Below, one piece after another: positions 1 to 43,968 of a stretch of 43,968 nucleotides of DNA (position 1 is its first letter; every line of letters begins with the position of its first letter). Position numbers and translations under genes: made by a program. Origin of the DNA: an uncultured Acidobacteriia bacterium (lineage in GTDB: Bacteria; Acidobacteriota; Terriglobia; Bryobacterales; Bryobacteraceae); NCBI GenBank assembly GCA_903900705.1, contig CAIUOG010000135.1, forward strand, positions 1-43,968, in the 5' to 3' direction. Below the pieces are notes generated by a model. It ran no database searches and was not told where the DNA came from. It worked only from the letters and a program-made list of their open reading frames with translations.

Positions 1-1
1 C

Positions 2-907
2 TCCAGCGCGCCGATGAAGCGTGTGATGAGTCAGGTGGTCATGGTCGCGCCGACCGACGCCACCGTTCTGATCCTCGGTGAGACCGGTACGGGCAAGGAG
101 CTGGTTGCCCGCGCCATTCACCGCCTGAGCCCGAGGCGGACGCTCCCATTCGTGAGTCTCAATTGCGCGGCTATCCCCACGGGGCTGCTCGAAAGCGAGC
201 TTTTCGGTTACGAACGGGGAGCTTTCACCGGTGCGCTGGCACAAAAAATCGGCCGCTTTGAAATGGCGCATCGCGGCACGCTCTTTCTGGATGAAGTCGG
301 TGACATCCCGCTCGACCTTCAACCAAAGCTGCTGCGGGCACTGCAGGAAAAGTCCTTTGAGCGGCTGGGCGGCACGCGCACCATCCCCATTGATGTCCGG
401 CTTGTGGCGGCAACCAACCGGAACCTGAACCAGATGATGGGCGCCAAACTCTTCCGCAGCGATTTGTATTACAGACTCAAGGTTTTCCCCATCGTTACGC
501 CGCCGCTGCGTGATCGCCCCGAGGACATTCCGGTGCTCGCGCGCCACTTCACGAAGAAGTACTCGGAAAAGATGGACAGGAAAATCGAAACGATCGCGCC
601 GGAAACGATGAAGTCGCTTGTCGCCTGGCAATGGCCCGGCAATATTCGTGAGCTCGAAAACTTCATTGAGCGATCCGTGATTCTTTCGCAGGGCACCAGC
701 CTGAAAGCGCCACTGGCGGAGTTGCGCGCCGAAGGAGCGGAAAGCGCCGGCGACTCACTGCTGGAGGATGTTGAGCGGGAGCACATACTTCGGATCCTCC
801 GCGAAACCGGCGGCGTGATCAGCCTCGCCGCCGGACGCCTCGGCATGCCGCGAACCACCCTCAACGCCATGATGAAGAAGCTCGGCATGTCGCGCGCGGA
901 TCTCTAA
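2..907 (+). CDS. sigma-54-dependent Fis-family regulator (5' end cut)
   Basis: C-terminal part of a bacterial enhancer-binding protein; the frame is open from base 2, so the sensory N-terminus lies outside the window. Counting from the first Met (base 14), Walker A GETGTGKE is at 22-29, the sigma-54-contacting loop GAFTGA at 69-74 and Walker [10 protein letters not shown] at 88-96. A C-terminal Fis-type helix-turn-helix follows (about 255-295, with [19 protein letters not shown]). It is therefore an AAA+ ATPase that remodels the RNA polymerase-sigma-54 holoenzyme. The missing N-terminus probably carries a GAF, PAS or receiver domain, so the signal is unknown. It converges with the next gene; a weak 6-bp stem (ACGGCA/TGCCGT) sits between them. 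Confidence 0.95.
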
Positions 908-946
908 AGCACAAGATTCCAAGCGACGGCACGCCGGTTTGCCGTG

Positions 947-1513
947 TTAATCGCGATGCGCCGCGGCGGCCGTGATCTCCGCATCCTCCGCCGCGGCCGA
1001 TTCGCCCGAAGAGGCAATGTCCCGCGCGCCCGTCTGCGCCAGCAGTTCCTTCGAACGTGAGATTTGACCGGCGGTGTCGCAGTGGACTGACATCAGTACG
1101 CCGCCATTTTTTACGTGGCCTTCGTAGCGTTTCGCTTCATACTCCGGAATGCCCATCCCCACCAACGCGCCGGTCAGCCCGCCCACCGCTCCGCCCAGCC
1201 CCATTCCCGCCAGCAGAGCCATTACAGGGCCAGCGGCGATGATCGGGCCAATCCCGGGGATCGCCAGCACACCGATGGCGGCCAGCAGTCCAAGCGCTCC
1301 GCCGATCGCGCCGCCCGCCGACACTCCGGCGGTCGCGCCCTCCGGCGCCTTGGTGTGCTTCTCCAGTCCAAAATCCCTGCTGCTATGATCGCCGGCCAGC
1401 AACAGCGAAATATCGTCCCGGCGAAAGCCCCCTGCCATCAAATCCGTCGCGCACCGTTCCGCCTGCGCTTCCGTATGAAAGATGCCGAATACTGCCGTCT
1501 GTTTGCTTTTCAT
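947..1513 (-). CDS. glycine-zipper general-stress-type protein
   Basis: About 188 residues. The N-terminus (residues 5-45, AVFGIFHTEAQAERCATDL) resembles the ferredoxin-like general stress protein 17M/YflT-type domain. A long Gly/Ala-rich hydrophobic stretch follows (about 62-125, with GGAIGGALGLLAAIGVLAIPGIGP and a glycine-zipper pattern), then a short soluble tail. It probably inserts in or associates with the membrane. I chose this ATG because a GGAGAAAG ribosome-binding site sits just upstream; a longer frame back to 1552 has no such support. It starts 75 bp after the Kai-linked kinase on the same strand and could be its distal operon member. A shortened relative is at 7418-7741. Function unknown beyond a likely stress role. 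Confidence 0.8.
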   Translation of the reverse strand: MKSKQTAVFGIFHTEAQAERCATDLMAGGFRRDDISLLLAGDHSSRDFGLEKHTKAPEGATAGVSAGGAIGGALGLLAAIGVLAIPGIGPIIAAGPVMALLAGMGLGGAVGGLTGALVGMGIPEYEAKRYEGHVKNGGVLMSVHCDTAGQISRSKELLAQTGARDIASSGESAAAEDAEITAAAAHRD

Positions 1514-1588
1514 CGCTTTCTCCGCTTTCTGATGTTGCAAACGGAGGTCCACTATTCCGAGGGCCGCTGCTCCCGGAATAAGCTGCGC

Positions 1589-3241
1589 CTATGGATTATT
1601 CACCGTCGCGTGGTCTTCGGGCGGCGGAAGAGAAGGGTCCAGAGAGATCGGAATGGTGAAGCGGAACGCCGCGCCCATGCCAAAAACGGATTCCACCCAG
1701 AGCCGCCCGCCATGTCGCTCCACGATCTTCCTGCAAAGCGGCAGCCCAATGCCCGTGCCGGGGATCTCATCACCATGCAGGCGCTGGAACATACCGAATA
1801 TCGATTCCGCGTGCCTCTGCTCAATGCCCATGCCGTTATCCTGCACTGAGAATAACCACCGGTCGCCTGCATTCTCCGCTGAGATCCGGATAACGGGCGC
1901 CGCTTCGCCCCGGTACTGAATGGCATTGCCGATGAGCGTCCGGAACAGTTGCCCGAGCAGTGGCTCATCGGCCGCCACGGTGGGTAGAGGCCCGGCTGTC
2001 ACCGTTGCGACGTTTGTCTCAATCTCCCGGCCCAGATGTTCCAGCGTCTGCGACAGGACCGCGCCGCAGTCGACGGGCGTCATGTGGAGCCCGCTCCGTT
2101 CCATAACGCCGCGGTAATCGAGAAGGGCCTGCAACAAAGTCTCGATCTTCTGCGCATGGCGGAGGGTATCGGAGATAAATTCGTCCGCGTGGGCGGAAAT
2201 CCTTCCCCGGTGTTCCTCCTCCAGCAGCCTGGCGGAGGTGACCAGCATGCTCAGTGGGCCGCGAAGGCCATCCGTAAGCGCTTCGCCAAATTTCCGAAGC
2301 TCCGCGCTCGCGGCCTCAAGCGCGTCGGCGTTCTCCCGTCGCTCCGTAATGTCGAGAAACACCCCCACGCTGCCACGGGGGCGGCCGGCCTCATCGAACA
2401 GAGGCACGGCGTTCCCGAGCCAGCATCGATAGACGCCGTCATCGAACAGGACGTCGAATTCGTAGTCATCGACGCGCCGCCCCGTGCGAGCGGCGGTCTG
2501 CATGGGCAGTTCGTCCGGAGGGATGTCCCGGCCTTCCCTCAGCTTGCGCCATTTCTTGAGCTGATCGAGGTTGAGAGTTGTCTTTGCACTGTTGTCCGGA
2601 GACTGCAGACGAAGCATTTCCCAGGCTCTGCGGTTACCCAGAACGCGCCGGCACGCCGCATCGTTCCCAATAAAGACGCCCGCCGGCGCCGCCTCCAGAA
2701 CCGCGGCAATCTCGGCATGCCGTTTCTGCTCGCTCAGATCGGTGATGATCGCGCACCGGCACCAGATTCCGTCCAGGAAGACGTTCTGAATCGAGATATA
2801 GACCGGAATCAGAACAGCGGCCTCCGTGAACAGCCGCACCTCGGCCTTACTTCTGCCGACGTTGCCGAGCAAAGCGGACACCAGACCGACATCATCCGAA
2901 GCCACGAACTCCTGCAAACGCGAACCCATCACACGTTCGAGCGGACGGCCGAGCATGGCGGCAAAGTACTGGTTCGAAAAGAGAATCAGCCCGTCGGAAG
3001 AAAGAGTCAGAGCTCCTTCCCCCATCTCTTCCACCATGACGCGGTAGGCTTCGTCGGCCCCCTTCAGCGTATAGACGCGGTCCCCATCGGGACCCGCCGC
3101 GACAATTGCGTCCACCTCTCCGCCGGCAAGGGCGCGGAGTGTCTCAGTGGCTTCATCCAGCCGCGCCTGCAGATCCCCAACCTGTTCGCGGAGGCCGTTG
3201 ATTTCCGCTGTGGGCGCCAGTTCAGGCGACATTTCTTTCAC
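1589..3241 (-). CDS. PAS-domain histidine kinase of the Kai cluster, phospho-His missing
   Basis: About 550 residues. A coiled coil at 12-40 precedes the conserved LRALAGGEVDAIV module, then come two PAS domains (about 65-170 and 175-300), a dimerisation helix pair (311-380) and an HATPase domain (about 425-535) with N box, G1 DNGMGI and G2 GTGIGL. The H-box aligns without gaps to the usual F-x5-HDLRxPL pattern but reads FGEALTDGLRGPL: Asp324 replaces the acceptor His and Gly325 the Asp. The codons are GAT GGC. Autophosphorylation on the usual residue is thus unlikely; a scaffold, phosphatase or allosteric role is possible. It starts at GTG inside the 3' end of the second kaiB (20-nt overlap), implying translational coupling. 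By position it is the likely Kai output protein. Confidence 0.92.
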   Translation of the reverse strand: MKEMSPELAPTAEINGLREQVGDLQARLDEATETLRALAGGEVDAIVAAGPDGDRVYTLKGADEAYRVMVEEMGEGALTLSSDGLILFSNQYFAAMLGRPLERVMGSRLQEFVASDDVGLVSALLGNVGRSKAEVRLFTEAAVLIPVYISIQNVFLDGIWCRCAIITDLSEQKRHAEIAAVLEAAPAGVFIGNDAACRRVLGNRRAWEMLRLQSPDNSAKTTLNLDQLKKWRKLREGRDIPPDELPMQTAARTGRRVDDYEFDVLFDDGVYRCWLGNAVPLFDEAGRPRGSVGVFLDITERRENADALEAASAELRKFGEALTDGLRGPLSMLVTSARLLEEEHRGRISAHADEFISDTLRHAQKIETLLQALLDYRGVMERSGLHMTPVDCGAVLSQTLEHLGREIETNVATVTAGPLPTVAADEPLLGQLFRTLIGNAIQYRGEAAPVIRISAENAGDRWLFSVQDNGMGIEQRHAESIFGMFQRLHGDEIPGTGIGLPLCRKIVERHGGRLWVESVFGMGAAFRFTIPISLDPSLPPPEDHATVNNP

Positions 3242-3626
3242 CAGGGAGCACTGTCCGTCCGGATGCGGGAGTAGATGCGGGAGATACGTGCGTGCCGCTG
3301 CCCAACCCGGCCAGAACGCGCGGCGTGTCGGACAGATCGCCGATCACCCGGCGCTGCGGCAGCGGGAGGTACTTCACCAGGGTCGGCGTCAGGACAATCT
3401 GCGCCAGCCGGGCCATTTCCGGATTCTGATGGAGATCAATCACTTCGAGTTGGTACCGGCCGGGCAGGTGCTCCTCGCAGATTGCCCGTATATTCCGGAC
3501 CGCGCGAAGGCTTTTCGGAGTGCTTCCCGAAATGTAGAGCCGCAGGCCCAGGTGCTCATCTCGCGCGTTCCCCGCGAGAGCCGCCTCGAATTCCGCGATG
3601 CTGTCAGCCGTATCCGGGCGTTTCAT
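3222..3626 (-). CDS. kaiB: KaiB-family protein, second copy (extended)
   Basis: 134 residues with a thioredoxin-like KaiB core at about 27-110: [15 protein letters not shown], the EVIDLHQNP motif, [10 protein letters not shown] with the cis-Pro segment, and [15 protein letters not shown]. KaiB proteins switch fold and bind the CI ring of KaiC. Compared with cyanobacterial KaiB (about 100 residues), this copy has about 26 extra N-terminal residues and a polar tail of about 25. Its start ATG overlaps the stop of the upstream kaiB by 4 nt (ATGA), and its own 3' end contains the kinase start. It is more divergent than the first copy (GLGS where typical KaiB has GLDL), so it may have a different partner or a non-clock role. 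Confidence 0.92.
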
Positions 3627-3952
3627 TGTGAGGATGCCGATTGCTGTCGCTGCAAGTCGAGGCCCACAAGCACCCGCTCCGTATTCGACAGGTCGCCGAT
3701 GATCTTTCGGACCGGCTCCGGCAGTTTCCGCACCAGCGTCGGCAGCGCGAGAATCTGGTCTCCCGCCGCCAGTTGCGGGTTCAGAAGCAGATCGATGATC
3801 TCAATTCGATACTCCCCGGCCAGATGTTCATCACAGATCCGCTTGAGGTTCACAAAGGCCTGCAGCGACTTCGCCGTCTGACCCGCCACGTACAACTTCA
3901 GCTCCCATTTCGCGACGGGGGGATTGCCGGTGCGCCGTGATCCACTCTGCAT
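3623..3952 (-). CDS. kaiB: KaiB-family protein, first copy (canonical)
   Basis: 109 residues, close to the classical KaiB length. The core is [48 protein letters not shown] and [12 protein letters not shown]. All blocks typical of KaiB are present, including the GDLS segment that changes fold and the cis-Pro PTL motif. It begins directly after the kaiC stop codon (TAG then ATG) and ends in a 4-nt overlap with the second kaiB, so the three genes are almost certainly one operon. In known systems KaiB binds phosphorylated KaiC or the ADP-bound CI ring and resets it. This copy is the better candidate for the real KaiC partner. Confidence 0.95.
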
Positions 3953-5758
3953 CTATGTTCCGCCTTTGGCCGCGGCCCGCGCGCGTGGGCCGCTCGTGCT
4001 GCCGCCGCTCGAAACATTCGGGCTGTTTTTGACGAAGCGGCTGCTCGCCATCTCGCCCCGGTCCCGTTCGAGCTTCGTAACCTTCAGCTTCTCCTGCTCA
4101 ATCAGCTGTTGTGCTTCCTGCTGTTCGGTCTCCAGTGCAAGCTGCAGAGCGGCAATCTGTGTGCTCAGCGCCCGGCGCTTGCACTCCAGCAGCAGTTGTT
4201 TCCGTTCGATCTCCTGCCGTCCCATCAGGGCCGCGGATGCGTCCTGCGCCTCCTGCGTCACGCGGGCCGAGCCGGTGAGCATTCCCGCATCGCCCAGGTA
4301 CACCTCGCGAAGCTCCACCCCGTGATCGGTCAGCAGAAACTCGCGAATCTGATTCGAGTGGGCAACCCCGCGGGCTTTGAGGATGTAGATGCCCCTGTTT
4401 CGCTCTCCCCCGCTTTCAATGTCTCGCAGCAGCAGCCACACGTCGACGAGCGATGAGATGTCGATCTCGGTTTGTTCCCGCGCACTCTCTCCACTGGTCA
4501 GAGTCGTCATCAGCGCCGTGATCTGTCTCTCCTTCAGGAAATCGATCAGCCGCAGCAGCGTGCTCCGGGTTTCGAACGCCGTGCCCGCATGCAGCAACCC
4601 CGTCACCGGGTCCACCACAACCAGACTCGGACTGAACTGCCGGATAATCTTGTGGATCTTGAGCAGATGCATTTCGAGACCGAACGTACAGGGCCGGACC
4701 GAATGAAAGTGGAGCAGTCCCTTATCCACCCAATGCTTCAGATCGATTCCGATGGACCGCATGTTGCGAATGATCTGTGCCTCTGACTCTTCGAAAGAGA
4801 GGATCACGCACCGCTCTCCGCGGCCACACGCCGCAGCCACAAAATGCCCGCTGAGGCTCGTCTTGCCGGTGCCGGAGGTGCCGGAGATCAGGATGCTGCT
4901 GCCCCGATAGTAACCGGCGCCGCCGAACATGGTGTCGAGAGCGGGAACCCCGGTCGACAGGCGGTCGTTGCACACGCCGTACTTCAGATCCATGGAAGTG
5001 ACCGGCAGCACGGAAATACCGTCGCTCTCAATCAGGAACGGATACTCGTTCATTCCGTGAGTGGAACCGCGGTATTTGACCACCCGCAGCCGTCGTGTCA
5101 GGACCGTTTCGGTCACCTGATGATCCAGCACAATGACGCAATCGGAAAGATACTCTTCCAGACCATGGCGGGTGAGCGCGTTCACACCCCGCTCGCCGGT
5201 GACGATGGTCGTGAGATTTCTCTCCTTCAGCCAGCGGAACAGACGTCGCAGTTCCGCCCGCAGCGTCTCATTGTTTTGGAGGCCGGCGAACAGAGCTTCC
5301 ACGCTGTCAAGCAACACCCTTTTGGCGCCGATGGAATCCACGGCATACCCGAGGCGCACAAAGAGGGCCTCCAGGTCGTACTCGCCGGCTTCCTCGATCA
5401 GGCCCCGTTCCAGATAAACGTGATCGATCACCAACTGCTTTTGTTCAATCAGCGCGGCCAGGTCAAAGCCGAGCGAGGCGACATTGACGGTGAGTTCTTC
5501 GGCGGTTTCTTCGAATGAGAGACAGACGCCGGGCTCACCGAATTCGGTCGCGCCGCGCACCAGAAATTCCATTCCCAGCAGTGTCTTCCCGCAACCGGCG
5601 GAACCGCACACCAGCGTCGGTCTGCCTCGCGGAAGGCCGCCGAGCGTAATCTCATCCAGCCCCTGAATTCCGGTCGGGCATTTCGGAAGCTGGGACGAAA
5701 GGAATTGGGTGGGGCTGGTGACGTTGGTGGAGGTCTTTTTCAGTTTGGAGGCTCGCAT
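3953..5758 (-). CDS. kaiC: KaiC circadian/timer ATPase with C-terminal coiled coil
   Basis: 601 residues from the ATG chosen here. Two tandem RecA-like domains: CI Walker A GSAGCGKT at 52-59 and catalytic pair Glu83-Glu84; CII Walker A GTSGTGKT at 293-300 and Glu323-Glu324. Aligned to cyanobacterial KaiC, the CII phosphorylation positions T426/S431/T432 are Thr430, Ser435 and Ser436 (in TEIDISS). After the core (about residue 495) a charged, leucine-rich coiled coil runs to about 570, then a Ser/Gly/basic tail. Such an extension is known from KaiA-independent KaiC of Rhodobacter sphaeroides, where it joins two hexamers. The frame stays open upstream to 5983, overlapping the regulator gene, but KaiC homology begins near this Met. 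Another in-frame ATG is at 5791; no start has a convincing ribosome-binding site. Confidence 0.95.
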   Translation of the reverse strand: MRASKLKKTSTNVTSPTQFLSSQLPKCPTGIQGLDEITLGGLPRGRPTLVCGSAGCGKTLLGMEFLVRGATEFGEPGVCLSFEETAEELTVNVASLGFDLAALIEQKQLVIDHVYLERGLIEEAGEYDLEALFVRLGYAVDSIGAKRVLLDSVEALFAGLQNNETLRAELRRLFRWLKERNLTTIVTGERGVNALTRHGLEEYLSDCVIVLDHQVTETVLTRRLRVVKYRGSTHGMNEYPFLIESDGISVLPVTSMDLKYGVCNDRLSTGVPALDTMFGGAGYYRGSSILISGTSGTGKTSLSGHFVAAACGRGERCVILSFEESEAQIIRNMRSIGIDLKHWVDKGLLHFHSVRPCTFGLEMHLLKIHKIIRQFSPSLVVVDPVTGLLHAGTAFETRSTLLRLIDFLKERQITALMTTLTSGESAREQTEIDISSLVDVWLLLRDIESGGERNRGIYILKARGVAHSNQIREFLLTDHGVELREVYLGDAGMLTGSARVTQEAQDASAALMGRQEIERKQLLLECKRRALSTQIAALQLALETEQQEAQQLIEQEKLKVTKLERDRGEMASSRFVKNSPNVSSGGSTSGPRARAAAKGGT

Positions 5759-5921
5759 TCGTTTTTGGGTATGTCCTGTAGTCGGGTGCATGTCGATGGC
5801 CACTGGACACGCAAAGAGCACTACCCTCCCGAACCGGGGAAAAGGGCTGTTAATCGCGGGCTTCGACCAGTCAGGCCGTGCTGGAGCCCCGGGGACGCCA
5901 GGCCTTCGCTGACCACGCAAA

Positions 5922-5937
5922 TGACCATATGTGGTCA
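5922..5937. promoter_or_regulatory. inverted repeat TGACCA-N4-TGGTCA upstream of kaiC
   Basis: The 193-bp stretch 5759-5951 between the regulator stop and the kaiC start has no other gene. It contains a perfect 6+6 inverted repeat (TGACCA, spacer TATG, TGGTCA), with a further GACCAC half-site about 10 bp away at 5910-5915. The arrangement suits a dimeric DNA-binding protein acting on kaiC, but it could also be a weak stem after the regulator gene. I found no good -35/-10 pair in the gap. Confidence 0.35.
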
Positions 5938-5951
5938 CTGCCCGAGGGCTG

Positions 5952-6338
5952 CTACGCCGACGTGAGGCCTGAAACCAGGGCACAGAGTTGGGACGGGATA
6001 AATGGCTTGGCCAGGAAATGCCAGCCTTCGTTGAGAACCAGCATTCCGTTCGGAAACCCGGACATCAGCAGAACCTTGATGCCGGGACGCTCCAGACTTA
6101 CCCGCGTGGCAAGGTCAACCCCCGTCATTTCGGGCATTTGAAAATCGGAGAGAAGAAGATCGATCTTCCCCGCATGGTCGCGCAGCACCTGCAGTGCGTC
6201 CTGTCCGCTGCCCGCGGTGATCACATCATAGTGATGCTCGGTAAGGAGCGTTGACACGAATTCGAGGATGTCTGCCTGGTCGTCGACCACAAGAATGGTC
6301 TTTTGTTTTTTTTGCCGTGTGGGCGACAGAGTTTCCAT
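5952..6338 (-). CDS. single-domain response regulator upstream of kaiC
   Basis: About 128 residues, a CheY-like receiver with no output domain. The acidic pair is in ILVVDDQADI, the phospho-acceptor Asp in LLLSDFQMPEMTG, the Ser in LLMSG and the conserved Lys in FLAKPF, so the phosphorylation site is intact. Start chosen at METLSP because GGAAGG lies 1-2 nt beyond the usual spacing upstream; a longer frame to 6368 has no support. It is the promoter-proximal gene of the minus-strand Kai set, 193 bp before kaiC. The local kinase lacks its His, so the phosphodonor must be another kinase or the regulator works unphosphorylated. Divergent from the gene at 6431. Confidence 0.9.
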   Translation of the reverse strand: METLSPTRQKKQKTILVVDDQADILEFVSTLLTEHHYDVITAGSGQDALQVLRDHAGKIDLLLSDFQMPEMTGVDLATRVSLERPGIKVLLMSGFPNGMLVLNEGWHFLAKPFIPSQLCALVSGLTSA

Positions 6339-6430
6339 GCCTTCCGTTAAGAGCAACCCATGAGCCATTGAAGCCGCTGTGCAACGGCCCCTGACGTGCC
6401 TTCCGCACTGCGGAGGAACTCGTAAACCAT

Positions 6431-6580
6431 ATGCTTTGGACCATCGCCGTTATTCTGTTTGTGCTGTGGGCGCTCGGCCTCATGACCGCCTACACCGCCG
6501 GGGGACTGATTCACATTCTTCTGGTCATCGCCGTAGTGGCTCTCGTGATCCAGTTGCTCCAGGGCAGGCGGGCTCTGTGA
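6431..6580 (+). CDS. lmo0937-type small membrane protein
   Basis: 49 residues starting MLWTIAVILFVLWALGL, with a second hydrophobic segment IHILLVIAVVALVIQLL and a short basic end (GRRAL). Two membrane helices joined by TAYTAGG match the lmo0937/DUF5670-type family of tiny membrane proteins. These are common in soil bacteria, often near stress genes, and their biochemical role is unknown. A GGAGGA motif lies 13 nt before the ATG, slightly far. It is divergent from the Kai-cluster response regulator (92 bp between starts), and its stop overlaps the next start in a GTGA junction. Confidence 0.8.
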   Translation: MLWTIAVILFVLWALGLMTAYTAGGLIHILLVIAVVALVIQLLQGRRAL

Positions 6581-6759
6581 GTCAACGCGCGAACGATGAA
6601 GACGATCCGCTCGATAAGCTGCCGGTGCTGAAGAACTATCCACGTCCCGATGAGCCGGCGCCGGAAGATTTACCCCGGGAATGGTCGGACGAAGATCGCA
6701 AACTGGAGCGAAGAAAGCCCGATTTGGCCGAGACGGAAGAGGACGCCTCTTCCGTCTGA
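6577..6759 (+). CDS. acidic microprotein coupled to the membrane peptide
   Basis: 60 residues from a GTG that overlaps the previous stop by 4 nt (GTGA). The product is soluble and highly charged: DEDDPLDKLPVLKNYPRP near the start, then a Glu/Asp/Lys/Arg-rich second half (REWSDEDRKLERRKPDLAE). No membrane segment, cysteines or known domain. The overlap and the coding-like composition support a real, translationally coupled gene. The frame also extends upstream antisense to other features, but there it has no coding character. Function unknown. Confidence 0.55.
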   Translation: MSQRANDEDDPLDKLPVLKNYPRPDEPAPEDLPREWSDEDRKLERRKPDLAETEEDASSV

Positions 6760-6787
6760 TTTTCCGGGAGCGCGGGCCGCGCCCGAT

Positions 6788-7400
6788 TTATTGCTGGCAT
6801 TTTTCATGCAGCCAGTAAGGCGGACGGCCATAGTGAGAATGCAGTTGGTCTTCGTAACGCCGGTCGACCCGCGTGGATTCCACGTACTCCGGCGCGCTGA
6901 GGATCGCCTCGCGAGAGAGTCCAACGTACAGCTTCGATTCCATCCAGCTCGCTTTTTCGATCCAAATCGGCGAAACGAGCACCTTCCTGCCGGGCCACCA
7001 GTCTCTTGTCGCGACTTCGACATAGCGAATTGCCCACGTTTCATCGTCCAACAGGAACCCGTGGACATGCCCGATTTCGCCGTCGCGGGCTTCAATGTGA
7101 TAGCCGGTCACGGCTTCGGCGCCGCGCAGATGCGCGTCTGTCTCCGGGCGGTTCTCCGCCTGCTTCTTTGTGAGCGTCAGGTGGAACAGGCGATCCCGCC
7201 GGCTCACTTTGCTCACGGAGTTTGGCGAAATCAAGACGGGACGCCCCCCAGGCCATCCGCCGGTTTCGACTACGCCGGTTTCGACTACAAGGTATCGAAC
7301 CACCCAGGACTCATCGTCAAAATAAAAGCTCAACCTTGCCCAGTTCACCATCCCGGGCCTGAATCGAATATTTATTGAGTTCCTTGGTACTGATAAGCAT
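6788..7400 (-). pseudogene. PRC-barrel domain gene broken by a frameshift
   Basis: A two-repeat PRC-barrel protein. The real start is the ATG at 7400, with GGGAG just upstream, giving MLISTKELNKYSIQARDGEL. The frame then hits a stop after GKVELLF near 7316-7330. The rest (FYFDDESWVVRYLVVETG onward, down to 6788) continues in another frame, as if two bases were lost or one gained. The second repeat (GYHIEARDGEIGHVHGFLLDDETWAIRY) shows the intact pattern the first should have. A short product could still start at an internal ATG (7351), but it would lack the first strands. A 15-bp duplication inside repeat 1 doubles VVETG. A sequencing error could produce the same picture. Confidence 0.8.
7259..7288 (-). 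repeat. 15-bp perfect tandem duplication in the PRC gene
   Basis: GCCGGTTTCGACTAC occurs twice head to tail (7259-7273 and 7274-7288). It encodes VVETG twice in the broken PRC-barrel gene; the second PRC repeat has no matching insertion. It is in frame (5 codons), so it did not cause the frameshift. Confidence 0.9.
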
Positions 7401-7417
7401 ATTCTGGCTCCCGGACG

Positions 7418-7741
7418 CTATCGCGTGACCGCTCCCACAAGTTCTCTGCCTCTCGGGGCTCCGATACTGTAAAGTCGTGCGCCGATGGCGCTGAGACCGC
7501 CAACCACGGCCGCACCTTCCAGCGCGCCAATGATCGAGGTGACCAACGGGCCGGCCACCAACACCGGACCGAGGCCCGGAATGCTAAAAAATGCAAACCC
7601 GAAGAGAAGTCCCCAGAATCCACCCCGGAGAGCTCCGTTCCTGCCCCGGTACTTCATCCGGTCGCCGTTGTTGTAATTGCGGGCAGCGAGTTCATCGGCT
7701 TGCGAGTTGCGGACAGCGACCACCGCGTCTTGTTCGGACAT
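7418..7741 (-). CDS. shortened glycine-rich membrane stress protein
   Basis: 107 residues. The core (about 28-95) has NNGDRMKYRGRNGAL followed by a Gly/Phe-rich hydrophobic segment (GGFWGLLFGFAFFSIPGLGP) and a second one around GALEGAAVVGGLSAIGARLYSIG. This is the membrane half of a widespread general-stress-type protein of about 150-170 residues. The usual N-terminal ferredoxin-like half is replaced by about 20 unrelated residues, and the C-terminal strand after SIG is missing. Start chosen by GAGGAAAACGG before ATG. It lies 17 bp upstream of the broken PRC gene on the same strand; both look worn. It may be a functional short form or a decaying gene. Confidence 0.65.
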   Translation of the reverse strand: MSEQDAVVAVRNSQADELAARNYNNGDRMKYRGRNGALRGGFWGLLFGFAFFSIPGLGPVLVAGPLVTSIIGALEGAAVVGGLSAIGARLYSIGAPRGRELVGAVTR

Positions 7742-7977
7742 TCCGTTTTCCTCTTCCAGGTGAATCTTTCCTCGCAGATCCCGCCCCTCATCCCCTGCCG
7801 AGTCGCCCACTGATTACTTGTGGGCAGGTGCGGGGCCGCTGCTCCGGGCACTGGAATCAGGAGGTTCCGGTATTGGCTCTCGAAAACGGGGCGACCACCT
7901 GACGCCATCTGCCCGCGAATGGTCATCCATTCGCTGCGCGGGGCGTGTCGCCAATTCGTGGTAACATCATCCACGCT

Positions 7978-8802
7978 ATGCGTCTACACCTCCGTTTGGT
8001 TTTGCTTACGGGCCTTGCGCTGCTGCTTTGCGCCTGCGTCGACCTCACAGTGGTGGGGCAGTTCGCCAAAAGCAGTCTGGAGGTGGGAGAGGGCTTTAAG
8101 TCCGTAATGGCGGAAGGTCTGACCTCCTGCGAAGAGACAAACAAGATGCGCGGTCCCGACGTGGAGGACTGCGCGAAGCTGTTCGGGCCTGGCGCGCAGG
8201 ACCCGCTCAATAAGGTAAACGAAACACTGTTCGCTTATATCGCCAGCCTGGGTAAGCTGTCCGGCGTCAGCGTGACGGGCTTTAATTCCGACGCGATCGC
8301 GGCGGACCTGAAGACGGCGGGCGCCTCCTCCGATATCCAGACGAAGGCGACGGCCGCCTCGGGACTGGGGACGGTGATCGAGAAGGTGCTGGCCGGCAGT
8401 TACGAGCAGGCGAAACTCTCAAAGATCATCGGAGAACAAAACGCCAGTGTGGGGAAGGTGGTTTCCTTTCTGCACGACTATGCGGCGGACAAGTATCTGC
8501 GTGAATTCAGCAATCAGAAAACGGTAATTGCCAACTTTTGTGCCGCGGAGAGGGACAGGCACGCTAACGAACCACTGGCTCTCCTGCTGTTTGCCAGGGC
8601 GTGCCGTGACGAGGAAGCCGCCGCCAACCGAAGGATGGAGGCGGTGAGAAAGTACCGGGAGGCGCTGAGGGCCGTGGAAAGTGGGCACAAGAAGCTGGCG
8701 GAATCCCGAACAAAGTGGAGTTTGCCGGAACTGGCGAAAATGCTGGGCCCGGAAATCCAACAGCTGAACGACGCAGCCGGGAAGCTGAAGGCCGCGTTCT
8801 AA
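7978..8802 (+). CDS. putative lipoprotein of unknown function
   Basis: 274 residues starting MRLHLRLVLLTGLALLLCAC, a classical signal sequence ending at a Cys (LCAC; Cys at -2 is unusual for a lipobox). The mature part is mostly helical and polar, with three or four Cys (TSCEETNKMRGPDVEDC, NFCAAERD, RACRDEE) and long charged helices near the C-terminus. I recognise no domain. It probably sits in the periplasm or on the outer membrane. There is no ribosome-binding site, and TAACAT lies 10 nt before the ATG, so the message may be nearly leaderless. The next gene starts 31 bp downstream on the same strand and probably shares the transcript. The 236 bp before it hold no gene that I can see. Confidence 0.75.
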   Translation: MRLHLRLVLLTGLALLLCACVDLTVVGQFAKSSLEVGEGFKSVMAEGLTSCEETNKMRGPDVEDCAKLFGPGAQDPLNKVNETLFAYIASLGKLSGVSVTGFNSDAIAADLKTAGASSDIQTKATAASGLGTVIEKVLAGSYEQAKLSKIIGEQNASVGKVVSFLHDYAADKYLREFSNQKTVIANFCAAERDRHANEPLALLLFARACRDEEAAANRRMEAVRKYREALRAVESGHKKLAESRTKWSLPELAKMLGPEIQQLNDAAGKLKAAF

Positions 8803-8833
8803 GCGGCGGGCAGGCGGAAAAGGACGGAATCCC

Positions 8834-9364
8834 ATGGCATTTACACCGGAACAACTGAAAGCCCTGGCGCACAACCTGGGCGACCTGAGCGCGGCGCTGG
8901 CTGAGTTCGAAGAAGCCACACCCGGCTCCACACTGATGACCGCCGGTGAGGCCGCGGCGGCGCTCGGCGTCGACGATATCGACACGATTCTGGCTGCCCG
9001 GCCCGAACTGGCGGGGCTGGCGCTTCCCCGCTTTGTGGTGCAACTGAGCAACCTCTCCGATGAGTTGGAAGATGCGGCCGTAACCGCGGCTCTGGCGAAT
9101 CTGGAGGGTGACATTCAGTCGCTGGTGGACGGGACTGCGGAGGCCAAAGAGGCCGTGGCGCATGTCCAAAGAATCGAGAAGGTGTTGGGTATTGCGCTGG
9201 CGGCGCTGGCCGTCGCAACGTCGGTTGCGGCTGCGATTGCCGCGCCGTCACCGGCTACAGTGTTTGCGGCGGTGAAAAGCGCCGGGGCGCTGAAGTCCGC
9301 GGTGGAAGCTCCGCTGGATGCGGCGGGCGGAAGAACCCGGACCGCCAACTCCGGCGACGAATAG
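8834..9364 (+). CDS. hypothetical Ala-rich protein, co-transcribed with the lipoprotein
   Basis: 176 residues. The first 115 are soluble and helical (TPEQLKALAHNLGDLSAALAEF, SNLSDELEDAAVTAALANLEGD). A hydrophobic Ala/Val segment at about 120-140 (IALAALAVATSVAAAIAAP) looks like one membrane helix or a hydrophobic hairpin, and a short polar tail follows. No recognised family. AAAAGGACGG gives a plausible ribosome-binding site. Its position directly after the putative lipoprotein suggests that the two act together, but the sequence does not show how. Confidence 0.7.
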   Translation: MAFTPEQLKALAHNLGDLSAALAEFEEATPGSTLMTAGEAAAALGVDDIDTILAARPELAGLALPRFVVQLSNLSDELEDAAVTAALANLEGDIQSLVDGTAEAKEAVAHVQRIEKVLGIALAALAVATSVAAAIAAPSPATVFAAVKSAGALKSAVEAPLDAAGGRTRTANSGDE

Positions 9365-9374
9365 CCATCGTCGC
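9354..9374. terminator. stem-loop between convergent genes
   Basis: GCGACGA, a 7-nt loop, then TCGTCGC: a perfect 7-bp stem covering the stop codon of the plus-strand gene and reaching the stop of the minus-strand RidA gene. There is no T-run, so termination is possible in both directions but not certain. Confidence 0.4.
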
Positions 9375-10303
9375 TACCGCGCGGCCACAGCCGAAAGGCG
9401 CACCAGGCTTCCTTTCGATGAGGGCGCGGTCTGAATCGTCGTGCGGGTGGGTTTCTGCGTCGGGAAGTAAGACGCGTAAACAGCGTTCATTTTCGCGAAG
9501 TCCGTGATGTCGTCGAGATACACGTTGGTGGCGAGGGCGTTCGCGAGAGTCAGCCCCTTTGCTTCCAGGCAGAATTTCAGTTTGGCGAAGGCCGATTTGG
9601 TCTGGTCTTCGATGGTGCCTTTCGGGTCGCTGGCGATCACTTCGCAGAATGCCGCATTTGCAGGCGCGGTTTTGGCTGCAATGGCGAAGATGGCGTGGGT
9701 CGCCCCGTTCGGCAGGCCCGCCACGGGGATTTCACCCGCGACCGGGGTCGTGCTCACGTAGCGATTGGCATAAAGCAGGTTCTTCACGGTGAGACCCGCC
9801 TTCCGCAATTCCGCGTTTAGTTTCGTCTCCACTTCGCTCTTCGTCGCACCGTAGACGGCGGGCAGATAAACCCGGTCCGCGGGAGCACCCTTGTGGGCCA
9901 CCACGGTGATCTCGACTGTGGTATCGGTCGGCATCTTTGCCGCGCCCATCACAACGCGGGGCGGGTTGGCCGGATAGGCAGCCAGATAGATCTTATCCAC
10001 GGCGGGCTGGTCTTTGAGATCGGCCAGAAAGATCTGGACGGAGACCACGTCGGCGGTGGTCATACCGGCGGCGTCAAGGATTCCCTGCACGTTCCGCAGG
10101 CACTGGCGGGTCTGGGCGGCTATGCCTTCCGGCATGGCGCTTTTCGAATCCCGCACCCCCTGGCCGGAGATGTAGAGGTAGCCGCCGGAGAGCAGGCCGG
10201 GGGAGTAGGGACCCACGGGCGGAACGCCGTTCGCGGGGACGATCACTTTCGGGTCGGCGGCAAAGGCGGAAGCGGCGAGCAGGGTGGCCATCAGGAGTCT
10301 CAT
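9374..10303 (-). CDS. exported tandem RidA (YjgF/YER057c/UK114) protein
   Basis: 309 residues with a signal peptide (MRLLMATLLAASAFA, cleavage before ADPK). Two RidA-like domains follow, at about 20-140 and 145-309. Each ends in the typical strand pair with the conserved Arg: PPRVVMGAAKMPTDTTVEITVVA in domain 1 and TRTTIQTAPSSKG in domain 2. Cytosolic RidA enzymes are single-domain trimers that hydrolyse reactive enamines/imines. A secreted two-domain form would give a pseudo-hexameric arrangement or a binding role in the periplasm. AGGGGAG before the ATG supports the start. It is divergent from the sugar dehydrogenase gene (123 bp), in which gap GCGCGC repeats at 10331 and 10345 form an inverted repeat. 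Confidence 0.85.
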   Translation of the reverse strand: MRLLMATLLAASAFAADPKVIVPANGVPPVGPYSPGLLSGGYLYISGQGVRDSKSAMPEGIAAQTRQCLRNVQGILDAAGMTTADVVSVQIFLADLKDQPAVDKIYLAAYPANPPRVVMGAAKMPTDTTVEITVVAHKGAPADRVYLPAVYGATKSEVETKLNAELRKAGLTVKNLLYANRYVSTTPVAGEIPVAGLPNGATHAIFAIAAKTAPANAAFCEVIASDPKGTIEDQTKSAFAKLKFCLEAKGLTLANALATNVYLDDITDFAKMNAVYASYFPTQKPTRTTIQTAPSSKGSLVRLSAVAAR

Positions 10304-10426
10304 CTCCCCTACAGTCTAGACAATCGGCGAGCGCGCGGGCTGGTGCGCGCCTGAAGACGGTGATGTACGATCAAAAACGACTGGATCGATTCCGATCCTG
10401 TGCTTCGAATCCAAGGAGAAATAACG

Positions 10427-11653
10427 ATGAAACTGGCGAAAGCGGCGCTGCTGCTCAGCTCGGCATCCGCGATGGCGCTGGCCCAGGTGAATGTGGGTGA
10501 ACAGAAGCCCGAAGCCAGCCTGCCGTTCACGATGACGACGGTGGCCACCTTTAAGCTGCCGTGGCGGGTGGCGTTCCTGCCCGATGGCCGGATGCTGGTG
10601 ACAGAGAAAGTGGGGCCGGTCTGGCTGGTATCCCAGAAGGGCGAAAAGATTCAGGTTGAGAATACCCCCGCCGTCTACTATCAGGGCCAGAACGGCATGC
10701 ATGGCATCTTTCTCTCGCCGAAATATGCGACGGACAAGAGCGTCTATCTCACGTATGCGGAACCGGGTGACTATGGCGGAGGCCTGGCGCTGGCGCGCGC
10801 GAAGCTGAACGTGACGGCGACGTCCGCCAAACTCGAAAACTACGAAGTGCTCTGGCGGCAGATGCCGAAGGGCAAGGGCGGCCAGGAAGGCGCGCAGATC
10901 GCCTTCTCACCGGACGGCAAGTACCTGTTTCTCGCGGTCGGTGACCGGCAGCGGATGACGCCGGCTCAGGATCCGGACCAACCGGTAGGCAAGATCCTGC
11001 GGCTGACGCTGGACGGCAAACCGGCGCCAGGCAACCCGATGGCCGGGAAGACAGGCGCTTCCACCATTCCCCTGATTGATCCGCCCCGCGATACCGAGGC
11101 CGCGAAGACCACAAAGGTGGTGAGCACCTACACCTTCCCCGGCCCCAACACGACTCCGGCAGAAACGTGGGCCAGCGGCGTGCGCACGCCGTATGGACTG
11201 GCTTTCTCACCCGCCGGCGAGTTATGGGAAGTGGAGCATGGTCCTTTGGGCGGCGACGAACTGAATCTGATTGAAAAGGGGAAAAACTACGGCTGGCCCC
11301 TGGTTTCCTATGGCGACAACTACAACCGGGTTCCGATTGCCAAGCCGGATTCCCGGCCGGATCTGGCAAAGCCGGTGCTGTACTGGGTGCCGGTGATCGC
11401 GCCCGGAAATCTGATGTTCTACACAGGCGCCAAAACGTTCCCCCAGTGGAATGGCAGTGGCTTTGTGAGCGGCATGGCGACGAAGGCTCTGGTGCGCGTG
11501 ATTTTCGACGGGCACGGCGGAGCGAAGACGGCCGAGCGCTGGGACGTGGGCCATCGGATCCGCGATGTGGAAGAGGCGGCTGACGGGTCACTGTGGATGC
11601 TGGAGGATGCCGATCCGGGTGCTCTGATTCATGTGATGCCCGTGAAGAAATAA
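10427..11653 (+). CDS. secreted PQQ-dependent sugar dehydrogenase
   Basis: 408 residues. The signal peptide ends at about residue 19 (SAMALA before QVN). The remainder is a six-bladed beta-propeller of the soluble glucose/sorbosone dehydrogenase family: LPWRVAFLPDGRMLVTEK opens the first blade, TPYGLAFSPAGELWEVEHGP and GGDELNLIEKGKNYGWP match the PQQ/calcium and active-site region, and the last blade closes with VEEAADGSLWMLED. The enzyme would oxidise aldoses in the periplasm using PQQ. AAGGAGAAATAACG before the ATG is a strong ribosome-binding site and fixes the start. A strong hairpin terminator follows, so the gene is monocistronic. The exact substrate cannot be read from sequence. Confidence 0.9.
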   Translation: MKLAKAALLLSSASAMALAQVNVGEQKPEASLPFTMTTVATFKLPWRVAFLPDGRMLVTEKVGPVWLVSQKGEKIQVENTPAVYYQGQNGMHGIFLSPKYATDKSVYLTYAEPGDYGGGLALARAKLNVTATSAKLENYEVLWRQMPKGKGGQEGAQIAFSPDGKYLFLAVGDRQRMTPAQDPDQPVGKILRLTLDGKPAPGNPMAGKTGASTIPLIDPPRDTEAAKTTKVVSTYTFPGPNTTPAETWASGVRTPYGLAFSPAGELWEVEHGPLGGDELNLIEKGKNYGWPLVSYGDNYNRVPIAKPDSRPDLAKPVLYWVPVIAPGNLMFYTGAKTFPQWNGSGFVSGMATKALVRVIFDGHGGAKTAERWDVGHRIRDVEEAADGSLWMLEDADPGALIHVMPVKK

Positions 11654-11664
11654 GCTGGAAGTCG

Positions 11665-11695
11665 AAAGGCCCGGGAAACCGGGCCTTTTGCTTTT
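11665..11695 (+). terminator. rho-independent terminator after the sugar dehydrogenase
   Basis: Perfect 10-bp stem AAAGGCCCGG / CCGGGCCTTT with a GAAA tetraloop, starting 11 bp after the stop codon and followed by a T-rich tail (TTTTGCTTTT). Confidence 0.9.
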
Positions 11696-11704
11696 CCGGG
11701 CGAG

Positions 11705-12124
11705 CTAGTCGGCGAAGAACTCTTCGCGCTTTTCGAGGCACTCCTGACGTTCTTCCGGGCTGAGAGATTTTTGCCGCGCGCGCCCGGCATTGAAGACCGC
11801 GCGGGAGGAAAGGCCGAGGCGCACGAGGTTATCGCGATCCTGGCGGGGAAGAATCAGATAGTGTTTGCGGCAATCGAAGGTGCGGCAGAGCAAAGGCCGG
11901 CGCAGGTAAATGGTGCAGCCGGAAGGCCCCAGATAGATGCACTCGCCGTTTTCCTTCGTGGCCAGCAGGTAGACAAGCGCCCCGGTATCGGGATGGGCCG
12001 CCGCGGTGACCTGATAAGACGAGACGTCGTCACCCTGATCCGGATGCAGCAGGAGTGCCTGTTTGCTGCGGCAGCATTCGATGCAGGTGTTGCAGGGCAC
12101 TTCGGTCTGAGATGGCGTTGGCAA
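11705..12124 (-). CDS. YkgJ-type cysteine-cluster protein
   Basis: 139 residues. The Cys pattern is CNTCIECC near the N-terminus, then C in GECIYLGPSGC and the closing RTFDCRKHY, the arrangement of the YkgJ/CxxCxxCC zinc- or iron-binding family. An in-frame stop lies just upstream, so translation must begin at the TTG at 12124 or the GTG at 12100. Neither has a strong ribosome-binding site. Cellular role unknown; family members are small cytosolic metal-binding proteins. Convergent with the sugar dehydrogenase across its terminator and divergent from the B2-like gene. Confidence 0.85.
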   Translation of the reverse strand: MPTPSQTEVPCNTCIECCRSKQALLLHPDQGDDVSSYQVTAAAHPDTGALVYLLATKENGECIYLGPSGCTIYLRRPLLCRTFDCRKHYLILPRQDRDNLVRLGLSSRAVFNAGRARQKSLSPEERQECLEKREEFFAD

Positions 12125-12175
12125 ATCTCATTGTCCGTCATAACCGACTAAAGCCATGACAGACTACAAGTAAGC

Positions 12176-12652
12176 ATGGGATTGCTGGCTAAGCTTCGGA
12201 CGCTGCAGGCGCTGGAACCGGGCGAACGTGGCGTGCTGCTGCAGGCTGTGCTGCTGCCGGCGGTGGTACAGTTCTGCTTCCACACGATGGGAGTCTCCGG
12301 TACCCAGGCGTGGCTGCGAACCTGGGCTCTGCGAGGCAAGAAAACCCTTTCATCGGAGCAGAAACTGCTGAAACTGGCCCGGCGCGGCACCTCGCTCAGC
12401 ACGCGCCTCCTTCGCGGGGACGGAACGTGCCTGGTGCGGTCCATGTCGATTTGGGCACTGCTGCTGCGACGGGGTATCGGGACGGATCTCCGCGTTGGCT
12501 TCCGGAAGAAGGATGACCGGATCGAGGGCCATGCGTGGGTGGAGTACCGGGGACTGCCCGTGAATGAGGATCCGGCGGTGACCGGGACCTATGCCGTGAT
12601 GCCGGAATCGGCGGCGTACGACCTGTGGGCTACTTCCCGAAAAGACGCCTGA
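12176..12652 (+). CDS. lasso-peptide B2-like transglutaminase/cysteine protease homologue
   Basis: 158 residues. The C-terminal half carries the B2-family signature: Cys85 in GTCLVRSMSIWALLLRRG, His119 in EGHAWVEYRG and Asp132 or Glu131 in LPVNED, forming a Cys-His-Asp type site. In lasso clusters this family cleaves the leader peptide. Here there is no precursor peptide, no B1/PqqD protein and no adjacent cyclase, so a stand-alone peptidase or amidase role in the polysaccharide locus is more likely. The AsnB homologue 7 kb away is on the opposite strand. No ribosome-binding site; a TACAAG hexamer ends 5 nt before the ATG, compatible with a leaderless transcript. The 3' end overlaps the SH3 gene by 23 bp (convergent). 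Confidence 0.8.
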   Translation: MGLLAKLRTLQALEPGERGVLLQAVLLPAVVQFCFHTMGVSGTQAWLRTWALRGKKTLSSEQKLLKLARRGTSLSTRLLRGDGTCLVRSMSIWALLLRRGIGTDLRVGFRKKDDRIEGHAWVEYRGLPVNEDPAVTGTYAVMPESAAYDLWATSRKDA

Positions 12653-13865
12653 CGCGGTCGCGCAGGCTGGTCCAGAAGCTGGCGGCAGGCTGCTTCGGCG
12701 CATCGGGAGCGGGGGCAGAACTCCCCATGCCGGGAATCTGCAGCGAGAAGACGCTGGGCTCCTGCTGCGGCGTCTCCGTTTCCTGCGTGACAGGGCACGG
12801 GCGCTCCCCGGCGGACCGGACCGCATTGCCATTGAGAGTGTACATTTTGCGAACGCGGACGCCGTCTTCCCGTTCCAGACAGACGGAGAACTCGCCGGTT
12901 TTCGCCAGCACGGGCAGAAAGCCCCGCTCACGCCGCTGGATGTACGCGGTCTCATAGCGGTGGCGGCGGGTGTTCCAGGTGAAAACACGGAAGCCATCGA
13001 AATCGTGATCCTCACCCAGTGTTTCCGCGGTTGTCCAGAGCCAGATGGTCTTTTGTTCGCCCTGATCCGTAACGGACCCGATGGGGAAGTAAGACGTGAT
13101 GCGATGGCCTTCGGCGTACTGCGCGACCTCGTCTGGAATAGCCATATAGACGCGACTGGTCAGGACCCAGCCGCTCTGGCCCGCCTGGGTTCGGATGAGG
13201 GTCCAGTCGTCACGGACGACCTGCGGCAGGCTTTCTTCGGGAGTCATGGCCCGTTCTTTCGAGAGCTTCACCCAGTCCGGCGGAGGAGAGGGTGGAGTGG
13301 GCGGCGGTGGCGGCGGCAGCACGGAGGACTTATCTTTCTTCGATTCCTTGCGGGATTTGGATTTCTTTTCCGGCCTGGGCTTCGGGGCCACCAACTGGCG
13401 TTTGGGCAGGGGGCCTTTGACGGCGACGCGATGCCCAATGACGTCGAACTTTTCCCCTTCCTGGAGTTGGATAAAACTCGCGGAGAGGCGGTTGGGTTCG
13501 GTGTGGACGTTCAGGGTTCCGAATGTCTGGGCTACGCCCTGTGACGGCAGGCCCGCCGTCCCCTGGGCCAGACTGAGCAGACGCTTCATCTGGGCGGTGT
13601 CGAGAAGTTCCCGGTCGTCGGTCCAGCCCTCGGCGCCTTTGGCGGTTCGGACTTTATACCAGCGGCGACGCTGCCCGATGATTTCGAGGCGGTCGCCATG
13701 GTGCGCGAGGGCTGCGGGTGGCGATTTTGGGTCAATATCCTTGTGGAGACTGAGCGTGGCGGGACCCGCATATGCCTCGCCGATGACAGAGTCCCGCTCC
13801 GGCGCGCGACCGCAGTCTGCGAGAAGCAGAAGGAACAACGCGGGTAATGTGATGGCGAGACGCAC
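12630..13865 (-). CDS. exported SH3-domain protein with polyproline linker
   Basis: 411 residues with an N-terminal hydrophobic signal (ITLPALFLLLLADCGRA). The Cys could be a lipidation site, but Asp at -1 is not standard. Two bacterial SH3-like segments follow (about 40-90, with LEIIGQRRRWYKVRTAKGAEGW; about 108-150 and 205-245, interrupted by a Lys/Ser-rich and Pro-rich linker around 165-200 with PPPPPPTPPSPPP). A beta-rich C-terminal half (245-350) has no recognised family. SH3 domains of this type bind peptidoglycan or other wall polymers. It is the last gene of the minus-strand polysaccharide operon, 43 bp after the DprE1-type gene. Confidence 0.8.
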   Translation of the reverse strand: MRLAITLPALFLLLLADCGRAPERDSVIGEAYAGPATLSLHKDIDPKSPPAALAHHGDRLEIIGQRRRWYKVRTAKGAEGWTDDRELLDTAQMKRLLSLAQGTAGLPSQGVAQTFGTLNVHTEPNRLSASFIQLQEGEKFDVIGHRVAVKGPLPKRQLVAPKPRPEKKSKSRKESKKDKSSVLPPPPPPTPPSPPPDWVKLSKERAMTPEESLPQVVRDDWTLIRTQAGQSGWVLTSRVYMAIPDEVAQYAEGHRITSYFPIGSVTDQGEQKTIWLWTTAETLGEDHDFDGFRVFTWNTRRHRYETAYIQRRERGFLPVLAKTGEFSVCLEREDGVRVRKMYTLNGNAVRSAGERPCPVTQETETPQQEPSVFSLQIPGMGSSAPAPDAPKQPAASFWTSLRDRVRRLFGK

Positions 13866-13908
13866 GGTCTTCTGTCAGAGTAGCGCTTCGGAAGGGCTGT
13901 GACAGGCC

Positions 13909-15213
13909 CTAAGCGCCGGCGGTGACTCTGCGCCAGAAAGATGAGCTGAACTTCGGGTCGATGAATGGAAGCAGTTCTGTCCACTGGGGATAGTACTGAC
14001 GGTAGTGCTGTCCGGACATGCGGGCGTCTTTGGCCGGGTAAAGCCTGCCGCCGACTTCGGCCACCACCTGGTCGAGTTGAGGCAGCATCCGGAGCACACG
14101 CGGACTGCGGGGGAAATCGAGAGCGATGGTGGTGCCCCGACCGGAGAAGGAGAGCAGACCGGGGGCGGGGCCGTCGCCCATCACTTTCATCACGGCGAGG
14201 GAGGAGCCACCCATTTTGTCTGCGAGACGGAGAATTTCCCGAACCGCATCGCGATCCGGAACCAGACCCTGCCATTGAAGCAGGCCGGAGGGGCCGTAAA
14301 CCCGGTGCCACGCACCGACAACATCGAGCGGGTAGAAGAAGGTGCCCATGGATGCGGGGAAGGCCTTTTCCCGGAAGTGGGCCCAGTAGTAAAGGCTGTT
14401 AAAACCCCGCATCGTCCAGTGGTTCAGCAGACTGATGGGCGGCATGATCGGCACCGAGACCGACGGCCCGGAGGGGGCAAGCCGCGTACTGCGGGCGGAG
14501 TCCTGATTGTGATTGCCCCGGATAAAAAGGCCGCGATTGCGTCCCCGGCCCGCCACAGTGTCGAGCCAGGCGACCACATATTCATAGCTGGCGACGGATT
14601 CATCGTTGAGGGCAAAGAATTCGTCCACGCCCCCGTAGCGAATGATTTCGCTATCGATCCAGGAGTTGATGATCGGCCTGAGTTGGAGCTCGACCCACTC
14701 GATGAGACCGGTCAGCCCCAGGCCACCGATGGTTGCCTGGAACCATGCGGGATTCTCTTCGCGGGAGCAGACCAACCGACTGCCATCACTCCGCCGCAAC
14801 TGCAACCGGGTAACATGTTTGCCAAAAGTACCGGCGCAATGGTGGTTCTTGCCGTGGACGTCATTGGCGACGCATCCGCCCAGGGAGACGAAACGGGTAC
14901 CAGGGGTCACCGGAGCAAACCAGCCGGCAGGAACGGTGAGATTCAGAAGCGCATCGAGCGAAACGCCGGATTCCGCACGGAGCAGACCGGAACCTGGATC
15001 CCAGGCGAGGAATCGGTTGAGCCCGGCAGTGGTCAGGAGCACGTTACCGTCATTGAGGCAGCAATCCCCCATACTCCGCCCCATCCCGTGAGGCAGGAAC
15101 GATTCGGGCATGACGCCGAAGGGGATCTCCTGCGTGGACGATACCATCGGGACGACTATAGACCGCGTCCGCGGGTACCTTGCCCAGTTTTCAACTTCAA
15201 CGAGTGCCGCCAA
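13909..15213 (-). CDS. FAD-dependent DprE1-type oxidase
   Basis: 434 residues. An FAD-binding PCMH domain with the DprE1 landmarks: GMGRSMGD in the N-terminal part, TPGTRFVSLGGCVANDVHGK and the following NHHCAGTFGKHV, and near the C-terminus the active-site Lys context AKDARMS. DprE1 oxidises decaprenylphosphoryl ribose at C2, the first half of epimerisation to decaprenylphosphoryl arabinose, the donor for arabinan. The gene overlaps the UbiA fusion by 17 bp, which strengthens this reading. The second-half reductase DprE2 (an SDR protein) is not in the window. Lipid chain length and sugar are inferred, not seen. Confidence 0.85.
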   Translation of the reverse strand: MAALVEVENWARYPRTRSIVVPMVSSTQEIPFGVMPESFLPHGMGRSMGDCCLNDGNVLLTTAGLNRFLAWDPGSGLLRAESGVSLDALLNLTVPAGWFAPVTPGTRFVSLGGCVANDVHGKNHHCAGTFGKHVTRLQLRRSDGSRLVCSREENPAWFQATIGGLGLTGLIEWVELQLRPIINSWIDSEIIRYGGVDEFFALNDESVASYEYVVAWLDTVAGRGRNRGLFIRGNHNQDSARSTRLAPSGPSVSVPIMPPISLLNHWTMRGFNSLYYWAHFREKAFPASMGTFFYPLDVVGAWHRVYGPSGLLQWQGLVPDRDAVREILRLADKMGGSSLAVMKVMGDGPAPGLLSFSGRGTTIALDFPRSPRVLRMLPQLDQVVAEVGGRLYPAKDARMSGQHYRQYYPQWTELLPFIDPKFSSSFWRRVTAGA

Positions 15214-16639
15214 GTGACCCCACTACTACCAGTCCAACTATGAGCAAACCCACTATATAACTGACGCGGTCGCGAAATGCAAACAGGATCGGATCCTGAT
15301 CCATATTGCCCCGGTGCGCCACGAGCCAGACCCGAATGATCCAGTAAATGAAAAGGGGAATAATCCCCCAGAGCATTTCCGGGTGCGGATAGAGCCGCTG
15401 CACGTCAGCGCCATTCACGTAAAGCGCCAGAACCAGACCTGCCAGCAGGCCGGAGCCGACGCCGGCCTGGCTGACGATGCCGAGATCGCGAAGCCTGTAA
15501 CCGCGGCCCGGAGCGTTCTGGCGTCGGACCTCGCGCAGCCGAAGCAGTTCGGAATAGCGTTTGACAAACGCAAGGCTGAGGAAAAAGAAGATGGAAAACT
15601 GGAAAAGCCAGTGTGAGATTTTCACGCCGGTTACCAGGCTGCCGGCATAGATACGCACCGTATAGAGACCCGCCAGCGCCACCACGTCGATAATTGGCTT
15701 GTTCTTTAGGAAGGAGCTATACAGCAGCGTCAGCGCGGTGTAACCGCACAGGCACGCGGTGAGCCGGGGGCTGAGGAAGAAACTAAGCCCGAAGCCGAAG
15801 ACGGTGAGCACGAACGTCATCAGGATGCCGTGCCGGACGGAAAGCCGGCCGCTCGCGAAGGGGCGGCGGCGTTTGATGGGATTCCGGCGGTCAGCCTCCA
15901 GATCGAGAAGATCGTTGAGGATGTAGGTACCGGAGGCGATCAGGGAAAAGCTCAGAGCGGCCCAAAGCAGGGCCAGGAAGGCGTGGGGGTCGAGAGTGTG
16001 GCTCAGGAGAGACGGAACAAAAACCAGCAGATTCTTGACCCACTGATGAATGCGCATCGCCCGCAGCAGGACTGCGGGACTGGGGCGGGGCGAGGGAAAG
16101 CAAAGGCCCTGCTGCGCGCCGCCGGCGGCGACCGCGGCGGGCAAACCGGACATCGTGCCGGCGAGGTGCGCGATGCGACTGGCGGCCCAGACGGGCGCAT
16201 CCGCCATGCTGTCGCCGACGTAATCGAACCCATGGAGTCCAAACCGGGCAATCAGCGCATCCCGTTTGGCCGGTCCTTTGAGATTCAACCCGTCTTCACT
16301 GGCGATGACATCGTCAAAAATACCGAGGTGGCTGGAGACGGACCGCGCCACGCGCGAGTCGGCGGCGGTAGCCAGAATAATTTTCCGGCCTGCGGCTTTT
16401 TGAGTCCCCAACCAGGTGAGAAGGTCCTGGCGATACGGAAGATCGCTCGGATCGGGTGCGATGAGTTCGGCAATGGCTGATTTCACTGCCGCCTTTCCCT
16501 TTAGGAGTTGGAATGGCAGCCGCAGAGCGAAGAAAAGGTCACGACGAATCAGAAGCAGGGCGCTCTCGTGAAGCGTATCGGCGTGGATCAGTGTGCCATC
16601 AAGGTCGACGACGAGTGGGATGTCCGTCATGCCAGACAT
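15197..16639 (-). CDS. HAD phosphatase-UbiA prenyltransferase fusion
   Basis: 480 residues from the ATG supported by GAGGCGGA upstream. Residues 1-190 are a HAD hydrolase (motif I DLDGT with Asp12/Asp14, later GDSMADAPVW). Residues about 190-480 are a multispanning UbiA domain with the prenyl-diphosphate motif NDLLDLEADR at 242-251 and a second Asp-rich segment further on. UbiA members beside DprE1 transfer phosphoribosyl from PRPP to decaprenyl phosphate; the HAD domain would then remove the 5'-phosphate, so two consecutive steps sit in one chain. Together with the overlapping DprE1-type gene it encodes most of a polyprenylphosphoryl-pentose pathway. Head-to-tail HAD-UbiA fusions exist in other bacteria. 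Confidence 0.88.
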   Translation of the reverse strand: MSGMTDIPLVVDLDGTLIHADTLHESALLLIRRDLFFALRLPFQLLKGKAAVKSAIAELIAPDPSDLPYRQDLLTWLGTQKAAGRKIILATAADSRVARSVSSHLGIFDDVIASEDGLNLKGPAKRDALIARFGLHGFDYVGDSMADAPVWAASRIAHLAGTMSGLPAAVAAGGAQQGLCFPSPRPSPAVLLRAMRIHQWVKNLLVFVPSLLSHTLDPHAFLALLWAALSFSLIASGTYILNDLLDLEADRRNPIKRRRPFASGRLSVRHGILMTFVLTVFGFGLSFFLSPRLTACLCGYTALTLLYSSFLKNKPIIDVVALAGLYTVRIYAGSLVTGVKISHWLFQFSIFFFLSLAFVKRYSELLRLREVRRQNAPGRGYRLRDLGIVSQAGVGSGLLAGLVLALYVNGADVQRLYPHPEMLWGIIPLFIYWIIRVWLVAHRGNMDQDPILFAFRDRVSYIVGLLIVGLVVVGSLGGTR

Positions 16640-16676
16640 CAGAATCCGCCTCGCCGGCCGGTGAACGAGGCTGGAG

Positions 16677-18224
16677 TTAATTCCAGCGGCTGCGCAAAAA
16701 AGCTTCCCATCTCGACTCGGCCTTCTTCTCTTTCTCGCTGTCGGCAGTTGCTTTGGTCGCGGAGCGCAGCGCATTCAGCACAAACCGATTCTCGCCCATT
16801 TCGTCTGCCGATTCCAGCAGCCGCACGGCCTCCGCGGGATGCCCATCATTCACCAGCCCCGCTGACTCTCTTACCATGCGTTTCTGTCGCAACAGACGCA
16901 CCAGCGCCAGCTTGTCGCTGAAGATCTCCGGCGACGAAAGAGTTTCGTTTGAAGGGATCAGATCCAGACGAAACTGGATCGCAAACAGACAGGTAAAGAC
17001 GCAGCAGGCTGTGGCGAGCGTCCATAAGGCGGCCCGCGGGCGGCTTCCGGTGCTCAGGACCAGAGTCAGCAATCCCATTCCGATCAGGGAACTGTTCACG
17101 ATCAGGTAGCGGGAACCGAAGGAATCGAAGCCGTGCCACGTTTGCATCGCTCCGATTACCGAGACTTCGAGGCCGATCACAAACAGCCAGGGAACGAACA
17201 GACGGTAAGAGCGAACGGCGCCGAGAAGAAGCCCGGCAAGGCCGAGCGCAACCAGCGGAGTCCAGGTGAGCCAGCCATTCCGGCTGGAAAAAAGGACAGA
17301 AGGAATGTAGACCGGCGGAAAGGAAATAAAGCCGCCACCCTGGGGGATTGTCACATACTTTCCGTAGATCACCTTCCATTCCACGATCTGCGGAATCCAG
17401 CAGAAAACCACACCACCGATAAAGGCGATCCGGGATCGCAGCCAAGCCCGGGTATTCTTCCACGGCTGTCCGCCCATGAGGTCGTAGAGTCCTGGCCCAC
17501 CCAGACAAAGAACATCCTGCCAGTGGCACACCGAAAGAAGCCCGCCCACAAGACCCAGCACCAGCCAGCGCCGCGTATCGCAGTTATCCCGAACGTTCCA
17601 CCACAACGCCAGCAACAGACTCATGCAGAGAAACGTGGCGGCGTGCGAGGTGTGAACGAAAGCGTAGTAGCCCACATTCGTCCCAAGGAACACGGCGAAG
17701 GTAGCGGCCAGACTGATCCGCCCGGGATTCGCGAGCGAGGGGTTCCGGAACAGGGCGAAGTGGTAGAGGAAATGGAAGAGAGCTGCCATGCCCAGACCAG
17801 TCATCAGAACCGGGCCCAGGCAGTAGAGGTACACTGCGGCGGGACCGTAGCCGTCCGCCGGCCTCCCCGCGGCTCCGTCAATCGCGGTGCCAGCGGCAAT
17901 CAGAGGTATTTCGAGAATGGAAAAGCCTACGCCCCAGGGACTGCCGGGCAAACCGGAAGGCTGTGTGGACGACCAGATGCGGCTATCCGGCGGGAACCTT
18001 TGAAATTCGTTATTGAGATTGAAATCATGATCGAAGAGCAGCGAATGGGCGACGTCGAAATAGTTCACCGTATCGATGCCGGTGATTTTCGCCAGTCTGC
18101 GGCCCCCGGGCGCCGCAGCGTCCAGAACGGCAAACATTGTCAGCATCAGAAATGTGAAGCCCAGCAGGATCCGGTAACCGGTCTGCAGAGAGATCCCCCG
18201 CGGGAAAGAGAAGCCGCTCAGCAA
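16677..18224 (-). CDS. multispanning GT-C-like membrane protein
   Basis: 515 residues with an N-terminal helix (about 20-36), a large periplasmic-type loop with acidic residues (GIDTVNYFDVAHSLLFDHDFN), then about ten further hydrophobic segments up to residue 430, and a charged helical tail. The layout (first loop with Asp, many helices) is that of GT-C glycosyltransferases using polyprenyl-phosphate sugars. I cannot assign a family by motif. Because the next two genes make a polyprenylphosphoryl pentose, this is the best local candidate for the transferase that uses it. It lies 37 bp upstream of the UbiA fusion in the same operon. Confidence 0.7.
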   Translation of the reverse strand: MLSGFSFPRGISLQTGYRILLGFTFLMLTMFAVLDAAAPGGRRLAKITGIDTVNYFDVAHSLLFDHDFNLNNEFQRFPPDSRIWSSTQPSGLPGSPWGVGFSILEIPLIAAGTAIDGAAGRPADGYGPAAVYLYCLGPVLMTGLGMAALFHFLYHFALFRNPSLANPGRISLAATFAVFLGTNVGYYAFVHTSHAATFLCMSLLLALWWNVRDNCDTRRWLVLGLVGGLLSVCHWQDVLCLGGPGLYDLMGGQPWKNTRAWLRSRIAFIGGVVFCWIPQIVEWKVIYGKYVTIPQGGGFISFPPVYIPSVLFSSRNGWLTWTPLVALGLAGLLLGAVRSYRLFVPWLFVIGLEVSVIGAMQTWHGFDSFGSRYLIVNSSLIGMGLLTLVLSTGSRPRAALWTLATACCVFTCLFAIQFRLDLIPSNETLSSPEIFSDKLALVRLLRQKRMVRESAGLVNDGHPAEAVRLLESADEMGENRFVLNALRSATKATADSEKEKKAESRWEAFLRSRWN

Positions 18225-18271
18225 GGCCTCACGATAACACGTTCAGGCACCCTGTGTCCGGGTTACCGATC

Positions 18272-19459
18272 TCAGTCAGCCGTAGGATAAGTACGGGAGG
18301 TTACGGTCGCGAACAGGTTTTCGTAACGCTCCATCACGGAACTGGTGGAGTAGTTTTCCACTACCCTTTTGCGCGCGGCCTTGCCCATACTCTGGCGCAG
18401 CGGAGGATCTCTGAACAGTCTCGCCAGAGCCCCGCCGATGGCCGCTTCCGAATCGAATGGCACAGTCAGTCCGTGAATGCCTTCATCAACCAGTTGAAGA
18501 TTTGCAGGGATATCACTGACCACCGAAGCTAAGCCCACAGACATGGCTTCGAGCAGCGAGCATGGGAAACCTTCATTGGGGGAAGTCAGCGCAAAAACAT
18601 CGGAGGCGCGCAGCCAAAGCGGCACTTCCCGCACGTCAACCCGGCCAGCGAAGCGAAACTGCCCGGGGTCCACGTTGAGGTTCCGGGCCAGAGCTTCCAG
18701 GTCAGCCCGGATGACGCCATCGCCCAGAATCAAAAGGAAAGCGCGGGGGTTACTGCGGGCGGTGATCGCGAAACCGCCCAGCAGGGGAGCCAGGCCTTTT
18801 TCCGGTGAGAGCCGTCCGACGTAAACGGCAACCTGGGCGTCAGCCGGGATGCCATGCCGACTGCGCCATTCGGCGGCTTCCGCCTCTCGCGCCGGTCGGA
18901 ATTCGTCCACATCCACGGGATTCGGCATCCAGACCAGATCTTCCGCAGCGAAGCCGTCCGCGAGGGCTTCCTGCTTCATGCCTTCGTTCAGGAGCATGAC
19001 CGGCACCCGCCACTTGCGCAACCAGTCCAGTTCAATCCGCCCGGCTCGCGACGCGCGCATCAGGGGGATAAGGCTGCTGCCGGAAATCTTCACCGCGACC
19101 GGCTTGCCGAGAAGCCGGGTCACGGCGAGCCCGGAAAGAAGATGGAGCCCCTGCATCAGGAAGTAGACAAGATCGTATTGATTCCGCCGGCGCAGCAGGG
19201 TGGTGGCAACAGCGGCGGCAAACATGTAGTGCTTCTGTGCGCCGGTGGAATTGCGCGTCAAAATGGTAACCGGCACGCCCACGTTGTCAACCCAGTCGCG
19301 AACGGGAGGCATGGGTGGCCCGCCCGAGCACAGAACATGCACCTGGTGGCCTCGTCGAATCATAGCGGAAGCGAAGCGTTGCGCTTCGATTTCCGAACCG
19401 CCCAGCACTGGGGGGTAGCTGTCGCTGATGAGCAGGATGCGGAAGGGTCCGGCCTTCAT
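18272..19459 (-). CDS. GT4-type glycosyltransferase
   Basis: 395 residues, GT-B fold. The N-terminal domain starts ILLISDSYPPVLGGSE. The C-terminal domain contains VAVYVGRLSPEKGLAPLLGG and the E-x7-E nucleotide-sugar motif in NEGFPCSLLEAMSVGLASVVSD. It is a retaining GT4 family enzyme that would add a sugar to a lipid-linked or polysaccharide acceptor on the cytoplasmic face. Its start lies one base beyond the asnB-like stop (TGA C ATG), so translation is coupled. Sugar specificity unknown. Confidence 0.92.
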   Translation of the reverse strand: MKAGPFRILLISDSYPPVLGGSEIEAQRFASAMIRRGHQVHVLCSGGPPMPPVRDWVDNVGVPVTILTRNSTGAQKHYMFAAAVATTLLRRRNQYDLVYFLMQGLHLLSGLAVTRLLGKPVAVKISGSSLIPLMRASRAGRIELDWLRKWRVPVMLLNEGMKQEALADGFAAEDLVWMPNPVDVDEFRPAREAEAAEWRSRHGIPADAQVAVYVGRLSPEKGLAPLLGGFAITARSNPRAFLLILGDGVIRADLEALARNLNVDPGQFRFAGRVDVREVPLWLRASDVFALTSPNEGFPCSLLEAMSVGLASVVSDIPANLQLVDEGIHGLTVPFDSEAAIGGALARLFRDPPLRQSMGKAARKRVVENYSTSSVMERYENLFATVTSRTYPTAD

Positions 19460-19460
19460 G

Positions 19461-21350
19461 TCAGAGTCCGCTTCCGGCCACGCCCGCGCGGCTTTTCTGC
19501 GCGCGCAGCCAGCGCTCGAATACCAGCGCGTACCAGAGCTGTTTCGGAATTTCGTCGCGGGTGAGGGCCTCGGCCACAGCCCGGGACAGCGCGGCGCTCT
19601 CCATCCAGCCCTCGCTTGCCAGCAGCGTCTCGCCCTGCAGTTCCTTCAGCGCGCCACTCCATTTTGAGGCGAGCCAGCGCTCCACCGGAATGGTGAAACC
19701 CTGTTTCTGGCGGAACGCCACCTCAGGACCGACGTGACGGCGCACGATTTCGCGCAGAATCGCTTTCATCCTGCCGCCGTGAAAGTGCAGCGACGGCGGC
19801 AACTGGGCGGCAAACTCCCAGATTTTCTGGTCGAGCAGAGGCGAGCGGGCTTCGAGCGAGTAGTACATCGTGCCGCCATCCACCTTCGTCATGAACTCCG
19901 AGGTGAAATGCATGCGGCGGTGAAATTGAAACACATCGGCAACCAGCCATTTGGCGGACTCGAACGAATTGGGAATGCTGCGGCAGGCGACGTTTCCGCC
20001 ACGCAGCCGGTCCCCGAACATGGCCCGCTGTTCGAAATAGGGGATACCCTGCCGAACCCTGCCGTAGGCGCCGATACCGCCGACCGCATAGTCCAGGAAG
20101 TTCGCGGCGCGTCGAAAGGAAGGGATGCCGCGAACCAGCGGGCGGAGCGCCTTCCAGAGTTCCGGCGAACCGGGCGGCAGCCGCCGCGCCAGTTTCTGCG
20201 CCTTCCACGCATTCAGAAAGAATGGGTAACCCAGGTAAACGTCGTCGCCTCCGTCGCCTGTGAGCAACACCGTCGCATTGGGACGGACGGCTTCCGATAC
20301 GCTGAGCATCCCGAGCGCCGAGGTGCTGCCGAATGGCTCGCTGTAGGCTTCCGTAAGAAGGTCCAGCGGCGGAGCCTGACCAGCCTGCCGGGCCGAATCG
20401 ATCTGAACAATCTGGTGGGGGATACCCAAATGGCGGGCGATCTGCTGCGCCTGCGTGCTTTCGTCATCGGGGTCGCCGGGCGTGCCCACGGTAAAGGAAC
20501 GAATATCGGCGTTCAGCCGGGAGAGTGCCCAGCAGACAAGCGTGGAATCGATCCCGCCGCTGAGCAGAGCGCCGATCGGCACATCGGAGATAAGCCGCAG
20601 ACGGACGGACTCCAGTAAGAGCCGCTCCGTCTCCTCCACCGCTTCATCGAAGGTGATTGTCGTCTGTTCGTCGGCTTCGGGCAGTTGCCAGTAAACGCGT
20701 TCCGCAGTCTGACCATCCTGCCATTCGAGGATGGAAGCGGGCGGCAGTTTGCGGGTGCCGGCGAAGATACTCCGCTCTTCGGTCACAAAGCCGGAATCCA
20801 GAAATTCCAGAGCCGACTGTGGATCGGGCGCGCCGGCAAAACCGCCGGCCCGCAGGGCTGTCAGCGTGGACGCGAAGGCGATTCGCTTCCCCTCAAGGCT
20901 GTAGACCAGGGGCTTAACGCCAAGGCGGTCGCGAACAAGGGTCAGTTTGCGCTGCGGCTCATCCCAGATGGCGAACGCAAACATGCCATGCAGACGTGGT
21001 GTAAGACCGTCGATCCCCCACTCCCGGTAGCCCGCGATCAGAACTTCGGTGTCGCACTGAGACCGAAAACGGTGCCCCCTCTGCTCCAGTTCCCGACGAA
21101 TTTCAACAAAATTGTAGATGCAGCCATTGAAGACGACACCGATAGAACCATCTTCTGAGCACATCGGCTGGGCGCCGGCGGGGCTCAGATCGAGAATGGA
21201 AAGGCGACGATGGCCAAACCCGGCGCCGGGCCACGCATGGAAGCCTTCCGCGTCCGGACCACGACGGGCCAGCGCAGGAAGCATTGCGCGAACGGGGGAC
21301 TTGACTGCGACCGAACTATCCGCCGAAACAAAGCCAGCAATTCCGCACAT
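19461..21350 (-). CDS. asnB: asparagine synthase-type amidotransferase
   Basis: 629 residues. The N-terminal class II glutaminase begins MCGIAGF with the nucleophile Cys2 and has GPDAEGFH, RLSILDLSPAGAQPM and NGCIYNF. The C-terminal synthetase domain has the pyrophosphate loop LLSGGIDST and a GDGGDDVYLGYP block. It is the full-length AsnB family, but proteins of this size inside polysaccharide clusters often amidate sugars or uronic acids rather than make free asparagine. It also belongs to the superfamily of lasso-peptide cyclases; nothing else here supports a lasso cluster. 98 bp separate it from the upstream glycosyltransferase; the downstream one follows immediately. Confidence 0.9.
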   Translation of the reverse strand: MCGIAGFVSADSSVAVKSPVRAMLPALARRGPDAEGFHAWPGAGFGHRRLSILDLSPAGAQPMCSEDGSIGVVFNGCIYNFVEIRRELEQRGHRFRSQCDTEVLIAGYREWGIDGLTPRLHGMFAFAIWDEPQRKLTLVRDRLGVKPLVYSLEGKRIAFASTLTALRAGGFAGAPDPQSALEFLDSGFVTEERSIFAGTRKLPPASILEWQDGQTAERVYWQLPEADEQTTITFDEAVEETERLLLESVRLRLISDVPIGALLSGGIDSTLVCWALSRLNADIRSFTVGTPGDPDDESTQAQQIARHLGIPHQIVQIDSARQAGQAPPLDLLTEAYSEPFGSTSALGMLSVSEAVRPNATVLLTGDGGDDVYLGYPFFLNAWKAQKLARRLPPGSPELWKALRPLVRGIPSFRRAANFLDYAVGGIGAYGRVRQGIPYFEQRAMFGDRLRGGNVACRSIPNSFESAKWLVADVFQFHRRMHFTSEFMTKVDGGTMYYSLEARSPLLDQKIWEFAAQLPPSLHFHGGRMKAILREIVRRHVGPEVAFRQKQGFTIPVERWLASKWSGALKELQGETLLASEGWMESAALSRAVAEALTRDEIPKQLWYALVFERWLRAQKSRAGVAGSGL

Positions 21351-21448
21351 GTGGAGGGGTGGATCAGGCGACGCAGAAACTCTGATAGTAGCATAGGGGC
21401 GGAAAATGGAAAGTCATAGTCGCCCTGTCGAGACTTCTGTCCCGGCAG

Positions 21449-22621
21449 TTACTTTTTGGGTCCGGCCGCGATCTCAACCATCTTTACAAAATGGTCGACA
21501 TAGGAGGCTTCGCTGAACTCGGTGTGTGCCATCTCGTAGCCCCGTGCGCCCATTCGGGCTCGCAATTCCGGGTCCGAAAGAAGTTGTCGCAACCGGCCAG
21601 CCAGTGCGCTGACGTCCCCCACGGGAAAGAGAAAGCCGTTTTCACCGTCGCGTATCAGGGTTGGAATGCCACCCACGTTGGAACCGACAACCGGAATTCC
21701 GGCAGCCATGGCTTCCAGAAGAACACGGCCCATGCCTTCGCAGCGGGAGGCAAGAACCAGAACTGATGCCTGACTGATGATTTCGAGCGTTTCGACGTAG
21801 TGCTTCGAAGGCAGAATCTCAACGGAATCGACCCCCGCGATCAGGGCTTCGAGAGGTCCCGTATCCTGAAAATGGCCCATGATCCGGAGCTTCACCTTCG
21901 GGAATTCCGGAGATATTTCCATGAAAGCCCGTGCCAAAATATCCGCGCCTTTCAAATACCAGGGGGCGCCAACCAGAAGAACATAAATCTCCGTCTTTTT
22001 TGACAGATCGTTTTGGTGGCGTGGGACCGCGGAAACCGGCACAAATTCGTGGAACACCGCTCTCTGGGTTTTCCGCAGCATCGGGTAGGGATCGAGCGCC
22101 TGTGGGTAGAGAAGGTGCACGCAGTCACAGGCCCACAGACTGATGTGCAGGCAGACATCGGAGAACAGACGCTGCAACCGGTCACGGAAGCGGACGACGG
22201 GCCGGTCATGAAGGAAAAGGCGGTCCGGCGAGGTAGCGACTTCAACGACGAGTCGCGCGCCGGTGACCCATTTGAGAACGATTCCGCAAAGAGCCGGCAC
22301 GGTGTGAGAATAAGTGATGACGCAGTCAATCGGCGCTTCCCTGTGCGCGCGAAGGCCTTCCGCGATGAAGAACCAGAATGTGCGGAGGGAACGCGAAACG
22401 CCATTCCAGCGCCAGGCAAGAAACCATCGGTACTGGAACCGGGAACGGCGGAACCGGGGCCAGGCGTCTCTGCCGAACACTTCTTCAGTCTTCTCCGGAC
22501 TGTGATACCAGACCGGCTGCAGGACTTCTCCTTCAAGGCTTCCGGAAAGCAACTCAAAGCGATCGGTGCTGCTGTCTTTGGGTGGCGGAACTGGACTCGG
22601 CTGGAGATAAAGCAGGCGCAT
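21449..22621 (-). CDS. GT4-type glycosyltransferase, first gene of the polysaccharide operon
   Basis: 390 residues, GT-B fold. The N-terminal domain begins MRLLYLQPSPVPPPKDSSTD; the donor-binding domain has VLLVGAPWYLKGADI and the motif CEGMGRVLLEAMAAGIPVV followed by SNVGGIPTLIRDGENGFLF. A retaining glycosyltransferase of unknown specificity. It is the promoter-proximal gene of the minus-strand operon and diverges from the O-antigen ligase gene; the 130-bp gap carries a TATAAT hexamer for the opposite strand and a perfect palindrome. Confidence 0.9.
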   Translation of the reverse strand: MRLLYLQPSPVPPPKDSSTDRFELLSGSLEGEVLQPVWYHSPEKTEEVFGRDAWPRFRRSRFQYRWFLAWRWNGVSRSLRTFWFFIAEGLRAHREAPIDCVITYSHTVPALCGIVLKWVTGARLVVEVATSPDRLFLHDRPVVRFRDRLQRLFSDVCLHISLWACDCVHLLYPQALDPYPMLRKTQRAVFHEFVPVSAVPRHQNDLSKKTEIYVLLVGAPWYLKGADILARAFMEISPEFPKVKLRIMGHFQDTGPLEALIAGVDSVEILPSKHYVETLEIISQASVLVLASRCEGMGRVLLEAMAAGIPVVGSNVGGIPTLIRDGENGFLFPVGDVSALAGRLRQLLSDPELRARMGARGYEMAHTEFSEASYVDHFVKMVEIAAGPKK

Positions 22622-22696
22622 TTCGGTGTCGATACAGGCTCTCCAGAAGGATACAGCATGGCAAATACATTCCCGCGATGATGAGGAAATAAACCG

Positions 22697-22710
22697 TTTC
22701 CCCGGGGAAA
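22697..22710. promoter_or_regulatory. 14-bp perfect palindrome in a divergent promoter region
   Basis: TTTCCCCGGGGAAA lies between the divergent glycosyltransferase (start 22621) and O-antigen ligase (start 22752) genes, about 30 bp upstream of the TATAAT of the latter. It is well placed for an operator controlling both transcripts; no family can be assigned. Confidence 0.4.
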
Positions 22711-22739
22711 TTCCTCGCGGGGAGAGTCGCGCGCGGGTT

Positions 22740-22745
22740 TATAAT
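22740..22745 (+). promoter_or_regulatory. -10 element TATAAT for a probably leaderless transcript
   Basis: Perfect TATAAT ending 6 nt before the ATG at 22752, so the predicted start point falls on the start codon. No good -35 hexamer is seen 16-18 bp upstream. Confidence 0.6.
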
Positions 22746-22751
22746 AAGGCA

Positions 22752-24188
22752 ATGGGTCGGATGTTGTCGAATGTGCCGCTGGCACCACAGTGGAAATCTG
22801 ATCGTGAAATCGACGAAGCCGGCAACAAAGGGCATTCTGCTTCAAAACGGCAACCCAGGCCCGGTCTCCGTGCGCCGACACCGGGCGCGGCTCAACCGAA
22901 TGTAGAACTCGCAGACGAAAACGGTTCATTCCGGAAGATGGCATTTCTGTGTGGTCTCGCGATGATCTTCATCCGGATGTCAGTTACCCCGGAACTCCTC
23001 GCCTATTTCACTCACACGAATACCTACGTTCTTTATCTGGTCGGGCCGCCCGCCATTTTGGGCGTCCTGATCTCCGGCGGACTTGGTCGTGCGCTGCGAA
23101 CGATACCGACACTTTGTTTTCTTGGCATTTTTCTGTACCTCCTTCCGGCCACCCTGATGAGTACGTGGCAGGGGGGATCCTTTCAGGTGCTCTCCATCTA
23201 CGGCAGAACCTCGCTACCTTGCCTGTTCGTCTTGTCCTGTACCGTGGTGAGCTGGAAGGAAATCAGCAAGGTGTTCAAGACTATGGCTGTCTCGGGATTC
23301 GTGGTGCTGTTCGTGACGAAATTCCTGGCAACGCCAGATGCGGAGGGGCGTCTCACCTTCGACGTTACGGATAGTACCATCGGCAACCCGAACGACCTCG
23401 CTGCCCATTTGCTTCTGCTTCTCCCATTCGTGATGTACTACGGTTTCAGGCCCGGAGGCGGAAAAGTGGCGAAGGTTGTGGTTTCCCTGCTGGGCGCATT
23501 CGGGATCTATTCCATTCTGGGCACGTCGTCCCGTGGTGCGCTGATCGGTTTGGGGGTGATGGCTCTTTTGCTTTTTGCGCATGCCAGCGGATTTCAACGC
23601 CTGCTGGTTGCCGTGATCGCTCCAGTTATGGCCGTTTCGCTGGTGATGGTTTTGCCGGCCCAGAACCTGGCGCGGCTGGCGACGCTGTTCCACCCGGATG
23701 ATACAACCGCGAGTGATATTGCCGGAGAAGCCGCTGAATCACGTGAATCCCGACAATACCTTCTGAGGAAGAGTATTGAGTACACCCTGGAACATCCGGT
23801 CCTGGGCGTGGGACCCGGTCAGTTTTCCATTTATGAAGGCTTGATGAGCAAGGCAGCCGGTGAACACGGCACCTGGCACGAGACCCATAATACTTACACC
23901 CAGATATCGAGCGAGTGCGGCCTTCCCGCACTGATCATGTTACTGGTTGGCACCTTCGGGGCACTTGGGACTGTCGGCAGAACGAGGAAGCGAGCTCTGG
24001 CCAGGGGAAACCGCGAAATCGCGGCGGCCTGCAGTTGCTTTATGGTGTCATGGCTCGGCTATCTGGTTACAATCTTCTTTCTGGCATGCGCCTATCGGTT
24101 CACCTTGCCGGCCATGACGGGCATGGCGATCGCCATCAGCTTTGCCGCCGAGAGAGAGTTCAACATCACCGCTCCGTTGCCGGCCTGA
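22752..24188 (+). CDS. O-antigen ligase / Wzy-type polymerase
   Basis: 478 residues. A polar N-terminal stretch of about 55 residues precedes ten or more membrane segments. The conserved periplasmic loop lies in the C-terminal half: HPVLGVGPGQFSIYEG, then GTWHETHNTYTQISSECGLPA, the His/Glu-rich motif of the O-antigen ligase (Wzy_C) family. It would polymerise or ligate lipid-linked glycan on the outer face of the inner membrane. The ATG at 22752 is chosen because TATAAT ends 6 nt before it; the frame is open further upstream but through the promoter. The next gene, a methyltransferase, begins 76 bp downstream. Confidence 0.87.
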   Translation: MGRMLSNVPLAPQWKSDREIDEAGNKGHSASKRQPRPGLRAPTPGAAQPNVELADENGSFRKMAFLCGLAMIFIRMSVTPELLAYFTHTNTYVLYLVGPPAILGVLISGGLGRALRTIPTLCFLGIFLYLLPATLMSTWQGGSFQVLSIYGRTSLPCLFVLSCTVVSWKEISKVFKTMAVSGFVVLFVTKFLATPDAEGRLTFDVTDSTIGNPNDLAAHLLLLLPFVMYYGFRPGGGKVAKVVVSLLGAFGIYSILGTSSRGALIGLGVMALLLFAHASGFQRLLVAVIAPVMAVSLVMVLPAQNLARLATLFHPDDTTASDIAGEAAESRESRQYLLRKSIEYTLEHPVLGVGPGQFSIYEGLMSKAAGEHGTWHETHNTYTQISSECGLPALIMLLVGTFGALGTVGRTRKRALARGNREIAAACSCFMVSWLGYLVTIFFLACAYRFTLPAMTGMAIAISFAAEREFNITAPLPA

Positions 24189-24264
24189 TGTGTCGTTTCG
24201 TTGACATTCACCCCAGAACAATGCACAGAACTTACGATTTCCGGGCTCTTGGAAAGAGGAACCG

Positions 24265-25008
24265 ATGACCATCCTTGAAGAATATCGCGCCAGCGATATG
24301 GAGGTAGCCAGAACTGCGGATCTGATGCGGGTCGTACCACGTTCACGAAAATCGGTCCTTGATATCGGAGCACGTGATGGCCACTTTTCGAAGCTGCTCA
24401 CATCCTGTTTTGAAAGCGTAACGGCACTGGACCTGGAACTGCCCACTTTTGATATTCCCGGGGTGACACCCGTTGCGGGCGACGTCACCCGGCTGCAGTT
24501 TGACGACTCCTCGTTCGACTGCATTTTTTGCACTGAGGTTCTGGAACACATCCCGGATCTGCGCAAAGCCTGTCGGGAAATCATCCGGGTCGCCAAACAT
24601 GACATTGTGATCGGGGTTCCCTTTGAGCAGGATACGAGGGTAGGCCGCTGCACCTGTCCGGCTTGTCGCAAGACGAATCCCCCCTGGGGGCATGTCAATA
24701 CATTTACGGAAGCCCGGCTTCTTGACCTTTTCCAGGGCACCAGACATGTGTCCACCTCGTTCGTCGGGACTACCACGTCCCGAACTACCGCCCTGGCGGC
24801 GTTTCTGATGGACCGGGGTCTTAATCCTTGGGGGGCCTATAATCAGAGCGAACCATGCATATTCTGCGGCGGCAGGCTTCAGGAGCCGGTCGGCAGACGT
24901 TTCTGGCACAAGGTCTGCTCCTCCGTTGCGATTCGAATGGATCTGTTGCAGGAAAGATTCGCCCAGCCAAAGCCCAATTGGATCCACATTGTCTTTTCCA
25001 AAGACTGA
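24265..25008 (+). CDS. class I SAM methyltransferase with Cys pairs
   Basis: 247 residues. The SAM-binding motif I is SVLDIGARDGHFS (about 30-42), with the acidic end of strand 2 in TALDLELP and motif IV in FDCIFCTEVLEHIPDL, a Methyltransf_11/25 type fold. After the core, CTCPACRKTNPPWGHVNTF and a later CIFCGG pair suggest a bound zinc ion. AGAGGAACCG before the ATG is a good ribosome-binding site. Its place directly after the ligase/polymerase suggests methylation of a sugar or of the glycan end; the substrate is an inference. Confidence 0.88.
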   Translation: MTILEEYRASDMEVARTADLMRVVPRSRKSVLDIGARDGHFSKLLTSCFESVTALDLELPTFDIPGVTPVAGDVTRLQFDDSSFDCIFCTEVLEHIPDLRKACREIIRVAKHDIVIGVPFEQDTRVGRCTCPACRKTNPPWGHVNTFTEARLLDLFQGTRHVSTSFVGTTTSRTTALAAFLMDRGLNPWGAYNQSEPCIFCGGRLQEPVGRRFWHKVCSSVAIRMDLLQERFAQPKPNWIHIVFSKD

Positions 25009-25192
25009 ATCCGGCAAGCGGAAAGATTCTGTCCGGATCCGCGGAACAGGAATGGAGTCAGATAGAGGATCTGGCCCCGCGGAGTTCCTTCGCGGACATC
25101 GACCTGAACCTCGATGGAAGAATGGCAAGTGGAAAAGCTGAAAAGCGAAAACCACTTTTCAACTTTCCCACCATCGCGTTGATGGGTCCAAC

Positions 25193-25236
25193 ATCGTTAA
25201 GGGATACGCAACCCGCGGGCAAGTTCCCTTAACGAT
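25193..25236. repeat. 12-bp perfect inverted repeat in an intergenic stretch
   Basis: The gap 25009-25276 between convergent genes has no supported gene. It contains ATCGTTAAGGGA and its exact complement TCCCTTAACGAT separated by 20 nt, with a smaller CCATC/GATGG hairpin just before it (25181-25195). There is no T-run, so this may be a factor-independent terminator variant, an RNA structure or a protein-binding site. Confidence 0.55.
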
Positions 25237-25276
25237 GGAGTTTCAGCATGGGTTTTCAGGATGAATCGTTGTCTGC

Positions 25277-25930
25277 TCAGAGCACAAAAAACGCCCAACC
25301 GCCCGCTCCGGGCGGTTGCACAGTGGCCTTTGTAATCCGAAGGTGCGCGAGACAGGAATACGCAGCTCCTGACGGCCCACCGATGGCAATCCGGAACACA
25401 GTGGATGGGAAAGTTATCCGCACAGGCAGGTTCGAAACGGGCCAGTCAGTGGCGAGCCGAACCGAGCCAGTGGCGTCGGCAACATCAATCGCTCTTGTCA
25501 GACCGTTGACGGCAAACAGGGAAAAAACATTGATTCCGCCACTCGACACCCCCACCGTGCTGGGCTGGGAGTAGCCGCCCGTATCGCCGAGGGCCAATCC
25601 GATGTTGTAGTCCCCGGTACCGGGCAGGTCCACCCGGAATACCGATGTGTTCCCGTTATTTTGCTGGCAGTTGATTCCGGCCAGACGTGGATCAAAACCG
25701 GTGGTTCTGTCCCGCGTGAGGGAACCGGAGCCCAGCGCCTCCCAGCCATAGGTTACGGACTGGCCACCAATTGTCGCCGTTGTGGGATAGGTAGTAACGC
25801 CCATGGCTGCGAATACGGCGAAGGCCGGATCCGTAACAAAGGCCTGTGTGGAGCGAAAGTCGAATCCAACATCCCACCCGAACGATGGAGAAGTGATCAG
25901 AAGAATGCACGCCGCCAGTTTCTTCCTCAT
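25277..25930 (-). CDS. secreted protein of unknown function
   Basis: 217 residues from an ATG that overlaps the preceding stop by 4 nt (ATGA). The signal peptide is MRKKLAACILLITSPSFGWD. The mature domain is beta-rich (FDFRSTQAFVTDPAF, VFRVDLPGTGDYNIGLALGD, STVGVSSGGINVFSLF), reminiscent of malectin/carbohydrate-binding jelly-rolls. I cannot confirm the family. It ends with a short hydrophobic GGWAFFVL. Coupled translation with the upstream secreted protein implies a joint function at the cell surface. Confidence 0.7.
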   Translation of the reverse strand: MRKKLAACILLITSPSFGWDVGFDFRSTQAFVTDPAFAVFAAMGVTTYPTTATIGGQSVTYGWEALGSGSLTRDRTTGFDPRLAGINCQQNNGNTSVFRVDLPGTGDYNIGLALGDTGGYSQPSTVGVSSGGINVFSLFAVNGLTRAIDVADATGSVRLATDWPVSNLPVRITFPSTVFRIAIGGPSGAAYSCLAHLRITKATVQPPGAGGWAFFVL

Positions 25931-27249
25931 AGCATCCTCCGCAAAACGATCACCACTTCCGGAACACTGATACTCTGCGCCGTTCCGCCGGAATCGGTAC
26001 GAATCAGTCTCAGATGCGCTCTGGAACCGCCGGTACAGCCGGTCGGCCATCTCAACCCAGTGGCGGAAATGACGCCAAGGGTGCCGGCGCTCGGCGGAGC
26101 GATACTGGGACCAGGAGCGAAAAAGTTATTGGCGCTGAACGCCGGGTCTTCGTTATCCACACCGGACTGGCTGCAAACCAGATCCATCGCGAGCGCGAAC
26201 GTGCCGGAAGCCGTGCCGCTCAAATAGTGGATGTAGACATCGGCGTTTCCTGTGAGTGCCTGGGGAAGCGCAAAACTGGTTTGCAAAGAGGGCGTACCGG
26301 TATTGGCAAAAACCGCGCCCGCCTCATTCACGTTCGAACCCTGACACCCACCCGCGGTTGCGGGAGTAGCCGCCGCGGGAGGCGTATTCCACACAAGTGT
26401 GGCGGTCGAAGCGCCGGAGCAGAAGGCGGGCATGGAATGCCATTCACCCGATGCCACTATGACCGTCTGGCCACCGGCATTAGTCGCCGTGATCAGACCG
26501 GGGAGCAAGCCGGAACCGCCCGAACTGCCACCCGATGTGACGGTGCCGCTAAGCAGTCTGAACACTGTCCCGTCGTACCAAACCTGATAAAGCTCTCCGG
26601 CAACGATGTCTGAATTCCCTGGGTTGGTGCCATCCTGCCTGATAAGCGGAACTGCTCCCAAAAGGTCCACATTGAGGGTGGTGGCGCCGCCGGCGCCATT
26701 CAGATCCGGCTTCCAGTGCAGGATCATTCCAGGCGTATAGCTTGTCAGCGCGGGTGTAACGGAGCAGGTGTAAGTAGCGGAGGAACCACTAGCCGAAGGA
26801 CAGAACTGGGCCTGCCCTGCTTGCAGCGACGCCTGCGTGACGACGATTGAACTGTCCACACTTTGTTGAATGTTGATCCGTGTTCCCAGATCTGTGATCG
26901 CGTTCGTGAGCCCTGCGCCCGGGACAAAGTTCTCCGTCCCTCGCGCCGCGACGCTTACCCCTCCGTTCTGAATCGTGGGCGATTGAGCCGTCCCCCCCGT
27001 TTCGGGAACCCACGTATTTGCGCTCAGGCAGGCGTAGATATTGGCGCCGGGCGGAGCGCTTGTCACAAGAATTAACTCGCTCACAGTGCATGTTGCGGGC
27101 AGTACTGTCGCAGTCCGGATTGGTCTGGTATACGGTGCGTTTTGAAAGTCGACGCCTTTCGATTGGCTGTGGAGATCGACTTGCGTCTGTGCGGCGAGTG
27201 GGAGAGTCATAAGACCCACTGCAAACCGCAGATTCCTTAAGCAAAACAT
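25927..27249 (-). CDS. secreted beta-rich protein of unknown function
   Basis: 440 residues. A strong GAGGAGAAACT before ATG fixes the start, which excludes a longer frame to 27288. The signal peptide is about MFCLRNLRFAVGLMTLPLAAQ. The mature part is Ser/Thr/Gly/Ala-rich, with repeated beta segments and a Gly/Ser hinge (TSGGSSGGSGLLPG) at about 240-255. Scattered Cys (ATCTVSE, YACLSANTW, CPSASGSSATYTC, DLVCSQSG, PTGCTGG) fit disulphides outside the cytoplasm. The N-terminal half looks like tail-fibre or adhesin modules. No known family recognised. Confidence 0.72.
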   Translation of the reverse strand: MFCLRNLRFAVGLMTLPLAAQTQVDLHSQSKGVDFQNAPYTRPIRTATVLPATCTVSELILVTSAPPGANIYACLSANTWVPETGGTAQSPTIQNGGVSVAARGTENFVPGAGLTNAITDLGTRINIQQSVDSSIVVTQASLQAGQAQFCPSASGSSATYTCSVTPALTSYTPGMILHWKPDLNGAGGATTLNVDLLGAVPLIRQDGTNPGNSDIVAGELYQVWYDGTVFRLLSGTVTSGGSSGGSGLLPGLITATNAGGQTVIVASGEWHSMPAFCSGASTATLVWNTPPAAATPATAGGCQGSNVNEAGAVFANTGTPSLQTSFALPQALTGNADVYIHYLSGTASGTFALAMDLVCSQSGVDNEDPAFSANNFFAPGPSIAPPSAGTLGVISATGLRWPTGCTGGSRAHLRLIRTDSGGTAQSISVPEVVIVLRRML

Positions 27250-27366
27250 AGTTTCTCCTCGCCCAAAACTAGCCTGGAAGAGTGCCATAACAGCTCACGC
27301 CGGCACCATCACCAAACCAGTGCGCCACGCTGCAAGTACTTTAAAAACAAGATCTTGAGGGACATC

Positions 27367-27396
27367 AAAAAAAAGGCGGCAGCTTTGTGAACGCCT
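27367..27396 (-). terminator. minus-strand hairpin with T8 in an empty intergenic region
   Basis: Read on the minus strand: AGGCG, 13-nt loop, CGCCT running into eight T residues. The 357-bp gap 27250-27606 has no supported gene, and no minus-strand gene lies directly upstream. It would end an antisense or small RNA transcript, or insulate the secreted-protein operon. The short stem makes the call tentative. Confidence 0.45.
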
Positions 27397-27606
27397 CACG
27401 ACAGACTTCCGGCAATCGCGCATTCGGCACCTCGGATATCTTTCCCGAAGAACCTCTTGTCGCGTGCGAATCTCATCGAATCCAATACGATTTCGTTCCG
27501 GCTTCACACCGGCAAACAATTCGTTCACCCGAACAGGGCCCACTGACCATGCGGCCCGTCTTGCGGCGCCCGCAGGTAAGATATAGAAACTTCGTTCCAG
27601 ACAAAC

Positions 27607-28881
27607 ATGCTTGCCGCCGCCCTCCTGATCGCCCTGTACCCGGACCTCGTTCCCGCACGCTGGCCCTCCGCTGACCTCAAATCGCTCGACCTGCTGCACA
27701 ACACGCCGATCAACTGCCTCTGGCTGGAACGACCCCAATGGTCGACCGCATTCGCGGCCGAGGCGGCAAAGCGCGGTATCGCAACGCTGGGCGTGATCCA
27801 TCGCGAAGGTGATCCCATCGAGGCCGCCAATGCGCTTGCCAAAACCGGACTCACCGGCGGTGTGGCCGAAGGCCCCTTCGACGACTACTCCCTCCTGCTC
27901 ATCAGCGGCACGCTCGCGAAGGCAAAGATGATGTACGTCGAATCGGGCACGCGCAGCACACTGAAGTTCGATTCCGGCCTGCCCCTGCTTTCCACCTCGC
28001 AGGGCGTCTGGCCCGGCATCCACGTGGAAAAGGGCGGCTCCGCCACCGCCGGACCAACCGCCAACCCCTGGATCGACACCAACACCGGGTTTCTCCGCCA
28101 TGCCCGTGCCTCCACCGACGCCACCCTTTGGATGGCGGTTCGCCCTCCCGAAGGCTCCGTCTATCCGGTCACCCGATACCTGCAGGCCATCGGGGATGCG
28201 GCCATAAACGGGGCGCGCTGGGTGGTGTCGCTCGACGCGGATCTGGAGAAGCGCCTCCTCGCCCGTGAGCCCAAAGCCCTGAAGGACTGGGCGCAGATCG
28301 CCGCCGCCCTGCAGCACTTCGAAGATCACCGGGAGTGGCGAGCCGCAAAACCCGCGGGACAGATTGAACTGGTGCAAAGCGACACCCAGGCGCGGCTCTC
28401 CGGCGGCTTGTTTGACATGCTGACCGCAAAGCACATGCCCGTGGTCGCCGTGCCAAAATCCCAGGCGAGCACCGCCCAAAAGCCGAACGGGTTCCGCTAT
28501 GAAGCCCCGCCGCTCAAGGCCGAACCGGCCCCCGGAGACCTGACGTACGACGCGACAGACACCTCCGTGAACACGGTCTGGCAACAGATCTCAGCCGACG
28601 TGGGCCGCCGAAACCTGGGGGCGCGACTGTTCAATGTCGCCAGCATGCTGTCCCACGTGGAAGTGCTGCCGGGACAGCGGCAACTGGTGCTGCATCTGGT
28701 GAATTATTCGGATTTCCCGGCATCCGGGATCACGGCGCGTGTTCTGGGGAACTACAGGAAGGCGAGGCTCTACCGTCCCGGCGAGGCCCCTGTGGACCTC
28801 GAGACCGAGAAGGTGGAGGATGGAACGGGATTTGCTATCGACGAGCGGATCGTCACTATTGCGACAGTCGTCGTCGAGTAG
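27607..28881 (+). CDS. exported protein of unknown function
   Basis: 424 residues. A short hydrophobic N-terminus (MLAAALLIALYPDLVPARW) probably acts as a signal peptide. The central part alternates beta strands and helices (NTPINCLWLERPQWSTAF, RGIATLGVIHREGDPIEAAN, GLTGGVAEGP, LLLISGTLA), which suggests a TIM-barrel-like fold. The C-terminal 90 residues (HVEVLPGQRQLVLHLVNYSDFP) look like an all-beta domain of the kind found after glycoside-hydrolase barrels. This is only an impression; no catalytic motif can be named. No ribosome-binding site; TATAGA at 27582-27587 could be a -10 element. Confidence 0.7.
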   Translation: MLAAALLIALYPDLVPARWPSADLKSLDLLHNTPINCLWLERPQWSTAFAAEAAKRGIATLGVIHREGDPIEAANALAKTGLTGGVAEGPFDDYSLLLISGTLAKAKMMYVESGTRSTLKFDSGLPLLSTSQGVWPGIHVEKGGSATAGPTANPWIDTNTGFLRHARASTDATLWMAVRPPEGSVYPVTRYLQAIGDAAINGARWVVSLDADLEKRLLAREPKALKDWAQIAAALQHFEDHREWRAAKPAGQIELVQSDTQARLSGGLFDMLTAKHMPVVAVPKSQASTAQKPNGFRYEAPPLKAEPAPGDLTYDATDTSVNTVWQQISADVGRRNLGARLFNVASMLSHVEVLPGQRQLVLHLVNYSDFPASGITARVLGNYRKARLYRPGEAPVDLETEKVEDGTGFAIDERIVTIATVVVE

Positions 28882-28893
28882 CGGATGAAGCGA

Positions 28894-29037
28894 TTATTCG
28901 GATTTCGCGGCGGCGGCTTCCGGTGCGGCGGCCGGAGTTACCATGGCCTTGCGAACCGATGCCATGATGAGGCGGCGCGCGATCTTCTGCTTGCGGAGTC
29001 TGTGGTGGCGTGCTTTGTCGCCGTTACGTGCTGACAT
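28894..29037 (-). CDS. small basic protein
   Basis: 47 residues starting MSARNGDKARHHRLRKQKIA, then RRLIMASVRKAMV and an Ala/Pro/Glu tail (TPAAAPEAAAAKSE). The N-terminal half has a dense run of Arg, Lys and His typical of nucleic-acid-binding or ribosome-associated microproteins; the tail is flexible. GGAAG just before the ATG supports translation. It lies between convergent or tandem larger genes and is not overlapped by a larger gene. Function unknown. Confidence 0.65.
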   Translation of the reverse strand: MSARNGDKARHHRLRKQKIARRLIMASVRKAMVTPAAAPEAAAAKSE

Positions 29038-29115
29038 TCTTCCAGTATCGCCTGTTTTGGGTGGAGCCTGCCGGGAATTTTTGAGGCTCCCGGCAGATTG
29101 CGGCGGTCGCCCGTC

Positions 29116-30396
29116 CTAGTCAATCGGCGTGACGGGGTCCAGCGTGATCCAGAAGAAGGTGCCGCAGGCGTAGACCGCGGCGGCGGTATAGAGCACCATA
29201 TTCCAGTTTTCGCCGGTGAACTTCAGGATGTAGGGAGCCACGAAGGTCGCAACGGCGCCGCCCATGTTGCCCATCATATTCATGGTGCCGGAAAGAGTGC
29301 CGGCATTCTTACCGCCCACGTCCATGCAGGCGCCCCAGGAACCAGGCATCACCAGATCGTTCGAGAAACTGGCAAAAGCAAGGGCGATCACGGCCAGGGT
29401 GGGGTCCTGAATCATGGTCGAGATCACGATCAGGCTGCTGGCCCCCAGAAAACCGCAACAACCCAGCAGGCGGCGGGTAGCCGTGACGCTGCCGGTAATC
29501 TTCGTCAGTGGTTTCGCAATAAACCCGGAGAACAGCGAGCCGATGCCACCCAGAAATAGCGGCAACCCGGCGAGCGTGGCAATCTGGCCGGGGTCGAGGT
29601 GCCGGGCTTCCTTCAGATATGTCGGCAACCAGGTGATGGAGAAGTACCAGCTGTAAGAAAGGCAGAAATACTGGCCACCCAGCATCCAGACCTGCGGTGA
29701 ACTTGCGAATTTCCCCCACGGAACGCTGCCGTGGCCATGCGCTTTCGAGTTCGCCAGCAGGGCAAGTTCCGCCTTATTGACGGAGGGGTTGTCAGCCGGG
29801 TTGTCGCGGAACCAGCGGTAAAACGCAACCGCCCAGATAACACCCAGAATCCCGAAAATCCCGAACGTGGCGCGCCACGAAACGAAGCGCAGAATCTGGA
29901 AAACCAGCAGCGGCGTGAATGCCCCACCCCACCGCGCGGCCAGCCAGATGATTCCCTGTGCCTTCACGCGTTCATCCTGCGGCAGCCAGACCGAGAAAGC
30001 CTTGGCGATGTTCGGGAACGCGCCCGCCTCGCCTGCGCCAAAAAGCGTCTGCACCACAAACAGTGAGATCAGATTGAAAGCCTGGCCGGTGGCGGCGGTG
30101 AAGACCGACCACGCCACCACGATGCGCATCAGTGCGCCGCGCGGCCCGAGTTTGTCGCCCAGGTAACCGCTGGGAATCTCGAAAAGCGCATAGGCGGTGA
30201 TGAAGGCCGAAATCACCCAGCCCATCTGGATCTTCGTGAGTCCCAGTTCAGCGATGATCCGCGGGGCCGCCTGCGACAGCGTCACGCGATCGATATACGT
30301 GATGATCGCGAGGGTAACCATGAAGAAGACCACCCAGTAGCGAACCTTCGTGGGCCGCTCTGTGGAGTGCATTGCGCCGGATGCGGTGGATGCCAT
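29116..30396 (-). CDS. MFS transporter, anion:cation symporter type
   Basis: 426 residues with twelve predicted membrane segments. The first is VVFFMVTLAIITYIDRVTLS, with the TYIDR signature typical of the ACS (ExuT/GarP/phthalate) family, followed by a DKLGPR loop 2-3 motif. These symporters import hexuronates, aldarates or related acids with H+ or Na+. Start taken at MASTASG; MHSTERP at 30372 is an alternative. Its promoter region is shared with the divergent GNAT gene (40 bp). Substrate unknown; the GH43 enzyme nearby suggests plant-wall sugars. Confidence 0.92.
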   Translation of the reverse strand: MASTASGAMHSTERPTKVRYWVVFFMVTLAIITYIDRVTLSQAAPRIIAELGLTKIQMGWVISAFITAYALFEIPSGYLGDKLGPRGALMRIVVAWSVFTAATGQAFNLISLFVVQTLFGAGEAGAFPNIAKAFSVWLPQDERVKAQGIIWLAARWGGAFTPLLVFQILRFVSWRATFGIFGILGVIWAVAFYRWFRDNPADNPSVNKAELALLANSKAHGHGSVPWGKFASSPQVWMLGGQYFCLSYSWYFSITWLPTYLKEARHLDPGQIATLAGLPLFLGGIGSLFSGFIAKPLTKITGSVTATRRLLGCCGFLGASSLIVISTMIQDPTLAVIALAFASFSNDLVMPGSWGACMDVGGKNAGTLSGTMNMMGNMGGAVATFVAPYILKFTGENWNMVLYTAAAVYACGTFFWITLDPVTPID

Positions 30397-30436
30397 AGTC
30401 TTGCATCATATCCTGTCCGCATACTTTTGGCCTCGC

Positions 30437-31222
30437 ATGGATTTTCACCCGGTAGAAGCAAATCTCAGGGAGTCATTCCGGGTACTCGCCCGGGGGCGCG
30501 CCACGGCGGATGTGTGCGAACTTCCGGGCGTCACCCTGGCCTCCGCCGGAGTGGCTTTCCAGATGTTCAACGCGGCGTTCTTCAGTGGACCCGTCAGCAC
30601 GCAGGTACACCTTGAACAGGGCCTCGCGACCGCGCGGGATCACTTCGCCCTTCGCGGGCTGCCGTGGGCATTCTGGATCTGTGAGGATTGGATCGAACCC
30701 TCCCTGCGACGTCGGCTGTCAAAAACCTGCGCGAACCACGGCCTCCGCATGTCATCGGAAATGCCGGGCATGCTGGCCGCGGACCTGACTCACCCTCGGC
30801 GCGCCCTCCCGGAGTTGGAATTTCACCGCGTGGAAGGAATGTCCGCCATGATGGACTTCCGCACCGTCGGCAGCATGTGTTTCCGCGTGCCCTCACACTG
30901 GTTCGCCGAGGTCTTCCATGACTTTCTGCCACAGGAACACCCGGAATTCGCCTGCTGGGTGGCCTACTGGAACGGCCTGCCCATTGCCACCGCCGCCGCC
31001 CTCGTTTCGGACGGCGCGATCGGCATCTACAACATCGCCACCGTACCGCCATTCCGGGGGCGCGGCATCGCGGAAGCGACGACAAGGTTTGCCATCAGCG
31101 AAGCCCGCCGGGCGGCAGGGAACCTGCCGGTGATTCTGCAATCGACAGCACCGGGCTTCCGGATGTACACGCGGCTGGGCTTTCGCGAGGTTTCGCGAAT
31201 CCTGGTCTTCGCTTCCATGTGA
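30437..31222 (+). CDS. GNAT-family N-acetyltransferase
   Basis: 261 residues. The N-terminal half is a divergent domain (ESFRVLARGRATADVCELPG onward) and the C-terminal half the acetyltransferase fold. Acetyl-CoA-binding motif A is IYNIATVPPFRGRGIAEATTRFA (R/Q-x-x-G-x-G/A in RGRGIA), and the domain ends with YTRLGFREVSRILVF. The acceptor amine is unknown. The ATG at 30437 has no ribosome-binding site; CATACT ends 11 nt before it. The neighbouring genes are transporters and a glycosidase, so it may act in the same catabolic set, but nothing proves this. Confidence 0.85.
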   Translation: MDFHPVEANLRESFRVLARGRATADVCELPGVTLASAGVAFQMFNAAFFSGPVSTQVHLEQGLATARDHFALRGLPWAFWICEDWIEPSLRRRLSKTCANHGLRMSSEMPGMLAADLTHPRRALPELEFHRVEGMSAMMDFRTVGSMCFRVPSHWFAEVFHDFLPQEHPEFACWVAYWNGLPIATAAALVSDGAIGIYNIATVPPFRGRGIAEATTRFAISEARRAAGNLPVILQSTAPGFRMYTRLGFREVSRILVFASM

Positions 31223-31256
31223 TCCTTTTCGCGATAGAGTATTTCTTCCCACTTCC

Positions 31257-32507
31257 ATGCCGAAAATCAAAGGACTCCGCTGGTTCATGATTTCCCTGAT
31301 CATGACCGGATCGATCATCAATTACCTCACGCGGAGCACACTGTCTGTGGCCGCGCCCACGCTGCTCAAAGATCTCCACATCGACCCGCAACACTACTCC
31401 TGGATCACTGGCGCCTTCCAGGGCGCGATCATGCTGCAGCCGCTCGCCGGTTACGTCCTCGATTCCCTCGGCCTCAAGATAGGCTTCGCGCTCTTCGCCT
31501 TCGCCTGGTCGCTCATCAATATGGCCCACGGGCTGGCGCACAGCTGGCATGCGCTGGTGGGACTGCGGGCGCTCCTCGGGCTGGCCGAAGGTTCCGCCAA
31601 CCCGGCAGGCATGAAGGCCACCGCCGAATGGTTTCCCGCAAAGGAACGGGGCCTGGCGGGCGGCATGTACAACATCGGCGCATCGGTCGGCTCCATGGTC
31701 GCGCCGCCCCTGGTCGTTTGGGCAATTCTGATGTGGAACTGGCAGGCGGCCTTTGTGATCACCGGCAGCCTCGGCCTGCTCTGGGTCGCCGCCTGGCTGC
31801 TGCTCTACGATTCCCCCGCCAAACACAAAGCCCTCACAGACGGGGAACGCGAATACATCCGCGCAGGGCAGGAAAAACATCTTGAAAGCGATGGCGTCCG
31901 CCCTTCCATCGGCAAGATCCTGCAGCGGCGCAATTTCTGGGGCATCGCCCTGCCCCGCTTCCTCGCTGACCCCACCTGGGGTACCCTCACCTTCTGGCTG
32001 CCGCTCTACCTCACCAGCGTCCGCCATTTCAATCTCAAACAAATCGCGCTCTTCGCCTGGCTACCCTTTCTCGCGGCCGATTTTGGCTGCATCTTCGGCG
32101 GCATGATCGCGCTCACCCTGCAGAAACAAACCGGCATCAGCCTCATCAATGCCCGGAAGAGCGCCTTCACCATGGGCGCGCTGCTCATGACCGGCGTCGC
32201 CTTTGTCGGCTTCGTGGACAGCCCCTACGTCGCCATCGCCCTCCTCAGCCTGGCCGGCTTCGCCCACCAGACGCTCAGCGTGACGGTCATCACCATGTCG
32301 TCTGACCTCTTCCGCCGCAACGAAGTCGCCACCGTGGCGGGCATGGCCGGGACCTTCGGCAATGGCGGGTTGCTGGTCTTCTCGCTCGCGATCGGCGCGC
32401 TCGTCACCACCATCGGCTATACGCCGTTTTTCGTCTGCCTCGGCGTGCTCGACCTGGTGGGCGCGGCGCTGCTCTGGATTCTCGTGCGGGAGCCCCAGGC
32501 CGCATGA
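31257..32507 (+). CDS. MFS transporter, hexuronate/sugar-acid type
   Basis: 416 residues, twelve hydrophobic segments. The first is FMISLIMTGSIINYLTRSTLS, where NYLTRSTLS is the ACS-family helix-1 signature seen in ExuT-like hexuronate symporters. The central cytoplasmic loop (SPAKHKALTDGEREYI) resembles those of ExuT homologues. It starts 34 bp after the acetyltransferase and ends in a 4-nt ATGA overlap with the GH43 gene, so transport and hydrolysis are translationally coupled. Likely cargo: xylo- or arabino-oligosaccharide breakdown products or uronates (inference). Confidence 0.92.
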   Translation: MPKIKGLRWFMISLIMTGSIINYLTRSTLSVAAPTLLKDLHIDPQHYSWITGAFQGAIMLQPLAGYVLDSLGLKIGFALFAFAWSLINMAHGLAHSWHALVGLRALLGLAEGSANPAGMKATAEWFPAKERGLAGGMYNIGASVGSMVAPPLVVWAILMWNWQAAFVITGSLGLLWVAAWLLLYDSPAKHKALTDGEREYIRAGQEKHLESDGVRPSIGKILQRRNFWGIALPRFLADPTWGTLTFWLPLYLTSVRHFNLKQIALFAWLPFLAADFGCIFGGMIALTLQKQTGISLINARKSAFTMGALLMTGVAFVGFVDSPYVAIALLSLAGFAHQTLSVTVITMSSDLFRRNEVATVAGMAGTFGNGGLLVFSLAIGALVTTIGYTPFFVCLGVLDLVGAALLWILVREPQAA

Positions 32508-34129
32508 AGAACCCCATCCTCCCTGGCTTCAATCCGGACCCCTCAATCGCCAGACTGAGTAACCCGCCGCATGACGATTACTACATCGCCACCTCCACCT
32601 TCGAGTGGTTTCCCGGCGTACAGATCCACCACTCGCGCGATCTCGAAAACTGGCGTCTGATCACCCGCCCCCTCACCCGCCCCAGCCAGCTGAACATGCT
32701 GGGCGACCCCGATTCCTGCGGTGTCTGGGCGCCCTGCCTCACCTGGTCAGACGGTCTCTGGTACCTGATCTATACCGACGTGAAGCGCTACGGCCGCACC
32801 AGCCAATCGGGCAGCGCCGGCGCAGGCACGCGGGACATGCACAACTACCTCGTCACCTGTCCGCGGATTGACGGTGCATGGTCAGACCCCGTCTACCTCA
32901 ACAGCAGCGGCTTCGACCCCTCGCTTTTCCACGATGACGATGGGCGCAAATACCTGGTCAACATGCTGTGGGACCCGCGCCCCGGCCGCAACCGGTTCGC
33001 TGGCATCGTGCTCCAGGAGTACTCCGTCGCTGACCGGAAACTGATCGGGCCCCGTCACAATATCTTCGCCGGCACCGCCATCGGCTTTACCGAGGCCCCT
33101 CATCTCTACAAGCGCGAAGGCTGGTATTACCTGATCACCGCGGAAGGTGGCACCGGCTGGGGACACGCCGTCACCATGGCCCGCTCCAGGCAGATCACAG
33201 GTCCCTATGAACTGCACCCGGAGACCTACGTGCTTACCGCGCGCCACCGGCCGGACGTGGAACTACAGCGCGCCGGCCACGCGGACCTTGTGGAAACACC
33301 CGACGGTCAGGTCTGGATGGCGCACCTCTGCGGACGTCCCCTGCGCAATCGTGGCCGCTGCACGCTCGGCCGCGAAACCGCTATCCAGCCCATGGTCTGG
33401 TGCGAGGATGGCTGGCTGCGCACCGCCGACCGGCAGGGCATCCCACATGTGGAATTTCACTCCGGCCTGCCCCCGCATCCTTTCCCCAGGCCCGCCGTTC
33501 GCGAAGACTTCAACGAAACCGAACTGCCCCTCGATTTTCAGTGGCTGCGCTCCCCCTGGCCGGAGGAACTCTTCAGCCTCACCGCGCGGCCCGGCCATCT
33601 GCGCCTGTTCGGCCGCGAAACGGTGGGCAGCGTCTTCCGCCAGGCTCTGGTGGCGCGCCGCCTGCAAGCCCACTGCGCCACCATCGCCACCCGCATGGAA
33701 TTCGAGCCGGAACACTTTCAGCAGCAGGCCGGCCTGATCTGCTATTACAACGGCGCAAAATTCCACTATCTCCACGTCACCCACGATGAACAAACGGGCC
33801 CGCACCTGCGTGTCTGGACCTGCAATCCCGATCTGCCGCAGCCCGACAGTTTCACTCCCGAAATTCCCGTGCCGGCCGGCGTGCCGCTCGAACTGCGCGC
33901 GGAGATCGATTTCGAGCGCCTCCGCTTCGCCTGGCGTACGCCCGATTCCGACTGGCAGTGGCTCCCGCAGCAGTTCGACGCCAGCCTTCTTTCCGACGAA
34001 GCCGGACCGCCCACCAACCCGAACTTCACCGGAGCCTTCGTCGGCGTCTGCTGCCAGGACCTCTCCGGAACCTGCCGGGAGGCCGATTTCGACTGGTTCG
34101 ACTACCAGGAGCGGGAGTTCGTTCCGTAA
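32504..34129 (+). CDS. GH43 beta-xylosidase/arabinofuranosidase
   Basis: 541 residues, a five-bladed propeller plus a C-terminal beta-sandwich (about 335-541), as in GH43 XynB-type xylosidases. The catalytic set is visible: base Asp12 in GFNPDPS, pKa-modulating Asp138 in SSGFDPSLF and acid Glu197 in TEAPHLY. No signal peptide, so it probably acts in the cytoplasm on oligosaccharides imported by the coupled transporter. It is an inverting enzyme removing xylose or arabinose from non-reducing ends. Start fixed by the ATGA overlap with the MFS gene. Confidence 0.95.
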   Translation: MKNPILPGFNPDPSIARLSNPPHDDYYIATSTFEWFPGVQIHHSRDLENWRLITRPLTRPSQLNMLGDPDSCGVWAPCLTWSDGLWYLIYTDVKRYGRTSQSGSAGAGTRDMHNYLVTCPRIDGAWSDPVYLNSSGFDPSLFHDDDGRKYLVNMLWDPRPGRNRFAGIVLQEYSVADRKLIGPRHNIFAGTAIGFTEAPHLYKREGWYYLITAEGGTGWGHAVTMARSRQITGPYELHPETYVLTARHRPDVELQRAGHADLVETPDGQVWMAHLCGRPLRNRGRCTLGRETAIQPMVWCEDGWLRTADRQGIPHVEFHSGLPPHPFPRPAVREDFNETELPLDFQWLRSPWPEELFSLTARPGHLRLFGRETVGSVFRQALVARRLQAHCATIATRMEFEPEHFQQQAGLICYYNGAKFHYLHVTHDEQTGPHLRVWTCNPDLPQPDSFTPEIPVPAGVPLELRAEIDFERLRFAWRTPDSDWQWLPQQFDASLLSDEAGPPTNPNFTGAFVGVCCQDLSGTCREADFDWFDYQEREFVP

Positions 34130-34146
34130 CAGGAAACGCACCCTCT

Positions 34147-34152
34147 TATAAT
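34147..34152 (+). promoter_or_regulatory. -10 element TATAAT before the transglutaminase gene
   Basis: Perfect TATAAT 18 bp after the GH43 stop codon and 60 bp before the TTG start. The best -35 match is weak. Expected start point near 34159, leader about 54 nt. Confidence 0.5.
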
Positions 34153-34212
34153 TGAGATTCCGGCTCTCCGTCGAGTCCCCTGACTCAACAACCTGCTCAT
34201 TTGGAGACCCCT

Positions 34213-37200
34213 TTGCCTATACGCGTCGCACTGCATCATAAAACCACCTACAAGTACGACCGCCGGGTTCAGCTCTCTCCGCAGGTCATCCGGCTGCGCC
34301 CCGCCCCGCACTCCCGCACCCCCATCACCGCCTATTCGCTGAAGATCGATCCCGCCAACCACTTCATCAACTGGCAGCAGGATCCCCATAGCAACTACCT
34401 CGCCCGCGTGGTCTTTCCGGAACCCGTCCGTCACTTCCAGGTGGAGGTCGATCTCGTCGCCGAGATGACCGTCATCAACCCGTTTGATTTCTTCCTCGAA
34501 CCCTACGCCGAAAAGTTCCCTTTCCGGTATGAGGAAACCCTGGAGCACGAGCTCGCGGCCTATCTGCTGCCCGAAGAAGTCTCTCCAAAACTCCGGGAAT
34601 ATCTCGACTCCATCGACCGCGCACCCCTGCGGATGATCGACTTCCTCGTCGGCATCAACCAGCAGTTGCAGAACCACATCGGCTACGTCATCCGCATGGA
34701 ACCCGGCATCCAGACTCCGGAATTCACGCTGACCCACCGCACTGGCTCCTGCCGCGACAGCGCCTGGCTGATGGTTCAGATCCTCCGCAACCTGGGCCTC
34801 GCCGCGCGCTTCGTCTCCGGCTATCTGATTCAGCTGAAACCGGACCTGAAGCCCATCGAAGGGCCCGAAGGCCCACAATCGGACTTCACCGACCTCCACG
34901 CCTGGACGGAAGTCTATCTCCCCGGCGCGGGCTGGGTCGGCCTCGACCCCACCTCCGGACTCTTCGCCGGCGAGGGCCATATCCCGCTCGCGGCCACCCC
35001 GCAGCCGAGCGGCGCGGCGCCGGTAACCGGTGGCGTGGACCCCTGCGAGGTCGAGTTCGAACACGTCATGGAAGTGACCCGGATTCATGAGGATCCGCGC
35101 GTCACCCTGCCTTACACCGAAGCGCAGTGGAAGACCATCGAAGCGCTGGGCCACCATATCGACGCCGATATGCGGGCCGGCGACATCCGCCTCACCATGG
35201 GTGGCGAACCGACTTTTGTCTCCATCGACAACATGGACGGTCCCGAATGGAATACCGAGGCTCTGGGTGAAGAAAAACTGCGCTCCGCCGGCATTCTGCT
35301 GCGCCGTCTCAAAGACAACTTCGCCCCCGGTGCGCTGCTGCACTATGGCCAGGGAAAATGGTATCCCGGCGAGCAACTCCCCCGCTGGAGTATGGGCTGT
35401 TACTGGCGTACGGACGGCGTGCCCCTGTGGCGCGACTACAATCTCTTCGCCACCGAAGACAGACACACCGCCTACACAATCGATGACGCGCGGCACTTCA
35501 CGGAAACCCTCGCGCACCGTCTCGGCGTCGACGATGGCTACGTCAACCCCGCTTTTGAAGATCCGTTCTACTACCTGCAGAAAGAGCGCCTGCTGCCTGT
35601 CAACGTCGACCCCGTCGACAATCATCTGGAAGACACCCGCGAACGGGAACGCGTCCGTGCCGTCTTCGAACGCGGCCTGAACACCCCCACCGGCTTCGTG
35701 CTGCCGCTGCAGCGCGGCTGGGGCAAAAAAGGCCCCGAATGGCAAACCGGCCTGTGGATGCTGCGCGGCCAGAAGCTCTTTCTGCTGCCTGGTGATTCCC
35801 CCGTGGGACTGCGCCTGCCGCTGCCCAGCCTGCCCTGGGTCGCCCCCGGTGACGCCCGCCAGGTTTTCCCGGTGGACCCCATGGTCAACCGCGCGCCCCT
35901 GCCCACGCCGTCCCGCTTCTCACCCGACGACCCCAAACTGCAGCGCAAGCATGACAAGAAGCGCGACAAGACCCCGAAGCTCAACGAATCCGCCCCCTGG
36001 ATTGTCCGCACCGCCCTCTGCGTCGAAGCCCGCCAGGGCAAGCTCTACATCTTCATGCCTCCCGCCGAACGGATCGAAGACTATATCGATCTGCTCGCCG
36101 CCATTGAAGACACCGCCTCACACCTGGGCATGCGGATCGTGATCGAAGGCTACACGCCCCCGCACGATTACCGCATCAACAACATCAAAGTCACGCCTGA
36201 CCCCGGCGTCATCGAAGTCAACATTCACCCCGCGCATTCCTGGGACGAGCTCGTCCGGACCACCACCGTGGTGTACGATCAGGCCCGCCTGTCCCGCCTC
36301 GGCACGGAGAAATTCATGGTGGATGGCCGCCACACCGGCACCGGCGGCGGCAACCATTTCGTGCTCGGCGCGGCAACTCCCTCAGACAGTCCGTTTCTTC
36401 GCCGGCCGGATCTGCTGCGCAGCATGATCGCCTACTGGCTGAACCACCCGTCGCTGTCGTATATGTTCAGCGGCATGTTCATCGGCCCCACCAGCCAGGC
36501 GCCGCGCATTGACGAAACCCGCCAGGACAGCCTCTACGAACTCGACATCGCCTTCCGCCAGATCCCCGGTCCGGGCGAATACATCACGCCGCCCTGGCTG
36601 GTGGACCGCATCCTGCGGCACATCCTCGTCGACGTCACAGGCAACACCCACCGCGCCGAATTCTGCATCGACAAGCTGTATTCCCCCGATTCCGCCACCG
36701 GCCGCCTGGGCCTGCTGGAACTGCGCGGCTTTGAAATGCCGCCCCACGCCCGGATGAGCCTCACCCAGCAGTTGCTGGTGCGCGCCATGGTCGCGGCGTT
36801 CTGGAAGCAGCCCTACACGCAGGACCCCATCGCCTGGGGCACCCAGCTGCATGACCTTTTCATGCTGCCCCACTTCATCGCCAATGACTTCCGCGACGTC
36901 CTCGCCGATCTCGACCGCGCCGGTTATCACTTTGAAGCCGACTGGTTCGCCGCCCAGTTCGAATTCCGTTATCCCGTCTTTGGCCGCGTGACGCACTCCG
37001 GCGTCGGCATCGAACTCCGGCAGGCAACCGAGCCCTGGTACGTTCTCGGCGAAGAACCCGCCGGCGGCGGCACGGCCCGCTTTGTGGATTCCTCCGTGGA
37101 ACGCGTCCAGGTGAAGGTCACGGGCCTCACCAGTGACCGCTACATCGTCGCCTGCAATGGTCGCCGCGTGCCCCTCCATGCCACGGGAACCCAGGGCGAA

Positions 37201-37530
37201 TGGGTCGCCGGCGTGCGCTACCGCGCCTGGCAGCCCGCCAGTTGCCTGCACCCCACCATTCCCGTCCACACTCCGCTGGTATTTGATGTGGTGGATACCT
37301 GGACGGGCCGGTCATTAGGCGGCTGCACCTACCATGTGGCGCACCCGGGTGGCCGCAATTATGAGACCTTCCCCATCAACGCCAACGAGGCCGAATCGCG
37401 CCGCAACGCGCGCTTCTTCGCGGAAGGCCATACGCCCGGCCCGATGCAGGTCCCCCCGGCGGAAGAGAACCCCAGCTTCCCCATGACTCTCGACCTGCGG
37501 CGTCCGGTTTCACGCGTCCGCCTGGGCTAA
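34213..37530 (+). CDS. large transglutaminase-like / DUF2126 protein
   Basis: 1105 residues. The N-terminal transglutaminase domain (1-290) begins PIRVALHHKTTYKYDR and carries the Cys-His-Asp triad as Cys180 in TGSCRDSAWL, His229 in DLHAWTEVYLPG and Asp245 in GLDPTSG. The remaining 800 residues are DUF2126, with IRLTMGGEPTFVS, YGQGKWYPGEQLPRW and GGGNHFVLGAATPSDSP. This two-part protein is a recognised family, usually near a small transglutaminase and an alpha-E/circularly permuted ATP-grasp pair, which are absent here. The start is TTG: GGAG lies 6 nt before the TTG at 34213, and family N-termini begin at PIRVAL. Cytosolic; substrate unknown, peptide-bond formation or hydrolysis likely. Confidence 0.92.
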   Translation: MPIRVALHHKTTYKYDRRVQLSPQVIRLRPAPHSRTPITAYSLKIDPANHFINWQQDPHSNYLARVVFPEPVRHFQVEVDLVAEMTVINPFDFFLEPYAEKFPFRYEETLEHELAAYLLPEEVSPKLREYLDSIDRAPLRMIDFLVGINQQLQNHIGYVIRMEPGIQTPEFTLTHRTGSCRDSAWLMVQILRNLGLAARFVSGYLIQLKPDLKPIEGPEGPQSDFTDLHAWTEVYLPGAGWVGLDPTSGLFAGEGHIPLAATPQPSGAAPVTGGVDPCEVEFEHVMEVTRIHEDPRVTLPYTEAQWKTIEALGHHIDADMRAGDIRLTMGGEPTFVSIDNMDGPEWNTEALGEEKLRSAGILLRRLKDNFAPGALLHYGQGKWYPGEQLPRWSMGCYWRTDGVPLWRDYNLFATEDRHTAYTIDDARHFTETLAHRLGVDDGYVNPAFEDPFYYLQKERLLPVNVDPVDNHLEDTRERERVRAVFERGLNTPTGFVLPLQRGWGKKGPEWQTGLWMLRGQKLFLLPGDSPVGLRLPLPSLPWVAPGDARQVFPVDPMVNRAPLPTPSRFSPDDPKLQRKHDKKRDKTPKLNESAPWIVRTALCVEARQGKLYIFMPPAERIEDYIDLLAAIEDTASHLGMRIVIEGYTPPHDYRINNIKVTPDPGVIEVNIHPAHSWDELVRTTTVVYDQARLSRLGTEKFMVDGRHTGTGGGNHFVLGAATPSDSPFLRRPDLLRSMIAYWLNHPSLSYMFSGMFIGPTSQAPRIDETRQDSLYELDIAFRQIPGPGEYITPPWLVDRILRHILVDVTGNTHRAEFCIDKLYSPDSATGRLGLLELRGFEMPPHARMSLTQQLLVRAMVAAFWKQPYTQDPIAWGTQLHDLFMLPHFIANDFRDVLADLDRAGYHFEADWFAAQFEFRYPVFGRVTHSGVGIELRQATEPWYVLGEEPAGGGTARFVDSSVERVQVKVTGLTSDRYIVACNGRRVPLHATGTQGEWVAGVRYRAWQPASCLHPTIPVHTPLVFDVVDTWTGRSLGGCTYHVAHPGGRNYETFPINANEAESRRNARFFAEGHTPGPMQVPPAEENPSFPMTLDLRRPVSRVRLG

Positions 37531-37556
37531 GCGGCAGCCCGCCATTGAACAGGGCC

Positions 37557-37572
37557 GGGCTCACAAGAGCCC
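37557..37572. terminator. short GC-rich stem-loop after the transglutaminase gene
   Basis: GGGCTC-ACAA-GAGCCC, 27 bp past the stop codon, no T-run. Possible terminator. Confidence 0.35.
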
Positions 37573-37579
37573 CGCCCGC

Positions 37580-37607
37580 TTGCGATTGAAGCGTTTAGCG
37601 CTACAAT
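37580..37607 (+). promoter_or_regulatory. sigma-70-type promoter TTGCGA-N16-TACAAT
   Basis: TTGCGA at 37580-37585 and TACAAT at 37602-37607 with a 16-bp spacer, the best -35/-10 pair in the window. The predicted start near 37614 leaves an unusually long untranslated leader of about 195 nt before the ATG at 37810; the leader includes a GGGT/ACCC hairpin around 37664-37684. Confidence 0.6.
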
Positions 37608-37809
37608 ACGGTTGTCGGCGACGCAGCCGTCAGCTTTCCGTCACGTCCCGCGGAAGTTCCCTCGTCGGGTTCTGATTCTACCCAACAATTCAGAAGGTCA
37701 AAGTGCGTAGCATAACCGTGCGTGTACACAGAGACGACCCATCGATTCGTTTCAGATTAAGACGTTTGATTTTAAAGAGTTTCCTCGCTTGAGCAGCGCC
37801 GCGTGGAAC

Positions 37810-38187
37810 ATGAACCAGCATGCCGGGATGTCGATGGATCTCGCGCTGCTGGGCAACAGGGCACTGCAGGTGGCAGTGCGGCGAAACCTTGTCTGTTTCC
37901 CGTCGCAGGCGCCGACCTTCGGTAAGGAGCCCCGGCGGAATGTGCAGTGGAAGCTGGCCGTACTCTATTTCATCCGTGGCTGGTCAACCCGGGAAATCGC
38001 CCGGCGTTATGGACTGACGCGCGAACGCTGCGGTCAGATCATTTCGGACTGGCGGATTCGCGCGGTCAACATGGGCTACATCCAGGACGTGACTCCGGAT
38101 GATTTCGACGCCCTCGCCCTGATGCAGATGAAGGACGAACATCCCGGAGATGATCGTGTGGAAGTGCGGCTGGCGTTGGTGAAATAG
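37810..38187 (+). CDS. helix-turn-helix protein (sigma-70 region 4-like)
   Basis: About 125 residues from this ATG; a TTG at 37789 would add seven residues. The centre contains VQWKLAVLYFIRGWSTREIA followed by RRYGLTRERCGQIISDWRIRA, a tri-helical DNA-binding segment like sigma region 4 or a homeodomain-like HTH. No other domain; the tail has an acidic stretch (DVTPDDFDAL) and ends RLALVK. Probably a small transcription factor of unknown target. It has its own promoter and a long leader, and a strong hairpin lies just past its stop. Confidence 0.75.
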   Translation: MNQHAGMSMDLALLGNRALQVAVRRNLVCFPSQAPTFGKEPRRNVQWKLAVLYFIRGWSTREIARRYGLTRERCGQIISDWRIRAVNMGYIQDVTPDDFDALALMQMKDEHPGDDRVEVRLALVK

Positions 38188-38191
38188 AGCC

Positions 38192-38236
38192 TGACATCCC
38201 CGGAAGAAGCGGCTCTCCCGCTCTTCCGGAATGTCA
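38192..38236. terminator. long near-perfect hairpin after the HTH gene
   Basis: Stem made of TGACAT/ATGTCA, CCGGAAGA/TCTTCCGG and GCGG/CCGC, 18 paired bases with small bulges, starting 4 bp after the stop codon. No T-run follows, so a terminator, an mRNA-stabilising 3' structure or a protein site are all possible. Confidence 0.55.
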
Positions 38237-38375
38237 CCCAAACGGCTTCTCGTCGCCTTCCATTCCCTCCCAGCTCGCGCCACAGGGTTTCGCAATTCGC
38301 AACCGGTCCGTGCGTTCCATAAACAATCTGATTCTAACCCCGTTTCCCGCTGCCGTTCCCCAAACTTCGCTGACC

Positions 38376-38393
38376 TGTAAAAGAGTTGTAAAA
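38376..38393 (+). promoter_or_regulatory. 7-4-7 direct repeat upstream of the OmpR-type regulator
   Basis: TGTAAAA, 4-bp spacer GAGT, TGTAAAA. Direct heptamers with 11-bp spacing are the geometry bound by tandem OmpR/PhoB-type dimers (as in Pho boxes). It lies 65 bp before the regulator ATG at 38458 and about 50 bp before its TAAAAT, a suitable place for autoregulation. The rest of 38237-38457 holds nothing else that I recognise. Confidence 0.5.
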
Positions 38394-38457
38394 ACCCGCC
38401 CACCCACCGGACCCGCCCCGTTCATAACCTCCGAACCGCGCTAAAATCGCGGTGCGA

Positions 38458-39132
38458 ATGCAAACTATTCTCGTTATCGACGATGACGATAGCCTGCGCG
38501 ACACCATCGGTGTTCTCTTCGAACGCGAGGGTTTTAAAACCATCCTCGCCGCCGATGCCCGAACCGGTCTCGACCAGGCCGTCCTCGCCAAACCCGGCAT
38601 CATCATCACCGACCTCAGGCTTCCCGACCTCAGCGGTGTCGAAGTCTGCAAGAGGCTCCGCACCTCCGGCGTGCAGACCCCCATCATCGTACTCAGCGCC
38701 GTGGGCGAAGAGATCGACAAAGTCCTGCTCCTCGAAATCGGCGCCGACGACTACATCGTCAAACCCTTCGGCACCCGCGAACTTCTCGCCCGCGTCCGCG
38801 CCGTACTCCGGCGGTCGCCCTCCGAACCCCACAAGCTTCTTTCCTTCAGCGACGTCACCATTGACCTCGAACGCCGCATCGTCACCCAAAAGGGTGTGGA
38901 GATCCGCTTCACTCCCGCCGAATACAACCTGCTGACCTTCTTCCTGCAGAACCCGGATCGCCCACTCTCCCGCGACATGATCCTGAACTCGGTCTGGGGC
39001 TACGAATCCTTCCCCAACACCCGGACGGTGGACGCCCACGTGGTCCGCCTCCGCCAGAAACTCGAAGCCGACGCCAATACGCCGCGCCACTTCATCACGC
39101 TCCACAAGGTCGGCTACCGGTTTCTTCCCTGA
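38458..39132 (+). CDS. OmpR/PhoB-family response regulator
   Basis: 224 residues. Receiver domain 1-115: acidic pair in ILVIDDDDSL, phospho-acceptor Asp in IIITDLRLPDLSG, Ser in IVLSAVG and Lys in DDYIVKPFG. Winged-helix domain 125-224, including VEIRFTPAEYNLLTFFLQNP and the recognition region TVDAHVVRLRQKLEAD, ending KVGYRFLP. Layout and length are those of KdpE/PhoB-type regulators. TAAAAT ends 10 nt before the ATG, so the leader is very short. First gene of a five- or six-gene operon containing its probable kinase (41621-43378). Confidence 0.95.
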   Translation: MQTILVIDDDDSLRDTIGVLFEREGFKTILAADARTGLDQAVLAKPGIIITDLRLPDLSGVEVCKRLRTSGVQTPIIVLSAVGEEIDKVLLLEIGADDYIVKPFGTRELLARVRAVLRRSPSEPHKLLSFSDVTIDLERRIVTQKGVEIRFTPAEYNLLTFFLQNPDRPLSRDMILNSVWGYESFPNTRTVDAHVVRLRQKLEADANTPRHFITLHKVGYRFLP

Positions 39133-39152
39133 AGCCATGCCAAAACGATGCC

Positions 39153-39575
39153 ATGCCAAAACTTGTACTGATCGTGGAAGACAGTGATGCCTGCGCGGAG
39201 ACGCTGCAGATCGCCCTGGAGTCCCTGCCGGGGCTGGAGATCCGCATCCTGCCCAGCGCCAATGACGCGATCCGCGCCGTCCGCGAAGCCGCGAGCAGCG
39301 ACGCCGCGAATGAAGTCGCCGCCATCATCACAGACCTCAACATGCACCGCGCCGAAGGCCTCTACCACGAAGCGCTCACGCTCGATGGCTTCGACCTGAT
39401 CCACCAGCTCCGCGCCGAACCGAGATTCGCCCGCCTGCCGATTCTGCTCATCAGCGGCGACACCGATCCGCGCCTGCCCACCCGCGCTCTGCAGCAGGGC
39501 GCGAACGCCTTCTTCGCCAAACCCTACTCCCCTTCCGCCGTGCGCCGTAAACTGGAACAGTTGTTATGTTCATAA
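39153..39575 (+). CDS. receiver-only response regulator
   Basis: 140 residues, CheY-like with no output domain. The acceptor Asp is in AAIITDLNMHRAEG, the Ser in ILLISGDTD and the Lys in AFFAKPYSP; the acidic residues of VEDSDAC complete the site. The loop after the Asp (HRAEGLYHEALTLDGFDL) is longer than usual. A 13-bp direct repeat (GCCATGCCAAAAC, 39134-39146 and 39150-39162) duplicates the start-codon region; only the second ATG is in frame. It overlaps the porin gene by 10 bp and may carry phosphate in the same phosphorelay. Confidence 0.9.
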   Translation: MPKLVLIVEDSDACAETLQIALESLPGLEIRILPSANDAIRAVREAASSDAANEVAAIITDLNMHRAEGLYHEALTLDGFDLIHQLRAEPRFARLPILLISGDTDPRLPTRALQQGANAFFAKPYSPSAVRRKLEQLLCS

Positions 39576-40894
39576 GACTCACGGCCCTGCTGCTGGGTAT
39601 TGCCGCCACGGCCTGGGGCCAACCGGCGGCCGAAACACAGCGCATTCTGGAACGCCTCGAAAAACTCGAAAAACAGAATCAGGAACTGATGGCGGAGATC
39701 CAGTCCCTGAAGCAGGAACTCGCCGGAGCTTCTGAACACTCGGCTCCTGAACCAACCCTTGCCGAACGCATGGACGTCCAGGAAGCCCGTACAGCCGACC
39801 TCGCGCAATCGAAAGTCGAAACCACCCAACGTATCCCCGTTTCTCTGACGGGCATGGTGCTTTTCAACGCCTTCAGCAACGGCCGCTCCGGCGGAACCCT
39901 GCAGAATCCGGTGAGCGCGCAACTGAGCCCTGGCTCGGCGAACACGGGCGCGACATTCCGGCAAACCGTGCTCGGCCTCAAGTTCAACGGTCCGGATCTG
40001 CCCGGCGGCGGAACCTCCAGGGGGTCCGTCTACATGGACTTCTGGGGAGGCGCCGCCGCCCCGAACAACAACCTCTTCCGCCTTCGCCTGGCCACCCTGT
40101 CGATGACTTGGAAAGACACCACCATCACAGCCGGCCAGGATAAGCCGATCATGGCTCCCCGCGAACCCACCACGCTGGCGCAGGTGGGGCTCGCCCCACT
40201 CAGCGGCGCGGGAAACCTCTGGAACTGGAACCCCGAAGTCCGCGTGGAACAGAACATCCGGTTCGGCACTACCACCGGCGTCCGTGCCGAAACGGGCCTG
40301 TTTGAAAACACCGAACTCGCCCCGTCCAATGCCTCCGCCGCTCTGGCCGCCACGCTCGAAAAATACCGGCCCGCCTGGGAGGGTCGCTTCAACTTCTACG
40401 CCGGCAGTGAGAACCGCCACTTCGAATTTGCCCCCGGCTTCCACGTCGCGCAGTCCCACTTCGCCGGCCAGTCCGCACCGTCCCGGCTGTTCACCGCGGA
40501 CTGGTTCGTCAAACCGGCATCCTTCCTCGAATTCAACGGGGCATTCTTCCGGGGCGAAAACGCGGCGGCCACCGGCGGACTCCGCCAGGGCTTCACGTTG
40601 TTACCCAATGGTTCCATCATCCCCGTCCACGTCACCGGCGGCTGGAGCCAGCTGACCATCTTCCCCACCGCAAGGCTCTCCGTCCATCTCTACGGCGGCT
40701 TTGAAGGCGACCGCGGCGCGGACCTTCTGCCGAATAACGTTCGCCGCAATCTGATCTATGCGGGCAATCTGATCTACAAACTGGCCCCCAATATCCTCGC
40801 CGCCTTTGAGGTCTCGCAAAACAGGACCATCTACGCCGTCTCCGGCCTTCGCCTGAATAACCACTATGATCTGGCCATCGCGTACCTTTTCTAA
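39566..40894 (+). CDS. outer-membrane porin with N-terminal coiled coil
   Basis: 442 residues. The signal peptide (MFIRLTALLLGIAATAWGQP) is followed by a coiled coil (about 25-55, LERLEKLEKQNQELMAEIQ) and then a long series of amphipathic beta strands ending in NNHYDLAIAYLF. The C-terminal Phe and alternating hydrophobic residues are the signature of a beta-barrel; the N-terminal coiled coil recalls trimer-forming DcaP-type porins. Start overlaps the regulator gene by 10 bp. Cargo unknown. Confidence 0.82.
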   Translation: MFIRLTALLLGIAATAWGQPAAETQRILERLEKLEKQNQELMAEIQSLKQELAGASEHSAPEPTLAERMDVQEARTADLAQSKVETTQRIPVSLTGMVLFNAFSNGRSGGTLQNPVSAQLSPGSANTGATFRQTVLGLKFNGPDLPGGGTSRGSVYMDFWGGAAAPNNNLFRLRLATLSMTWKDTTITAGQDKPIMAPREPTTLAQVGLAPLSGAGNLWNWNPEVRVEQNIRFGTTTGVRAETGLFENTELAPSNASAALAATLEKYRPAWEGRFNFYAGSENRHFEFAPGFHVAQSHFAGQSAPSRLFTADWFVKPASFLEFNGAFFRGENAAATGGLRQGFTLLPNGSIIPVHVTGGWSQLTIFPTARLSVHLYGGFEGDRGADLLPNNVRRNLIYAGNLIYKLAPNILAAFEVSQNRTIYAVSGLRLNNHYDLAIAYLF

Positions 40895-41618
40895 GCGCGG
40901 CCCACGAACCCGCGCCGCGCATCTCGCGGCCGCGTTCCTGCTCAGCCTCCCTCTGGCGACCGCCGCCACCGTGAGTGGCTCGGTACAACTGCGCGATTCC
41001 CGCTCAGACGCCGTCAACAAAAAGCACGATTACTCCGGCGTCATCATCTCGCTCCGCCCCGTCAGCCAGCCCGCGCCCCCGCCGCCGCAAAAGCATGCCG
41101 TCATGCTGCAGAAGAACAAAGTCTTCAGCCCGCACATTCTCCCGGTTATCGCGGGCGCGATCGTGGATTTCCCCAACGCCGACCCCATCTTCCACAACGC
41201 CTTCTCCAGCTACAACGGCCAGATCTTCGACGTAGGCCTTTACCCGCCCGGCACTTCAAAGTCCGTCCATTTCGTGCGCCCCGGCGTGGTGCGGGTGTTC
41301 TGCAATATCCACCCGTCCATGAGCTCCATCATTCTGGTTCTTGCCACCCCCTGGTTCACCAGCACCGCCAAAGATGGCTCCTTCCGGCTCGACGTGCCGC
41401 CGGGCAGCTATGAGCTCAGCGTCTTTCACGAACGCTCCACCGAAACCACTCTGCAAAACCTGACCCAGCGCATTCTGGTCACCGGCGAAGCCACAAAACT
41501 TCAGCCGCTCGCCGTCTCCGAAGCCGGCTTTCTCAATTCCCCGCACACCAACAAATACGGCAAACCCTACGCGCCCATGCCGGATGACCGCTCCGTCTAT
41601 CCCGGCGTCAGGAACTAA
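40866..41618 (+). CDS. exported cupredoxin-domain protein
   Basis: 250 residues. Signal sequence with a long n-region (hydrophobic core about 19-33, cleavage after ATA). The cupredoxin domain (about 35-160) has a complete type 1 copper set: His110 in PIFHNAFSSY, then Cys146, His149 and Met152 in FCNIHPSM. A second small beta domain (about 165-225, DGSFRLDVPPGSYELSVFHE) is carboxypeptidase-regulatory-like. It would bind copper and shuttle electrons, or sense redox or copper, in the periplasm. It overlaps the porin gene by 29 bp and ends 2 bp before the kinase gene. Confidence 0.87.
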   Translation: MIWPSRTFSKRGPRTRAAHLAAAFLLSLPLATAATVSGSVQLRDSRSDAVNKKHDYSGVIISLRPVSQPAPPPPQKHAVMLQKNKVFSPHILPVIAGAIVDFPNADPIFHNAFSSYNGQIFDVGLYPPGTSKSVHFVRPGVVRVFCNIHPSMSSIILVLATPWFTSTAKDGSFRLDVPPGSYELSVFHERSTETTLQNLTQRILVTGEATKLQPLAVSEAGFLNSPHTNKYGKPYAPMPDDRSVYPGVRN

Positions 41619-41620
41619 CC

Positions 41621-43378
41621 ATGAAGAACCGGGCCCAGTTGTCCCTGCTCTGGAAGATCAGTCTCTCCACGTCCCTCGCGATCACCGTCCTTCTCCTGGT
41701 GGCCGGATACTTCGTGCAGGATCAGACCCGCTCAGCCCTCTCGCAGAACCTCGAATCCGAACTACGCGGCAGTTTCAAAGCCTATGAAGCGCTCTGGCAG
41801 GCCCGGGCCGACCTGCTCCGCAGCGTCAGCCGCGCCCTCAGCACCATGTCAGACGTGCGCGCGGCCTTCCAGACCAACGACGAACTCACCATCCGTGATA
41901 CCGCCGCCGAGATCTGGTCCCGCGTCTCGCCGCAATCAAAAGCCCTGTTCCTGGTCACCAGCCCGCAGGGCGAAATCATCGCCTCCCTCGGCGGGGAAGC
42001 GCAGGGCCACAGCATGGACATCGTTCGCGAGGCCCTGCCGAACTTTCCCGCGCAGTCCCAGGGCTTCGCCGTGCAGAGCGGTCTGCTTTCCGAACTGGTC
42101 GTGACGCCCGTCTATGTCCAGGCACAAAACGGCCAGGGCCTTCTGAATGTCCTCGTGGCCGGCTTCCCCGTCGATCAGGACGTCGCCCTCGACCTGAAAT
42201 CCCGCACCGGCGGCAGCGACTTCGTCTTCCTCGAAACCGGTACTCCGGTCGCTTCCACCCTCTCCCCCGGCGAAACGAAAAGCATCGCGCGCCAGTATCG
42301 TCGTGGTTCCGGTCTGCAGCACATCGACCTGCCCGGCCACGAGTTCGCCGTCCTCGGCAGCCCCCTGCGCGACGTGGCCGGCGTCGCGCTCGGCGATCTG
42401 CTCATCGTCCACAGTTATGACGCCATTTCCCGCGATCTGGCCTCCCTCGAAATCAAACTCTTCCTCACCTGGGCCGCCGCCATCCTCGCCGGCATCGCCG
42501 TCAGTCTCTTCCTCGCGCGCCGCGTCCTGCAGCCCATTCGCGAACTCGATTCCGCCGCCGCCCGCATCGCCGAACAGAAGTACGATACGCGCGTCCCCGA
42601 AGGCGGCAATGACGAACTGGGCCGCCTCGCCCGTACCTTCAACGCCATGTGCGCCTCCATTCAGGACGCCCGCCAGGAACTCATCCGCCAGGAGCGCATC
42701 TCCACCATCGGCCGCCTTTCGAGCTCCATCGTGCATGACCTGCGCAATCCGCTGGCCTCCATTTACGGCGGCGCGGAAATGATGATGGATGGCGACCTCA
42801 ATGAGACCCAGCTCAAACGCCTCGCCGGCAATATCTACCGGTCTTCCCGCGTCATCAAAGACATGCTTCAGGAACTGGTGGATGTCTCCCGCGGCCGCAT
42901 CCAGTCGCCCGAAACCTGCCGCCTGAGCGAGGTCATCGGCGCGGCGGTCGAAACCCAGTCCGCCGTCGCCGAACACCAGGGCATCGCCATCCGGACCTCG
43001 GTCGATCCCTCCATCGAACTGCCCGTCGAACCCGGCCGCATGGAACGCGTCTTCCTCAACCTGATCAACAACGCCATCGAAGCTATGCCGGATGGTGGCG
43101 CGATCCACATCTCCGCCGAGCGCCAGGCTCACAGCGTGCTCGTCCGCGTCGATGACACCGGCCCCGGCATCCCCGAATCCGTGCGCGAGCGGCTGTTTCA
43201 GCCCTTCGTCACCTCCGGCAAGAACGGCCTCGGCCTCGGTCTCGCCCTCTCCCGGCAGACCGTACTCGATCACGGCGGCGACCTCTGGGTGGAACAGTCC
43301 GGCAAAACCGGAGCCAGTTTCCGCCTGCGCCTTCCCTGCGAAGCGCTCCCGGTGGAGGGTACTCCTGTGACAACATAG
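41621..43378 (+). CDS. transmembrane sensor histidine kinase
   Basis: 585 residues. TM1 at 12-31, an extracytoplasmic sensor domain at 35-278 (Cache-like, not confirmed), TM2 at 279-299, HAMP at 300-352, then HisKA with His372 in SSIVHDLRNPLAS and an HATPase with N box NLINNAIEAMPDGG, G1 DDTGPGIP and G2 NGLGLGLALS. All catalytic residues are intact, in contrast to the Kai-linked kinase. It would sense a periplasmic signal, perhaps the cupredoxin state, and phosphorylate one or both regulators upstream. It starts 2 bp after the cupredoxin gene and is tightly co-transcribed. Confidence 0.93.
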   Translation: MKNRAQLSLLWKISLSTSLAITVLLLVAGYFVQDQTRSALSQNLESELRGSFKAYEALWQARADLLRSVSRALSTMSDVRAAFQTNDELTIRDTAAEIWSRVSPQSKALFLVTSPQGEIIASLGGEAQGHSMDIVREALPNFPAQSQGFAVQSGLLSELVVTPVYVQAQNGQGLLNVLVAGFPVDQDVALDLKSRTGGSDFVFLETGTPVASTLSPGETKSIARQYRRGSGLQHIDLPGHEFAVLGSPLRDVAGVALGDLLIVHSYDAISRDLASLEIKLFLTWAAAILAGIAVSLFLARRVLQPIRELDSAAARIAEQKYDTRVPEGGNDELGRLARTFNAMCASIQDARQELIRQERISTIGRLSSSIVHDLRNPLASIYGGAEMMMDGDLNETQLKRLAGNIYRSSRVIKDMLQELVDVSRGRIQSPETCRLSEVIGAAVETQSAVAEHQGIAIRTSVDPSIELPVEPGRMERVFLNLINNAIEAMPDGGAIHISAERQAHSVLVRVDDTGPGIPESVRERLFQPFVTSGKNGLGLGLALSRQTVLDHGGDLWVEQSGKTGASFRLRLPCEALPVEGTPVTT

Positions 43379-43383
43379 AGCAA

Positions 43384-43968
43384 GTGCGCCGCCCGATCCT
43401 GAGCCATCTGCCGTATCTGCTCCGCCGCACGCTCATCGCTTCCATCGATGACGGTCTCTGGGCCATCGCCAAGGGCGCAGCCTATTCCGCCCTGCTGTCC
43501 TTCTTCCCCGTCCTCACGTCCGTCGCCACCATCTTCGTCCAGGTCCGCGCCGATTACGTGCAACGCAACCTTGAGGCATTCCTCGCGCAAATCCTGCCGC
43601 CCGGCACCGAATCGGTCGTGGCCCAGCAGTTCCGCTCCCAGGGACAGCGGCCCATCGGCCTCCTCGTTCTCGCCATTGTGCTTTCATTCTGGGCCGCGTC
43701 CAGCGTCATGAAGAGCCTGATCGACGGCTTTAACGCCGCTTACCGCGTGCCGGTCAACCGCTCCCCGCTCGCGCATATCGGCATGGGACTCATGCTGGTT
43801 ATCTTCGCCGGCATCCCCCTGCTGGGAGCCTCCGCGCTGCTGCTCTTCGGCGGCGCGCTGCAATCCGCCGTCCTGAACCTGCTCGAAATCGACCCCATCC
43901 TGAATCCGCTCGCCGGCTGGTGGAAACTGCTCTCACAAATCATGCGCTACGTGGTCGCATTCTGTGCC
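43384..43968 (+). CDS. YihY/BrkB-type membrane protein (3' end cut)
   Basis: 195 residues to the window end. Starts at GTG, 5 bp after the kinase stop (AGAG just before). The product has the YihY/UPF0761 layout: AKGAAYSALLSFFPVLTSVA in the first membrane helix, the conserved FWAASSVMKSLIDGFNAAYR block, and a further helix pair (GMGLMLVIFAGIPLLGASALLL). The C-terminal helices are outside the window. The family is an inner-membrane protein of unclear activity. Closely spaced with the kinase, so co-transcribed, though a functional link is uncertain. Confidence 0.9.
   Translation, partial: MRRPILSHLPYLLRRTLIASIDDGLWAIAKGAAYSALLSFFPVLTSVATIFVQVRADYVQRNLEAFLAQILPPGTESVVAQQFRSQGQRPIGLLVLAIVLSFWAASSVMKSLIDGFNAAYRVPVNRSPLAHIGMGLMLVIFAGIPLLGASALLLFGGALQSAVLNLLEIDPILNPLAGWWKLLSQIMRYVVAFCA

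Follow-up and report, generated by a model that had tools for sequence, protein, structure and literature searches.

The window, a 43,968-nucleotide stretch of DNA from an uncultured Acidobacteriia bacterium, carries genes for KaiC, two KaiB proteins and a PAS-domain kinase-like protein. Since a KaiA-less kaiC-kaiB-kinase set is by itself an already known kind of KaiBC system, the question that this locus raises is what the second KaiB and the protein encoded behind it contribute, and how the state of KaiC could reach an output.

Results

Gene layout, host, and the search for KaiA

The four genes kaiC, kaiB-1, kaiB-2 and the PAS-HATPase gene follow one another in series on the minus strand between positions 1589 and 5758 (Table 1). 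The stop codon of kaiC directly abuts the ATG of kaiB-1, kaiB-1 shares 4 bases with kaiB-2, and kaiB-2 shares 20 with the kinase gene, in agreement with the zero or overlapping spacing from kaiC onward described in the first-pass annotation. All five genes that the annotation had listed, including a response regulator gene, are present and run in one direction. An alternative kaiC start at an in-frame ATG at 5791 is possible. The nearest named relatives of the host belong to the Bryobacterales/Acidobacteria, which fits the acidobacterial origin that had been considered probable. The carrier of the gene set is a soil-type bacterium.

No KaiA had been seen in the window, and the same holds for the genome as a whole: the KaiA family PF07688 had no match in any of 61 genomes, comprising the host's own and those of 60 relatives, while a Synechococcus control was positive. 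In this the locus departs from the KaiABC circadian oscillator, of which KaiA and a self-sustained 24 h phosphorylation rhythm are hallmarks.

Table 1. Positions of the kai genes and their features in the window
Feature	Positions	Strand
kaiC, KaiC2/R. sphaeroides type, 601 aa from ATG 5758	3953..5758	-
KaiC CI Walker A (GSAGCGKT)	5582..5605	-
KaiC CII Walker A (GTSGTGKTS)	4856..4882	-
KaiC Ser-Ser phosphosite, aligned with R. sphaeroides KaiC SS (S413/S414)	4451..4456	-
KaiC C-terminal extension, homologous to R. sphaeroides coiled-coil tail	4034..4258	-
kaiB-1, clade of R. sphaeroides KaiB; ground-state fold predicted	3623..3952	-
kaiB-2, separate old paralogue; fold-switched fold predicted, low confidence	3222..3626	-
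Protein with N-module, PAS, DHp-like and HATPase_c parts, without phosphoacceptor His	1589..3241	-
N-module, about 55 residues, almost exclusively directly after a KaiB gene	3026..3199	-
Codon GAT (Asp324), column of the HisKA phosphoacceptor His	2270..2272	-
HATPase_c domain with its DxGxG and GTGIGL motifs	1646..1969	-
Single-domain response regulator, adjacent; membership doubtful	5952..6368	-

The placement of the response regulator in the operon held only in part. The gene is adjacent and on the same strand, but it lies 160 to 193 bases from kaiC and is thus not tightly coupled to it, and a response regulator near kaiC was not conserved in 13 close relatives, with one far match (L015). 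On the basis of these relatives, we rejected the idea that the response regulator is a partner conserved for output. A survey of receivers across 117 loci, 9 of them duplicates, identified single-domain receivers ahead of kaiC in two loci (L112 and L115) and receiver-bearing proteins of 600 residues abutting kaiC in two others (L028 and L043).

KaiC is of the R. sphaeroides type

PF06745 matches the window KaiC twice, and both CI and CII contain a Walker A motif and the catalytic EE, so the ATPase motifs are intact, as annotated. Elsewhere in the genome, PF06745 gave five weak matches of 20 to 32 bits. The Ser-Ser phosphosite is shared by 75 of the 83 rows of the KaiC set, 4 of these short-tailed. 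KaiCs of this type carry a C-terminal extension of about 50 residues. Beyond the reference column, the window KaiC extends for 95 residues; this extension comprises at least 56 residues in 71 of the 83 rows and at most 18 in the other 12.

The best KaiC match was R. sphaeroides KaiC (627.6 bits), followed by the KaiC chain 8zn5 (357.8 bits). In a phylogeny of the kind that the first-pass annotation had proposed, obtained from a short search with SH-aLRT as the only support, the window KaiC branched with R. sphaeroides KaiC and not with KaiC1. The 627.6-bit match is in line both with this placement and with the tail, whose alignment with R. sphaeroides KaiC is gapless up to residue 554 of the latter. 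The annotated likeness to R. sphaeroides KaiC, long tail included, is therefore borne out by scores, tree and alignment. A periodicity test for a coiled coil reached significance neither for the window tail (p values of 0.08 to 0.13) nor for the R. sphaeroides tail itself (0.95 and 0.82); homology to the latter suggests that the window tail forms a coiled coil, which in this KaiC type joins two hexamers. Homology likewise makes it plausible that the locus acts as a timer.

KaiB-1 and KaiB-2 are old paralogues

Both KaiB proteins of the window matched PF07689 over the cut-off (E values of 5e-26 and 4e-23), which confirms the annotated pair, and both fell below the NCBIfam KaiB cut-offs. No further KaiB was found in the host genome. 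In the KaiB tree, KaiB-1 and KaiB-2 formed separate clades of 64 and 69 rows, each with a support of 99/87, and SasA lay outside on a long branch. KaiB-1 and KaiB-2 are thus old paralogues, one clade each, that have been retained together in about ten phyla. The branch of the window KaiB-2 is long (0.88).

AlphaFold2, run with matched alignments, predicted the ground-state fold for KaiB-1 and, with low confidence, a fold-switched, SasA-like fold for KaiB-2. The KaiB-1 model had 17 PDB matches at E ≤0.001, all of them crystal KaiBs of the ground-state kind. The KaiB-2 model matched fold-switched KaiBs with its top 11 PDB hits and then SasA bound to KaiC CI; the match to the SasA N-domain 6x61 reached an E value of 5.5e-4, but the pLDDT of the model is only 55.8, with values below 50 across much of the C-terminal half. 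The reliability of AlphaFold2 for fold switchers is described as contested (PMC11934219).

Conservation also differs between the two paralogues: G88 is present in 84 of 84 KaiB-1 rows and in 46 of 83 KaiB-2 rows, among which are many related Flavobacterium. The window KaiB-2 itself has G88, which counts against the split-SasA reading proposed below. Against two SasA queries, KaiB-2 outscored its KaiB-1 partner in only 58 of 84 and 65 of 84 pairs, and its median scores (28.6 and 28.8 bits) were no higher than those of canonical KaiBs (26.7 to 31.6 bits). With neither scores nor tree in its support, we rejected a SasA-specific kinship of KaiB-2.

A short module travels with KaiB

The gene that follows the last kaiB begins with a segment that we call the N-module, for which neither Pfam nor NCBIfam provides convincing cover. 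A weak resemblance to LysR_substrate in 13 of 33 rows (best E value of 6e-4) was judged to be a chance motif. PDB matches of the N-module were to coiled-coil chains only.

In whole genomes, 79 of 81 N-module matches adjoin a KaiB gene: 34 of 35 in 257 genomes of the order (33 found by script, and one, in G116, by hand) and 45 of 46 in 44 genomes reached via loci of other records. The two matches that lack an adjoining KaiB scored lowest in their respective lists, with 22.6 and 21.7 bits. Across the 257 genomes of the order, 32 contained KaiB and module, 2 the module only, 13 KaiB only, and 210 neither (Fisher p value of 5e-28). In four genomes that encode a KaiB-2-like KaiB and a module kinase, KaiC-family matches did not exceed 20.4 bits, and KaiB-2 and the module may therefore serve something besides KaiC. 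A single open reading frame in locus L035, the only KaiB-2/module fusion seen, combines KaiB-2, the module, GGDEF and EAL.

Distances of the module correlated with those of KaiB-2 (partial r of 0.36), and also with those of KaiB-1 (0.25) and KaiC (0.27); the partial r between KaiB-2 and PAS1 was -0.17. The adjacency of module and KaiB may reflect an operon that was inherited jointly. The effectors behind the N-module vary and include HisKA, HWE and HisKA_3 kinases, a sigma-54 activator and GGDEF-EAL, and PAS domains were present in all 54 downstream proteins scanned.

The downstream protein lacks the phosphoacceptor histidine

The PAS kinase of the first-pass annotation is a protein with PAS and HATPase_c domains. 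HATPase_c was matched at 81.9 bits, while HisKA reached 17.2 bits against a cut-off of 26.9; in the window's clade, 5 of 10 members matched HisKA at an E value of 0.01. At the phosphoacceptor column, 8 of these 10 members have Gln, the window has Asp and only L094 has His, such that the loss is common to 9 of 10. H-box residues flanking this column are also altered in the window. In most clade members, the nucleotide-binding motifs are retained. The DHp is the least conserved domain (mean identity of 0.50).

The His-less kinase of this clade is under purifying selection: dN/dS was 0.11 to 0.25 in the ATPase domain and 0.11 to 0.51 where finite across five domains and eight pairs, the Gln is preserved through CAA/CAG changes, and the window reading frame is open. 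No relative besides the window protein itself was found at an E value of 1e-60 in 396 genomes across the phylum, few of them from its own family and with three candidates scored per genome. The SasA model matched KaiB-2 with 29 bits and the kinase with 101 bits, against a cut-off of 342. The KaiB-like domain and the kinase are separate genes in the window, so the fused layout of SasA is absent.

Discussion

A proposed two-KaiB relay and its alternatives

The locus could encode a KaiBC timer of the KaiC2/R. sphaeroides kind that runs without KaiA and includes a relay of two KaiBs. KaiC would go through a phosphorylation cycle at its SS site on its own. By homology, KaiB-1 would be the metamorphic clock KaiB, which attaches to the CI ring and brings about the reset. 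KaiB-2, a second KaiB with a task of its own, would remain in the thioredoxin-like fold that is competent for binding, or at least favour it, and would pair with the N-module heading the next protein. The state of KaiC would thereby reach a PAS protein whose effector can be exchanged, and the whole would amount to a SasA split over two genes. The effector of the window's clade has an ATPase-fold domain and, since it has no phosphoacceptor His, would most likely influence another protein through contact or allostery, in the manner of DivL, rather than through phosphotransfer from its own His. The proposal that KaiB-2, encoded by its own gene, serves as an adaptor that links KaiC to outputs which can be interchanged (a "split SasA"), with an output in this clade other than ordinary His phosphotransfer, is one that we hold with belief and doubt in equal measure. 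More tentatively, KaiB-2 and the N-module might constitute a general, separate SasA in which KaiB is locked near the fold-switched state; it would couple KaiC2 to interchangeable effectors in about ten phyla and could persist without KaiC, with the Bryobacteraceae kinase now non-phosphorylatable and DivL-like. The "own output arm" of the first-pass annotation needs recasting: KaiB-2 and a module-PAS protein are what is conserved, the kinase lacks a phosphoacceptor His in this clade, and close relatives do not share the response regulator.

KaiB-2 could instead be redundant or fine-tuning in an ordinary KaiBC-kinase operon, only competing with KaiB-1 on KaiC, with the module as an N-terminal PAS-dimer cap that travels along. 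Operons of kaiC, kaiB and a kinase have been described (PMC4794148, PMC3164672, PMC5520375), and both the coiled-coil PDB matches and the correlation of module distances with all three Kai proteins agree with such a cap. The pairing of module and KaiB persists, however, where KaiC is undetectable and where effectors are exchanged, has once become a fusion, and G88 is conserved differently in the two KaiBs, although many related Flavobacterium contribute to that count; we consider this account somewhat unlikely. Alternatively, the arm may be an input, in which the PAS protein would detect redox or a metabolite and act through KaiB-2 to reset KaiC. The ubiquity of PAS domains in the downstream proteins and a similar role proposed for the R. 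sphaeroides kinase (PMC5520375, PMC10931921) would suit this, but a sigma-54 activator and GGDEF-EAL are output-like effectors, and we judge an input arm to be quite improbable.

As for the kinase, it might be active on another residue, or form a heterodimer with a partner kinase and use its ATPase domain to phosphorylate the His of that partner. Retained nucleotide-binding motifs and purifying selection speak for activity; given that the DHp is the least conserved domain and that no partner kinase was seen in the window operon, we regard this as improbable. Decay towards a pseudogene, which the missing His, the altered H-box residues and the long KaiB-2 branch might suggest, is very hard to reconcile with the low dN/dS, the preserved Gln, the open frame and a loss common to nearly the whole clade.

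Relation to known systems

R. sphaeroides KaiBC, as described in PMC10076222, is alike in KaiC type, SS sites, C-terminal coiled-coil tail, lack of KaiA and a KaiB-1-type KaiB; the window operon differs in having a second KaiB and a kinase without His. The R. palustris operon has the same order of kaiC, kaiB and PAS histidine kinase, but, as described, a single kaiB (PMC4794148). The Ramlibacter paper (PMC3164672) already reported kinases or GGDEF/EAL genes after kaiC/kaiB and receiver genes near kaiC, and it assigns the RtaNt domain to kinases of genomes without kaiB; unlike the window, the kaiC contexts presented there have neither kaiB genes in tandem nor an N-module. In the open-licence literature, as far as its accounts of these loci extend, we found no earlier description of a tandem kaiB or a His-less Kai kinase.

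Cyanobacterial SasA resembles the window arrangement in carrying a KaiB-like thioredoxin-fold domain ahead of its kinase. In the window these are two genes, fused only in L035 and there to GGDEF-EAL, and the KaiB-2 sequence has no special kinship to SasA. Caulobacter DivL (PMC4211667) is likewise a PAS kinase-fold protein without a phosphoacceptor His; it has Tyr where the window's clade has Gln or Asp. A DivL-like pseudokinase would have neither kinase nor phosphatase activity and would bind a phosphorylated response regulator; the window protein, with its missing His, is a candidate for such action.

Outside cyanobacteria, SasA homologues are described as being without a KaiB-like domain, and RpaA orthologues as occurring in only nine genera (PMC5520375). 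If a KaiB paralogue is coupled to a module specific to Kai systems, this pair would fill the output gap of non-cyanobacterial KaiBC systems in the form of separate genes, cultured species such as Flavobacterium johnsoniae (L051) included. It would also mean that KaiB duplicated early, with one copy serving the clock and the other signalling. A pseudokinase as terminal output would be unusual, and two KaiBs with a His-less output "kinase" suggest a candidate signalling route for such timers.

The operon and its KaiC

The first-pass annotation had described a tight operon, and from kaiC to the kinase gene the four genes do run in one direction with zero spacing or overlap (Table). The CI and CII ATPase motifs that it had reported are both intact in KaiC, whose phosphosite is SS. 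The source genome measures 6.1 Mb on 179 contigs and is 99.9% complete.

Table. Genes of the kai operon and the gene behind it
Gene	Coordinates	Strand	Placement
kaiC	ATG 5758 or 5791 to 3953	minus	first gene of the operon
kaiB-1	3952-3623	minus	after kaiC
kaiB-2	3626-3222	minus	after kaiB-1
PAS-HATPase gene (kinase)	3241-1589	minus	after kaiB-2, last gene of the operon
gene without Pfam match	947-1552	minus	36 bases behind the kinase gene

Among solved structures, the window KaiC matched R. sphaeroides KaiC chains best (8dba, 627.6 bits), compared with 357.8 bits for the best other KaiC chain and about 338 bits or less for S. elongatus-type chains, and its tail, previously likened to that of R. 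sphaeroides KaiC, aligned with the latter without gaps. A KaiC tree (short search, SH-aLRT only, R. sphaeroides KaiC on a long branch) placed the window protein with R. sphaeroides KaiC among KaiC2-type proteins, apart from KaiC1. Its closest named relatives, among the best 80 of 145 matches, came from metagenome-assembled genomes of Bryobacterales and other Acidobacteria. The proposed absence of KaiA was borne out across 61 genomes searched, its own included. Passages of earlier papers describe long-tailed KaiC2-type proteins with KaiA-independent phosphorylation (PMC10076222), kaiC-kaiB-kinase operons (PMC4794148; PMC3164672) and GGDEF/EAL and receiver neighbours (PMC3164672). The window system is a member of this known KaiBC kind. 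In the open-licence papers searched, we found no earlier description of the tandem kaiB genes, the N-terminal module or the His-less Kai kinase reported below. The same family also holds a second, short-tailed kind of KaiC on the KaiC1 side of the tree (loci L090, L119, L120, L121, L123, L124, L125, L127 and L129), mostly with kaiB just 5′ of kaiC; its phosphosite reads ST at five of these loci and SS at the other four.

Two KaiB lineages behind kaiC

Loci were drawn from one KaiC search (best 80 of 145 kept) and from KaiB carriers in the order Bryobacterales (45 of 257 genomes; 40 stretches taken at first). After removal of nine duplicates and of the window itself, two KaiBs stood behind kaiC at 83 of 108 loci with a KaiC above 200 bits; many of the 83 are from Flavobacterium and hence they are not 83 independent cases. 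Going by record titles, mostly of metagenome-assembled genomes, about ten phyla appear to hold the pair. In a KaiB tree of 151 domains, with 26 near-duplicate loci left out, just 89 columns and a bootstrap that had not settled, every one of 58 pairs had its first copy in one clade with R. sphaeroides KaiB (64 rows, 99/87) and its second copy in another with the KaiB beside cyanobacterial KaiC2 (69 rows, 99/87). The simplest account is that KaiB-1 and KaiB-2 would stem from one old duplication, the pair mostly travelling together. One locus (L118, genome G012) has KaiC, KaiB-2 and a module kinase, with no further KaiB found in the genome. An Acetobacteraceae genome (G674, source of L037) gave seven KaiB matches and pairs KaiB with the module at three separate loci.

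The S. elongatus G88 position is Gly in 84 of 84 KaiB-1 and 46 of 83 KaiB-2 letters. In KaiB, the substitutions G88A and D90R shift the balance towards the fold-switched form; the window KaiB-2 retains G88 and carries Gly at D90. Following the idea of predicting folds from close sequences only (PMC10808063), we ran AlphaFold2 once on matched 11-row alignments of KaiB-1 and KaiB-2 from the same loci. The KaiB-2 model (pLDDT 55.8) first matched 11 chains, from 8fwj, 5jyt, 4kun, 5n8y, 5jwr, 5jwo, 5jwq and 8ubh, all fold-switched KaiBs by title or papers apart from 5n8y, which we take to be one. SasA N-domains bound to KaiC CI (6x61) came next, and ground-state 1r5p appeared at rank 34. The KaiB-1 model (pLDDT 69) had its C-terminal strand, and all 17 of its PDB matches at E 0.001 or better were chains of 1wwj, 1vgl, 1r5p, 2qke and 4kso. 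These are ground-state KaiBs; for 2qke this is stated in PMC10808063. The contrast between the predicted folds is clear, with low confidence in the KaiB-2 model.

An N-terminal module linked to KaiB

The gene following the last KaiB encodes a protein that opens with about 55 residues, here called the N-module (consensus RLxEAEETLxAIRxGEVDALVxxGxxGxQVYTLxGADxxYR), in which Asp-Ala is invariant over 33 aligned rows. A domain-family search returned no named family covering it, and a PDB search nothing beyond two weak coiled-coil matches. A profile made from such genes, some of them from loci that are counted here and below, matched 84 of 84 tandem loci, including the window, 82 directly and L039 and L097 through other ORFs of the same gene; an earlier strict pattern had found 51 of 83 only. 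The five matches outside the automatic gene choice also lay directly behind a KaiB. At L097 (4688-6369) the module-PAS kinase is broken over two reading frames, by assembly error or in reality.

Across 257 genomes of the order, with up to 25 candidates scored per genome, 35 matches were found in 34 genomes; 33 were placed directly behind a KaiB by script and that of G116 by hand, the exception being G086 (22.6 bits). Of another 44 genomes reached through the loci, mostly of other phyla, 40 yielded a total of 46 matches, of which 45 lie behind a KaiB (exception G694:C35, 21.7 bits) and 40 have a second KaiB near; since this set was chosen for holding such a KaiC, its count measures specificity, not frequency. 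A KaiB is often found without the module, as in 13 genomes of the order and in three cyanobacteria. As genomics, the linkage of module to KaiB is firm.

Neither KaiC nor a particular effector always accompanies it. Four genomes (G028, G111, G112 and G116) carry KaiB with a module kinase, the KaiB scoring 54, 62, 64 and 29 bits, respectively, on the KaiB-2 side versus 42, 44, 52 and 21 on the KaiB-1 side; no KaiC was found in the examined stretches, and all genome-wide KaiC-family matches were at or below 20.4 bits, with G111 and G116 81% and 82% complete only. Pairs of KaiB and module kinase in genomes without detectable KaiC stand at L142, L143, L144 and L145. Among the 54 of 84 downstream proteins scanned, domains were PAS_9 (54), HATPase_c (39), HisKA (31), HWE (7), HisKA_3 (6), and HisKA_2, sigma-54 and HD (1 each). 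At L035 (3935-6055), in a Planctomycetaceae genome, one 707-residue ORF joins KaiB-2, module, GGDEF and EAL. Over 57 loci, KaiB-2 and module distances correlated once KaiC and KaiB-1 were removed (partial r 0.36, permutation p 0.001), and KaiB-2 and PAS1 distances did not (partial r −0.17); KaiB-1/module (0.25), KaiC/module (0.27) and KaiB-1/KaiC (0.40) were also positive, and co-variation of KaiB-2 with the module is suggested at most. KaiB-2 might act as a split SasA sensor, a separately encoded adaptor between KaiC and exchangeable outputs; we give this an even chance at best.

A kinase clade without the phosphoacceptor

Loss of the phosphoacceptor in the window's kinase clade is firm as a matter of sequence: of its ten members, eight have Gln in the HisKA phosphoacceptor column (codons CAG or CAA), the window's protein has Asp (GAT) and L094 has His (CAC). 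Beyond the clade, where several effectors are no kinases, inspection by eye showed His in the kinase rows that align at the H-box. In the KaiC tree the ten form one clade (99), with L094 deep inside. The shortest account would combine a single old loss of His with a switch to Asp and a single reversion to His; an ancestral His would instead need four to six losses, counted on a partly unresolved tree. Nucleotide-binding motifs are mostly retained, the last being altered in L101 and L118. Nei-Gojobori dN/dS for eight pairs, rough values with dS often near 1, ranged over 0.11-0.25 for the ATPase domain and 0.12-0.51 for the DHp, with finite values of 0.11-0.43 for the rest. Conservation is lowest in the DHp, at a mean identity of 0.50 versus 0.62-0.73 for the other domains. 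The nearest precedent for how such a protein may act is DivL, in which Tyr replaces His; according to PMC4211667, it showed no activity as a kinase or as a phosphatase, and it binds a response regulator in phosphorylated form.

Genes around the operon

The response regulator that had been counted into the operon does lie upstream of kaiC (160-193 bases away) and consists of a receiver domain alone. A search of 13 close relatives at E 1e-5 turned up no counterpart close to kaiC, and a single far match in L015. In the window's family, two loci with one KaiB each have a single-domain receiver gene ahead of kaiC (L112:1575-2012 and L115:1734-2174), placed as in the window with a likeness of only about 20 bits, and larger receiver-bearing proteins directly adjoin kaiC in L028 and L043. 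As none turned up near kaiC in the close relatives, we keep the response regulator out of the conserved unit; with receivers beside kaiC elsewhere, it may nonetheless work with the Kai genes. The gene behind the kinase had no counterpart in the loci of the 13 relatives. At the contig start, a sigma-54 activator (14-907) is convergent to the operon.
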